64,000 bases of DNA from Volutella citrinella (taxonomy: Eukaryota; Ascomycota; Sordariomycetes; Hypocreales; Nectriaceae). The position numbers were made by a program, and so were the translations under genes. This document shows, piece after piece, positions 1 through 64,000 of the stretch. The notes under the pieces are model-generated. The model made no database searches and had not been told where the DNA came from. It saw only the letters and a list, made by a program, of their open reading frames with translations. The stretch covers positions 3,410,001-3,474,000 of the forward strand of contig JAWZSP010000008.1 in assembly GCA_034401135.1 (NCBI GenBank), in the 5' to 3' direction. Positions within the stretch are counted from its first letter, which is position 1; each line of letters starts with the position of its first letter.

Positions 1-24
1 TTCATTCCGGCCAGAACCGACACC

Positions 25-1623
25 ATGGGATCACGCGATGGCTCAGGCAAGCTGTCATTGTGCCTCACCAAGTCGAGGCGCGAGCTCTATAAACAGGGCG
101 CGGACTGGAACGTTGGCGGTATCAATTCACTGCCGGTTTACCTTGCCTCCGCAAAGGGTTCGCGCTTCAAAGTATGTGCACCTCCGAAGAAGCCACATCG
201 AGACGTGCTGACCAGTCGTTCCGAATAGGACTCGGAAGGCAATGAGTTGATTGACTTCATCTGCGGGTTCAGTGCCTCCAACTTGGGACACTGCCACCCG
301 CACATCGTTGAGGCCCAGATCAAGTCGGCTCAGTCGAGTAAGCCTTTCTTGGCCCTTTCCGCCGCCGCATTGCTGACCTCGCACTCTTTACAGTCACACT
401 GGCTAACATCGCCGGCATGTCGTCGGCTTGGCCACCCACCGCCCAGAGACTGTGCGAGACTTTTGGCTACGACAAGGTCACCGCTATGACGTCTGGCGCT
501 GAAGCTGCCGACACTGCCTGCAAACTCGCCCGTGGCTGGGGCATCCGTGTCAAGAAGATTGCCCCGCGCGATGTTCTGGTGCTCGGCGTGTCCGACAACT
601 ACCACGGCACCATTTCTGGTGTCTGGCCCCTCATGGAGAAGGAGGCCGGCTGGGAGAGTATGGTTGCCCTCAACTTATTGGACTGGTGTATGAATATGCA
701 AGGCTGACTCCAGGACAGGGTATGGGACCTTCAATTCCAACGTCACCAACCTGAATCCCAACACGGGCAAGGTCCTTCGCTACCACCACCCCGAAGACTT
801 TGAGGAGGTCTTTGAGCAGCTTGGGCACCGCATCGCAGGCGTCATCATGGAACCGCTTCATGGCACGGCCCGGTAGGTCCGCCTTGCTTCAACATCCGCC
901 CCCGTCTGCCGTTTGGATAGCCACTGACCCAGGAGTGAGCACAGGTCGATGCAGGAAGAGATCGACTTCTGCGTCGAGGTTCGCCAGCTCTGCAAAAAGC
1001 ACAGCATTCTATACGTTGCCGACGAGGTCCGGATGGGTTCTTGCAAGACTGGCAAGCGGCTGAGCTCTGACTGGCTTGGCCCTGAGAACAAGCCTGATCT
1101 CATTGCCATTGGCAAATCCATCACAAGCGGCGCCTACCCCGCGTCTTTTGTCCTCGGCTACAACGCTGTCATGGCCGACGTCCTGCCCTACGATACCCTG
1201 AGCACCTACTCCATGACGTCCATGGCCTGCGCCGTGGTCAACGCAACGCTGGACGTATGGCAAAGCGAGAATGTCACGGAGCGGGCCCTCGACGTTCACA
1301 GGAAGTGGGTCGAGGAGACATCAACCTGGAAAGTCCCCTACCTCCGATATGCCTCTGCATTTGGGGCCGATCTGAATCTCTTCCTGGACGAATCATGGAA
1401 GGAGCAAGGAGCCGACATCACAACTCGCCGCTTTTCCCTGCTCTGTGCTAGCAAGGGACTGCTCGCCTACCCCGGACCTGGCGGTCGTGTCAGGCTCGGC
1501 GTGGCCCTGACCATGTCTGACGAGGATTTGTACCAAGGTATGAGAATCCTGAAGGAGGCCTTGGATGAGCTGCCGCTGTACGGTTTCATCGAGGGGTCAG
1601 AGGAGACTGTTGGTGGATTCTAG
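25..1623 (+). CDS. Class III (PLP) aminotransferase, ornithine/GABA/putrescine aminotransferase-like
   Basis: Five exons read cleanly: 25-171, 229-337, 394-657, 719-872 and 945-1623, giving 450 residues, a normal length for the family. The start at 25 has a good context (ACACCATGG) and leads into NVGGINSLPVY and then DSEGNELIDF, the usual N-terminal signature. The glycine-rich cofactor region is TSGAEAADTACKLAR. The PLP aspartate is in VADEV and the Schiff-base lysine is in IAIGKSITSGAYPAS. The family moves an amino group from an omega-amino acid, diamine or ornithine to a 2-oxo acid. The substrate cannot be read from sequence. The apparent stop at 226-228 is only an intron acceptor. The motif DEVRMGSCKTGK departs from the common DEVQTGxGRTGK form. 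Neighbouring aldehyde dehydrogenase and agmatinase genes suggest an amine substrate (inference). Confidence 0.88.
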
Positions 1624-1942
1624 ACGTCTGGTGCTATTGCTAGTTTCGACAGTATTCAAAACAAGTGACTGATTTTTAAAACCCTCATTTCTACCACGGT
1701 GAACGAGTAATGAGATGTTTGATATGTTAGCATTTGTATTTGACCAGTGTTTTCTAATGAAAATTGACATTCAGCAAAGTTTTCGTCACCTGCCACCAAG
1801 GTGTCCGCCCTCAGGATGACGAGTTCAATGGGTGCTAATGCAAGAGTTAGCACAGGCTACCGCTGATGCTGGGAAATCATCGAGAAGGACCGCTTTTCCC
1901 AACACAAATCTTATTGCTCTATTTAATCTACATGATCAAACG
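1624..1942. other. Convergent 3' spacer
   Basis: This is the gap between the stops of the convergent aminotransferase and MFS genes. It is AT-rich just after the first stop. I see no gene or RNA in it, and it probably holds both polyadenylation regions. Confidence 0.5.
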
Positions 1943-3879
1943 CTAATGAAATGTCATTTCCTTCCTCAGGCTCTGCCCAAAGTACTGCAAAAAGGCCCAA
2001 ACAGGTATGATCAACAGTGTAATGCCAGCTTGGGTGACATAGGACCACGTGAAACCTGGAAACAGACTATCAGCACCTTTTGGAGAATTATCATGCACAA
2101 CGGGGGGGATGCTCACCCATAGTCTGCACCATGTACGTAATGAAACATGGCGAAGCAAACCCAGAAAGCTACGGAAGAGATCAGCTCTTGTCATGCGCAG
2201 CAGGGTGTATGGACTTACGCAGAACCACACAATGTAAAAATTGAAGATCTCGAGCGGATGATCAGGGTAGCAGTCAAAAAAGTATGTCGCGACAGTGGCA
2301 GCAACAACTTGGATCCCCATGCTCACTGCATGCGAACAGTCCTGTCAGCACTCAGGCGGGCTGCTGCGCGAAATACACCACAGAATGGGCGCCCAACTTA
2401 CAGAGAACAAAGCCCACTTGTCCCACAATCCAGTGCCATCTCCTTTCCACCGAAGCGCCCCAGAGAGCCAGACCCAGTGCCGTGACCACGGCGGCCGGGT
2501 AGCCGAGCCACAGACGCATCTCAGGAGTTCGCTCGTTGCCGTTGCGGTGAGCGAGTCTGGCAACGAGCCAGTCGCTCAGACGGCCCGACAGGAAGAATTC
2601 TGCAATGAGAAGGCCTACCAGGAGTCCATAGAAGAGGCCGCCTTGAACCACCGCGCTATCCTCGGCATAGGCCAAGGGGAGGATGGTCAAGATGCCACAA
2701 ATCCTATAATCCAGTGTTAGCCGACTCTTCGGGTCACAGGACGGGGGCTTGGAGCCGTGCGTACCACCAGTAAACAAAGAACACGGCCGAAGTGACACTG
2801 ATTATGAGCTTGGGGTAAGCTAGCAGCATGCAGAAGCGCAGAGCACCTTCATAGACGCGGGGGTGCTGAATGCCGGGGAGTTTGACAAGGGCCTAAATCG
2901 ATGTGAGTGGCGCGGGAAGCAAAGTCTTTTGGCGTGGGTTCAATATCATACAAACTTTGGGAGAGCCCTGGTCCGTGGGATGTCGTCGAGCGAGCGGCCT
3001 TGGCGCTCCCTCTCCACGACGAGGTCGCGAGGATACGCCGTCTCGGGCTGGAAGAGGACGATGGCGAGGAGAAGCACGCCAAATGCAATGAGGCATTGGT
3101 ACTGTGCCCATGCCGCGTTGGCTAACGCTGTGAAGCAGCCAACTGGTCGTATCGTCAGTTGCGTAATCTATAGGTAAGCAGGGGATGTGATGCCATTCAG
3201 ACTTACTGGAACCTCCAAGGACACACCCGACATCATTTGCGAGGACCCAGAGGCCTGCATTACGTCCGCGCTGGTGCTCCCAAGAAACGTCTCGCACCAT
3301 GGCAAATCCGACGCTCATGGTAGGGCCGGATCCGATGCCCTGCAGCAGCCGTAGGAACATGTAGGCGCCAAAGGAGATGCCATTGATAGTGAGGCAGCCA
3401 GTGGCTACGATGACCAACACGCAGCCGTAGATCATTACGGGACGCCGTCCGTAAATATCACCAAAGGATACGAAAATGAGCGTGCCGACGGCCAGGCCTA
3501 GGGACGCGACGCCGACCGCCCAGCTCACCGTCGCGTAGGTCTCGCCAAACTGCTCCGCAAGCTGGGGGAGCGTTCCGGCAATGATGCCATTGATGTACAT
3601 TGACATGAAGTTGGCAAAAATGGCAATCAGGATGACGAGCCACTTCAGCGCTCGGGGCCAGTTGAGGGGATCGAGGGGGTCGTTGGTCGGCGTGGGCGAC
3701 AGGGGGATGCCGTATGGTTCGAGGCGTGTCTCTGCGCAGGATGTATGGCCCGGAAGACTGCCAGTCTTGGCCAGTTCAACGTTGATAGACCCGGTATCTG
3801 TAGCGGTAGGGTCGGTCATCTTGGCCTTTTCCAAATCACAGGCGCTAGGGTTGGAAGTAGTGGCTGTCGGGCTGGGCAT
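1943..3879 (-). CDS. MFS transporter (DHA1-like, drug/polyamine type)
   Basis: About seven exons. The first runs 3879-3207 and ends at a GTAAGT donor. A hydrophilic tail leads to the DPLNWPR motif that precedes helix 1 in fungal DHA1 carriers. The loop 2-3 motif is FGDIYGRRP, and helix 4/5 has RLLQGIGSGPTMSVGF. The middle exon carries GRLSDWLVARLA and TPEMRLWL, typical of the second half. Helices 9-12 continue through TYFFDCYPDH and FTWSYVTQAG to a stop at 1943. By splicing I could join all parts in frame, so the gene looks intact at roughly 500 residues. One donor (near 2764, GTACGC) is weak but acceptable. It is a plasma-membrane or vacuolar proton-coupled carrier. The substrate is unknown. 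Position next to amine-metabolism genes fits uptake or export of an amine (inference). Confidence 0.85.
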
Positions 3880-4987
3880 GTCTCGCGCTGCGACGTGGCA
3901 ATGTTATGGACACCGAGATGTAGCTAAGTACTAATTATAGTAGAACGCGCCCCGAATATGCAAAGAAGCCAAGCACGGGATCAATGCCATCATTGCCATT
4001 GCACTTATATCAACCTATTGTGCTGGGGAGTCGATATGGCTGGCTTAAGCATGACTTGTTGCGATAGCCGCCGGTCTCTGGGAGTGACGCTAGATTGCGG
4101 GGCCAATTCCCCAATGAAGCAATAAGCGCCGCATCCGCTTATCTGATGAGTGGCATTATGTACAAGTAACTTAGTTGAATGCACGGTGTGTGCGCTAGTG
4201 AGATGTGGTAACCACACGCCCCCTTCCCGAAGGCGTGCGCAGGGTCAACCAAGTTCGTCTGTGAAGGAGGACGCGACAAGGTATTTGACACGACAAGTCT
4301 ATGTCATCTCAGTTAGCACATGTCTCGGTAAACTGCGCTCGAAAAATACTAGATCTACAAGCCACGATGTGTCCTTTCGTGTTTGGGATGGACAAAAACG
4401 ACATTACTAAAGGCGCAATCACACCCAGAACGAGGGAGCTGAATATCGACACAGGGAGGGAGATTTTTTTCTCATAGTCGTATGTTTGCCAGCACCTGTC
4501 CAGCCTCTCGCGACGAAGCCAAGATCCTGACTGCATCGCCCATTGCATCTCCGTTGCCGCTTGTATTTGGTTTCGTCGGCAGACCTACCCCGCAACCCCG
4601 GACTCTGTCGGTCCGTAAACGGTCCGGTGGCTGGCTTCGATGGTCTGGAGGTGATGTGGCCCAGTGCGTCGGTGCCTTTGGCCGTAAGGTGGATTGGGAT
4701 TGGTACGCTTATGCTCGGCTCACGGGTAAGCTTTCGCGAGTCAATTGCCGCTGTCTCCACTACGATTCCCGAAGAGATTCCTTGGTGTAATGTCGAAGGG
4801 GGCTTGCAACAATAGAAAGAGATTCACAACCTCCTTGAACTTGAGGCTGCGATCTTACACCTGATTGTTATGCACAGGAATACAACAAAATTAGCACATT
4901 GCTGGAACAATTTCTGCAGAGTGGACTCGACTGTTCAGTGGATATGTCTGACATCATCTTGGTCTAATCTAAGCGCGCAGTGGCCCA
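3880..4987. other. MFS promoter / ALDH 3' spacer
   Basis: This spacer holds the upstream region of the MFS gene (minus strand) and the 3' side of the aldehyde dehydrogenase. No convincing coding region is present. The open frames at 4419-4815 are short and lack recognisable motifs. A CGGTCCG pair lies at 4609-4626 and is listed separately. Confidence 0.5.
4609..4627 (+). promoter_or_regulatory. Paired CGGTCCG boxes upstream of the MFS gene
   Basis: CGGTCCG occurs at 4609-4615 and again at 4620-4626, an 11 bp step of about one helical turn. Each is CGG-N1-CCG, an inverted pair of the CGG triplets that Zn2Cys6 proteins bind. They lie about 730 nt upstream of the MFS start. The same 7-mer is paired again in the ALDH/regulator promoter. 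Function is inferred. Confidence 0.4.
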
Positions 4988-6644
4988 TCATCCCACAATC
5001 TGCTTGTTCATGAACAGTGTTTGTACGTTGCAGAATCCCTTGAGGCCGTTGGACCCCCACTCCGAACCGATACCGCTTTCCTTGTGTCCTCCAAAGGGAG
5101 CAATGGGCGACAAGTCAAAGTGCGTGTTTATCCAAACGCTGCCTGACTGGATTTCCTTGCCCATAGCAATAGCCTTGTCGATATCGTTGGACCAAATGGA
5201 TGCTCCGAGGCCCAGAGTGGTATTATTGGCCCGGCGAATAACCTCTTCCTCTGTCTTCCACGACAAAAGGGGCACGATGGGGCCAAAGGGCTCCTCAACG
5301 ACGATGCGTGAGTCCTCCGGGGGGCGGTCGATGACGGTGGGCGTAATATAGTAGCCACCGGCGGGCTCGGGCTCCATCTTGCCGCCGGTAGCGACTTTCC
5401 AGCCCTGTTTCTCAATGTCATCAAAGAATGTCTTGACGCGGTCGTACTGCATCCTGTTTTGCAGAGGGCCGTGGGTGGTTCCCTTGTTGGAGCCGTCGCC
5501 GATGGTAAACGCCTTTACGTGACGGACTAGGGCGTCGCGGAACTCTTCAAAAATGGACTCGTGGACGTAGATGCGTTTAAGATTGAGGCAGATCTGGCCG
5601 GAGTTGAGAAAGGCGAAAAACGCAACCTTCTCGGCGACCTTGTCGATATTGACGTCGGGATGCACAATGGCAGGATCGTTGCCGCCACTGCCCACACGTT
5701 AGCAACTTGGCCATTGCCGTTCAGGCGAGATCCCAGGTTATAGAGGCGAGGCTGCTTACAGTTCCAGAGTCACTCGCTTGAGGGTAGTACTTGCGCTGCG
5801 CAGCACGGCCTTGCCGGTGGCAGTAGAGCCCGTAAAGCTGATCTTATCGATGCCGGGGTGACTGGTGATCCAGGGGCCCAGATCGTCGCCGCCGCTCAGA
5901 GACTGGACCACGCCGGGAGGGAAGAAGCGCTGGGCAAGCTCAACAAGCTTGAGGCCGCAGTATGGAGTAAATGGGCTGGTCAGTCTGTTAGCCGCAAGGG
6001 ACGGGAGGTGGTGCTTGGATTCTTTCAGTCCGTCACTCACGAGGGCTTGATGATGATGACGTTGCCAGTTAATAGAGCAGGGGCGATTTTGCCCGTGGCC
6101 AGGAGCAGTGGAAAGTTCCATGGCACAATGGCGGCGACGATGCCAATGGGAGTGTAGCGAGTAACGACCTTGCGCTTCTCATTCTCCTCGATTACGTCCT
6201 CCGGGATGGCGATGTTGGCCATGCCGCGAATCCACTCAATGGCTGCATCCGTCTCGGCATCAGCTTGCGGCGTCTGATATCGTCAGAATCGTGTCACACC
6301 CGACAGCACCGCACCGCGGGGATAGAACAACGTACGGGCTTGCCTTGCTCAAAGGTCAGGAGATCACGGAACTCGGTGCGTAGTTCGTCGATGGCATCGG
6401 CGAAGGCCAAGACGAGCTTCCGACGCTCCTCATAGGGAACTTTGGACCATCCGGGCAGGGCCTGCTTGGCGGCGGCGACGGCTCGGTCGAGGTGCTCATG
6501 TGTGGACAAGGGCACCTCGGCGGACTCCTCGAGATTGGCGGGGTTGATAGCACGTCGCGTGTTGCTGGTGGGCGCCGATTCGCCGTTTATGATTTGGACG
6601 TAGTTGTCCTTGACATTCAAGGTGGTCGTCTTGTGGGTCGGCAT
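4988..6644 (-). CDS. NAD(P)+-dependent aldehyde dehydrogenase
   Basis: The start is the ATG at 6644 (MPTHKTTTL), chosen over in-frame 6710 because family proteins begin near this point. Four exons can be joined. Exon 1 ends after LLTFEQGKP. Exon 2 carries [19 protein letters not shown], the cofactor-binding region. Exon 3 has [11 protein letters not shown] and ends at VTLEL, where the catalytic Glu sits just before an intron. The last exon begins GGNDPAIV and holds the catalytic Cys in [11 protein letters not shown], then [11 protein letters not shown]. It ends with the C-terminal [10 protein letters not shown] motif. Length is about 470-480 residues, normal for the superfamily. It oxidises an aldehyde to the acid in the cytosol. 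Beside an aminotransferase and an agmatinase, 4-aminobutanal is a reasonable substrate (inference). It is divergent from the Zn2Cys6 gene at 7486. Confidence 0.92.
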
Positions 6645-7485
6645 CTCTGCTCTGGGGCAATGGGTGTGTATGACTGACAATGTTCGATACCAAGCAAGGG
6701 GAGTTGACACTGTGGTCTAGTGAAGTCTGAGAGAGTCTACCCCAGACTGGGATCTCGGGGCCTATATACACAGAACAGGGGGGAATTGCCGTTCTTCCTA
6801 TCTCAGTCATGTCACTCCACTCAGTGCCTCCCCCGGCAAACCCACAAGGGGTATTGGCTCTGGGAGACTACTATGTAGACGAAACTTATTCGTGGGGTAG
6901 GCTCCAATTTCCCAAAATGGGAATGCTCCCCGCATTCAACCCGAACCGACGGTCCGACCGTTTTGCGGTCCGGACTTCGGGTCCCACGAACGCGACTAGG
7001 AAATGGCAGCGTGCCGACAGCCAAGATGAATACATCCATCATTATACATGGCATGGCGGACCTGCAGACGACCCTTGATGCCGTCATAAGCCACCGCTCC
7101 ACCGAACATGCACCTTCTCGCAACTGGCAACAAGCAAGCGCGTATCGGTGGCTGCTCTCTTGGCGGCGAATTATTCATATTGCATATGGAGCTATATTCG
7201 AGAATCGACCACATCATCCAGGCCAGGGGCGTCTAGGCAATAATACCCGACCTTAGTTGAGTTTCGCCGCCAAGGTTACGGGGTCTGGTGCACCATTTCA
7301 GCAAAGTTGGTCTGGGGGTACCGGCAAGCCTTGAGCTAGGGGGCGGTAAACAGGTAACAGGGGGGTTAGCGCATCATGGCGTCACATGACCAATTGCCAG
7401 TGGAGGCGTGTCAAGTCTCTCCCGACTCCAATGTGGGAAGGGCATGACGCAGTATAATAATTGATCCTTGCACCTCCACGGGAAA
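6645..7485. other. Divergent promoter region, ALDH / Zn2Cys6 regulator
   Basis: These 841 nt separate the two divergently transcribed starts. I see no coding region. A dense group of CGG/CCG triplets sits at 6941-6981 and is listed separately. Confidence 0.6.
6950..6981. promoter_or_regulatory. CGG/CCG palindrome cluster, candidate Zn2Cys6 binding sites
   Basis: CGGTCCGACCG at 6950-6960 is CGG-N5-CCG. CGGTCCG recurs at 6966-6972, and CCGGACTTCGG at 6970-6980 is the everted form CCG-N5-CGG. Paired CGG triplets with a fixed gap are the classic target of dimeric Zn2Cys6 proteins. The group is about 306 nt from the ALDH start and about 505 nt from the regulator start. Binding by the adjacent regulator is inference. 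Confidence 0.5.
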
Positions 7486-9476
7486 ATGCCCCAGACCAGC
7501 CCAGACGTTGTGCGCGGCCAGCCAGCCCCTCAACACAGTCGCTTCCCATGCAAGAAATGTCAAAAATCCAAGCGAAAGGTGTCTTGACCTGCGGCGGCGA
7601 GACCATGGCGCCCTTCTGACGTGATTGATAGTGCGACAAGCGGAGGCCTCAATGTTCGCGATGCGAGAAGCTGGGTGCCGTATGCGAGGCGGCTCAGGAC
7701 CGAGCACGATGGAAGATTGATACACCGCACACTTATCCGGCCAAGGCGCATACGACGACGTCCAATGAAGCTATCCAGCCGACCATGGCCGTCGCCAGCG
7801 AGGACCCGGACCCGGACCCGGACATGGACATGGGTCGGGGCGCGGACTATGCTATGCAACAGTTCCTCGACCAGCCTCTCGGCGAGTCTCTCCAAGAGCT
7901 GCCAGTACATCCGGTGGATGAGACCGCTGCCATAGACCCGGTAATGCTGGATCAAAACGAAGTTGATGCATCGAGCTCAAACTACGAACCGCCAATGGGC
8001 TCGCATGATGGCCTCTCCGTGCTTCCATTCGACTGGATGCAAACAGGCATGACTCCTTCGCCGCTCGGCTCGCTCATGTTCGACTTCCCACCCAACCTGC
8101 GTCCCCCTCTGGAGGCTTCCGTGGAAGAGCCCACGACGTCCTTGGGTGGGCAGCAGCCATCCGACAGCTTCACCGCAAGCATCGACTCCATCGCTGTCGA
8201 CATGGAGCGCCGGCATCCGCAGCAGTCAGCAGCGCGCAGTGCCACACAGCTCAAGGCCCTCTGGAAGTCGTGGACAAGGGAAATCGCCCCGTTCCTCACC
8301 CCATTCGAGGAGCGCCACGACAATCCCTTTATCCGCGACATGGGACAGAGCGCCGAGAGAAGTCCAGCCACGCTCAAGGCCATCCTCCTCGTGGTCTACG
8401 TGATCCTGCGACGTGACCGCCCCGACATGGACGGACCATTGGGCCACTACCTCGAGGCGAGCGCCCAAGACCATCGTCGCGAACTAGAAGAAGGCGGCTG
8501 GGGGGTGGCGAGCCCGTCACCGAACCAGCCGGCCGAGCGCCTCGACGCATTCGCGACGGTGATTGCGCACTGCATGGCCCTGGTTGCGACGGGCGACATT
8601 GCATTGCTTGCTTTTTACGTCGAGTGCGCCACGGTACTCTGCCAGGCGCACTTTCGGACCGTCTCGCACGACACAAGCTTCCTGTACCTGGTCAAGATGC
8701 TGGGCTTCATGCAGAATGCGCTCCTGTTCCGCGCCTCCAGCCCCCAGCTCAACGCACCGGACTACCTCTCGACTGCCCTCGAGCTGCCCGACCATCACGC
8801 GGACCTGCTCTACCGACTAGGCGCCAGCTCTAGCCGCCATAGTGGCTGCTTCCGGGATATAGATCTCTTCTCCGGCCTGTCCGCCACAACGGCGAGCATC
8901 CTGCACACACTGGGTGTGTTGATCAACAAGCAGGCGCGCATGGAGCAGCACCTGGAGCACATGGGCGACGAACCCGCTCAGGCGCGTTCCTTCATGTCCC
9001 AGGTCGATGGGCTTGAGGCGCGTCTACAACGCCATGTCGCCCTGGTTGGCAGTCGGGGCTCGGAGGGAGAGGACCCCGGAGCCCCCGCCGACAGAGACAC
9101 GGCCGTGGCATTTTGCCTCCACCGGTACAACGAGGCTGTCGTGTGGAGCGCCCACGTGCTGTTCCTCCACAGCCTCAAGGGCGTCTCTCCTGATGCCGAC
9201 GCGCAGCTGCAGCAGAATGTCGAGACGATACTCGACACGTGCGCCGAGATACCCCAGGACAGCCCGGTAGCGCCCATAATTGTATTCCCTCTCGTGGTGG
9301 GCGGGATGAGAGTGAGGAAGCCGCTGTATCGCGAGTTTGTCATCAATAGACTGGAGAGAATGTGTAATCGCGGGTTGACCAACACGAGCGAGGTTGTCCG
9401 GGAGCTGGAGACGTGGTGGGCTGGTGCGAGGATTGCAACCGAGCCTCTAGCCTTTACGAAGCAAATAATAATTTGA
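7486..9476 (+). CDS. Zn2Cys6 (GAL4-type) transcription factor
   Basis: The start at 7486 (MPQTSPDVV) was found by tracing the zinc cluster upstream of the long open frame. Exon 1 is 7486-7578 and the intron is 7579-7631, 53 nt. The intron splits the zinc cluster: CKKCQKSKRK before it, then CDKRRPQCSRCEKLGAVC after it. The spacing is C-X2-C-X6-C-X6-C-X2-C-X6-C. Read without this intron the gene looks as if it had lost its DNA-binding domain. The acidic stretch DPDPDPDMDMG follows. The rest, to the stop at 9476, is a helical regulatory region with a conserved C-terminal part. The total is about 645 residues. It probably acts in the nucleus on neighbouring genes, given its divergence from the ALDH and the CGG boxes between them (inference). 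The family of the middle region could also be aflatoxin-regulator-like. Confidence 0.88.
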
Positions 9477-9881
9477 CAAAATCATATTGGCTGAGGCCCT
9501 GCGTGAGTGATTTTGGGCATTGACCAAGCCCAGAGATATCCTCTGCCATTTGTGCACGAGTCTAGCGGTTCTGTCCGCCGCCGACGCCCTCCTTGGCCTG
9601 ACACTGCGGCGCGCTCCTTGGTTGGTTCTCTGGGTTGTGCGGCAGTTATTGCTGCATTGGGAAATGTATCCACAGACTCGTTTGTTTGTTGGACTACCAT
9701 CCACGCACGGCGTTCACACTCTGGGCACTCGCACGTCTTTTTTGTTCGCCCGCTCCTCACACAGTTTTCTTCCACACTTGTTTGACGATCCCCGTGGTAT
9801 CTTTGCCGGAAACACTTGCAGGCGCACTTTTTCTTTTACTGCAAAAAAGAAAGAAAGAAAACAACCAGCAACATCCATCCA
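9477..9881. other. Spacer, regulator 3' end to MATE promoter
   Basis: No gene is seen in this stretch. An A-rich run (AAAAAAGAAAGAAAGAAAA, about 9842-9860) lies just upstream of the MATE start codon, as is common in fungal 5' leaders. Confidence 0.4.
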
Positions 9882-11757
9882 ATGTCGTCTCACGGAACTC
9901 ACACAAAGCAGGGTGCGCTCACCACTACCACCCACGAGACGTCGCCACTTCTTCGCCATGTTCCAATTTACGACGCACGACCGCCTCACCATGTTGCAGG
10001 GGTTTCTCTACGGGGAGAGATCATACTGCTCCTCCGAGCCGCAATACCCGTCAAGACTCCCAAGACTCACATTGCTACCGCCATTGCTAACCCCCCTTCA
10101 CAGATCTCGGGAGGCTATCTCTTGCAAAACTCGATACAGCTGGCCAGCATCACCATCATCGGGTGGCTGGGGCCCCTGGAACTGTCCATTGCCGCTTCAG
10201 GCATCATGATTGCCGTGTGCACGGGCTGGCTGCTGGCTATTGGCGGCACCACGGCGATTGGTTAGTGTCCTCCTGCGATCCCTTTTTGATCTGTGAGCCA
10301 GCCAGGCAAACTTACGCAAGAAGACGCTCTCGGTTCGCGATCCCACGTCGACGGAGATAGGAACGGCGAGCTGGGCCGTCTAGTCCAGCTCTGCTTTGCC
10401 GTCCTCACCCTCCTCTACATTCCCATTGTGCTTCTCTGGTGCTTCATCGGGCCCATACTCGTTCGATGCGGGCAACCAAGCGATCTCGCCTACGGAACGC
10501 AAACCTTTCTACGGCTGCTGGCACCGGGCGGCCTGGGTTATATCTACTTTGAATCTCTTAAAAAGTATCTCCAGTGTCAAGGTGCGAGAGTATGCTTTTT
10601 GTCTTGGGCCCTTTCGCGCGGCTGACTTGCTACACAGACATTCGCACCCCGGGCGCAATTGTGCTGCTTGTCGTGGCCGTGATCAATGTCCCGATCTGCT
10701 GGACTTTTACACACAAACTGGAATACGGCCTGGCTGGTGGCGTTCTGGCGACCGGGGCCATGTACTGGCTCGCCTTCATCCTACTGCTCTCATACGCGTT
10801 TGTCATTCGTGAGCGGTGCTCTTGGGAACCCCCCTCGCCCAAAACCTTTCACGACATTGGACCATTCTTCAAACTTGCCATGCTTGGCATCGTCATGGTC
10901 GGAGCGGAATGGTGGGGATTCGAGTTGATTGCCGTCGCCGCGGGAGTCTTGGGCCCCGTACCTGTGGCTGCGCAGTCCATCTTGATGACAGTCGACACCA
11001 TCCTCGCCCTCGTTCCATTTGGGTAACCTTCCCCGACCCGTTCATGTGCGCAAGAAACCCCAGATGTCGGCTAACACGCAGGCCCAAAGCCTAGGTGTGG
11101 CGTCGACCAACCGCATAGCGGGCTTGCTTGGTTGTGGCAAGAGGAAGCAGGCTCGCAAGGCTGCATTGGCCTCATCTTGTCTCGCATTTGCCAATGGGTG
11201 CACGACCATGACTCTGGTCATGGTTGGCCGCGGTCTCATTGCCCGTGTCTTCACGGTGTGCCTCTTGCTCTTCATCCTGTCAAACACCAAGCTAACCGAA
11301 CTTGCAGGACGACGACAAGGTCATTGAGATGGCTGTCGCTGTTTTCCCTTGGGGAGCCGCCTTTCAGGTTGTCGACAGCCTGCAAGCTGCTAATTCTGGC
11401 TGCCTACGAGGCATTGGTCGGGCAGACATTGGAGCGCGCTTCAACCTGTTTGCCTACTACGGTAAGTGTGCTATCCTGACAATGCCTTCCCTGGAGAGAG
11501 CTCATAGTTGCTAGTGGTTGCGATTCCTCTTGGGCTGTTGACTGGCTTTTATTTTGAGTGGGGGCTCCACGGATTGTGGTTTGGGGTAAGTCGCCTCCAT
11601 CTCTAGGTGTTTGTATGGCTAACTGTTGATGTCCACCTAGCTTGCGGTCGCTTTGGCCATTGTTGGCTTTGGAGAATTTGCCCTCGTCAACTATGTGTCA
11701 TGGGACCGTTATGTAGACTACGAGGCGGTGGAGCAGCAACCTGAGAGAGAGTCTTGA
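9882..11757 (+). CDS. MATE family multidrug/organic cation efflux transporter
   Basis: The start MSSHGTHTKQ at 9882 has a short acidic/threonine tail, ending ETSPLLR, before helix 1. After a first intron (about 10051-10102) the signature YLLQNSIQLASI appears, followed by LAIGGTTAI, the hallmark of the first MATE repeat. The second repeat includes EWWGFELIAVAAGVLG and VPVAAQSILM, then NRIAGLLG. Introns join in frame through SLKKYLQCQ to DIRTPG and onward. The last exons read LTGFYFEWGLHGLWFG and end in a charged tail at 11757. The expected LCSQAYG after the TALD-like site is replaced by LGSRSHVDGD, an oddity for this family. It is a polytopic exporter in the plasma or vacuolar membrane, coupled to H+ or Na+. 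It may export a toxic amine or drug (inference). Confidence 0.87.
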
Positions 11758-12192
11758 GGCTAAGTCTGTCGCGGGTCTTGAAACGATATAACGGAGTGCC
11801 CGAGGCAAACTGGACTGTTATCATCTAAACAGTGTGATTGAGGTGCCAATGTACGGCATCTATGTTGGAATCAGCTGTAGTTTCTATTGTGCACGTATGA
11901 GACTGTGTGTTGCATGGGCATTGCGATATTTTCCGCCATCTAGACAAGCCCCCCTCAGCGCGAAGGATGAAGAGAGAGTATTTATGTATGAGGAACGAGC
12001 CGAACTATTAGACCTTAAGCAATACATGTGTATGGTAAACCTTGGGAAACCTTTCCGACTTGATCTATCCTTCATCTTAAAGAAGCTATAGTCCGCCTAC
12101 CAATTTACTATACAACAGCATACCCGCGCGCCACAACCCTCTCTTCTCGGCAACGGGTCGTTGGCCATGTTTACTACTCCAGCAAAGCAAAC
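11758..12192. other. Convergent 3' spacer, MATE / agmatinase
   Basis: This lies between two convergent stops. Only short frames are seen (for example 85 codons at 11834) and none has a recognisable motif. Confidence 0.4.
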
Positions 12193-13465
12193 TCAAAGTT
12201 CTCCGCCTCCGTTAGGGGGAAACACAGGGACGTGGACCATCCACTGCAGGAGCTCGTACATGATTTCTGTGACGACAATAGCGGTTGTCTCCGCCGTGTT
12301 ATCGTAGACAGGCGTGAATTCGACGACATCAGCGCCCACAATTTTAACGCCAGCGGTGGACAGGCCACCTAGGATATGTAAGAGTTCCCTTGAGGTCCAC
12401 CCGCCCGGCTCAATGGTGCCCGTACCAGGTGCAAAGGCTGCATATAAGTAAGTATCAAAAATGACCAAGCAGGGAGACAGGGGTGCCGCTTCACTCACCT
12501 GGGTCTAGCACGTCAATGTCGATGCTGACGTAGACGTATTGGCCCTGCACGGTGTCGACGATGCGACTGATGATCTTGTCTATGCCCAAGGAGTCCATCT
12601 CGCGGGCCCGGATATACGAGAAGCCACAGCGGGCGTCATTTTCGAGGTCGTAGTGCTTGTCCATGAGCATGGATCGCGAGCCAAGGTGCATGTTGCCCTT
12701 GTCGGGGAGCAAACCCTCGCGGTGCAGGAGGTGGAACATGGTGCCGTGGGTCACCTCAGAATACTTGGTCAGGCCGCCGCTCAGCTGCTTGGGGTCCCAC
12801 GAGTCGAGGTGCGAGTCGAAGTGCAGGACAGCCACTGGGCCCCAAGTCTTGTGCAGGGAGCGGATGGCGGGGAGGCTGATGGTGTGGTCGCCGCCGACGC
12901 TGAGAATGCGCGGCACGGCACCCTTTTGCGGGTTGGCAACCTTGCGCCTGGCAATGCTGTCCCATCCATTCTCAAGGTCGTGAATGGCTTGCAGCTTATC
13001 GAACGGATCGTTGGAAATGTCGCCGCAGTCGACCACCCTAGCCCAGTCGCGGAAGGGGTTGGTGTCGTGGTCCATGCTGTAGGCGAACGAGGGAGTGAGT
13101 CTCCGAGAACCCATGCGCGCGCCGGCCGGACCAAAGCGCGCCCCGGGCCGGTATGTGACGCCGAGGTCAAACGGTGCGCCCACGATGCCAATGTCAAATG
13201 ATTCATCCTCGGCAAAGCAGTTGGTAGCGTTGAGGTGGGCGAAAGTAGCGATGCCTTGGTAGGGCACGGCGTCCTGGAACGAGTTCTGGCGCTGAGTTTG
13301 AGCGGCGGTAGTCGTCAGCAGACTAGCTCTTGGTGAAAAGATGGTCGCGTCTATGAATGGGGGATCCGACTGTTGCATTGTCGTCTGCTGTTGCGCCTGT
13401 TGGGCTGGGCTGGCTGTTGCCTTGGCGGCGAGATTGCATGCAAGGAGAAGCTGCGTCAACTTCAT
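12193..13465 (-). CDS. Secreted agmatinase/arginase-family ureohydrolase
   Basis: The start is ATG 13465, giving MKLTQLLLACNLAAKATASP, a clear secretion signal. The longer in-frame start at 13570 would bury it. Mn-binding motifs are all present: GGDHTISLP, HFDSHLDSWD and SIDIDVLDPAFAPGTG. The last is split by one intron whose donor is GTGAGT near 12495. The domain fills most of the protein, and ESFDIGIVGAPFD and GARFGPAGAR match the family N-terminal core. The C-terminus ends EFTPVYDN..TAIVVTEIMYELL. It hydrolyses a guanidino compound, usually agmatine, to urea plus the amine (putrescine), and probably acts in the secretory path or outside the cell. Exact substrate is not proven. Its promoter faces 13466-13831. 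It fits an amine catabolic set with the aminotransferase and ALDH upstream (inference). Confidence 0.9.
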
Positions 13466-13831
13466 TGTGTTTCTTGGCTGGCTGGTGTGTTGATCTGCAG
13501 TATTCGCGGCAGTTATCCAGAGGGCAGCAAGGGACCAGAGTGACGCATGGCAGCTAGATGCCCGTATCAATCACACCAAGTTGCGCTACAGATTGGACCG
13601 GCCGGATGCGGCGTGCGGCCCGCTCGGGTGGGGCCAGGCGGGCGGCATCACCTTCCAGTCTTGGTAAGTCGCGCCGTTTTGATAGCAACAGCAACGGCTA
13701 GGAGGCAAACATTGGCTACCCTACACCGGACTAACCACAAGGCATGATCAATACTCGTCGTGTTTCTGGACTCTAAAGTGCTTGGATTGTATTCTAAAGA
13801 ACTACTCTTTAAAGCGCAACTATCATAAGCC
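13466..13831. other. Agmatinase promoter region
   Basis: This short spacer is upstream of the agmatinase and downstream of the DUF2264 gene. It is rich in CGG/CCG triplets around 13588-13640, including ACCGGCCGG, but has no CGGTCCG. No gene is seen. Confidence 0.4.
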
Positions 13832-16273
13832 TTAGACATTGATGCCGAGCTCCGTTGCCAGCCAGCCGGGCACAGCAGGTGGGCTCCCCCAACCGTCCAA
13901 ATACTTCTCCTCGGGGCCCCCAGGCTTGGCATACGCTGCCGTCACATATCGTACAGTCTCGCCCTTGTTCACAGTGTGCTGCAACGTCGGGATGGTCGTC
14001 CTGCTCTCAATCAAGTTCGAGTTTGGGTCGGCGTTGACAAGATTGGCCCGTCGACCAGTCTCGAGGCCAGATTCAAGTGCCTTGACTCCAACTGCACCGG
14101 CCTCTTTGGACACGGCGAATGAGCCTTCAGACCCTGGAGTCCATCCATCTGCAGTGTTGGGGTCATAATTGCCAATGATCTTGGGCGACGTTCCCTCATG
14201 ACGTTCCGCGTTGTACAGCTCTAGATAACGCCCATTGCGCGAGTTGACGTTCCTGATTGCGAATCCGCCGTCGGCTGTCATGACATCTCTACCCGCCTCA
14301 ATCTCGTGTGCTCTTAGATGCCAGTTTGGCGCCTGCGATGTTGGTGGTATGAGATAAGTTTTGACCTTCACGTCTGGAAACGGCCGCCAGACGGACACGA
14401 GAACGGGCTTGTCATCTCGCTGCTCGACTGCTGCGTATTCACTTATCCGTCTTGTCTTCCAGTACTCCCCCCCATCGTTAGAGAGGCCAAGCTGGGATGC
14501 CAAGTCGTATTGCTCTAGAGAGAAGAGTCCAGGGGGGACAGAGTAGCCATAAGCGCTACTGTAGGCAAAGCCTCCATACTTTGCGTGGGTGCCTTTCATT
14601 GGATAACCGCAAGCCTGCCCGGAAGATAGCAGTATGCAATGACCACCAAGGTTGCTATATCCTCCGTTTTTAGCCTCTTCTTTATCCGAAGATTGCTAGA
14701 GAATAGACTGACCTGATGATGTGGCCAGGATGCTTCAGAGCCTTGACTTTCGGAAAAGCGTCGCCTAGTGGCTCTTCATCTGAGGTCCAGAATGGATGGC
14801 TTTCTGGGACAGCGAGGCAGACAAAGGCTAGACAAGCCCAGTACTACGTTTAGTTTTAGCTCAATATGCACGCACTGCTTGCCAAGAGCTAAACCTACCG
14901 GGCTCCCTGGACTGTTGTAATTTTCCGTGAGCTGTCACCTCGTGTCAGTTGTCATGTCTCCTGGCAGCGGCAAGAAGCTTGCTACTCACATACATGTTCG
15001 GATACTAGTATCCGAGGGACAAGGTACCGGTAGCTGTCCACATGGAGTCCTGGGTCTGCCACCAACGAAGGTGACGGAGCACAATTCCCTTGACCATACC
15101 CCATGTCAAGGGGGCAGGCAGCTCTACATTAGCATATGCAAGAGATCCCCAGAACGAAACAACGCCAAATCGATAACCCATACTGCGGCCATAAGGGATG
15201 GCCCGTCCTTGGTCATCATAGTAGTGGACTAGGTCGAGAGCAGCCAGTTGGGCTCGCTTTCTAAACTCTTGGGCTCGTTCTGGGTCTTCATCACCGTTCA
15301 GCTGCGCGTATAGAAGCTGCAAGAACTGGATAGCGAAACTGGATGAGTAATAATCCATCTCTGCCAAATGTTAGTCGGCAGACAGGCGATGAACATGTGG
15401 CCCGCTTCGAGAAAGCTGTCTGGGGAGTGCTCACGGTGAATCCCCTCGGGTCCATCATTGGACCATCCGTCCCCGCGATAAAAGGTATCCAAATGCTTAA
15501 TGTCGCTTTCCAGCCTTTCAGGCGAGTACTTTGCACCATTCCTCTTCAAGCCCAGGTTGGCCAAGACTCGGAACCAGAGCCAGTTTGTGTTTGGCATACT
15601 GCGGCTCGTCAGTATCTACCGATGGAATGGACAAGAGTTTGCCCAACTTTTTCTCATTTATCGAGTTTCCAAGCCAAGTCTCAATGTTGACCTTTTCCTT
15701 CTCTGTCAAGCTGGACCAAAAGAAGGGCGCAACAGCAAGAGCATAGCCTGGGCGTCACAAACATGAGAATCCATGATGGGCATCAGACACAGAGTAAGCG
15801 GACCTACCAATAGGGCACATCTCAACCATCCTCTGATCATTATCCATTGGGGATCCCTAGTACTCAGGGCTCTCCGGATCCGTGCCCGCCTTGAGGCCCT
15901 GGATCCACCAGTCTGTGAGTCGGAACTCGCCGTCTCCAGCCAACAGGAAGGTTAGGCCCCAGAGCGGACGAGCAAAGCCCTCAATCTCTGACGCCGCATG
16001 GTCGAATCTGACGGCAGTGCCGCCCGGACAGTTGACGCGAGCTTTCTGCGGCGAGAAGAAGGGTTCTAGGGGCTCAAGCACAGTTCGGAGTAGCTCTTGA
16101 GCGGATGATCGATCCTTGATATGAACTTTGCAAAGGGATGGGTATCCCCGTTGCCGATGAGGAGACGCATGGTGATTCAGAAAGATCGCGGGAATACGGT
16201 CGGTGTTATTGACAAGGTGCGGGCAGCTAGAAACCGCGAGGAGGGGTGATGCAGGGTGGGGAATGCAGAACAA
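13832..16273 (-). CDS. DUF2264-domain protein, start uncertain
   Basis: Several exons carry the conserved DUF2264 blocks: [50 protein letters not shown] and [12 protein letters not shown]. They continue with [27 protein letters not shown] and [12 protein letters not shown], ending [11 protein letters not shown] at 13832. Length is about 620-650 residues, normal for the family. DUF2264 proteins are predicted all-alpha sugar-active-like proteins without settled function. The N-terminus is unclear. The in-frame ATG at 16273 adds an atypical tail. The ATG at 16170 ([16 protein letters not shown]) begins like other members but is in a different frame and would need a one-base shift near 16100-16145. 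It may be damaged or misassembled there. I see no signal peptide. Confidence 0.75.
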
Positions 16274-16452
16274 CCAAGCTCGTCTGGTGCCTCATTTCAG
16301 GACCAACTAGACTCAAAATGCTTTATATCAGTCAAGTTATACCTTGACCAGGCTCCATTCCGAGTCGAGAAATAACCGTCGGCGTCCAAGACGCCTCGGA
16401 TATTAGCAAGACTCAGGCAAAGGCCGACGATGCGCTGCATCTCGAGGCTGCA

Positions 16453-18131
16453 ATGTCCAAGGAGGATCTCGCCAAAGGCCCCGACCATTCCCGTCTCGAT
16501 CCCGAGGTTGCCAAGTATGCCTCGCAGCGCGCCGTCCACATTGACGAGGCGACCAATAAGCGACTCAAGAGGATGATTGACAGGAGGGTCCTTGCATGCA
16601 TGGTCGGCACGTACTTCCTGCAGGCTCTTGACAAGGGCACCATCTCTTTTGTCGCCATCATGGGCATCCGCGAAGACACTGGCTTGGTTGGGCAGCAGGT
16701 AAGTCGACTGGACTGCAGCAGTGGAAATTACCAAGAGAAGTTCGGGGACTAACTTGGCGCCTCACAGTTTAGCTGGTTGTCGACATGCATCTACATCGCC
16801 GTCCTCTTCGTCGAGTATCCGACCAACTGGGTCCTGCAGAGGGTCCCCATCGCCAAATACCTCGCGGCCAACATCATCCTCTGGGGCATCACCCTCGCCA
16901 TGCACTCCGTCTGTCATAATTTCGTCGGCCTCGTCATCGCCCGTACCGTCTTGGGATCTCTCGAAGCTGTCTGCCAACCTGCCTTCATTCTGCTCTCCGG
17001 CACCTGGTACACGCGAGACGAGCAGGCTTCCATTACAGTGACATGGCTCCTGATGGCTGGTCTCCAGCAGATCATGGGTGGTCTTCTCGGCTACGGATTC
17101 GCCAACATCCCCGCCTGGTCGCCGCTCAAGTCGTGGCAGGCCTTGTTCGTGGCGTACGGCAGCATCACCGTCCTCTGGGGTATTTTTGTGCTCTTCTGGA
17201 TGCCCGACTCCCTGATGAAGGCCAAGTGTTTCAGCGAGGAGGACAAGGCTCTCATGCTCGAGCGTGTTCGAAAGAACCAGACTGGAGTACAGAACCGCAT
17301 CTTCCGACGTGAGCAAGTTTGGGAAGCCTTCAAGGACCCTCAGAGTAAGTCTTGGCTAATAGCCGTAATCAAAACATTGACAAGTAGGAGCTGACGAGAG
17401 ACACGCAACAGCCTATGCCTTTTGCATCATCCAAATATGCACCACCATTCCGTCCGGCGGACTCAGCGCCTTCTCCGCCATCCTCATCAAGAGCTTTGGT
17501 TTCCCGACGCTGCATACGCAGCTTCTGGCCATGGTTCCCGGTGCTGTGCAAATCTCCTCCATGGTAGCAGCGCTGTACTTTGACAAAAAGTACAAGCAAG
17601 TGACCCTGACAATGCTGGGCGCGACTCTGGCTCCCCTCGCGGTAACTGTCATGTTCCTCTCGGTCCAGTGGTCTCCTTCCACGCGCATCGGCCTTCTCGT
17701 TGCCTATTACATCCTCTGGTCCTTCTACGCCGCCGTCGGTCTCTTGTTCTCCCTCGTCTCCCGCAATGTCGCCGGCCAGACCAAGAAGGCCGTCGTCATC
17801 GCCACCACCTTTATCTTCTGGGCGGCAGGAAACTCGGCCGGGCCCCAGGCCTTTCGAGCAACTGAGGCACCACGCTACTTTTCCGCGTTTGCGGTGAGTT
17901 GGCCTGCTGGGTGACCATGGCGCTAACCCTCATACTCCTGCGCTTCCACTACAAGTTCCAGAACAAGAAGAAGGAGAGGATGATTGCTGAAGGCAAGGCT
18001 GTCGCCGACGTTGACTTGGTCCACGGTTTCGAGGACATTACCGACATGGTGAGTACTTTTATGTCGTATACAATATCAGCAACTAATCATTCCCAAACTA
18101 GGAAAACGTCAACTTCCGCTACATTTACTAA
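16453..18131 (+). CDS. Dal5-type allantoate/anion permease (MFS), frame lost in the last helix
   Basis: The start at 16453 gives MSKEDLAKG, a hydrophilic N-terminus. Helix 1 is LACMVGTYFLQALDKGTISF. After an intron (GTAAGT donor) comes FSWLSTCIYIAVLFVEYPTNW and then AKYLAANIILWG. The family signatures SLEAVCQPAFILLSGTWYTR and GLLGYGFANI follow. After another intron: TYAFCIIQICTTIPSGGLSA and AGNSAGPQAF. Dal5-family carriers import allantoate, nicotinate-like or other organic anions. Near 17890-17905 the frame reads YFSAFAVSWPAG and stops. The next frame continues ACWVTMALTLILLRFHYKFQ, clearly the last helix, and a final exon ends NVNFRYIY at 18131. One base appears to be missing. Otherwise the gene would be complete. 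Confidence 0.82.
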
Positions 18132-18469
18132 TCCGAAAGTTGCGTCAGGGGAATGGTGGACTAATTCTCTTCTCTCAGACGTTAAATATGCAGTGTTGCC
18201 TAGTATGAGTATATATAGGCAATGGCTCCAATCTTGACGTCTTTGTTACCGAGTCCGATCGTGCCGCTTTTGTTGCAGACATATTTAGAGCGAAATAAAG
18301 ACGAACCATCCCGGCTCGAGGAGATGTATTTTCTCCCAACAGGTTTCATGCATCCATCTCATGCTTGGTCATGAGACTAACGTAGAAGAGGGGCTCGGGC
18401 AGGCTGATAATGACGTGCCTGGCCTATAGCTGCTCAGCATTGTTGACGGCGGCGAAGCTGAGGAGAGCC

Positions 18470-18740
18470 CTGGCCCATGTCAGCTCGAGGGCGGGCAATG
18501 AATAGAGGGTTGGGGGATCTAAGTGAGGAAGGCCTGGCTGGTGTGATGCGCGACGGTATAGACAGTGACCCGGAAGGTTGACTTGTACAATGGGTAGATG
18601 AGCGCGCCGGGGCAGGCAAGGAACCGGCTTTCCGCATCAACGGCCACATTTCCACGATGCCCTCTCGCTCTCCGGGGCCCTTCATCGATGGGCTTGCGCA
18701 CAGCTTCTTCGTGGATGCCAGTGCAGCATTGTTAATCTGC
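18470..18740 (-). pseudogene. Possible decayed coding remnant, family not recognised
   Basis: On the minus strand, one frame reads GNVAVDAESRFLACPGALI and then YPLYKSTFRVTVYTVAHHTS, then a stop after QAFLT near 18519. A neighbouring frame then continues LYSLPALELTWARALLSF and AAVNNAEQL to a stop near 18428. The composition looks like protein rather than random translation. I do not recognise the family. It could be the last exon of a degraded gene or chance. No start codon or upstream exons could be identified. Confidence 0.22.
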
Positions 18741-19836
18741 TGGGGAGTCAGGGAGAGAAAGTACTCGGACTGTGACCTGGTGCATGCTGTCCGACGCGTT
18801 GGTAGGGCACCGAAGTTGCCACATCACAAGTGTGCAGATCTTATGCACTGGCGCTGGCACAACATATATCGGCTGTCCAGTCGACAACAGCGCGGATCGA
18901 GGGCCTTATCGCCGAGGACTCGGTGTAGATATGCTACAGTTGACTTGGTACTCGATGGAACCGGGCAAGTCAAAGGCCAGCGAGCACCAGGAACGGAGCT
19001 GGACGCAAAGTTGGCCAAAAGTCGTCTAGTGACATGCACGCGAAGAAGACTAGTTTTCGCCATGGAACTTAATTCGTGGGGTCGGCAGGGGTCGCTACAA
19101 GGCTGCGATGAGCGAGAGGAGGAGGATGGGCGCAACACAGGCTTCACATTGGCCAAGATGCGCCACAGCCCCAAGGGGGGGCCAGTAGCCGTGATTCTTG
19201 CCGATTCCGAGGCTTGGTCTCACCCTCGGCTAGATATATCGCCATTGCTGCCACTAATACTCGTACTGCAAGCCCTCCCTCCAGTTGGGCGAGGAGCTGA
19301 TGAGGTTTGACCACTGCCAGCAATCCAAACTGCAGGGATCTGCGCCCGTGACAAGCAAGTCCTCCGTCTTCCCCGCCTTCTGGGGGTTACATCCACCGAC
19401 CGAGGCTCCATGTCCAGGTCAGGGGCTCTCCCCCACTGCACTACGGGCCGTTGTGGAGGCAGCGGTCCGACAATTAGGACTGTGCCGAGAACTCGGGCCT
19501 CAACTGATGCAGTGCCGAGCAGCCCATAGTATTTCACAAGTGGGTGCCAGTCAGTTTCGATTGCCTAAGCTCGCATGCCAGTAACAAACCCAAAGTCCCA
19601 GTGGCACCGCGGCCTGCGATTCGGTCCATCGCTGACAAACGAGCCCAGCCACACAGCGCGCGCAGGCTGTCGGACTGTCCTTCTTCCTCGACTGCTGAGT
19701 GAGCTTTAATTATCGGGGTAGCCCTGTTCGGCAGCTTTCTCAGCTTCTGGTGAACCCCTGTAAGTGAGGCTACGCCTCTCTATTCGCCTACGGCAGGCAA
19801 CTTTCGCACCGACACCCGGTTTGCCCACACGCACAT

Positions 19837-19860
19837 ATACACACACACACACACACACAC
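19837..19860. repeat. CA dinucleotide microsatellite
   Basis: An uninterrupted ACACAC... run of about 11 units lies here, preceded by an imperfect CACGCACATATAC stretch. It is in noncoding sequence. Confidence 0.9.
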
Positions 19861-20331
19861 TTCGGCTAACCCAACACCGAACCGAGAGTTTCAACAATCT
19901 GCTCAACGCCTAAAACCCCTAGATCCAAGAACGCTTGAGGCCCTAGTCCGGGAGATGTACAAATTGGGTGGTCAGCCATCCCTCGCCACCAGACTCTCCC
20001 AAGCCTGGAGAGGGGTTGACTATTGGCCCTCCCCTGCTCTGTTTCTGACAAGGCCGACAGAAGACGGGCCGCCCTCTCCACGCCCTCCCGAAAAGGGGAC
20101 ACTCTAGTCCAGGGGGTACACGACTAGCCTGCAAGGACCCTGTGCCCGAATGACGATGGAGTGCCTCTCACAACGCCCACCTCCCCGACATTGGATGCGC
20201 CGTGATTGATCATCGCCTTCCGGTGCATGTGCCCCGTCTTGTTAAAAAGGCGCTGCAGTCGCCCCGCTCGGCTTGCAGCCATTATACGCTCCCGTGTCTT
20301 TGGTTCTGCCTGCGCCAAGGGGAAATTCAGC

Positions 20332-21855
20332 ATGAAGCCACGCTGGTGCATCGTGCCCGTCGCCTTGGCCCTCCAGCTCGCTTCACACGCGAGTGCGGCC
20401 TCTGCTCCCGTCCCTGACCATGTACCTGAATGCACTGCAAGTTGAGCCATTTGCTTCCCGTGTACTCAAATATATTCGGCTAATGATTGATACGCATAGG
20501 TACAATGTGTGGCCGCAGCTGTCGCAGAAGCCCGCTGCAGTCAAGACGACGAGAGCTGTGTCTGTTCCGCCATCTCGCCGTCGTCAGACCTAATGAGGTG
20601 TATCGACGCCGGCTGTGATCAGCACGCGGCATCTAGTATGGCCTTGGTCAATCAGCTCGGCATCACTGTGACTAATGATTCCTAGCTTCTCGTCGCTTGC
20701 TCCTGGCCAAATGCAATTACCCAGCGCGCGACAGATCCGTGGCCTATGAGGCTCTCTGCATCGCTCTCACAGTAGTATCCGGCCTCTTCGTCATACAACG
20801 ATTTGCATTCAAGATGTATGCAAAGCTTGACCTGGGCGCCGATGACTGGTTTACTCTGGCTGCCTGTGTCGTCAATTTGGCATGGGCTGTGGTGACGATG
20901 CACGGTTCTATACCAAATGGCCTCGGCCGAGACATCTGGGCCGTCTCACAGGTCCAACTGATGCGGTATAGCATCTCCCTCTTTGTCACAGTCTTTTTCT
21001 ACCTTCTCGAAAACTGCCTGATTAAGATTTCTCTTCTCTTCTTCTACTTGAGAATATTCCCCAACCCCCAATCTCGTCGAGTCATATACGGGACTATTCT
21101 ATTCAACTCCACCTTTGCCACTGTCTTCCTCGTTCTCGTGGGATTTGCCCAATGTCAGCCCATACACTACTTTTGGAACCAATGGGTCAGCAATGAAACT
21201 GGTCGATGCTTGAATATCAACGCAATGACCTGGTCCCACTCGGTCATAAACATCGTGCTGGATTTGTGGATGCTCGCGATTCCCCTCTGGCACACACATC
21301 AGCTTCAACTCAGCCGGAAGAGGAAATTGGAGGTTGGCCTAATGTTTTCAGTTGGGGGCCTGTAAGTACGACCTGCAATTTGCATTATTTCCATCAGCAG
21401 TCTTTGGAGCTCATCCTTGCTGATTGATCCGCCCGTTTAGTGTTACCGTCATGAGCCTACTTCGTCTACGATCTCTGATAGTGTATGGTCGCTCATCTAA
21501 TTTTACTTGGGATAACATAGGAGTTTCAGAATGGTCAGCGATTGAGGCCAATGTTGGCATAATATGCAGTTGTTTGCCCACGACTCGCCTACTTCTAGCC
21601 AAGCTTTTCCCAGCAATTCTTGGGAGTAGTGCACGAAGTGGAGGGCACTCTGGAGCGCTTACTGGCGCGAGTAGTTACGTTGGAAGGGTCGAGACCAACA
21701 GCAGAGCATCTCGCGCTCAGACAAAGTCTCATGGCATCGTATACGAAAGAAGCTACGCGATTGAATTTGGCGAGTCGGATGAGATTGAGCTAGTTGGAGG
21801 CGAAAACTACGACAGAAAGCCGAGTTCAAGTGGGACGGGGAAATCTCAGGCATAG
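20332..21855 (+). CDS. CFEM-domain PTH11-like GPCR
   Basis: Four exons: 20332-20436, 20500-20634, 20686-21361 and 21441-21855. The start MKPRWCIVPVALALQLASHA is a signal peptide. The CFEM domain follows with eight cysteines: VPECTVQC, then EARCSQDDESCVC, MRCIDAGC and AKCNY. It is assembled across two introns. The first intron (20437-20499) uses a GC donor (GCAAGT) and ends CATAG. The GT alternative breaks the frame. The second (20635-20685) is only 51 nt, with a CTAAT branch site. The third exon encodes seven-helix PTH11/rhodopsin-type segments: VVSGLFVIQRFAFKMYAKL, DDWFTLAACVVNLAW, FYLLENCLIKISLLFFYLRI and HSVINIVLDLWMLAIPLW. The final exon has MSLLRLRSL and a polar tail with few motifs. Such receptors act at the plasma membrane in surface or host sensing. 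No ligand is known. Confidence 0.88.
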
Positions 21856-22094
21856 CTATCCATGTCATGCCTTGGTTCTTTGAATCACAGCCAATTTCTA
21901 TTTAACATGTTCACTCTTTACCTCTCGGTGAAGGACTAGTGCTGACTTGTATTCCAGTCCTGCTTGGCGCAATTGCGGCCATGACGTTGGAATTGAAGCA
22001 GGTATCTTTATACTTGACGTAGCATGACACAATTCCAACTGGAAAACCAAGTGCAGGCATCACGAAACTTACAAGAGTAACATCTGCAGAACAC

Positions 22095-23954
22095 CTATAA
22101 CCTGTGGACAATGCTATTCTTGGTCCAGGTTCGGAACCTCTTGCCATAGAAGTAAAACATGACGCCAAAGAGGCACCACACAACGGTAAGAGCCATGTTG
22201 AGCATGAATGGGTTAATGAATCTAGACGCAACCTAGTCAGTATCAAGTCTCCCAACCTCTTGATCATGACTCACCCAGCCTGCTCAGTCCATGGAGTAAT
22301 GAACCGCCCCATCCCATAGCCCCAAAGGTTCTTGTTGACGGTGATGGCGACAAAAAGCGAGCCGGCGACAGGCTTGTAGCTATCCACGGCATAGGTGCTG
22401 CTGATGCTGGGCAAGCCTGCAACCTGGATACCAGCGCAAGAATAGCCCAGAATTACAATGGCAGGCCATGGCCACTGATAGTGGTATCCGATACCCGTGA
22501 TGATCTGCCCGAAAGCCATAATCAAGACGTAGGGAATCATGGCGGGGAGACGCATCTCAGGCTCTCGAATGCCATTGTTGCGAGCGGTTGCGCGGGCAGA
22601 CACCCAGTCACTGAGCGGACCGGCCGTGGCGAGACCGATGAGGGCTCCGGCAAAGAGAGAGAAGTTTGTGAATCCTGTTGTACGGCCTCAACACGTGGTT
22701 GGAGGGATGTGGACATTGCGAGAACTTACCAACTGACTGCGAGCTCAGGTTGTATGGGGGCGCAGCGAGCACTTGCTCCTGGGTAAGGTTGATGATCAGG
22801 ATGAAGCTGCAGCTCCAGCTGACGACAAAGGAGGCGAAGATGACAATTGGGAATGTGAAGAGTTTCCAGGGAACCCACAGGCCGAGAATGATTGATTGCA
22901 GAGGGCTCGCGTTCGTTTGGAATAGGGCCCACTGCTTTCGGCTGGGAGTGCCCTTTCCAAGGCAAGTATCTCGGTTCGTGTTGGCATCATCCAGGGTGCC
23001 GTTGGTTTTTTCCATTACCTTTTCGTTTGATGAATCGCTCTCTTTGTGCTCGACTTGGGTCCCCTTGGATACATCGTCGGCCACGACTCGCTGGCCCTCG
23101 GAGGACTCAAGACGGTCGTACATGGTTTCGGGGAAGCCAAAGACAATTGCAATAAGCGACACAGCCGTCATGCCAGCATTGAGCCACCAAAAGGATGGCC
23201 AGCCGGTGTGGTCGGCCATTGCTCCGGCAATGATGGGCGCAACCTAGAAATGATGAGCTTCAGGCAGGACTAAAAAGCTACGTAGCGGAGTCGCATACAA
23301 TCAAGGAACCCGTGTAGGTCACCCAGTACAGGGTGTTCCACTTGCCACGGTCGTGTAGGAAGAAGATGTCGGCGATGATGCTGGGCTGGATCGTCTCTCC
23401 AGGACCGGCTCCGATGCCGCTCAAGCTGTTGACGTCGCTGATCAGTCAAGCCAGGAGGATGTTGATGAACTGGTGTGTCTTACATGGCGGCACCCATGAA
23501 CATGTCGTAGGACGCCGACTTTGCTCGCCATATGTGGGAAGCCAGGCAGATGAGTTGGGACAGGATGAGCACAGGTCGTCGGCCGAACGAGGTCGAGATG
23601 GGAACCCTGCGGACAAGTGTTAGCAAAGAGGGATGAGATCGGTGGGAGATTGGGAGGCGTGTCTTGCCAGAAGAAGTTACTGAATCCGAGAACCAGGATC
23701 GTAACACCCGTGAACTGAATCACATCCGTCAAGGACCGGTCATAGTCCTTCATGAGATACCCAAACATGGGGGCCAGCGCCAAGGGGGCAAAACCCTGGG
23801 TGAAGCTCATCGTGGACGCGGCGAACAGGGCCGACGACTTCCACGCCGTGGTCCAGTTGAGTGGGTCGTGGGGATCGCTCGACGGCTGGGGGACGAGGAC
23901 GCGGTGTGAGCTGTCGTCACTCTTGACAAAGTGATGGCTCCCGACGTCGGCCAT
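22095..23954 (-). CDS. MFS transporter, fungal polyspecific type
   Basis: The minimum start is ATG 23954 (MADVGSHHFVK), preceded in frame by IWLIRTQELEQIGHEL and EIIPGTEVM. This upstream segment is conserved in the family, so a short upstream exon may add residues. SSDPHDPLNWTTAWKS precedes helix 1. Then FFWxxPIS..FGRRPVLILS, SGIGAGPGETIQPSIIADIF and HTGWPSFWWLNAG follow. A long charged central loop contains KGTQVEHKESDSSNEKVMEK. The second half reads GPLSDWVSARATARN, EPEMRLPAMIPYVLIMAFG and KNLWGYGMGRFITPW. It ends FYFYGKRFRTWTKNS before the stop at 22095. All pieces join in frame over several introns, so it looks intact. Substrate is unknown. It is divergent from the alcohol dehydrogenase and may share its control region. 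Confidence 0.82.
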
Positions 23955-24836
23955 GACTTCGGTGCCGGGGATAATTTCTACGTGGAGCTCATGGCCGATT
24001 TGCTCCAGTTCCTGTGTCCGGATTAGCCAAATGCGATCATTGACAGTCACGAGGGCCACAACAACGACTACGTACGGCGTGACGGGCGTCAGTCGCCATG
24101 GTGACGCGATGAGAGATGGGTGATGTCGTGGAGGCGAAGGTGTAGCCAGCAGACTGTCCAAGGGCTGACGGGGAGCCAGACAAGACACAAGCTCGTCCTT
24201 TTATTGTTTGCATCCACCCCAGGCCCTAAATTCCTCAGCGATCCATTGTTAGTCTTCAGCTGAGCGCACTAACACAACTCGGAACGTGGGACCTGTTTCC
24301 GAGTCCATATTTCCGAGTCTCTCATGCCAAGTGCCCTCCGCACGCCAGCTACCCCGGATAGTTTCCCTTTCCCCGGACTACGCCCGCACTAATCCCACGG
24401 CCCACTTTCTGCCCCAGACTCCCCGCATCTCATCATCACACTCTCCGATCTCCAGATTGGATCGTTCCTCACCTAGTCCATTGTGACTTGTCAGCTCTCC
24501 CCCGCATCTCCGCTCTACAGGGGCCTCGGAATGAGATGATGACAGCCTATCGAGCCATCAGGCGCTTAATGGTTCGGAAAAGCGTTCCGAGTAAGATATC
24601 ATGATCTCATGACGAGACACGATCACATAATGTACCTCTTGGCGTTCGCTCTCATGTGCGTCCGGATATAGACATCTGTCATCGGATATAGAGCCACGTG
24701 TCCCGGATATCGACTTGATCTGCTCCAAATCGAAGGGCGATAAAAGGGGCCGCTCGATCCATGCGGAAATACAGGCCCCAGCGCCTGCAGCTTCAACACA
24801 GAACGGAATCGATACCAACCTCATCCCTCAACCAAC
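23955..24836. other. Divergent promoter, MFS / alcohol dehydrogenase
   Basis: This divergent promoter spans 882 nt. It may include a short upstream exon of the MFS gene near 24000-24050. It holds three CGGATAT boxes and an E-box-like CACGTG, listed separately. A TATA-like GATAAAAG lies at about 24739, roughly 97 nt before the dehydrogenase ATG. Confidence 0.55.
24663..24710 (+). promoter_or_regulatory. Three CGGATAT boxes at about two-turn spacing plus CACGTG
   Basis: CGGATAT starts at 24663, 24683 and 24704, steps of 20 and 21 bp. The first two share CGGATATAGA. A CACGTG lies between the second and third. The array is about 130-175 nt upstream of the dehydrogenase start. Equal spacing near two helical turns suggests cooperative binding on one DNA face (inference). 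Confidence 0.45.
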
Positions 24837-26145
24837 ATGGCACTCCCCACCAACATCGCCACTGAGGCGCTCGTCGTCCACAAAGCTGGCGACAAATTTA
24901 CCATGGAGAAGATTCTCCTTGATGAAGTGCGCGGAGACGAAGTCTTGGTCGAGATGAAGTATTCCGGCATCTGCCACACGGTACAACCGTCCATGTTTGT
25001 GTTGATGCGACATGCAGCTAATACTTCACAGGACAATCTTGTTCAGTCCGGTCTTATTGAAGGCGTCGAGTACCCTGCCGTCTTCGGCCACGAGGGCGCG
25101 GGCATCATCCGAGCTCTTGGTAGTGACGTCAAGGACAAGTCACTACAAGTCGGTGACCATGTGCTGCTCTCCTTCACCGTCTGCGGCAAGTGTAAGCAGT
25201 GTGTTGCCGAGAACCCTTCCTGCTGCCACATCCACTCCCCCGTCAACGTGGGCTCCGTCCGCCTCTCGGATGGCTCGACCCCAGCGCGGCTCGAAGACGG
25301 GACGTCGGTGCGCAGCCAGTTCTTTGGTCAGTCGTCCTTTGCACGCATGTCCGTCGTGGCCGAGAGGAGCGTCGTCAAGTGTCCCTACCCCGAGGCGCTT
25401 CCCTACTACGGTCCGCTGGGATGTGGCTTCCAGACCGGAGCTGGCACTCTGCTCAATGTGCTCAAGCCCGACAGCACCAAGACGGTTGTGATATTTGGCG
25501 TCGGGAGCGTGGGACTCGCTGCCGTGATGGGGGCGGCCTACCTCAACGTCAAGCAGCTCATTGCTGTTGATGTCGTTGACGAAAAGCTAGCTTTGGCGCG
25601 CGAGGTTGGGGCAACACATACTGTCAACTCTGCAAACTGCAGCTTTGATGATATTGAGGCCAAGATCAGGGACATGACGGATGGAGGAGTCGACTACGCC
25701 ATCGACTGTACTGGTAGGATTCCTGTCATCGAGTCGCTATTCAGGTGCCTGGCTCCCAAAGGCACTGCAACTTCGGTCGGCGTTCCTCCACCCAACAGCA
25801 TCATCAGGATCGAGCCTCAGTCGTTCCTCTTGCAGAACAAGAGCTTCGTTGCTGTTCTTGAAGGTGGTTCTCACCCGCAAAAGGTTCGCACCCCTAACCG
25901 TACTCCGAGAGCCTCCGTCCTTCGCTGACACTGGTCATCTAGTTTATTCCACAGCTGATGCAACTTCATCAACAAGGACATTTCCCCGTTGATAAGCTTT
26001 GTAAAGTCTACTCTGTCAAGGACTTTGAGCTGGCGTTGAGCGATCTCCGTCAAGGCAAGGTAAGTCAATCTGGTTCTTATGAGATTTGTGTTATTGCTAA
26101 CCTACCCATCGATAGGTGATTAAGCCCATCATTAAATGGGATTGA
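24837..26145 (+). CDS. Zinc-dependent alcohol dehydrogenase (MDR family, aryl-alcohol type)
   Basis: The start is MALPTNIATEALVVH at 24837. The first intron (24981-25031) lies inside the catalytic zinc motif GICHT|DNLV and is in frame, so unspliced reading gives no stop. The catalytic zinc ligands are C in GICHTD, H in GHEGAGI and C in GPLGCGFQTGAG. The structural zinc loop is CGKCKQCVAENPSCC. The Rossmann motif is GVGSVGLAAVMGA. Introns before FIPQLMQLHQQGHFPVDKL and before VIKPIIKWD complete the C-terminus. Length is about 370 residues, as expected. It oxidises alcohols (probably benzyl or aryl alcohols) with NAD+ in the cytosol. Downstream NmrA-like and CoA-ligase genes on the same strand suggest an aromatic pathway, which is inference. 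Confidence 0.9.
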
Positions 26146-26919
26146 TTCAAGCAACATTCAAGACATTATATTTTATAAGCTCTATAATACTCGTAAAGAC
26201 AATCTGGCTGTCGATATTGCTGCCCTCCACGGCTACGATGCTGATGACAAAGGGAAGGCATCTTTGCACTGAACGAGCCGACAAGTCACTTAATCTAGCA
26301 TTTTATTCCAGGGATGCGAGTCGGAAAGTCTCAGTACTATCTAGGGAATATACGGTGTTTTTTTCTTGGCCTGAGCCTGAGACTCCTTCATGAGAATGCC
26401 CAACGTCCATACGTGCGTGACATCTTTGTGATGCTGAAGCATCTTAATATCCGTCAGTGGGTTGCTAGACATCGCAACCAGGCCCACATCGTATTCTACT
26501 TCGAGTCAACCACTCAGTGGTGCTTGTTGACCGAACGTCACTCGTCGCTCCGGGGATGACTGCCGCCGACCAACGCTACGGTATGCTTCTGAAGTCTGAA
26601 GGTCGCAGTGGCCAGAGCCAATGATTGCCGAGCATCATGACTTCTCCCGCAGGATATGTGCATTCCGGTGGGCGACGGAGCGACAGTACTACCAAGATCC
26701 ATATTATCCAATAGCAAGGAAACACTATACCGCTTTTCGATTTGTAAGCTCGCATCCGGGTGTCGCCGTGGTGCCAGAGTTGCAATGCGAAATGGTGACG
26801 GAGATGGCGCAACTAGTCATAAGCACCCCGCAACCCAAGGACATATAATACCCAACACGTTGCTCTTTTCGAGCAATATTTCGATATTTCAACAACCTTC
26901 ACTACATTCTTGAAAAATC
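26146..26919. other. Spacer between ADH and NmrA-like genes
   Basis: No gene is seen. Short open frames exist on both strands without motifs. A TATA-like ACATATAATA lies at about 26842, roughly 75 nt before the next start. Confidence 0.4.
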
Positions 26920-27864
26920 ATGCCTCCATCGTTTCTTGTCGCCGGTGCGACGGGTAATACCGGGCCCAGTGTGGTGGACAAATTGTCCCAGATCATCCAA
27001 ACGAACAACGCCTACTCTGGGTACAAGATCATCGCCCTCACACGGGATACGACCGGGCCTGTAGCGCAAAAGCTTGCCCTTTTGCCCAGCGTGGAGGTCC
27101 TTGAGAAAAGCTGGGTTGACATTACGGAGGAGTGGCTCCGCCATAATAATGTCGAGAGAGCCTTCATCGCACCACACTACCAGCCAAATCAATTCGCAGA
27201 AGAATCCACGTTCCACCTCGCTGCTCTCAAAGCTGGCGTGCAGTACGTAGTGAGGATCTCGACGACAGCGCCAAACGTGCGTCCAGATTGCCCAACCTAC
27301 TATCCCAGATCGCACTGGGCTATCGAGGCGATGCTCAGCTCGCCAGAGTTTGAACGCCTGGGATGGACTTCACTACAGCCCAATGGCTTTGCTCCATTTG
27401 TTCTCGCACCAGCCGCAACATTTGTCAAGCACTTTAGAGAGTCTGGAAAGCAGGACACGCTCAAACTAGCAGCTTCAGATGATGTGCCATGCGCCATCAT
27501 CGACCCAGGCGACGTTGGTGTCATTGCAGCCCATCTCTTGGCCGACAACCACTGGACTGCCCACAATCGGGCAAAATACGTCCTGAATGGCCCTCAAGAC
27601 CTTTGTGGCCAAGACATTGTGAAAATGGTCGAGCAAGAGATTGGTACCAAGGTTGAGAGTGTTGTTTATAAGGACTTGTCCTTTGTTGATTGGCTGGCGG
27701 CAAACACTACCGAGTCACCATCTATTGTCATGTCTATCAAACACGCCATGATCCCCTCGTGGGAAGGCAAGTGCACGACTTCTACGACTAGCAAGGAAAT
27801 CACCCAGCTTGGCCTACCAAGCCATACGCCTGCTGAAGTGTTCAAGAGGCTCCTAGAGGAGTAA
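26920..27864 (+). CDS. NmrA-like NAD(P)-binding family protein
   Basis: A single exon of 314 residues starts MPPSFLVAGATGNTGPSVVD. The glycine-rich GATGNTG motif at residues 9-15 is the dinucleotide-binding P-loop. Later blocks include KSWVDITEEWLR, GVQYVVRIST, then HWAIEAMLSSPEFERLGWTS and LQPNGFAPF. This is the usual length for the NmrA/isoflavone-reductase-like atypical short-chain dehydrogenases. Members act as redox-sensing regulators or as reductases. It lacks a clear catalytic Tyr-X3-Lys motif where I looked, which leans toward a sensing or divergent role. It lies between the alcohol dehydrogenase and the CoA ligase on the same strand. Function in that set is unknown. Confidence 0.88.
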   Translation: MPPSFLVAGATGNTGPSVVDKLSQIIQTNNAYSGYKIIALTRDTTGPVAQKLALLPSVEVLEKSWVDITEEWLRHNNVERAFIAPHYQPNQFAEESTFHLAALKAGVQYVVRISTTAPNVRPDCPTYYPRSHWAIEAMLSSPEFERLGWTSLQPNGFAPFVLAPAATFVKHFRESGKQDTLKLAASDDVPCAIIDPGDVGVIAAHLLADNHWTAHNRAKYVLNGPQDLCGQDIVKMVEQEIGTKVESVVYKDLSFVDWLAANTTESPSIVMSIKHAMIPSWEGKCTTSTTSKEITQLGLPSHTPAEVFKRLLEE

Positions 27865-29069
27865 AAGACACCAACATGCCTGGAATGTACTGCTACGGTT
27901 CTACAGTTTTGATACCTCGCCATATACGGGTTCCATGTTTTGAGGTATGCATCATTTTATCACGTATTATCAAACATCACGTCTGAGTTTTATGAATGAA
28001 CAGTACGATTCTTATGTTACGGGAGAAACTAGGTACAAGCATCCCGTCGTTTGTTATAATGCTTCAAGTCTTTCAGTTACCGAATTGATGGAGCAACAGC
28101 TCTGGAATCAGACGAACGGTGGGCAGTGAGCTCCGGCAATCGTGTCTTTGGGTGGCGACTCGCTTGATCATGCGATTCATCACCAGGGTTTCATAGGCGG
28201 CACCCAGCTATGAACTGTTTTAATAGCATACCTCTTGATATCTATTCCGGCACCAAAGACTCCACCCCTAGCAACAAATAACTACACGGCACGAATCTAA
28301 GGAACCCTGGTTGGACCAATTCAGGTCTTGAAGCTATTCTGGAATTAACGTGCGCAATATGCCGGACGAGATGTGTTCTCTGCTATGCCTACCCTAGACT
28401 GATCTTTCAGGTGCATTACTTGGCGTAGTTAATTAGGAAATGTCCGCCGGAGGCCAAGGCAACACAAGCTCCGGCCTGAATCACCAGGTAGTTAGCAGCG
28501 AGCATGCACAGAAGTAAATAAGGCCGAGGATTCTACACTTGAGCGGCCCCGCATTTGCCGCGGGGTACCCACTTTTGCCGAGGTGGGGTCTTGTCATTAG
28601 CCCGCCCCGCACGCCGGCATCCGCATTCATTTTCACTCACAGCGACCAATTGCTGATCCGTTGCCATGGGTTGGCCTTCATGGGCTGATGGAGGATAGCC
28701 TAGTCCTGAGCAGGAGGATGGAATATTGCGCCTTGGCTTTGTCCAGAATAATTGACTGGGGCAAAACCTGGCTGAAGCGCATCACCCCTTCAGCGACCGC
28801 TTTCGTTACTGGCTGACAATCCCGACATGGATGACACTGGGCCACAGGGTTGTCCCAAATAGGATTGCATCTGTCAGGTGCTGGCCAGCCCCAGTCCCAG
28901 GCCCAGCGCGATCCACGTAAGCCGAGGCGCGTTGGCTGCCGCGATGAAGAAGTTGATAGTTGCCGCCCATGTAATTTAAGCATGATTCTCAAGACGAGGA
29001 TAAACATCAAGAACGCTCCTTGGGATTTTACCATCCAAGTCTCCAATTTTATTGAACAGCCATTCCAAA
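27865..29069. other. Spacer upstream of the CoA ligase
   Basis: These 1.2 kb contain no convincing gene. It is AT-rich until about 28440 and then GC-rich. Two short inverted repeats with a shared TTTGCCG core at 28547-28587 are listed separately. Confidence 0.45.
28547..28587 (+). promoter_or_regulatory. Two inverted repeats, each around a TTTGCCG core
   Basis: CCCCGC (28547-28552) pairs with GCGGGG (28560-28565) across a 7-base loop. CCCAC (28568-28572) pairs with GTGGG (28583-28587). TTTGCCG is repeated at 28554 and 28574, exactly 20 bp apart. They lie about 480-520 nt upstream of the CoA-ligase start. Binding-site function is inferred. Confidence 0.3.
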
Positions 29070-30838
29070 ATGCCCATTCCCTCACGATTCACAGCCAAAG
29101 TCCCCGAGCAGTCCTTGCAAGCATGGGTGTTTGGATCGCCGTTTGGCCCTCTTCCGGACCGAAAGATTTTCCTCGACGCTGAGCAGCCAGATCAGAGGAG
29201 CCAGACGCTGGACCAGTTTCGCTTACTCTCAAAGCGTGTTGCCCTTGGGCTTGAGCGGGCTGGCCTGAAGCCCGGAGACCGCGTCTTGGTGTACAGCGGC
29301 AACAATCTATGGTTCCCCTCGTTGTTGATGGGTGTGTTGATGGCTGGGGGTATTTTCACTGGAGCGAGTCCTGCTTTCACGTCAAGGGAGCTCGCCTATC
29401 AGCTGAAGGACAGCGGCGCATCCTTCGTTATCTCCGCTAGCGTCAGTATTGGTGTTGCCATTGAAGCTGCGGCATTGGTAGGCTTGCCCAAGTCTCGAAT
29501 CTTCTCCGTAGACGCGGACTCAGGATTCCCAGACGACATCGAGTTGAGCAAGCTGGGAGTGGCGCACTGGACACGGTTGCTGGCCAGCCCCGAGGATGCA
29601 GACAACTATGCTTGGTTCGAGCCTGCGGATCCCAAGTCCACGGCGTGCTGCCTCAACTACAGCTCTGGAACGACAGGGCCTCCCAAGGGAGTTGAGATTA
29701 CGCACTACTCTTACGTCGCCAACGGGGAAGCGACATGGCACCTGATGAAGACCAAACCCGGTTGGGAAGATGATCTGGCACAACAGACGCAGCTATGCTT
29801 CATGCCAATGTACCATGCGGCCGGGCAGACGGCGTTTGTCGCAAACTATCCCAAGTTTGGAGTGCAGACCTACATCATGGAAAGATTCGATTTCCGGAAG
29901 ATGTTGGAGCACATCTATAACTACGGTATCACCAGCATTGCAGGCGCACCGCCGATTCTCCTGGCGCTTGCCAAGAGCCCCGTGACGTCGGGGTATAACT
30001 TGAGCAGCCTTCAGGGAATAACGTGCGGTACGGCCCCGCTGTCGGGCGAGATCAAGCGCGAGGTGGAGAAGAAGCTGTGGCCCAAGGGCGAATCTTTTGT
30101 GCGCCAGGGTTGGGGCATGACGGAGCTAACATGTGCTGGATCTCTGTGGGCAGCAGACGATGACGGGGATTCCGTGTCGGTCGGGGAGGCGGTGCCGAAT
30201 GCTATGATCAAGATCATGGACGGCGAGCGCGAAGTGACGCGCGCCGACGAGCCAGGTGAGCTCTGGTTTTCTGGCCCGACACTGATGAAGGGGTACTGGT
30301 GCAATCCCAAGGCCACCAAGGATACATTTGCCGTGGACGCAGATGGTACTCGCTGGCTCAAGACGGGAGATGTTGTATCAGTCGACAAGTACGGGCCGGG
30401 CGCCAAAATATTCATCGTCGACCGCCTCAAGGAGCTGATCAAGGTGCGCGGCTTCCAGGTGTCGCCTTCGGAGCTAGAGGATGTTCTGCTGCAGCACGAA
30501 AACGTGGTTGATGCCGGGGTAGTTGGTGTTGTCATCGGTGGCGGCGAAGTGCCCCGGGCATATGTCGTGGTCAACGAGCCAGGAGCTGTCACGCCGGAAC
30601 AGCTCGAGACTTGGATACAGAAGCGGCTGGCCAAGTACAAGTGGCCTCGAGGGGGTATTGTCATCATCGACGCCATCCCCCGCGTCCCGGTATGTTTCTT
30701 CCTTGCTTGCAATCCTGAGCCATAATCCGTTTGGACAGTTGACTAAGTCGTGTCGGATAGTCGGGGAAGATGTTGCGCCGAGAGCTCAGAGAGAGAGCCA
30801 AGCAGGAAGTTGGGGACAGCAAGCCGAGGCTGGCGTAG
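29070..30838 (+). CDS. Acyl/aryl-CoA ligase, 4-coumarate-CoA ligase-like (AMP-binding)
   Basis: The start is MPIPSRFTAKVPEQSLQ at 29070. An upstream in-frame ATG at 29052 adds six residues and is less likely. The adenylate-forming core is intact: YSSGTTGPPKGVEITH (P-loop), MPMYHAAGQTAFV, GWGMTELTCAGSLW and WLKTGDVVSVDKYG. The C-terminal hinge is IFIVDRLKELIKVRGFQVSP. One intron (30690-30760) precedes the catalytic lysine motif SGKMLRRELRERAK. The protein of about 565 residues ends at 30838 and lacks a clear peroxisomal SKL-type tail (it ends PRLA). It activates a carboxylic acid to its CoA ester through an acyl-adenylate. An aromatic or phenylpropanoid acid is suggested by similarity and by the neighbouring dehydrogenase (inference). 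Confidence 0.92.
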
Positions 30839-31337
30839 GATGGAATGCTAGTGCCCGCTGTGGTCTGCCTGAGTGGCTGGATTCTGAATATGGCATCTCG
30901 GTGCCGAGCCATATTTCGGGGCCGAGCTATGTGTCGTATCAGTTGTAGTGCCTGAGTCAGTGTCGAGTCAGAACAACCAGCAAAGTCCAACATGTTGCTA
31001 AATGCTCACCACACCCTTGTAATGACGCGCAGAAAATGCGGGGAACCGTGCACATCTCGGCTTAAAATTGTCCCTCGGAGCATGAGGCATCGCCACACAG
31101 ACGCCTCTTCGGACTGACTAGGGCCTGAAGGAGTGTCGTTGTCGCCAGTAGCTGCGGGGATTTGTTGCGCTAATAATCTCTAAACATGGGGTGGCCCGAC
31201 CTGGGGTGACCGGGGCCGGTGTTTTCCTTTCGATTCCTCTTCGATTGAGATTAAGATTACAAGAAACGGCTGAAATGTCCTGTCGTCCGTCTCAACACTC
31301 GCATCCATTTTCAACTACCCCCATCTTCCGCTCCATC
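30839..31337. other. Spacer upstream of Zn2Cys6 gene
   Basis: No gene is seen. It is the 3' end of the CoA ligase and the promoter of the next regulator. In-frame ATGs at 31191 and 31275 would extend the regulator but lack conserved sequence. Confidence 0.4.
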
Positions 31338-34149
31338 ATGTCGGCTGCAGCTCCCAAGACGCGTGTCCAACGAAGAGCCCTCAAGGCGTGCACGCCGTGT
31401 CGTGCACGCAAAGTCCGATGCGATGTCACTATTCGAGGGCAGCCATGCACCAACTGCCACCTCGACGACAAGCCCTGTCAAGTTGTAGACCGGGCATCCA
31501 AACGGTGAGAGCTTTATCCTACTTCCAAAGCCGTCAAACTGACTCTGAGGCTTGTAGGAGGCTACCGCGATCAGGCGAGGGAGGACAGATGTTTGACTCG
31601 AGTGACACAGTCTCCCTCGTCACCGACTCCGATCGCAAGGGGGCATCGCCGGCACCCGTTGCTTTCCCGGAACCAACCGACGAGAATGCAACTTGCCAGT
31701 ATCTCATGGAGTTGGACAGCTCAATCAGCCTGCTTGGGCCCCCCTTGGACACTCTGAGCGAGCATCCGCATGAACATATCGGCGGACTCAACACCTACAA
31801 CGTCTCCTCAGACGACCCTATCTCCCAATATGATGCATCTAGAATACTCAATTCTCTTGTTGCAGCTGTCAAGGATCTTGATGCCCACGAATCCACTGCT
31901 CCAGTTCTTTGTCGCAGGATAAAGCCATCCAAATTTTTCGACGCGCCACACGTTCACTACAAGAGCCTTGGATTCCTTGTTGCCACAAACATGGCGAGCC
32001 TGCCATCTCAGGATGTCGCTTTTCTCGAGGCCAAAGGCTGTCTAAAAGTTCCCGCAAAACCCATATTGGATGAGTTTGTGCGCCACTACTTTCTGCATCT
32101 TCACACCAGCCTGCCCCTGCTGGATGAAGACAGTTTCTGGGACGTCTATCGTCAGAAGGCACCGGCCTCCCGGGTGTCACGCTTTCCACTCTTAGTATTA
32201 CAGGGAATGCTCTTTGCTGCCAGTAGTGTAGGGACTCTAACCCTGTCAATGAGTATCAAGGGCTAACACTGGGTAGTTTGTGCCTCAATCCATTATCAAA
32301 TCACTCGGCTTCAGCAGCACCCGACAGGCACGGGCTGCCTTTTATGAAAAGTGCAAGGTACGATGCAGTCGGCGAGGCAGTTTCTGTTCCATATCCTGAC
32401 GCCATAGACAAGCTTCTGCTCGACCTCTCCGTTGAGACAGATTCCATCACCTTGGCACAAGCTTCGCTGCTTCTTACCTTTTGGTGCGCAGCTCCTGGTG
32501 CCCCAACGAGGACAAACACAATGTGGCTCGAGATTGCATTGCATCACGCTCGATCTGCCCAAGCTCATCGTGCCTGGGCCTCACCGTCCGCCTCCATGAC
32601 ACGAGTTCCCATCAGCCCGCAACGACGTAGGCAGCTCAAGAGGCTCTGGTGGAGCTGTCTGATTCGTGACCGGACGATCGCTCTGGGGATGAGACGGAGC
32701 ATCCTTGTTACCAAACCATACCCGCCCCTCCTCATCGGTGACTTGCAACACGAGTATCATCGGTCCGAGGTGCACAGCCCAGACACCAAACGGCGATTGG
32801 CACAGTTGCTGGTGAGGGTCATGGACCTGTGCAACATCCTTACAGAACTGATTACCGTCGTCACGCCGCGTGATGAAAGCTTCGGGTTGAGCGAGGCGAA
32901 CAGGGAGAAGCTGAGCCAGTGTAATGAGGCACTTTCTCACTGGCACGACAGTACCGAGAAGCACATCCTGGCAGTCCAAGGCTGTGAGGACGCCATCCGA
33001 GAGCATTCCATTATTTATCACACCAACATCATGTGGATATTGTACTAGTAAGTTGAGCCTTGTTTCCATGCTGACGTTGGTTGTCTAACTCGATTGTCTT
33101 CTGAAGCGCTGCAAAATTCACCCTTCATCGCCAGGAGATACTCCTCGACTGTTCACTGCCAGAGTCACCCAGATCTGCCATATCTGGGTATTGCGAGAGC
33201 GGGGCAGGCATTCAGGATGCCATTATCGGGACAACCAATTGCTTGGGTGAGCTAGTACAGCTTGACCTAGCTCGGTTTCTGCCGCTGAGCGCGTAAGTGT
33301 CTTTCAAGTTGCAAATCAGCTTTTCATATGGTTCTAATGAGGTATAGGATTGCATTCACGGTGCAGCCTCTATTGCTCCACATTCTCAACGTCCGGCTAT
33401 TGCCCTCTGGCGAGACCAGCAACACTTCATCCACCAAGCACCAACTAGCACGCGTCCTGATTGAATTAATGAAAGAATACCAAACCCGCTTTGACGGCGT
33501 TGAGTGGCTTAGCCAGCTCGTCCGATATGTCGTGGAGCTGCTGCTGGATTCCACGGTGGTGCCGAAACACCTGGTCAAGGACTGGAATCATCTCCTTGCT
33601 CAGTCCCCCAGCCTCTATCTCCGTCTTACGCTCACGATTGACTTGTCATTGAGCCGTGCAAAGTTCCCCGAGGAGACAGAGTTTCCTGCCATTCTGCAGG
33701 GACTATTGAGACGGCAGTTGGAAATCCCCCCTGCCTTGTCCGTCGACATGAGCCTCGACTTTGCTGGCGATGCATGTTCAAGAATCACTACGCATAAATT
33801 TGTTACAAGCGACGCAAGGGAATCCTCACCATCAGACAAGGGTGAAGAATTCTTGTTAGCAGACAATGTGATGTATGACACAGACGACTGTATCGGCCTT
33901 GCCACAAGCTTCGAGGACAATTACCCCATCCATCAGTCAGAACCCATTACAGAAGAAGACAGCTGTGGTGCAATCCAGCTTGGGATGGATCTTTCGTGGG
34001 GCTCCGAACTTGACCAGGCCGTGAGTCAGTTTGTCCAAGACGTTGACGGTAATGATGGAGTGGTGATGACCTGGACCCCTCTTGATGATGCTTCCGTTGA
34101 GCTTGACACTTTGACCTGGCTCGCCTGCTCAACAAGTCAATCACCATAA
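31338..34149 (+). CDS. Zn2Cys6 transcription factor with fungal_trans domain
   Basis: The start at 31338 gives MSAAAPKTRVQRRALKACTP. The zinc cluster is C-X2-C-X6-C-X8-C-X2-C-X6-C (ACTPCRARKVRC, then CTNCHLDDKPC) at residues about 18-47. The first intron begins at 31505 (GTGAGA) and its exon joins the RRLPRSGEGG frame. The middle homology domain reads FVRHYFLHLHTSLPLLDED and FPLLVLQGMLFAASS. After two introns come LTFWCAAPGAPTRTNTMW and LKRLWWSCLIRDRTIALGMR, the fungal_trans core. Later exons include CLGELVQLDLARFLPLSA and a serine/acidic C-terminal tail, EEDSCGAIQLGMDLSWGSEL, ending at 34149. Length is about 830 residues and it looks intact. It resembles cutinase regulators. It probably controls nearby genes such as the CoA ligase and methyltransferase (inference). 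Confidence 0.85.
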
Positions 34150-34769
34150 CAAGTCGCGAGGTCTAAATGATGACGGATACTCGTCCGAGCGTCACACACT
34201 CATCGGTTGGGTCGGCACAGGGGTGTCGGTTGATTGGTCGAATCCGAGGTCAATCGATGCTCGCGTTTATAGCGCCGAGCCAAGGATTGGCTTAATTAAT
34301 TCCCGGCCGTATGAGCACAAATTGACAGCCTTATCACAAGGCCACAGGCAATTGCCTGCATAGACACAGGCATGAATCCTTCCCAGGCCAGTGAAATTCT
34401 GAGCGGGGACAGTGACTAATCCCCCCGTAAGCGGCGGACTGTGAGTTGTCGGCTGCAACCCCCTAATCATGCTAGTTCAAGCTTCCTTGGCCTTAGCCCC
34501 TCCCGCCCCTGTCTATTGGAACACATGGCTGGTTTTTTAGATCCATATTGGGCCAAGACCCCCGATCCTCTAGCCAATAAAGTCCCAACAGCAGTGGGTT
34601 GCAGTAGTTCAACCTATACCCAATTGATGTCAAGAGCCCGCGAAGAGGGGTAGCGGAGCATCGTATGACTTCCAGCCCACTGGCCAAGCGGTCAATCTGT
34701 CCAAAGCTCTACCCTACCAAACAACAAAGTGAGGCCCGAGATAGTCGAGTTGAATAGCGCCCGGTAACC
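34150..34769. other. Spacer upstream of LaeA-like gene
   Basis: No gene is seen in these 620 nt. Short open frames lack motifs. Confidence 0.4.
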
Positions 34770-36127
34770 ATGTCGACAGAAGCTAGAGAGTCACCACCTC
34801 CATCACCGCCACCGCCACCAGCAGCGGCCATCGAGCCCGCAGGAGCCCATGATGTCGAGGAGGAGGACGAGTTTGAGGCTGAGGAGTACGATGGTGCCTC
34901 GGCTGCCTCAACCAGCATCACATCCAGCATTATGAATCATGAGCATGAGCACGGCAGACGAGTGAGTTGCCTGCCACCGTTGTGGAACTCGGCTCGGGCT
35001 TTGCTTACGTTCGTCGCTTAGTACATGTCGTACAAGAATTCGCGCTATCCCATCCCAAATGACAACATCGAGCAGAATAGGGAGGACATGAAGCATGCCA
35101 TGATGATGGAGTTGACTGAGTGAGTCAGAAACGGGAATCTTTCCGGCCGCCCTTACAGTCTCTATTACCAGGCTTCAGCTGACGTGGGAAACTAGTGGAA
35201 AACTCTTCTTCTCTGACATTGGAGATCACCCTCAGAAGATCATCGACCTCGGGACCGGAACAGGAATTTGGGCAATCGACGGTTCGTATACCTTCAAGTC
35301 TAAAGTATGATGAAGCGTTTGTTGGCTAACCAGGCGGTTTTGCTTTGCAGTGGCGGACATGTATCCCTCTGCCGAGGTCACTGGTATCGACTTGACGCCA
35401 ATCCAGCCAGGCTGGGTACCCCCCAACCTGAAGTTCATTGTCGACGATATCGAGAAAGATTGGCTCAACGGCTCCGAGTTTGATCTTGTGCATCTGCGTC
35501 AAATCACCCCTGTACTCAAGGACCCCAGCACTGTCATCAGCCGGTCATTCGAGTAAGTATCCAATCACATCCACTCGGGAGCAATCCTTTTGGGGGCGGA
35601 CATGGGTGTACTGAACCGAATCCCGTAGGAACATCAAGCATGGAGGTTGGATCGAAATCCAAGAGTTTGGAGGCATAACCCTCTGCGACGACGGCACGAT
35701 GCCCGAGGACTACAGTGTGCTAAAGTATACCGATCTGTGCAACGAGGCCATGGCCAAGTTTGGAGCCCAGTTTCGAGTTGGAAATCGCCTCCAGGAGCCA
35801 CTAGAGAAGGCAGGCTTTGTCAACATCACCTGTAAAAGACTAAAGGCTCCTATCGGAATCTGGCCAAAGGTAATTGCTCGTGCTTGGCGCTACCTATGGT
35901 AACTAACGGTCCTACAGGAGAAGCGGCTACGCCTCATCGGTCTTTATATGAGGAACATCCTCGAGACTATGCTGGGCGCTATGGGTGGAAGACCCTTTGC
36001 GGCTCTTGGAATGTCCGAAGCTGAAATTGAAGTGTTCCTCGCTCGTGTGAGGAAGGATCTCAGAGATACGCAGTATCACACATACCTTGAATACCTCTTT
36101 TGGACTGGGCAGAGGCCCAAGGAGTAG
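34770..36127 (+). CDS. LaeA-like SAM-dependent methyltransferase (TAM/UbiE type)
   Basis: The start at 34770 is MSTEARESPPPSPPPPPAAA, a proline-rich N-terminus, then an acidic stretch (EEEDEFEAEEYDG). After an intron the conserved YMSYKNSRYPIPNDNIEQNR leads to the methyltransferase fold. SAM motif I is KIIDLGTGTGIWAID. Then VADMYPSAEVTGIDLTPIQP, WVPPNLKFIVDDIEKDW and FDLVHLRQI follow, the usual motif II/III blocks. Later exons read GGWIEIQEFG, EPLEKAGFVNI and LRLIGLYMRNILETMLGAM, ending EYLFWTGQRPKE at 36127. Five or six short introns all join in frame. Length is about 345 residues, normal. LaeA-like proteins are nuclear or cytosolic and often tied to secondary metabolism. The substrate is unknown. 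Confidence 0.88.
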
Positions 36128-36391
36128 AGAGGAGTATGATGGAGAGGGAGACTAGACAAGCTGGCTAGCGTGTTGGAATCGTGTGCAGTGTGGTCAATCG
36201 CGTATGTCAGCTTTTGGTGGACTAAGTCTACTGCCGCACAAGAATCAGCATCGACCGTCGGTGTCGACGTCGATGCTGGTCGTGGCCCAACCGGCCAGGT
36301 ACCAGACTCCCTCTTGTATACTCTAGATCTATGGCTCTTGGTACAGACAACGAAATACACCGTCCTTTTTAAAAGCTGCAGTAGGGCCCGC

Positions 36392-37088
36392 CTAGACACA
36401 TGGTGCATCACAGTTAAACAGCCATGACAGGGACGGGTGCCAAATCTCGAAGTCAATCATGCACAACGTGGTCATGATACCAGTGATTGGATCTGCGCAC
36501 ACGTTGCGGGAGTACCCCCTGGACCAAAGATTCTTGACGGCAGCCCGGGCCCTCTGGCACCCGGTGGTGAGTGTCCAATTGCAAGATTTGGCCGGTGGGG
36601 AAGAGCACCAGTCCTGGTTCGGTTCGGTGTTGACTGTGTCATTGACGCCGGGGTGGAAATTGATCAGCGCCGTGTAGGCCTGCCAGTGCTCCTTGTAAAC
36701 GTGGTAAGGGAGCATCCACTTGGGGAGAAAGCCACCACACTTCTTCAGAGTGGTTGCCGGCTCGAAGCAGGGGGTTTTGCCATCGCATTCGGATGTGCCG
36801 ATGTCTTCCATCTCTGTCAACGAGGTCCAGGACTGGACGACCATGTGCTGGGTCTCGCATCTCCGTTGCGAGTCGATGTCGGAGGGCACGGGAGACATTT
36901 CCCCATCGCCGTCATTGTATAGACCCTTGTAGGGAACCCTCCCGTTCTCTGCTGCAGCGAATTTCTGGGTCACACTGCATCATTGGACCTGGTGCAGGTG
37001 TTACGGCGCGCTCGATGGGAGCGGGACCTGCTTGCGCGAAGCCACACAGGAGGGCGCTCGCCAGGGCGGTAGCCTTGATCAGGAGCAT
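36392..37088 (-). CDS. Secreted cysteine-rich protein, unknown family
   Basis: The start at 37088 gives MLLIKATALASALLCGFAQA, a typical signal peptide. The following exon is in another frame. A GT-AG intron (donor after FAQA, acceptor GCAGCAG near 36961) joins to ENGRVPYKGLYND. The mature part of about 185 residues has eleven cysteines (for example RRCETQ, SECDGKTPCFE, KKCGG, DWCSS, NVCADP, NCDAPCV). It has N-glycosylation sequons NDT and NWT. No enzymatic motif or membrane segment is seen. I do not recognise the family, and it could be an effector-like or cell-wall protein. The intron is inferred. The alternative is a frameshift near 36970. Confidence 0.55.
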
Positions 37089-38835
37089 GATGGCGTTTTA
37101 GGTGAACCGGTTGAGAGAGCTGGGAGACTGGCAATGAGTTGAGTTGGCCTGGTTTAGCTTGCTGGTGGCTGATGCACGTCATAACGTGGCAGTGGCGAGA
37201 GGCGTAGATCTCTCTATTTATCTATATCATTTTCAGGAGATTTTCAGTCCTAAGTGGGTGATGCCCACGCAGCGTGCACGCAAGTGGGCTGTCAATCCTT
37301 CGTCGGCGTTTTGAACAAGCTGGGGTGATCCTTCAGCGGCCGCTGCTGATTGTTCTCGATGGGCTAACTCTTACGAAGGCAGACCGCCCACAGCAGCTTA
37401 CAGAGGCAGCCTTACACCTTACAAGGCCGGGCCTGGCGGGGCGTGGGCTATAGCTCGGAATGGCAGCTGGAAGAGGTTGCAGCAGTAGCTTGCAATGGGA
37501 GCTCGCCCCACTATTGAAGCCATCACCATCATCGCCATCATAATGGCTCATCGGCAATCAACATCACCATCACCATCGTCAGCTTGCAGCCATCACGAGG
37601 CCGTTTACTTCCGCCAGGCATCCAAGCTTGCATCGATGCGCCCCCGCTACGACCGCTCTGCCGACGATGCCGTCTCCGCATTGCCCCTTGGACGGCGGCT
37701 ACGATGCTCCCTGCTCCGCAAACAGCTCAATTAGAAGCAGCTCACTGCGTTCCGAGTCAGTGATCGACGGCCCGTGCACGCCAATGTGATTGTGGATTTT
37801 ACCCCGCTCCAGTAGCCGTAGAAACTTCCGGCATCTTTGAGCAGTTGGAGTCGAATCCCCGTGAAAATCAAACACCCATCTCCAAAGCGGGATTTGACGG
37901 GCAAATCATGCGAGGGCCTTGAGGTATGACGTGTGGGATTGACTGTCCTTGGCCATGTAGGGCTGGTGGGGCGTTTGCCAAAGGATTCGAAATGGTCTGT
38001 GGACTGTGCCATCGTCGACCAGCTCTACTAGTAGTTACTCATCGCCCACGGGCCACGAGTCATGGCAGAGCACCGGGTGACTGAAATTAAATACGGATTG
38101 GCTAGTGGCTACCATAAAAACTTGAAGCATTCGGCCCACCCACATTCCCTATGGATCGGGCGTCGTAGCAGCCTTGGGCGCCACCTTTGCTGGATCTGTT
38201 GCAGGCCTCAAACCCTCAGTCCTTTCCCTTCGTATCTACGTAATACCAGGAGACTTCACAGGTCCCTATTCCCGGAGTTCATGCGTACGGTCGGTCCCAG
38301 CTCTTATTCACAACTCTGCAGAGCGGGCTGACGTGATGCTTGATCACGTCAAGGCTTAGCAGCCTGTCGAGCGACACCTAGACCTCCAAAGGCTACTACA
38401 GAGCCACGGCTGTTCCAGGTTCCTTGGAGAAACCAACCTCTTTGTTGACGATGATGACCAACTGCAACGAGCTAGCGAGTGGTTGGCTTAGTTACATGCG
38501 TTTTATCCTGGCGAGCAGAAATTCACTCGTTGCCCGCTCCTCATCCTACAAAGCATATATCCTTTCCCCAGATTCCTTGAAACAGCCATCAGTCCCAGTA
38601 TTGGTGTTTGTATTGTCTAGTCCGTAGGGGCTCCCGATTTACCCGAGTGCCCATCGGAGCTTGCATGGTGGCGGGGCCACCCACGCTCCGAGGCTGCCGA
38701 ACTACTCCGTCGACTACTCCGGCGATGGCAGATCAAGGCCAGCAGTACTGCCCATACACAATACTTAGGTAGTCTTCAAGAGGTCGTGAGTGCAGATGGC
38801 AGGAAAGAGCACTCTGAATTACCTACTCATCGACC
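37089..38835. other. Gene-poor spacer, one protein-like short frame
   Basis: No gene can be supported. At 38163-38358 (+) a frame reads VAALGATFAGSVAGLKPSVL and ends at a TAG after VMLDHVKA. It looks protein-like but has no start or family. A CAT-rich simple repeat runs at about 37520-37580. Confidence 0.4.
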
Positions 38836-40058
38836 ATGGGAGCGAAGTTGGATCAACACTTGGCATCAATCGAGGCCAGACGAGCCGTTGCCCCCCCATT
38901 GCCCGGCGGCAGCGGGCCGTACACATCGTCCAACCATTTCCGAGAAGTGCCGTCCGATGCCAAACCAAAGGCTAAGCGATGGGACCACCACTTCAGCGTC
39001 GAGTGTCTCACGCAGTTCACCTCGGAGCTCAAGCTAGCATCCAGGGGTGGCGGTCCTTCTAGCAAGGCACCCAAAATATCCCTAGGAACGGGTAGACCAG
39101 CGCCCCAGTACTACCCCTTCACATCCATCCAGATGTACGCCATGACCAGCCCTCAGGAGGCAGGGTCGGGCGCTAGCAACGGCCGACCCCCCATGGTCTG
39201 CTCTAAAGGGGAGGCCGCTTACGACCTGGACATAGCAATGAACTATGGGTACTCGGCCGGTTCGCCTCAGATGCTGCGGTTCATCACCGAGCACATTGAG
39301 CTTGTGCACAACCCTCCTTACTCGGACTGGGAGTCGGCCGTGACTTGCGGAACAACTTCAGGCATCGACATTGCGTTGAGGCTGCTCTGCGACCGGGGAG
39401 ACTGGATCATGGTAGAGCAATATACCTACCCCGGATCCACAACCACCGCCAAGTGCCAGGGTCTCAAGACTTTGGGTATCAAGGTGGACGACCTCGGGCT
39501 TTGTCCTGACGACTTGGACAAGCAGCTTCTCAACTGGGATGACAAGCGCGGGAAGAAACCCTATGTATTGTACACGATCCCCTCGGGGCAAAACCCGACG
39601 GGGACGACGCAGAGCCTTGAGCGGCGTGAGGCTGTCTATCGCGTTGCCGAGAAACACGGCTTGTACATCCTCGAAGACGACCCCTACTATTTTCTCAACC
39701 TAGGAGAGGTGTCTGATGATGATGGTCGCCAAGTCAGCAAGGATGTGGATGAATGGCTACGGCAGCTACCCCAGTCATGTCTTTCCCTCGACGTTTCTGG
39801 TCGTGTCATGCGCTTCGACACCACCTCCAAGATGGTCGCGCCTGGCCTTCGTCTCGGCTGTTCTTGCGCTGGAGGAGGATTTACATGATGGTTCTCGCCG
39901 ATGGGATTCTTGTTAGCAAGGGTAGCTGGTTTGCAACATCTCTAGAACTAGATAAAGTCTGCTTCCGGTTGAGCTTTGCTAATGCGACGGACGAGGAATT
40001 TGACATTGCGGTGCAATGCTTTGCCTCTGCCGTTAAGAAGGAGCTGCAACTAGAGTAG
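38836..40058 (+). pseudogene. Aro8-type class I aminotransferase with internal deletion
   Basis: From MGAKLDQHLASIEARR at 38836 the protein reads as an aromatic/2-aminoadipate aminotransferase: KRWDHHFSVECLTQF, ISLGTGRPAPQYYPF, MNYGYSAGSPQML and CGTTSGIDIALRLLCDRGDW. Then ILEDDPYYFLNL follows. The PLP lysine motif is MRFDTTSKMVAPGLRLG. Right after it, near 39860, the frame goes to CSCAGGGFT and stops at 39888. Another frame resumes with RIYMMVLADGILVSKGSWFA and ends KKELQLE at 40058, the normal C-terminus. Family members have roughly 80-100 residues between these points. So the gene has lost part of the large domain and its frame. It may be inactive. It precedes a frameshifted lyase gene and a truncated regulator. 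Confidence 0.8.
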
Positions 40059-40821
40059 ACACTTGGCTAGCAATTTGAACCAGGCTGGCTACCCTAAATT
40101 GACAAGAAACTGTATAACCCACTTGAATCCTAATTTCGCGAGACGATCTGCTCCATATTCCATTCCATGCGTCAGGGCACTCTGATTTGGCTCAAGGCTT
40201 TTACCATTGTGTCAGTCTGGCTGTACCTAGACGGACCTTCATCAATGCGGGGACATTAAGGTACTCGGTTGAGGGCCCGCGGGGACATCCCCAATGAGTG
40301 AGTGGATGCCCACTATCTCTCTGTCGTCTCCGGCATCGGTCCCAGCAAGAGCCAGCTGGAGTATTCCGTATGTACTTAGGCTGATACCCCCAAATAGCGG
40401 ATTCCGGAATCAAGTTCAAAGCCGGCGTGAACGAGGTAACCGGCCATGGGCAATTGCACGGCAGGAGTAGTGGCCGCCAAATGTCCCCCCGTGATCGCAC
40501 CACAAGTCCGTGGGGGTTACAGAGTCCGCCGCTAGACCCCTCATTTACAGTTCGTCGCTGGACTACCCCGCGCCGCCACCGGATCTGGGGTTGACATGGA
40601 GTCGGGCGTTGTCTGCTGGCTACTCCGAATGCCAGCACTGGCCTCTACTCCGAATGAAATGACTCTGATCGGACACATTGGTGATGATGTTTGATGGACG
40701 AAGCTATTATAAAGGTCAAGCATTGGCTTGATCAATTCTTGTCTCGCTCCTCTACAACACACACACATATTCTGTCGCTCTAGACAACAGCTCTACACTC
40801 TTCCAATCAATCACCTTCAAC
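40059..40821. other. Promoter region of the DapA-family gene
   Basis: No gene is seen. A TATA box (TATAAA at 40708-40713) lies about 109 nt before the ATG at 40822, followed by a CA-rich leader. The control region looks intact although the coding frame is broken. Confidence 0.5.
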
Positions 40822-41848
40822 ATGTCTGCCCTGGCTAACCCTCCTCCTCGCGGCGTCCTCGTTCCTGCCCCCACCTTCTTCAAGTCTGGTGGGCGCTCGA
40901 CCTTCAAGCTCAAGGTGACCACGGCGTCTACCTGGCCAAAAACGGCATCAAGGGCACCGTCGTCCTGGGCAGCACCGGCGAGGGCGTTCACATCCACCGC
41001 CGCGAGCGAGTCGAGATTATCCGAGCCGTTCGAGACCGTCTTGACTCTGAGGGCTTCAACAACTTCCTCGTCATCGCCGGTACCTGCGAGCACAACATCG
41101 AGGAGACGCTCGAGCAGCTCCACGACGCCAAGAAGGCCGGTGCTGCCTACGGCCAGTCGCTCGTCCCGGATACAATGCTGCCAACACTCCCCAGGAAGGT
41201 CTCGTGGCCTGGTATACAGCTGTCGCCGACAAGAGCCCTCTGCCCATCATCATGTAAGTTGAAGCCAATCTCAATTCTCCATGGTCAAGGCCAATGCTTA
41301 TATACTCGTGCTTTAGCTACAACTACCCCGGAGTCGCCAACGGCCTTCACATCAGCGCTTCTTCCATCTCCAAGCTCTCCCAGCACCCCAACATTGTCGG
41401 TGCCAAGCTGTCCCACGGCGACGTGTCCCTCATCGCCCAGGTCACATTGAACCCCGACGTCGATTCCGAGCACTTCCACCTCTACACTGGCCTTGCCCAG
41501 ATCCTTTCGTCCTTTGTCATGCTCGGCGGTGCTGGCGCGGTCGATGGAACTGCTGGATACTTCCCCAAGACTCTTGTCAGGCTGTACACTCTGTCCAGCA
41601 AGCCTTCGCTCACCGACGCCGAAAAGGCCGAGCGAAACAAGATCCAGTACCGCGTCAGCCGCATGACTGATCTGGTAGTCAAGCACGGTGTTCCCGGTAT
41701 CAAGGAGGCTACGAGCCGCATGCGTGGCATTGGCCAGATTGGTGGCACCCGACTCCCTCTGCTCGGTGGCATCGTTGGTGGTGATGCTGAGTGGGCTCAG
41801 TGGGAGGCCATCCACAACGACGTTGACGAGATTGAGAAGTCTCTCTAA
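40822..41848 (+). pseudogene. DapA-family lyase/aldolase with two frameshifts
   Basis: The start MSALANPPPRGVLVPAPTFF at 40822 fits the family. Near 40890 the frame shifts by one: after FFKSGG the next frame continues ALDLQAQGDHGVYLAKNGIK and GTVVLGSTGEGVHIH. Near 41168 a second shift: after AGAAYGQSLVP the next frame gives GYNAANTPQEGLVAWYTAVA. After an intron, YNYPGVANGLHISASSISKL carries the Tyr of the family core. KLSHGDVSLIAQV follows, with the expected active-site lysine region (VGAKLSH). The rest runs intact to GGDAEWAQWEAIHNDVDEIE at 41848. Such proteins cleave or form 2-oxo acids. Both shifts are single-base, so sequencing or assembly error is possible. If real, the gene is dead. The substrate cannot be predicted. 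Confidence 0.82.
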
Positions 41849-41989
41849 GTGCAGATATTCAGTGCAGATATTCTATAGAGACTTATAGAGTAGCCATAAC
41901 AAAATAGAACACTATTCTATAACTTGAACAGTTCCCGCGGCAGGCGTAACGAACGTCTTGGTCCATTAAGTTGTTTCTCAATAGGGCTA

Positions 41990-43346
41990 TTTCAAATATT
42001 GTTGCACTTTATCAGGTGGCTGCCGAGTTCAACGTGGCTATTACTTGGGCACAACTCGTCAGTATACGTCGTAAGTTGCGACGTCCTCAAGCAAACGATC
42101 AACGACACAGCCACGGATTTTGTAAATGAGACAGAAATAAGTCGACCCTTAACAATTGCTCGTAGGCTCGGCGATCTCATCAGCTGTCTTCTAGCCCTCG
42201 GCTACCACGAAGAGATGGACGGTGATGAGTCTTTGCCCGGGTTTGTCAAGACGCTACGAACGACCGCATATGCCTGCTCGTATACCGCAGACAAGAACCT
42301 GTCGATATTCCTAGGAAGACCACCACGCATCCACCCCAAGTTCTGTCGCTTTCATGTCGGTCAGCTAAATGCCACGGCCCCGACGGGGAACGAAGCGTCG
42401 TCACCCTGTTGGGATGCCGAGACGCCCTTCAATTTCCAAGCTGAGTCACGGTGGTCGGCTACATGTGCCGCAATCAAGGAGGAGATCCTCCATTTATCCT
42501 CCCAGGGCTCCAGCCAACACCGTGCCGAGAAAGCAAGGTAATCTCCAACCCCCTTCCACCCATTAGTACGTCGCCTTGCTCAATAATCCACACAATAGGC
42601 TCATCTTGACCGAAGCTCAATCTCGCTGGGATTCTCTTCCATCGCACTTTCGCCTTGAAGCAAAGCTGAAATTGTGCGACCGCCCATCGATCGAGGTTGC
42701 CCTCCTCCTTGATGCCAAGCTAAACTACCTTCACATGTTGTTCCTTGTGAGGCTTGCGCTCATGGGCAATAATTTCGAAACCGATGACGATTTATTCGCC
42801 ATCGCATCAGATTTGTTTGAGCTCGTCATCGAGGCAGTAATGCTCAAGGATAAAATTACTCATGGCAGCACGTCGCTGGTCTGGAAGGTAAGCCCAATCA
42901 GTCATTGGCGTCCTGTCCTGACTGCCATGTCTTGCTGACCTTTTCTCGAGGTTTCGTATTATGGACTGGCATCAGCAGGGACCATTTGCATGTCGCTTTT
43001 GCATCCATCATTTCTGGCTCAACACCCTGTGTCTGTTCGTTTCAAAATATTCCAGAACCTCGCTATCCTTGTCGCTGAAGTCGAGTCTGGAACACTCGTC
43101 GCACCAGAGGACGCAAATTATGCACTCCTGGCCAGCGCCACTCAAACTATTACTACTGTGCTTCAGAGCTTGCTGTCTGGGCAACACCAGTGTTTCCAGG
43201 AGATGGATCGCGACTCTACGCCCCAAGATGCAGTGGCAGAGGAACCCTGGAGTCCCTGGCGTTATAGTAACTTTCAGGATTTCGAGATTAATTTCTGGCA
43301 CACTCTTGCAGAACATCCATCTTTAGTTGGGGACGAGGCATACTAG
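41990..43346 (+). pseudogene. Fungal_trans regulator missing its zinc cluster
   Basis: A regulator C-terminal half is present: RPLTIARRLGDLISCLLALG, AYACSYTADKNLSIFLGRPP and FNFQAESRWSATCAAIKEEI. Then FRLEAKLKLCDR and AKLNYLHMLFLVRLALMG follow. A last exon reads YGLASAGTICMSLLHPSFL and ends DFEINFWHTLAEHPS at 43346. Introns near 42540 and 42890 join in frame. There is no Cys6 cluster, and no ATG opens the frame before MDGDESLPGF. Only about 140 nt separate it from the preceding gene's stop, so the N-terminal half is gone. It could instead be a zinc-less variant. I think a truncated gene is more likely. Confidence 0.65.
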
Positions 43347-43445
43347 AACCCAATCAACTACAACTAGCAACGCTCACGTTACCCTAGTAAAGCCAGTCGA
43401 GATCTTTAAGAATGCATACATTGATATTCATCATCAGACAGCAGA

Positions 43446-44348
43446 CTAAGAAAGAGAAGCCACCCAGACATCCATGGTCCTAGCCACTTTTGATGCACTC
43501 AATGCGAGCGAGTTGACTACTGCATCCCGGGACGACCTGAGAAGCGTCTTCAGCTTGGGGTCCCTTACATGCATGTCAATCTCGTCCAGGAAGCTCTCAT
43601 GCGCCACTGCAGAAGACTCCCAGTGTCCGTCCAACAGCCCTTTTCCAGGAACCACAACGCCCTCGCACTCAAGAGTCCATCCTGACTCGTGTGCCGTCGT
43701 CTTGATGCCGCCTGGGCTGAGGAGACAGCGGATGTTGGCCTCGCTCGCCTCATTGTGCGCCTCAAGTGTTGCTCGCGCCACGGCGGCCAGCACATGCGGC
43801 ACAGCACTCGTCTCGGTCGCAGCGAGCGCATATTCGGCGATGAGTAGCCTCTTAGCCCGCCCCCGCAGCCGCGTCAGCATGTTGGCGAGCACGTCGGGCG
43901 ACGCAAAGTACCAGATGCAGTGTGACAAGACGACACAGTCCCACGAGCTGTCGGGCTGCCCGGCGAGGAACTCGACAGGATCAGCGCAGTGCCATGCGAC
44001 GCGGTCGCCGACAGGACTTGCTGAGATGTGAGCTTGGGCCTGGCCCAGGGTAAAGGGCGCGCCGTAGTCTGGGCTCCCGGGGTCCACGGCGTCGACATGG
44101 CCTGAAGGTCCGACAGCCTCGGCCAGCACAGCCGTACAGTTTCCCTGGCCGCATCCGATTTCGAGTACTCGGGAGCCTGGGACGATTTGCCACAGGTTGA
44201 TAAGCTGGATGCGGTGCTCTGCCTGGCTGATTTCGATGTGCACCTGGCTTGGTGGAGTGAGGGAGTATGAGGCGATTGTCTCTGCCGCCGATGCGGGGAG
44301 GGGTTGAAACGACGACATGATTGATTGTGCTGTGGTCGCTTCTGTCAT
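43446..44348 (-). CDS. SAM-dependent class I methyltransferase
   Basis: A single exon of 300 residues starts MTEATTAQSIMSSFQPLPAS. The alternative start MSSFQPL is eleven codons in. SAM motif I is SRVLEIGCGQGNCTAVLAE, with an acidic end in VDAVDPGSPDYG. The post-I block WDCVVLSHCIWYFASPDVLA follows. The C-terminal half (LLSPGGIKTTAHESGWTLE) is fungal-specific. It is complete, and unlike its left neighbours has no lesion. The substrate is unknown. It may be a small-molecule methyltransferase. Confidence 0.85.
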   Translation of the reverse strand: MTEATTAQSIMSSFQPLPASAAETIASYSLTPPSQVHIEISQAEHRIQLINLWQIVPGSRVLEIGCGQGNCTAVLAEAVGPSGHVDAVDPGSPDYGAPFTLGQAQAHISASPVGDRVAWHCADPVEFLAGQPDSSWDCVVLSHCIWYFASPDVLANMLTRLRGRAKRLLIAEYALAATETSAVPHVLAAVARATLEAHNEASEANIRCLLSPGGIKTTAHESGWTLECEGVVVPGKGLLDGHWESSAVAHESFLDEIDMHVRDPKLKTLLRSSRDAVVNSLALSASKVARTMDVWVASLS

Positions 44349-46116
44349 GCCTCCCGCTCCTTATTATTGCTCAATTTTCTGTCGACCCCTCAATCTTTGC
44401 ATTGTCTGCTATCTCCGCTCATGACTCACTCGAACTTTTGTCCAACTTGAACACAAACCAGGTGATCGTATCCCGCATCCTCCTTCCTCTTCTGGAACAA
44501 GTCTGAGTCATCCAACGCGCATATCTTTCGCTATGCATACTGATTCATTTAATACGCTTGTTCAGGCAACTCAATCTAAGCGGAAATGGGTACATCCTCG
44601 CTGGCCCGATCGACATGACACGTATGAGTGGTTGGGGCAATCATGACATGAAAGGCATCACAAGATTGACAGGACCCGGTCGTTTGTAGATACTAACCCT
44701 GGAGATAATTTTGTGAGGCTGTCACCATCCACAACAACGCTCGGGTCAGGCAAATTATCTGTTGTCAGCTGTACTTGGCCGCCGGCATAGTTGCATTGTC
44801 CAAGCCTTTCCCCCGTCCCAGCCATTTCCCCCCCTCTTTTCCCTAACCAGCTGGAGTCTTCGGATGCTGTTGGAGCCTGCCTGCCGGTGTTCCACGTCGG
44901 CGGGTCCGGAGGTGGGTCGGGCTTGTGGGGCCCGCCAAGGTCAGGTCAGATGTCCGAAAAAGGAAAAGGCGCCATATCGGGTCAAGGATGACCAAAACTG
45001 TAGTGTGAGCTGCAAGTCGCCCGTCCGTGGCCCCAATTTGTGTCCCTAGGATTCCAGCTTAGAAGTCCCGGCATCTCAGTCCGCTTGCGGGGTCATCTAT
45101 TCCAGTTCTTTTTCTCATTTCCCGATGTGATGGGATGCTGATGAGATCTATAGACAAGGCACCTTTATTGGCTGGCTAGAAGAGTGTGGGCTCTTTGGAT
45201 TGTTCCTGACTGTAGGGTAATTCCTGTATATTCCGCCGTTGGGGAGCCTCACCCACGACAAAGAGAATGTGGGAAGGCGATGACAATGGCCACGCCCTTG
45301 TTTCCGCCTTGGGCATTCAAGGTCCTATGTTGAGTGGGCGGATGACCTCGCCGGCAAGGCTGCTCTACGTGTTTATCTCTTATTCGACTTGTGTGTCCGG
45401 CCGATAGCTGATCAACTCGAGGTAATGTTTATCGGAACCGGCACTTTCCTAGCATGCGGCGAGGAGGCATGGTTGCTGGCCAATCATTGATGTTGCAGAA
45501 GCAGAAGAGGCGGCGCGTGTGGTGCGGTCAATATCGCGGTCCGTCCGGCGCTTCTTGGGCGTTGCCATCTCCATAGTGCCGGCGTCGGCCTCATCGCCGT
45601 CGAGGTGCGGGAAGTGCGGGGTGGGCGGTGTCGATGGAGATGCAGTACCGGGCAAGGTATGGCAGTAGTCGGTCCAAACTTGAATGGATAGGTGATGCGG
45701 TGCCATGGGCTACGGCATTGAGAAGACGCGCCGTTGATAGCAGCGAGCGCTAAGTTCAGCTGACTCGCAACGCGACAGCACGTGATAAGTGAAGGGCTGC
45801 CGGGTCACAGTGGCTAGTGACGGGCAGATGAGGCACTGAATAGCAGGCCATCGGCCGTGGAGCAGAGTCACTCGAGGCCCCTGCCGAACAGACAAACAAG
45901 AGGGGACAGAGTGGTCCTGAGATGCAGCCGTCCTGTCGTAAATTCCACTCTTCTAGTTTACACGACGACGTTGATGCGATTAAAAGACGCAGAGAAAGAA
46001 CCCACGTCGCCCCAACTCCCACAACCAAGTTGCAGACTTAAATAGCCCAAAATTGAACGTCATGAGTTTCCAGTAAATGAGTGTCACCTACTTGCCCAAT
46101 GTTTTGTCCACACACA
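44349..46116. other. Gene-poor spacer
   Basis: This spacer holds only one protein-like short frame, at 45449-45706 on the minus strand (separate entry). The rest has no open frame with motifs. Confidence 0.4.
45449..45706 (-). CDS. Hypothetical small protein, 85 residues
   Basis: The frame from ATG 45706 (context AGCCCATGGC) reads MAPHHLSIQVWTDYCHTL and contains a proline/serine-rich run and a basic TPKKRRTDRDIDR patch that could be a nuclear signal. I do not recognise it. It could be a first exon, a small nuclear protein or chance. Confidence 0.25.
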   Translation of the reverse strand: MAPHHLSIQVWTDYCHTLPGTASPSTPPTPHFPHLDGDEADAGTMEMATPKKRRTDRDIDRTTRAASSASATSMIGQQPCLLAAC

Positions 46117-47289
46117 TCACGTTACGCCAACAAAGACCACCAACACGGCCGAAAAGCTAAGAATTCATACGGTAGTCAGCCATCTTGCACCAAAAGATGG
46201 AATACGCAAGATTAAGGTAAGGGTACGTACGCCGCGGTAGCGCTGAAAATATCTTTGATGCTTGCTGGTGTCAAAAAGCACAGTGTGAGTGAGAAGATTG
46301 CTGTGAAACCGGCGATGATTCCCAGTCTAGCAGCCATATGTTCGACTAGGTAGAGCACCACGATGCCAACAATCGGGAGCATGCAGGCCACGAGCGTTTT
46401 CAAACCCCGAATCACCTTTTCAACACCGTCGTCCCTATAGAGAACAGTGTTGTGCAGATGGTCCTTGTGCTTTTCCTGGCTCTATGAAGAACGTCAGCCA
46501 CTGGCAAAGTTCAAGAATCGATGAGCTGCCCATGGGGCGTGTTGCTGTTGTTATTGTTGTTGAACATCATGGCTCGGCGACCTACATGAATGTGACGGCC
46601 GATGAGGTCATGGTACAAGTTGACCAGCTTCACAGTGGATTGTGAAGTCGAGTCTCCGTTGGGACTCGAGGCTTCGAGAGTGACCAGCTCCTCGATATTC
46701 GAGGCATCCCAGATGCCAGCGTCGATGCCCGTGAGAAACATGTTGCCCATGGTTGGACGATGCATCCACTCGTGTAGATTTTTTAGTTGTTCTTTGTTTG
46801 GTGATTTGAGGTTCACAATTTTGTGGTGCTGAAGCAGCGCCGCATCTGTAGTCACCAATTAGTCGTTCCATTTCATGCCCGATCGCGTAAATTCCCACAG
46901 TATTCAGTCACGGCCGCCCGGATGCTGACCATGGTTTCCCACTGTCTGGGGTCATTCCTCTTTCCACTGTGGCCATCTCCAGTGCTGTCGCTTTCGCCGT
47001 CACTGTCGTCCAGGACGGAATCCTGAAGATAGTAAGAGTTTCTGTCATATTTTTGCCTGTCAGTATTGGGGCCAGCCTGTCTGTCCTCCTCCTGATATCT
47101 GGCAAGGTCTGCTTCTAACTGGCAGAGCTGGGCCTGCAAGTGCAGCAGATTTTGCGCAGACAGTGAGGCGAAACGCCGGAAGATGGCAGCGTTTGGTACA
47201 TCCCCGATGAAGTTACCAAGCCGCTGATAGCCGCCTGGAGGGTTTTCGAACCCGGTCGTCCCTTTCTCGCTGTCGGCTTCGTCGTGCAT
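46117..47289 (-). CDS. DUF6594 membrane protein
   Basis: The start at 47289 gives MHDEADSEKGTTGFENPPGG. Then GYQRLGNFIGDVPNAAIFRR and FASLSAQNLLHLQAQLCQLE, the hallmark of the DUF6594 family. An acidic, serine-rich insert (DDSDGESDSTGDG) follows. Next exons: DAALLQHHKIVNLKSPNKEQ, NMFLTGIDAGIWD, then an asparagine run (FNNNNNSN). The C-terminus has membrane helices MLPIVGIVVLYLVEHMAARL and GIIAGFTAIFSLTLCFLTP. A last short exon reads AFSAVLVVFVGVT and stops at 46117. Four or five exons join in frame. The family function is unknown. It is divergent from the gene at 48056. Confidence 0.88.
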
Positions 47290-48055
47290 GGATGATGAGA
47301 TCTATGGTCTGACATTAGGGATGAGAGACGATGTGGCAACGGATTGCCGCAAACCTGATTCAAAGTGTTGGACACGTAGCGGAAGTAAAATTGAGGTTGT
47401 TTCCATCGGTCAACTGATTGTTGCGGATTACTTGCAGCTGGTATTCAGAATAGCTGGTGATGGCATCGTTGTGCGTAGGCGAGAAGAAGAGGGAGAGAGG
47501 CTGAGAGCGGGGTAATGAGGCTCAAATTACAATTGCAGAGCCGCAAGAAAAAAGTGAGGCGTACGAATGTCTCAGGGGGGTGGTTACACCGTGTGTCACC
47601 CTGTAATCTGGCCCAATCACCTCATGGTTTTTCAGCCACGACGTGCCATCCCATGCTACCTGAGGCAGTGTCTGGTCCTTGGGGTACTCGTGACCTTGGG
47701 CTGCGTCAAGGCAAATGCAAGGCAAAATGGCGCAGAGAAAGGTCAGCGCCGCACGACTGAAATCAGGCTGGAAGTAAGCCGAAAAGATTGGGCAGAAATG
47801 TCTCAATTGAGGGGCAGCTATCTTTCTGATCTGTTGCGGGGAAAGGAAAATGGTTTGATTCTTCTCCTTACACCGTGTTTTCGTCTCATCGCCACAATCG
47901 CCACCCAGCTGGACATCAAGGCTTGCGACGCTGTGGAACCTGGCCTCAGATCGCCACACACCCGTGGACCGAAAATCTTCCTTCGGTGGCGGAAAAATCG
48001 TGGCTAGAACTGTCGCCTCGCGAGAAGACACGCTCCCCGACGAATTGCGTAAGCC
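47290..48055. other. Divergent promoter, DUF6594 / low-complexity protein
   Basis: No gene is seen in these 766 nt. Reading frames lack motifs. Confidence 0.4.
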
Positions 48056-48397
48056 ATGTCGAGCCACCGCCGATCAAGGGGTAAGGGCAAGACGAGGATC
48101 GACGACAGTTCATATGGCATGGAGGGTGGACAGTACTGGCAATACAGTAACGTCTCACAAGGCCAGACCCAAGGCGATTGGGGCGGCCAATATGAACCAA
48201 ATGCTTCGTACCCAGAGTACGACCTAAGAACTATCAATGACCAGCACTACCAGAACAGCCCACAATCTACAAGCTCATACGACTATCAGTTGGCGGGTAG
48301 CAACGTGCCTGACCAATATGCACATGCAGCTGCAGACCAGAATTCCCGTTTTGAATACCAGCAGCCGCCTCGAGACACAGCTTATGCGAAAGACCAA

Positions 48398-48432
<35 letters not shown>

Positions 48433-49227
48433 GGACGGGAATGCGCACCTCACGGGCCAGCAACAATATCCCGCCCATTCCTCAAATCACCACTACACGC
48501 CACGTGCATCGGCCTCTCGGCATGATGGTTATCACTCGTACGGCGGTTCCTACAATAACGATGCCGACTCCGAGTCCTGGAATGAAGCACCTGGACAGGC
48601 CACACATCGATTTCGAAACACTGATTACGCAGAACATGCTGTAAATGATCAAAGTTACCCTATTGCAAGTGTCTGGGATGCTGCAACACGGAACTGGATT
48701 GCAGTTCGATCCATCATCGACTCTGGCAACGGGATGGGAGCTCATCTCGTCGCCTCGAGTTTCATCGCCCGCCTGTGTCTAGAAGGCGAAATTAACCGAA
48801 CGCATGCCACGACTGGTCAAAGCCCTGGTGGAACCGTCTTCATCTTGGGATCCATCTCCCTTCATTATTCACTTCAGGCTTCTGCGTCTGAGCAACAGCA
48901 AACAAGTGAGGCAGTTTTCTATGTCTTTGATGACAAGCACTTCTCCAATTACGACATACTCTTCGAAGACCCTCATAAAAGGCCAGATATGAGGCGGCAA
49001 GAGGATTATTTAGCTATGGTTGCAAAAGGCAAAGAAAGGGAGACCTCAGGTTGGCTTGACACTTCATATCCGCTAATGATACAGTGAGCTAATAATCCGC
49101 TTTTCAATGCAGAGGAAAGAAGAACACGACAAGAAATGGAGGCCATACAGCGAGAGATGCAAGAAAGAGAAGAGGAGGAACGGCAGCGGCGAAGGGACGC
49201 AAGGCGACGGAAGAGGGATAGGAGATA
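48056..49227 (+). CDS. Low-complexity Gln/Tyr-rich protein with putative retropepsin-like domain
   Basis: The start is MSSHRRSRGKGKTRIDDSSY at 48056. The first 190 residues are Gln/Tyr/Ser/Asn-rich, with a poly-Asp run (codons at about 48396-48435). Then IASVWDAATRNWIAVRSIID SGNG gives a hydrophobic-hydrophobic-Asp-Ser-Gly motif (codons 48719-48727), as in retropepsin-like aspartyl proteases. The later VFYVFDDKHFSNYDILFEDP resembles the C-terminal strand of that fold. One intron (GTTGGC donor, ending CAATGCAG) joins to ERRTRQEMEAIQREMQEREE, a charged coiled coil rich in Arg and Glu, to 49227. The total is about 365 residues. No reverse transcriptase or Gag is nearby. The protease assignment is an inference from short motifs. 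Such domains also occur as non-catalytic folds. Confidence 0.6.
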
Positions 49228-49717
49228 AGAGAGGCGTCACTAGAGATGAATCGAGCGGTCATAGAGCATGGTCGAACCTGGAATAGAATAAGGGATATCA
49301 CAGGAGCAGATCGCGGGAGAGAAGCAATACCCACTGGGAATGCAAGCTAAGGAGGTTATCTTCTTCCTCTCGGCACTCAACTGGCGGCGCACTGGGTGGA
49401 TGGACCCAGGACAAGATAATACCAGACAGAAATGATTACGGTGAGGCTGCCCAAGCGAAATGACTCTTACTCGACGACAATGGTCCAGCTAACATGACAG
49501 GAATCAGGTGTCGATCAATTACAGTCAATTTGGTATACGCTTCCTCTGTGTATCCTGATGCTCCATACCATCCATGCCTCTGCATCCTTGCATCCCAATG
49601 AAAGAGCCATAGTACTTGTGCCATGAGCATCTGCAGCAGCATGGCCGTGCCCAGCAGAAAGGTGGCCCTACTCCTACCGAAAACATAAAACATCCGATAC
49701 GGCCCTGGCATGTATGA
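49228..49717. other. Convergent 3' spacer
   Basis: This lies between convergent stops. I see nothing but short unsupported frames. Confidence 0.4.
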
Positions 49718-51846
49718 TTACTCCCTCTCCTTCGCAACAGCTGGTTCAGCCAACGGAGCCTCGTTATTCGGAACCTCCTTGCCGGCCTCAGCGCTGCTTC
49801 GGTCACCACTGTGCTGGTCAACAATCCCATCTTCCAGACCACCATCCTCGGCAACGGGGTTGTTGTCCACCGGGACTTGGGGTGCCACCTCGTACTTGCC
49901 ATCACCACGCTCGACACGGTGCGACGGAATGAGGATATTGAGGAAACGAGGGGCGACAAATGCTCCGATGATGAAAATAAAGACGACGTGCATGAGCACA
50001 AAGCTGTAGATGAATGGCGGGTCGTCGGAGACCTTCTTGAACTTGGGGTACGCGAATGAAAACACCAGCGCTACGGCAGGGGCGGTGATGTACTTGAGGC
50101 AAATTGGCCAAACCCAGTGGATCTTCCAGTTCTTGCGGCCGTGGAGGACGGAGTAATTCAGGTCTCGGCGCAGCTGGTTGCCCTGAGATGCAATCATCAT
50201 CAGTATCCTTTACAATTTCGATTGAGACAACTTGTGGGGGGCAAAATACATACCGAGTAGAAGGCCGCATACCAGAAACGGCTGAGAATTGGATTGTTAC
50301 CCCAGAATCGTGGGGCAGGCACAGTTGGAGTCTTGCCAACAATGGCAGAGAACAGAGCGCAGGCGATGAAGATGCCAAAACCCACGCCAGCACCGACACT
50401 GGGATTCACGAGATGGCCAAGGAGAATACCAAGGAAGGTAGCCAAGACATAACCACCGTTGTAGACAAAATAGCCGACAAGACCGATTTGATCAACAGGA
50501 TCCCTCCAGCGGTAAAGAGTGCACGACATGTAAGTCTCGGACCAGACGGTAACAAAGAGAGCGATGTCGTTGACAAACATATCAATAGCATCGAGAACGT
50601 TAAATCCAAACTCGCTGCTGTAGATGAGACTAGTCAGGGCGCCCAGGATGATGATTGACGTGGAAATGACCCATCGAGGCACACGTTGACCGAGGTCGGT
50701 ATCGCAAATGAGCGTGACCAGCACTTCGGCCAAGGCAAAGACACATGTTAGACCCAGGAGAACTAGGGTCAAGAAGAACAATGCGGAAAAGAAGTTGGAG
50801 CCAGGCATCTGCGCAAGAGCCTCGGGATAGTAGAAGAAGCCGGAGCTGAAGGTAGACAGCGGGTCTACGTCGCCAGGATGGATAGCCAGGAATCCAACCA
50901 CGCCCATGACAGCCAGTGCAGAGATAATCTCAATAGCTGAGTTGCTCAGGGCGATGATGAAGGCATCCTGGACTGCGTTGGCGTATTTGTTGTTGTATGA
51001 GGCGTACGACGTGAAGTAGCCAAAGCCAACGCCAATGGAGAAGAACATTTGACCAAAGGCATCCTGCCAAACCCGAGGGCCCTCGAGGGACTCGGATCGC
51101 CAGACGCCAAGGTACAGCTTGAATCCATCAGAGGCATTCGGAAGCGAAAGTGAGCGGATAGCCAAAATAGCAATCATGACGAGCGGCAAGGCCATGGTGA
51201 TGTAAATGACACGTCCAGTGAGACCGACGCCCTTGAAGGTGCACATCCAGACGACAAACCAAATCATGATGCCCCAGCCAAATGTCTCGCCAACTATGCC
51301 GCGACCGGGATATGACTTGAGTCCATCGCCGTCGCCTCCGGTTGCGGGGATGTTGCGAACAACGCTCTCCAAGAAGAATTCGGCTGTGTCTTTGCCGGCC
51401 CAGGGCAGAGGGCTCTGGCAGGACAAGCGGAAATAGGTCATGGCCCAAGCTAGAATGGGCACATAGTAGCCGACGACGCTGAAGCCGTTGAAGACCATTG
51501 ACAGGCCAATGCCCTTTGCTCGATGGTTGACGTTGTTCCAGGCAATGACACAGCCACCTCGGTAGGCCTGTCCAAGGGTGATTTCGAGGACCAGTATAGG
51601 GATACCGATGAGGAAGAGGGCGACGGCATAGGGGATGAAGAACTGCAGGCCGTAATTGTTGAACACGACGGACGGGAATCGCAGCAAATTGCCTAGGCCG
51701 ACGGCACCGCCCATGGCGCACAGCACAAACTGCGACCGCGAGTTGAAGTTGTCACGGCCATCATCGTCCTTGGCCGAGTCGGGCGCGAGCAGCAGAAAGA
51801 ATCTCTTGAGCAGGCTCGGCTTCTGGCCCTTTTCCACTTCCGCCAT
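49718..51846 (-). CDS. Sodium:neurotransmitter symporter family (SLC6-like) transporter
   Basis: The start is MAEVEKGQKPSLLKRFFLLL at 51846. Helix 1 is the family hallmark AMGGAVGLGNLLRFPSVVFN, holding the sodium and substrate sites. Then FLIGIPILVLEITLGQAYRG follows, and the large extracellular loop between helices 3 and 4 is short. Helix 6 (FGQMFFSIGVGFGYFTSYAS) and helix 8 (FFLTLVLLGLTCVFALAEVL) are typical. One intron (50183-50253, 71 nt) lies near RFWYAAFYS|GNQLRRDLNY. The cytosolic tail is acidic and ends PAVAKERE at 49718. The total is 680-690 residues, a normal fungal size. It imports an amino acid or related solute with Na+ or H+. The substrate is unknown. Confidence 0.93.
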
Positions 51847-54329
51847 GATATGGATCGGGATCAGTGGAGATTGAAGCAGAAGGTGGAGAAATCGAAGAAC
51901 CTCATACAGGTAATGATATGCAAGAGTGGAGTGATGAGCGAGGATTCACGGGAAAGTACGTCCACCAGAGGAGCAGATAACTGGATATATAACCTCGGAA
52001 GCCATTCCTGCGACCTGCGCGATCAAGACGTCCGTCCCCTTGGAAGCGATGCACCACCCCAGACTGCTAAGAAGCTTGGCCAACGTAACGCGACTCTCCT
52101 ACCGGACGTCTGGCGTTACCGAGCCAGTGGGTTTGAAAATCATACCATGACCTGGACGCTGAGAGATAATAAGGGCAAGGTTAAACAAGTAGCCAAGGTG
52201 ACGATCCTGGCACGTAGGTCAAGTCAACCAGTTGCTGGCCGGTCACGAATCACTTGTTGCTTATGCCAAGGGCTCGGCTCCAACCCGAGCGAATGTCTAT
52301 GCGATCCCATATCTCGTCCTTTAGCCGCCAAGAGAACAGACGCCAAGACACCGCGTTCCATCAGTCCAATCGTGGCATGTCTAAATCGCAGCTGACGCTG
52401 AAGCGCCTTAGCATTGAGCGGGGCAAACTCTCTCCAGACTGCCAAGCATGCCAAGGTTACTGTCTCGGTTAGGATGAATTGACACCTCTGAAATTACCTG
52501 CCAATTTAAGCAGGTGGATTTGAGCCCTCGGCCTTGGCAGAATGCCGCGTCTGCCGAAGTCTTGTGACTCGTCTCCGTTTGTGTCTTGCCGTCGTTATCC
52601 GCAGAAACTGGCCACCCGATGGCTGCTCAATGGACGAGGGGATATTCAGCTCCCACCAAATGTCGTTTGCTTGGCTAATACAATTTACATGTGAAAGTCC
52701 AAGACCGTATACTACCAATGAATAACAACATGGGCTTTGTATAGTGTGCCTCGTCTTCATGGAGCCCTTTAGTCGTCCCAGCAGAAGGCACCGACAGCGT
52801 TATTGGTCTTCTGCTTACAACACCGATCCCAATACCCCTCATTCAAACAGGGGACGAACAGAGGAGACCAACACAGGGAATTGCGTGTGCTAAATACTAA
52901 TCTCAACATGGACGGCTCCTCCGCGTGCTATCTATCAGAGCAATTAGTGCCTCATTGAATGGAAGACGTGGCTGGCATCATGCAGCGCCTGAAGCGATCC
53001 TTCGGCTGGTCTAGCAGCGACGGGTGACGATCACGCGCTGCGAAGGGGCGCCATCTCGAATCTGGACAGTACTGACGCGTATTGTGGAAGGGGGAGCAAG
53101 GCAAAGCTGTCTAGGGCTCCTACAGGGCGCAAAGTCGGGTGCAGCAGTTGACCCAACTCAAGTGCAGTAGTTGGGCTCTGGTTCTGTATTGTTTTCATTG
53201 GATTGAGCATTTTAGTATCCCTTGCCACAGGATATCATTCATCGCACCAACCATTCGACTAAACAGACCGCGCCCAGCCTAGTGAGGTTGAAACATTAGC
53301 GCCCGTTTCCCCCTACCCCACCTGCCTTCCCTTTAGGCTGGGCGGCCGCTGAAGGAGCCCGAAAGATTTGGGGTTCATGCAGCCTAGTGGAATACGGCCT
53401 GGAGGAATATGTGTGGGGAGGCCAATCACCTCGTGGGACGGACCGCTCCCATTACGGGCGATGGAAGCGGAATGCCCTCCCAATGCTGCCGTCCTTCCGA
53501 GCTTCTAAAAGGGATGATGAGGGAACCAGCCAAAACAGCAAGTCGGTGGAAGTGAAGTGGTACAAGCCACGTCAATCCGGCGCATATTACACGCACAAAT
53601 ACAGACATTGTCAGTGTTCAGTTGATGGTTTATGGCCATGGGATCCGGGTGCTGAGCCGCGGCTTCGTTGCAAATCACACCTTGAATATGCAACTTGCCC
53701 ATGGGTGTGTTGTGTCGCGCAGTGGGCGAAAAGCAGCACATGATTGGCATACATACATTATAGCGGCTATCACCGTCCACTCAGTCAAGTGAAGATGCTG
53801 GGCGGTCGATGTGCACTACCGCATATGGCATACTTAGTTGCTGACTCTGTAGGATGCGCTAAGAATGGTGGAGATGTGTGAGCATATTTAGCGCATTCTC
53901 CATGGGGTACCGAGGCGAGAGTATCCGGCAACTGGCGACAATCGAAAAAAAATGGAGCATGCAACGATGCATCCCCTTCGTGGGCCACTGGGCCAAACGG
54001 ATGGATAATCCAACGATGTAAGCCAATCGTGGGCCATTGCGGGATCACACGCCGGAGGAAAGGTGGAATGATTACTACTCGTAGCGTTAAACACCATACT
54101 AAAGGTAAGCAACAAGCTTGTAAGTGATGGGAAGAGCGGGTAGAACCGCTCAGAGCAGATCCCACTCCTATCGGTTACTTCGTTCCATGCGCCTCACTCG
54201 AGCGGCTTACATGGTTTCATTACTCTTCAGCCTTGACTACTAAGATTTAAAATCGATATGAGATTGTCTATCGCTTTGTGTACACACCTACTATAGTTGT
54301 ATCAAGAAAGGCATGGCCACCCTTTTACC
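51847..54329. other. Gene-poor spacer
   Basis: These 2.5 kb contain no supportable gene. The longest frame, 181 codons from 51850, is a shadow-like open frame without motifs. A GGCTCAAATCC element at about 52512-52522 (minus) looked like a tRNA B box but has no stems. Confidence 0.5.
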
Positions 54330-56157
54330 CTAGAGCCTACTCTTTGCCCCTTCAGCCTCACGCAAGCCCTGGCTGATTTTCAGCGCCCGACGAGTGGCCA
54401 AGTCGAGCAGAATTTCCTCACTTCCTCCTGGAACAACGATGGCTTTGACGTCCCTCCAAATACGCTCCACACGCTCTCCGCGGCCGCCTCGAGTCAAACC
54501 AATGCCACCCAAGACTTGGATTGCGTCACTCACAACCATCTCGAGAACTGCGCCGGCATGGGCTTTAACTTGGGCTGTGGTTCCGGCAAGAAGCGTAACG
54601 GCATCCTCAGCATTTAGCTTCGACAGCTGATACACTAGACTCTGTCGCCACGTCAGCTTTTTGATGTTGCTGTGTGTGCTGCAACAATTGGTTCACATAC
54701 CTCAATCCACGTTTGCAGGGCTTCTGTCTCTCGGCTCATATTTGCAATCTTGAGCCGTATCACAGCTATTGATACAGTCAATTGTCGAACCCGGGCATAG
54801 GGGCAGTGCATACGAACAGTGATTGATGAGTTTCTTGTCAAATGTTTCCCGGTTCATCGCGTGACTGACGTGGTTTGTTAGTAGGATGAATGTTGTTTAG
54901 GGGTTGGACAAACGAACGTGATAGAGTCTTCAAGGCAAACTCTTGCACATTTCAATGCTTGGAAAGCAACGAAGAGTCTCTGCAGCATATGAGCAACGGA
55001 TTCCCTGAGTGATCAAAAGCGGCATACCTCGTGATTGAAGTTGGTCATGATGTACTTGAAGCCCTGTCCGCGTTCGCCGACCACCATGCCAAGAGGAACC
55101 TTGACAGTATCAAAATCGACAAAGGCTGTACCTGCACCGTTGGATCCCGAGAGAGTCATGGGCTTCGTCGTAACACCTTCGGTACGAGGAATAACAACAA
55201 GTGTATGCTGTCCGTTTGTCTCCTTCACGAGCGTCACAAAGTAGTTTGAATACATGCCAGAAGTAATCCACTACACGTTGAGAGAGGTTAGTATCGGGAA
55301 TATTTGTTTCTGGGATAAAAAAAAAATAAGACTGTACCTTTTTCTCTCCGTCGATGATAAAGTGCGACCCGTCCTTTGAAAGCTCTGCAGATGTCTGGAT
55401 TCCCCTGACATCTGAGCCGGCTCCGGGCTCGGTGATGGCCAAAGCCACCTGGCACTTGCCTGATAGGATTTCAGGCACGATTCTAACGTCAAGAGCTTCA
55501 GCAAGTTGTGGTAGTAAGTATGGGGTCCACTTGACCTACGTCTCCTTGATCTTCTGCGAACCGTACTTGTTCAAAGCTGGGACAGCCAATACCTTGCGAC
55601 CTTTCAGTATAGACTACCGTTGCCAAGTGTTGCTCAACTCACGGCACCGCCAACTAGGCCATTTTCAATCCTGTTGGGCGTCAGAATGAAACACGTGTAA
55701 ACCTGTTGGTATTTCATACCCGACTCCTCCCACCCTTCCAAACTCTTCGTGGATGATTAAGTCGTGAAAACCGTCCCACTCTTCTGGCGGAATGTTGCCG
55801 ATGATTGGGTATTTACCTCTCCACTCTTGGGGAATGGAGGCCCCAGCTGCCATGGGCATGATAATCCCGTCCTCGGCCGCCTTGCGGTAGAGCGACGTGG
55901 GCAGAATTTTAGACTCGTCCCATTCTGAGGTGTGTGGCATCAAGTTCTGCAGCAAGTGTTATAATGTGTGATTCAACGAAAGCGGAACAACTACAATGTC
56001 CTACCTCGTCCACCCAAGCACGCATGGCAGCGCGAAGACGGCGGTGGCTGTCATTGTAGTACGGGCTAGGGCAGCCTCGCGCCCATGGTGCTTCAGCAAA
56101 GGGCACTGTGGAGCCAAACAGCCACTTGGACTTGACTTCCTCGGAAAGGTTGGCCAT
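54330..56157 (-). CDS. Acyl-CoA dehydrogenase
   Basis: The start is MANLSEEVKSKWLFGSTVPF at 56157. Exons then read PHTSEWDESKILP, PPEEWDGFHDLIIHEEFGRV and KCQVALAITEPGAGSDVRGI (the FAD/substrate loop). WITSGMYSNYFVTLVKETNG, TVKVPLGMVVGERGQGFKYI and FNHERLFVAFQALKCAR follow. The helical C-terminus has AIQVLGGIGLTRGGRGERVE and RIWRDVKAIVVPGGSEEILL, ending at 54330. The exon carrying VIRLKIANMSRETEALQTW joins through an intron with an unusual GTTCGT donor near 54813. All joins keep frame. Length is about 430 residues, normal. It oxidises an acyl-CoA with FAD. The classic catalytic glutamate position reads PGGSEE here, so which glutamate acts is unclear. No peroxisomal tail is obvious. Confidence 0.9.
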
Positions 56158-56739
56158 GGAGATGGATGATTCTCTTGGCGGCTAACTGGGGAGTGATGTG
56201 TGTTCTGTCAGGTTGCGTGAAAAGTAAAGAGCGGTGATTTCAGCTTATAAAAGTCAACTTTGCTACCATGTTGTTAAATGGCTATTGGCACCGAGGAACT
56301 GTCAACAAGCATCTCCCGCTAGCCGAGCCGGCCGAGGTGGGTGGGTCGAGCATGGATGAAGCGGGGACTTGTTTCGGCAGATGAGCGACTAGTTTTAGTG
56401 GAGATCGCGTTGGCCGTCAAGGCTTTCACGCACTGGAGACCCAGTGATAAAAAGAAAACGGTTGCACTGCTGGGTGCGAGTGCTGAGTTGGCCGCACACA
56501 AACACCGCATCTCTTAATCTATTTCCTCCTTCATTTTCTAACATTCCAGACTTTTGAATCTAAATACAATTGGTCTCAACTCGGGCTCGAATCCCCTCAA
56601 TACTCAGCCTGAGGCCAAGTTGCTGTCCCATCGCCCCAAGGCAGCATCATGATCTTCATCAATGTACCAGACTGTTTCCTGCAGCGCCCATAATGTAGCA
56701 CAGCCGCCCCCTAATGTTGACGGCTTGGCCAGAATACTT
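56158..56739. other. Spacer between ACAD and subtilisin-like genes
   Basis: No gene is seen. It holds the ACAD promoter and the 3' end of the subtilisin-like gene. A stretch TATAAAAG at about 56248-56255 lies roughly 95 nt upstream of the ACAD start but on the + strand. Confidence 0.35.
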
Positions 56740-59322
56740 CTATCCAGCGCCATGCGATCCGCCAACGAAAATGAATGTGGTTGAACTGGTAGTAGAGGCA
56801 GCCGCAGTGCTGGCCTTGTTGGTTGGAAGAGAGCCGCCGCTAGAAACGGCACCTGGGCCCTGTATTGGCACGCCGCCCATGCCAGGGGATCCACCAACAT
56901 AAATAACACTGGTCGTAGAAGTAGAACTGCTAGGCCCAACAGCTGTAGGGGTGTTTGCAACGTTGGACGTCTTCGTTCCAGTATGACCAGAGTCTGTAGT
57001 AGACTCATCCTCCCCGGTAGAAGTGCCTGCCGCGGTAGTATCCGAGCTGGTGGTAGCATCCGAGCTGGTGGTAGCATCCGAGCTGGTGGCCGATTGATCG
57101 TCGTATGTACTCGTGCTTTTGGCCTCATTGGCAGCATCGGAGCTTGTCGCAGACCCATCATTCGTGGAAGTCGACCTGACCACTGTCGATAGACTAGTGA
57201 AGGGCCGAAAGCACTGAAGCTGGTCGGGGCTGGCTGGCGGTTCCATATCGCGCTGGAAAAGCTGGCAAGCAAGGCCACCCCGCTGATTCAATACCGACCC
57301 CGGGATACCGTGCCATCCTACATTGACTATCGGGACAATGCCTGTCTCGGGGTCGGGCTCTCTCTTGCGGTTGCGATCCCAAGACAGGTCAATGAGTCTC
57401 TTGCGCGCTCTGGCCACATCACGAGCGCCGCCATTTCCGATCTCCCTGTTCCTCATCATACCTCCCATTATATGAGCAAGGGTTCCGACTATCTTTGCTG
57501 TGGCTAGGAACAACTTAGCAAGCGCGGCACCCGAATCTCCATCAGCATTCATGTACTCACCTACCGATGTCCTCCCGGAACTCGGTGAAGTAAACCCACC
57601 AAGTCCTGCTGGGCACCTGACATCCTCACCAGGTGCAAAGATGTTGGGCACCGTAAATCTGGGAGAGTTTCTAGGTCGCAGGCGGTTCGTTCCAGGCCAC
57701 AGCGTCTTAGCATCAGCAGTCGTTGCGCCGACAGTGACCAGCTCCGGAACATGAAGCTGTCCCATTTCAGGGTTGCCGAGGGCGGCAGGGAGCGGATCGT
57801 CTAGTAAATTCCAGGCCGTCTGTAGCCCATGTTAGCTGCAATCCCCAAGCGCAGGGACACAACACGTACCATGCCGTTATTACCAGTTGAACAGACAGGT
57901 ACTATATTCCTGACAACCATGGCTTTCACAAGCGCAGATATTAGCAGCTGAAAATCAGACCAGACATCTCTATCGGGAAGAACCGAGGGATAATTAAATT
58001 TCCTTCGCGCAACATCCTGAAACCGCTTCCATGCGAAGGAAATCGAGAAAACGCTTGGCCTACCAGAGGCCTGGTGGATCACATCTCGGAAAGTCTGAAA
58101 GAAGCATGTTAATCCGGCTCCATCACACCAATCAACAAAGTTAAGCCTTGCCGCCTTGGCTAACCCTTGCTCGTGACCACAAGCATGCGATCCCATGCAT
58201 GCTGTATGCCCTGCTGTTACCACGTCATCAACCACCCAAGGATAGAGCTTATCCCGGGGCGAGAAAAGCCTAACGATTCTGCTAGCTTCAAAGCCCTTGC
58301 GGAATTCCTAATGACCGTTGTTATTACTTCATGGCATTCCAATGAGTTGAATGGGTGTACGAACTGCATTGATAGGGAAATACTTTGCATCGAAAATGTA
58401 GATGTCCACGCCTGTACCGGGATATCCATCAAGAACAATCAGGTCAGTACGGGGAGAGGGATCATTCGGATCGTGGCCGAGCACTGCTACATCTTCTCGG
58501 ACTTGTTGCACATAATAAAACGGTGGTCCGGAGGGCGGTTCCGGGAATACCGGAGCGGGCGGCGCCGCTCTTTGCGGGTCTCTCGCGACCTCGAAATCTA
58601 TGGCAGTTGCAATCGAAGAAATCTAGAGGCGTGAACAAAACAGTACAGAGGCTCTCCGACGGGTAGGCTGTTTTGAACTTACCAAAGGATTCCGAGCAAG
58701 CTTTTTCGCCTGACCTTCAACAAGGAATAAAGAAAAAAACATAGGGCCGAAACCGTCAAGGTCCTGCTGGACCACTGATTGAATGACATCAAATGTATTG
58801 AGGAGAGCCCGTATCTGCAAGATACTCTCAGGGTCTCTGTTCCTGGGGAAGACTATGTAGTAGCTGACAGTAGCCATGCAAGAGCCAACGAGACCCCGAG
58901 CTTGCTGCATAGGAGCACTAATATGCGGACCGGCGGTGTTTGACACCTTGCAGTATACCTGGGAAGTAGTGGTGGATGTAGTCTCTGCGGTCGTTGATGT
59001 GGGCTCTTGCGTCGACGTCTGATGGTCGCTGCTTTGCGCAGACTCGGAGACTGCCTGAGTAGCTTTGCTTGGCCCGTCCGAGGCACTCTTGGACAGCTTT
59101 TCGGGGTCCCCGGGAGGTGAAACGGGCACAATTGGCGGGATGCCAGGCTTTCGAGGATTGTTTGGACTGCCAGGATCTCCTGGATCGCCTTTTCCCGGGT
59201 CACCCGGTTCGTAAGGAGGAGGTGGAGGAAATGGAGGAGCTGGTGCTGGTGCTGGTGCTGGTCCGCCTTTTCCCGGGTCACCCGGTTCGTAAGGAGGAGG
59301 TGGAGGAAGTGGAGGAGCTGGT

Positions 59323-59359
<37 letters not shown>

Positions 59360-60098
59360 CTGGTGCTGGTGCTGGAGCTGGTGCTGGTGCTGGTGCTGGA
59401 GCTGGTGCTGGTGCTGGTGCTGGTGCTGGTGCTGGTGCTGGCGGCGGTGAACCAGGAGGCAGAGGCGCAACAGGTACGAATGGCACGCCACCGGGCACAT
59501 CAGTCTTCGTAGTCTGTGTTGCGGTTGAAAAACTGCTATCGTGTTGCGGCTCCGGGCTGGCAGGGAGGGTCGCATGAGCCGATGATGTTGCTTCTCCAAT
59601 TGGAGGGCCAGACGGAGCAATAGCTTGCGTGACGGATGTGCTTGGCGTCACGGCATTGTCTCTGGTTGCTGTCTTTCCGGAATCAATGTCATTGCTTCGC
59701 AATGTGGTGGAAGACTCAGCGCTACTGCCCTTGACAGTCGAATTTGGCGCATGACTCTGTTGTAATGCTTCCGAGGCCTGCGTACCTGGGCGCACTGCGG
59801 TCGTGGTTGTGGTTGATGAGCCTGTCAGGACTGTTGCCGATACAGCGACTGTGACGACAACAGTTGATGCGCTTGCAATGCCGGCGGACTGCAAAGCAGT
59901 GGTTGTGGTGGCAGTAGCTGCTGTTTTGGCATCCTTAGTTATCCTCGACGCGAAAATACTTCCCGCCCCGATGGTCAGCGTCGTCGTCAAGGTAACTACC
60001 GGAATCGGAGTTGGTGGTCGACCCTCGCTCTGCTGGACTTGTGAGTTGACTCCAGAAACCGCGAGGAATATGCCCAAAATGGCTGGCTGAGATAACAT
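56740..60098 (-). CDS. Subtilisin-like (S8) secreted/wall protein with Pro-Ala repeats
   Basis: The start at 60098 gives [20 protein letters not shown], a signal peptide; the in-frame ATG at 60146 would bury it. A long Ser/Thr-rich region leads to Pro-Ala dipeptide repeats (DNA 59231-59448) and two [14 protein letters not shown] copies. After an intron at about 58595-58680, the S8 domain begins: Asp motif [13 protein letters not shown], His motif [18 protein letters not shown], oxyanion region [10 protein letters not shown] and Ser motif [26 protein letters not shown] and [11 protein letters not shown] also fit the family. Introns at about 58380-58320, 58235-57820 and others join in frame. 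A Ser/Thr-rich C-terminal tail of about 150 residues ends GGSHGAG at 56740. Asp-Ala-Lys, Gly-His-Thr and Gly-Asp-Ser replace the usual triad contexts. So it is a divergent protease or protease-like protein, probably extracellular. Confidence 0.78.
59190..59450. repeat. Pro-Ala coding minisatellite with nested 78-bp duplication
   Basis: The + strand reads GCTGGTGCTGGAGCTGGT-type hexamer repeats across about 59320-59448. Two copies of a longer unit with CCTTTTCCCGGGTCACCCG lie at about 59190 and 59268, a step of about 78 bp. They encode the Pro-Ala and EPGDPGKG repeats of the S8-like protein. Confidence 0.85.
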
Positions 60099-62398
60099 GG
60101 CGACCAAAGAAGCATGGAGATGCCTAGCCGGAATCCAGACCATCACTCAAGGAAATGGATGGGTATTATATAAGTGGCGAGCCGCACCCATGCAACAGGC
60201 ATCCTTTAGCGTTTCACCTACCCTCAGCAGCGAGCTCTAGTCGTTTGAGGAAACAGTTTTAGGGAAGAGAGCCCGCGGATTTCTAGTAAGCCAGGCGATG
60301 CGGCATAATAGCGCTTCCTTGGAGCAGTACACAATCCTCTCATGGCAGGACCAAACGCTGATGATCGACAATAGCCAGCCACTGTTCGTATTGACGCTGC
60401 GACTGGCCGCTACGTTTAGGGTTTCGCCTGGGCGCTATTGCTCTCTCCCAATCCCAATCCTCCATCAGTACTAATCCGATCCTTGGCGCAGCCCTGCGGA
60501 ATAAGCTTTCTAGCCAGGCTGTCTGCGTCATCGCTAGTTGTTGCTCGCGATCGCATAGGGTGAGGTGCTGGCTGGATGAAGCTCCCTGTCCTCAAGACAC
60601 ACGCGACCTATTCTTGAGCGAGTTACCTATCGGCCGAGGGCCAGCTGACCCGAGCAGGAGTTCGTGGGGGCCGATATGTACCAGCCACTCGAGCGCGCAG
60701 GACGAGCGATCCTGTCACAGTTCCAACGAGGCTACCCAGCATGACGTGACGTTATGGGTTACATCGTCGCGCTGTCAGAACCAGGTGCTTGGGGGCTGTC
60801 TTACCAGATGTGTGGGGCGACCAGACGCACGGGGCCGGGCACATTGCCTGGCGCTGGTGTTGGGGAAAATCCACAATTTACATCGGCTTCCCGTCCCGGC
60901 CGCCCTCCCTCCGTGCCGCCGTTCTTCAGCTTCAACTACAACCATTAATCGCTCGTCTCTCCCCATTTCTCTGCGTTCTTTTCTTTCCACTCTCAACCCC
61001 CCTCGGGCTCCCTTTCAGATCCAGTAATAACGCGAGGACATTTCCAGCCACTGAATCAACAGACAGCACGACCGACCCGCTGCGTAGCGGCCTGGTTGTT
61101 CCAGATATTCATGAGCTTGCTGGCTGTAGGGTAGCTATGACGGTATTTACATTCAGAATCAGAATCCCAGACAGAGGAGAGAACCCAATCGAAAGAAACG
61201 AGATCGATCTGCAGACGCCAATGACCGGAGCAGGCTATCCACTTTGGGCGATTCGTTCGGTGCTCTGGAGACTCAACTCCACTTGAAACTGATGGGTGTT
61301 ATCTTGCACTGGTGAGACTCATCTTATCTTATCGGATGGTTGTCACGTGACTAAATACCCCGCAAGCGTAGATAGTACATAGCAGGCTACGTCTCCGTTC
61401 CCGGTAGGCCAACGACCATCCACTATCCATTAGAAGCTATCCAGTGGCTGTATCTGTCATTACATTATCCTTGCTCACGCGGCAATGAAAGCCGACGCCA
61501 AGCGCTTTGTCCCCTCCTGGTCCCCCCACGGTGATGCCCCGGGGCCTGATGTCCCTGCTTGGCCGAGTACGTAACCCCGAACAGGACATGTGGATGAATT
61601 GAATACTATGTAGCAGAGTGTACAAGGGAAGGCCACCGTCATTCCCAGAGTTGGCATCTTCAATCTTCAGCTGGCCTTTTTGGTTTTTCACACACCGTGA
61701 ATGGGCGACCCCGCTTTACTAAACAGTTCGCTCAAGGCGCGTCGGGGCGGTCCGCTGCTGGCGCCGATGCGCTATCGATGCAGGTTGCCTCTTTGGGGGG
61801 GTTTCCTTATTCCCACCTGTACATTCCTGTCATCACGAGAACCCAGCCGCTCCAGTAATAACAGCCTGTTTCGTTTCACCTGAAAAAAATGGGCTCAGCG
61901 CGAAACGGATTGGGAAGCCTAGTGTAGCCATGGGCGATTCATCACATTGATCATTGAGCCTGGATTGCTTCAGCCAGCCTCTGCTACCCAGCTGTCAGCA
62001 GGGCTGAGACACCAGAGGCACATGTGATAGTGGCGGTAGACGGCAGAGTATACACTTGTCCAGTCTGGGAAGTGAGCCCCCTGCGAAAGCCACAACTAGT
62101 TTTGTCACTAGTGCCAATATATGCAAACAAATCACAAAATAGTAGAGCGCCGCTATGAGGTCTAGGACCTTGGCAGTTCAGCTGAAGGCGGGGGATCTGC
62201 TCCAGACGAGTAAGAGTGACGAGAGGGAGGTACCGAACAGCAGGTTACAATAGTCAAATGAGATACCCAAGGAATTCCTACATATATCTCTCTGTATTTC
62301 CCAGCAAGTACGAAAGACTTATCCAACATCACAGCCTTTCACACATCTTTCAACACTTCTAGCTTTGTTTCATCCTACTCGCCGTAGTATTGCCCGCC
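60099..62398. other. Gene-poor spacer
   Basis: This 2.3 kb divergent spacer is upstream of both the S8-like and tyrosinase genes. Open frames such as 165 codons from 60789 have no motif. A TATA box for the S8-like gene lies at 60166-60172. Confidence 0.45.
60166..60172 (-). promoter_or_regulatory. TATA box of the S8-like gene
   Basis: TATATAA on the minus strand lies about 68-74 nt upstream of the ATG at 60098. It is in line with a core promoter and supports that start. Confidence 0.45.
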
Positions 62399-64000
62399 AT
62401 GTCAGGAATCCCCGACGACTTTCGCAAGGCCCACGAAGCTGGCGTTGTGCTGGGCCTCGAAAGCCTTACCGGCGTCCACGAACGGCGCGATGTCGACCAG
62501 CTGCTCACTGAAGATCCTGATGTCTTCAATCTCCTCCTCCTAGCATTCCAGAAGATTCAAGGACCCGACATGTTCAAAAACATCATGGGTTATTATGAGA
62601 TTTCTGGTATGTTCATCGACAATCCGTCCGTCCTTGGTTGCAAATTGTTAACGTTCAGTTTTTGGCAGGTATTCACGGTCTGCCTCAGCGCGACTGGGAC
62701 GGAGTCTCGCAGCGTGGGGAGAAGCCTGGCTATGGCTACTGTGCTCATAGTCTTACGACATTCCCAACCTGGCACCGCCCGTACCTTGCCATGCTTGAGG
62801 TGTGTGAACTGCAATCCATATATTGATCTGAGAGCTCAACTGAGAAATGATATAGCAAAGCTTGTTTGTCGCAATGCACGAGATTGCAGACAAATATGAT
62901 GCGCCACATGATCAAAAGTACAGGGAGGCTGCGAACCGGTTCAGGTTGCCATTTTGGGACTACTATCGCCCCCGAGGATCTGCTGTCCTCTTCCCTGGAA
63001 TTGTGAAAGGTGGCTTCACCTCTTTCCCATATGACTATTCATGCCCCAAGGTTTTCACCGCGCGGGAGATCAACGTGCGCATGTACCCCGACAACAAGCT
63101 CGTGCAACTCAAGGAGAACCCGCTCCACTCCTACAAGTTTGAGGAGAATCTTCAGAACTTTCCCTGGTCGAGAATTGGATCCGTAAGTTCAAGAAATCCT
63201 TGGATGCTCTGCTTGGCTAATTTCAACTATAGGAGAAGTTGTTTTCTCGTCAGAATACAACGAGATATCCGGTATTCGGAACACAGTGGGAGTCTTCCGA
63301 GAATACCCTCAATCTTGTCCTCAACGCTTTGAGGATGGACTCAAACCGGATTGCTCTGAACATGGTCAGCGACAAAGCATACAGCGTGTATGAGACATTC
63401 GCCACTGACGGAAAGTATGACCCGGGGGCTGGAACGGACCGGACAGCCAAAGAGCTTTTGGATGGCTGGCCTTCTGGCTCGCTGGAAACTCTACACGGGC
63501 TGTACCATGGGCTCGTTGGCGGCGGTGGCGGAGACACACCCAAGGCACAGTCAGCAGGAGGTCATATGAGCCGTGTTCCCGTCGCTGCTTTCGACCCCAT
63601 CTTCTGGTTCCACCACTGCCAGATTGACCGTCTTTTTGCCATCTGGCAAGACATCCACCCCAACAGCTGGTTCGCCGAGCCCAAAACTGCCAAGTCGCCT
63701 TGCTACCCGTTCCGCAAGGAGAAGGGAAATGCAGAGAGCAACTTTTGGTCGAATGACGAGACCAAGAAGACCACCAAGTTTGGCTACACGTATCCGGAAC
63801 AGACTGGAAGCCCTGAGGCGACCGTGGCCAAGGTCCGGGGCATGTATGAGTGGTCCATTCCGCTGACGGAGCACGACAAGACCATTGTGCCGCCTGCGGA
63901 TATGCAGCCAATCGACGTGACCAAGTCCCAATTCTTCCGAGCTCTTTCCGACGACCAAGAGGCTCAGCCGGCTCTCCTTAGTGAGATTGTCAACTTCGCG
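62399..64000 (+). CDS. Tyrosinase (cut by the window end)
   Basis: The start is MSGIPDDFRKAHEAGVVLGL at 62399. Introns lie at 62607-62668, about 62802-62852 and near 63183-63232. CuA histidines are in GIHGLPQRDWDG, YCAHSLTTFPTWHRPYLAML and the second block's WHRPY. The Cys two residues before the CAH histidine is the thioether Cys of fungal tyrosinases. CuB is at ETLHGLYHGLVGG and FDPIFWFHHCQIDRLFAIWQ. The protein continues through MYEWSIPLTEHDKTIVPPAD and runs out of the window at EIVNFA without a stop. A fungal tyrosinase also has a C-terminal lid that cannot be seen here. It oxidises monophenols and diphenols to quinones for melanin or related pigments. No signal peptide is seen, as is usual for fungal tyrosinases. 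Confidence 0.95.

What the first reader, a model, noticed from the sequence alone, without database searches (positions are those of the whole stretch)
25..13465. Candidate agmatine/putrescine catabolic gene set with its own regulator
Secreted ureohydrolase (agmatine to putrescine), class III aminotransferase (putrescine to 4-aminobutanal), aldehyde dehydrogenase (to GABA), a DHA1-like carrier, a MATE exporter and a Zn2Cys6 gene sit within 13.5 kb. The enzyme order makes a complete chemical path. I am not aware of a described fungal cluster of this exact composition.
Basis: partly seen in the sequence, partly recalled or inferred. Interest (0 to 1): 0.75.

Follow-up and report, generated by a model that had tools for sequence, protein, structure and literature searches.

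The report
Fungal agmatinase-type gene cluster candidate
Six neighbouring genes near a chromosome end of a mould look like a kit for scavenging nitrogen from guanidine-bearing amines such as agmatine; parts of the kit travel together in some other fungi, but the exact food molecule and the chemical route are unproven.

Summary
All six genes exist, intact and spliced, at the stated coordinates. The grouping looks more than chance: aminotransferase and ureohydrolase share a contig in 5 other species; a second ureohydrolase of this genome also sits beside a MATE gene; 2 of 16 genomic CGGTCCG direct pairs lie upstream of the MFS and ALDH/regulator genes, though the single word is not significant after correction. 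The chemistry is only partly supported. The aminotransferase is nearest to ornithine aminotransferase but has lost four residues that handle ornithine, as have nearly all of 74 relatives counted; putrescine is possible, not shown. The ureohydrolase is agmatinase/guanidinobutyrase-like with complete metal motifs. The ALDH best matches aminobutyraldehyde dehydrogenase, far below its cut-off. Copper amine oxidase and GABA transaminase loci lie elsewhere, so this is not the only route. Best reading: an accessory, subtelomeric cluster for agmatine or a related guanidino-amine. Literature searches showed no fungal cluster of this composition.

The parts
25..1623 (+). OAT-like class III aminotransferase, 450 aa, 5 exons (25-171, 229-337, 394-657, 719-872, 945-1623)
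1943..3879 (-). MFS transporter, probably DHA1 type, 521 aa, 7 exons
   Evidence: the DHA1 type rests on matches below cut-off
4609..4626 (.). direct pair CGGTCCG-N4-CGGTCCG upstream of the MFS gene (candidate regulator site)
   Evidence: one of 16 such pairs in 45.1 Mb
4988..6644 (-). aldehyde dehydrogenase, 485 aa, 4 exons
6950..6972 (.). direct pair CGGTCCG-N9-CGGTCCG in the shared ALDH/Zn2Cys6 promoter (candidate regulator site)
   Evidence: one of 16 such pairs in 45.1 Mb
7486..9476 (+). Zn2Cys6 regulator with Fungal_trans_2 domain, 645 aa, 2 exons
9882..11757 (+). MATE-family transporter, 491 aa, 8 exons
12193..13465 (-). arginase-family ureohydrolase (agmatinase/guanidinobutyrase-like) with putative signal peptide, 403 aa, 2 exons

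Best explanation
An accessory, subtelomeric nitrogen-scavenging gene cluster for a guanidino-amine, most likely agmatine. The secreted-type ureohydrolase splits the substrate outside the cell (or in the secretory path) into an amine (putrescine if agmatine) and urea; the MATE and the DHA1-like carrier move the organic cations across membranes; the cytosolic OAT-like aminotransferase passes an amino group to 2-oxoglutarate and the ALDH oxidises the resulting aldehyde to an acid (GABA if putrescine); the Zn2Cys6 protein switches on at least the ALDH, the MFS gene and itself through paired CGGTCCG sites. Shown: genes, domains, metal and PLP motifs, AT-ureohydrolase linkage in other species, a second ureohydrolase-MATE pair. 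Inferred: the substrates, the direction of transport, extracellular action, the targets of the regulator.
For: Ureohydrolase: the two best NCBIfam models are agmatinase (215.5 and 155.8 bits; cut-offs 302 and 174.3), and the metal motifs GGDHT, DSHLD, SIDIDVLDP are present. AT and ureohydrolase share a contig in Ilyonectria destructans, Cylindrodendrum hubeiense (g474/g478), Fusarium avenaceum (013893/013890), Penicillium bialowiezense and Aspergillus affinis: 5 exact contig-length matches with matching species names, against 2 matches in 40 offset controls. Ureohydrolase beside MATE at two loci of this genome (435 bp apart here; about 1 kb apart on C4, with an amino-acid permease beyond) out of 6 ureohydrolase and 6 MATE loci; about 0.008 such pairs within 5 kb expected by my arithmetic. 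Agmatine and putrescine are said to be human MATE1 substrates (PMC12340637, passages seen). AT lost Y55, Y85, R180 and E235 of OAT and keeps the PLP Lys and Asp and R413; R180T alone costs human OAT over 1000-fold (PMC13327489, passages). Two other loci are over the OAT cut-off. Two of 16 genomic CGGTCCG pairs are in the cluster.
Against: No member reaches a curated cut-off for its proposed specificity. The best solved relatives of the ureohydrolase are guanidinobutyrase and guanidinopropionase. A putrescine aminotransferase is far from the AT in sequence (6gwi 69 bits, against about 165 for human OAT). ALDH linkage in relatives is weak. CGGTCCG as a single word ranks 5th of 2867 promoter 7-mers and is not significant after correction; none lies in the regions searched before MATE or the ureohydrolase, and one reverse site lies inside the regulator's coding region. 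Fourteen copper amine oxidase loci (my grouping of 35 matches) and 3 loci over the GABA transaminase cut-off lie elsewhere, so the cluster need not be required for putrescine use. The same MATE1 paper found few short amines to be MATE1 substrates. No expression data.
Confidence: 0.4

Rival explanations
1. Guanidinobutyrate route: an amine oxidase or the AT, plus the ALDH, turns agmatine into 4-guanidinobutyrate, and the ureohydrolase is a 4-guanidinobutyrase that gives GABA and urea.
For: The best PDB match of the ureohydrolase is a guanidinobutyrase, 3nio. Fungi have this enzyme: A. niger and C. parapsilosis GBase (PMC10833137, two sections read), and C. albicans Gbu1 beside an agmatinase Agt1 (PMC7439472, one section read).
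Against: The two agmatinase models outscore the other ureohydrolase models listed (formimidoylglutamase 98, arginase 73 bits), but no guanidinobutyrase model is in that list. The substrate loop is longer than that of the P. aeruginosa enzyme around its M161. A secreted enzyme would hardly follow two cytosolic steps (inference).
Confidence: 0.2
2. The set degrades another guanidino natural product (for example a plant phenolamide of agmatine or a microbial guanidine compound), with MATE and DHA1-like carriers as tolerance exporters.
For: Both carriers match multidrug-type families (for the MFS below cut-off); AT specificity is open because the ornithine-handling residues are gone in nearly all of 74 relatives; the named AT relatives include many plant-associated genera (lifestyles recalled).
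Against: No direct evidence for any such substrate.
Confidence: 0.2
3. Two or more neighbouring units: AT + ureohydrolase (+ MATE) form one set, and regulator + ALDH + MFS form another, unrelated one.
For: By locus tag, AT and ureohydrolase have only 2-3 genes between them in two species; CGGTCCG pairs mark only the ALDH/regulator and MFS upstream regions; P. foliicola holds the ALDH at 89% and shows no AT hit.
Against: Here the second set lies inside the first rather than beside it; one CGGTCCG lies 307 bp before the AT; in I. destructans all three enzymes share one contig.
Confidence: 0.2

Closest known systems
Candida albicans Agt1 / Gbu1 and Aspergillus niger GBase (agmatine and guanidinobutyrate use)
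   Same: Arginase-family enzymes serving agmatine or guanidinobutyrate as nitrogen source
   Different: No aminotransferase, MATE or local regulator is mentioned in the sections read
Bacterial putrescine transaminase pathway (YgjG/SpuC + aminobutyraldehyde dehydrogenase; pathway recalled)
   Same: Aminotransferase plus aldehyde dehydrogenase for an amine
   Different: The AT here is OAT-like and distant in sequence from the putrescine aminotransferase listed; ALDH far below the aminobutyraldehyde dehydrogenase cut-off
Ornithine aminotransferase (CAR2/OAT)
   Different: Y55, Y85, R180 and E235 replaced by I, F, T, T; below the OAT cut-off (286 against 378.4 bits)
Fungal nitrogen-catabolic clusters with their own regulator (for example the proline cluster; recalled)
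   Same: Compact set of enzymes, carrier and regulator
   Different: Different substrate class and gene content

Membership tests
Agmatinase | Metal-binding motifs of the arginase fold | tested here: met
   GGDHT 191, FDSHLD 216, SIDIDVLDP 314; Arginase domain
Agmatinase | Curated NCBIfam cut-off | tested here: not met
   155.8 of 174.3 and 215.5 of 302 bits; the library is made for bacteria and archaea
Agmatinase | Activity on agmatine | not testable with these tools
   needs an enzyme assay
Ornithine aminotransferase | NCBIfam TIGR01885 cut-off | tested here: not met
   286 of 378.4 bits
Ornithine aminotransferase | Y55, Y85, R180, E235 for ornithine | tested here: not met
   I, F, T, T here; among 74 relatives with a letter at the column: Y55 in 1 of 62, Y85 in 0 of 61, R180 in 0 of 68, E235 in 0 of 68
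Putrescine aminotransferase | Sequence or fold closest to YgjG/SpuC | tested here: inconclusive
Aminobutyraldehyde dehydrogenase | Curated cut-off | tested here: not met
   best of the models listed but 387.8 of 615 bits
MATE transporter | TIGR00797 cut-off | tested here: met
   240.5 bits, cut-off 147.4
DHA1 drug:H+ antiporter | Bcr/CflA or 2_A_01_02 model cut-off | tested here: not met
   62.2 of 200.9 and 57.9 of 131 bits; MFS_1 itself is met, 123.7 of 33.4
Zn2Cys6 regulator | Zn_clus domain with six cysteines | tested here: met
   32.6 bits, cut-off 21; CKKCQKSKRKCDKRRPQCSRCEKLGAVC
Fungal catabolic gene cluster | Co-location kept in relatives | tested here: inconclusive
   AT + ureohydrolase on one contig in 5 species; ALDH with both in 1 and with the ureohydrolase in 1 more; MFS, MATE and regulator not testable
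Fungal catabolic gene cluster | Co-expression | not testable with these tools
   no RNA data

The most novel reading that the evidence does not exclude
Filamentous fungi hold an extracellular ureohydrolase-MATE module, linked in some lineages to a so far unnamed fungal aminotransferase family that is filed as 'ornithine aminotransferase' but is very unlikely to be one. It salvages agmatine or plant and bacterial guanidino-amines outside the cell, by transamination rather than by the copper amine oxidase route.
Probability: 0.3. Interest if true: 0.65.

Novelty: new variant of a known kind. Interest (0 to 1): 0.45.

Why it matters
If true, it gives fungi a dedicated, regulated route to use agmatine-type amines, molecules reported as inducers of trichothecene production in Fusarium graminearum (passages of PMC4960244). 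It would also correct the database label of a family of fungal enzymes called 'ornithine aminotransferase', and suggest a role for secreted-type fungal 'agmatinases' and for a fungal MATE transporter.

Tried and rejected
Ordinary ornithine aminotransferase: rejected as unlikely (cut-off and four active-site residues; two other loci are over the OAT cut-off). Y85 to F is a mild change and E235S costs human OAT only about 8-fold, so the case rests mainly on Y55 and R180.

GABA transaminase plus succinate-semialdehyde dehydrogenase: the AT scores at most 142 bits on the GABA-T models listed, whose cut-offs are 507 or more, and 3 loci over the eukaryotic GABA-T cut-off lie elsewhere. The ALDH scores 351 bits for SSADH (cut-off 646) against 388 for aminobutyraldehyde dehydrogenase (cut-off 615), so SSADH is not firmly excluded.

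A shared site before all six genes: not found. CGGTCCG occurs before AT (1), MFS (2) and ALDH/regulator (2), not in the regions taken before MATE (405 bp) or the ureohydrolase (366 bp). As a single word it ranks 5th of 2867 7-mers, uncorrected p 2e-4, and does not survive correction. The pair pattern was chosen after seeing the sequence; its 16 genomic matches include two that overlap each other, and the tool's control (pattern read backwards) gave 92.

8YEN, the closest solved ALDH: a paper search gave one review that holds the term (listing only). Rows dropped: of 81 AT hits, P0075-P0081 (25-27% identity) were left out of the residue counts; alignment A1 used 37 of 81 AT hits, A2 30 of 120 listed ureohydrolase hits, 119 of 120 ALDH rows had a contig length. 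The ALDH and ureohydrolase lists show only the best 120 of about 8000, so absence there is weak evidence.

Not in print: searches of the held open library showed no fungal cluster of this composition (listings only, apart from the passages and sections cited); most subscription papers are not held.

Full report
Observation. The window lies on contig C8 (3410001-3474000 of 3506764) of a 45.1-Mb, 26-contig genome. The last 120 bases of C8 are TTAGGG repeats, so the locus is about 83-97 kb from a telomere. Six intact spliced genes lie in 25-13465. The flanks look unrelated: to the left ankyrin-repeat and low-complexity ORFs (by eye), to the right a DUF2264 gene and another MFS gene. Of the 11 nearest aminotransferase clusters (63-73% identity) 8 are from Ilyonectria, Fusarium, Cylindrodendrum or Clonostachys (Hypocreales, recalled) and 3 from Colletotrichum; the ALDH is 89% identical to one of Paramyrothecium foliicola.

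Is the grouping more than chance? (a) Of 81 aminotransferase hits and 120 listed ureohydrolase hits, five pairs share an exact contig length and a species name: Ilyonectria destructans, Cylindrodendrum hubeiense (G7Z17_g474 and g478), Fusarium avenaceum (HG530_013893 and 013890), Penicillium bialowiezense, Aspergillus affinis. Shifting the lengths by 1 to 20 either way gave 2 matches in 40 trials. The last two species' aminotransferases are more distant (45% identity; 59% over a 278-aa partial protein), and for them and I. destructans only the shared contig (137, 62 and 1526 kb) is known, not the distance. Of the 11 nearest aminotransferase clusters 3 are linked in this way; for the other 8 no link was seen, which is weak evidence because the ureohydrolase list is cut at 120 and each cluster shows one contig length. 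(b) The genome has at least 6 arginase-family loci and 6 MATE loci. Two ureohydrolase loci lie beside a MATE gene: this one (435 bp apart, convergent) and C4:4268-4272k (about 1 kb apart, divergent, MATE 40% identical, an amino-acid permease beyond it). The C4:1657k paralogue has no MATE-like ORF in its 10 kb. About 0.008 pairs within 5 kb would be expected (my arithmetic, uniform placement). (c) The direct pair CGGTCCG-N0-20-CGGTCCG occurs 16 times in the genome, twice here: upstream of the MFS gene and in the ALDH/regulator promoter. The pattern was chosen after seeing the sequence, and as a single word it is not significantly enriched after correction. These ties are partial, but together they touch all six genes: AT-ureohydrolase, ureohydrolase-MATE, and MFS-ALDH-regulator, with one site before the AT.

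Ureohydrolase. Agmatinase models score best of those listed, below cut-off; the closest solved chains are guanidinobutyrase and guanidinopropionase. The metal motifs are complete. A hydrophobic N-terminus is found in 32 of 45 nearer and 49 of 73 further listed relatives, but the window's copy is the weaker case (1.61 under a 2.0 threshold). Two paralogues on C4 also have a signal-like start: one scores 2.86, the other by eye. Fungal agmatinase and guanidinobutyrase functions are known from mutants and enzymes (sections read of PMC7439472, and PMC10833137).

ALDH. The best NCBIfam model is aminobutyraldehyde dehydrogenase, 388 bits of a 615 cut-off. The catalytic Cys and Glu motifs (recalled) are present in the translation. 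Names such as FUS7 in public hits look like annotation transfer. The link to AT and ureohydrolase in relatives is weak: one species with all three on a 1.5-Mb contig and one with ALDH and ureohydrolase.

Carriers and regulator. The MFS carrier looks DHA1-like, but only by matches below cut-off. The MATE is over its family cut-off. A paper states that agmatine and putrescine are substrates of human MATE1, while its own screen found few short amines that MATE1 takes (passages of PMC12340637); the fungal protein is untested. The regulator has Zn_clus and Fungal_trans_2 domains.

Alternative routes in the genome. Fourteen copper amine oxidase loci (my grouping of the 35 matches) and 3 loci over the GABA transaminase cut-off lie elsewhere. 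In F. graminearum on wheat a copper amine oxidase gene was 81-fold and an agmatinase-related gene 4.7-fold higher in pathogenic than in saprophytic growth (passage of PMC4960244). The cluster would be an extra, conditional route.

Verdict. A real locus, partly conserved in other fungi, with a plausible but unproven agmatine-type function.

Noticed in passing
L027 (G000:C4:4266000-4275999), 1-5907: A second secreted-type agmatinase-like gene lies divergently about 1 kb from a MATE gene (40% identical to the window's), with an amino-acid permease next to it.
   Followed up: partly
window 13832-18237: A gene with DUF2264 and DUF2264_C domains (minus strand) and an MFS carrier gene (plus strand) lie next to the cluster; probably a separate unit.
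   Followed up: no
L014 (G000:C4:4765324-4766589): A further OAT-like aminotransferase, also without R180 and E235 of OAT (L and T there), with a permease ORF and Zn2Cys6-like ORFs in the neighbouring 10 kb stretches.
   Followed up: partly
P0001-P0074 (database hits): Many of these fungal proteins are labelled 'ornithine aminotransferase' in public databases although the ornithine-handling residues are almost all replaced.
   Followed up: yes
G000:C8, last 10 kb (L022): The contig ends in telomere repeats, so the cluster is subtelomeric.
   Followed up: yes
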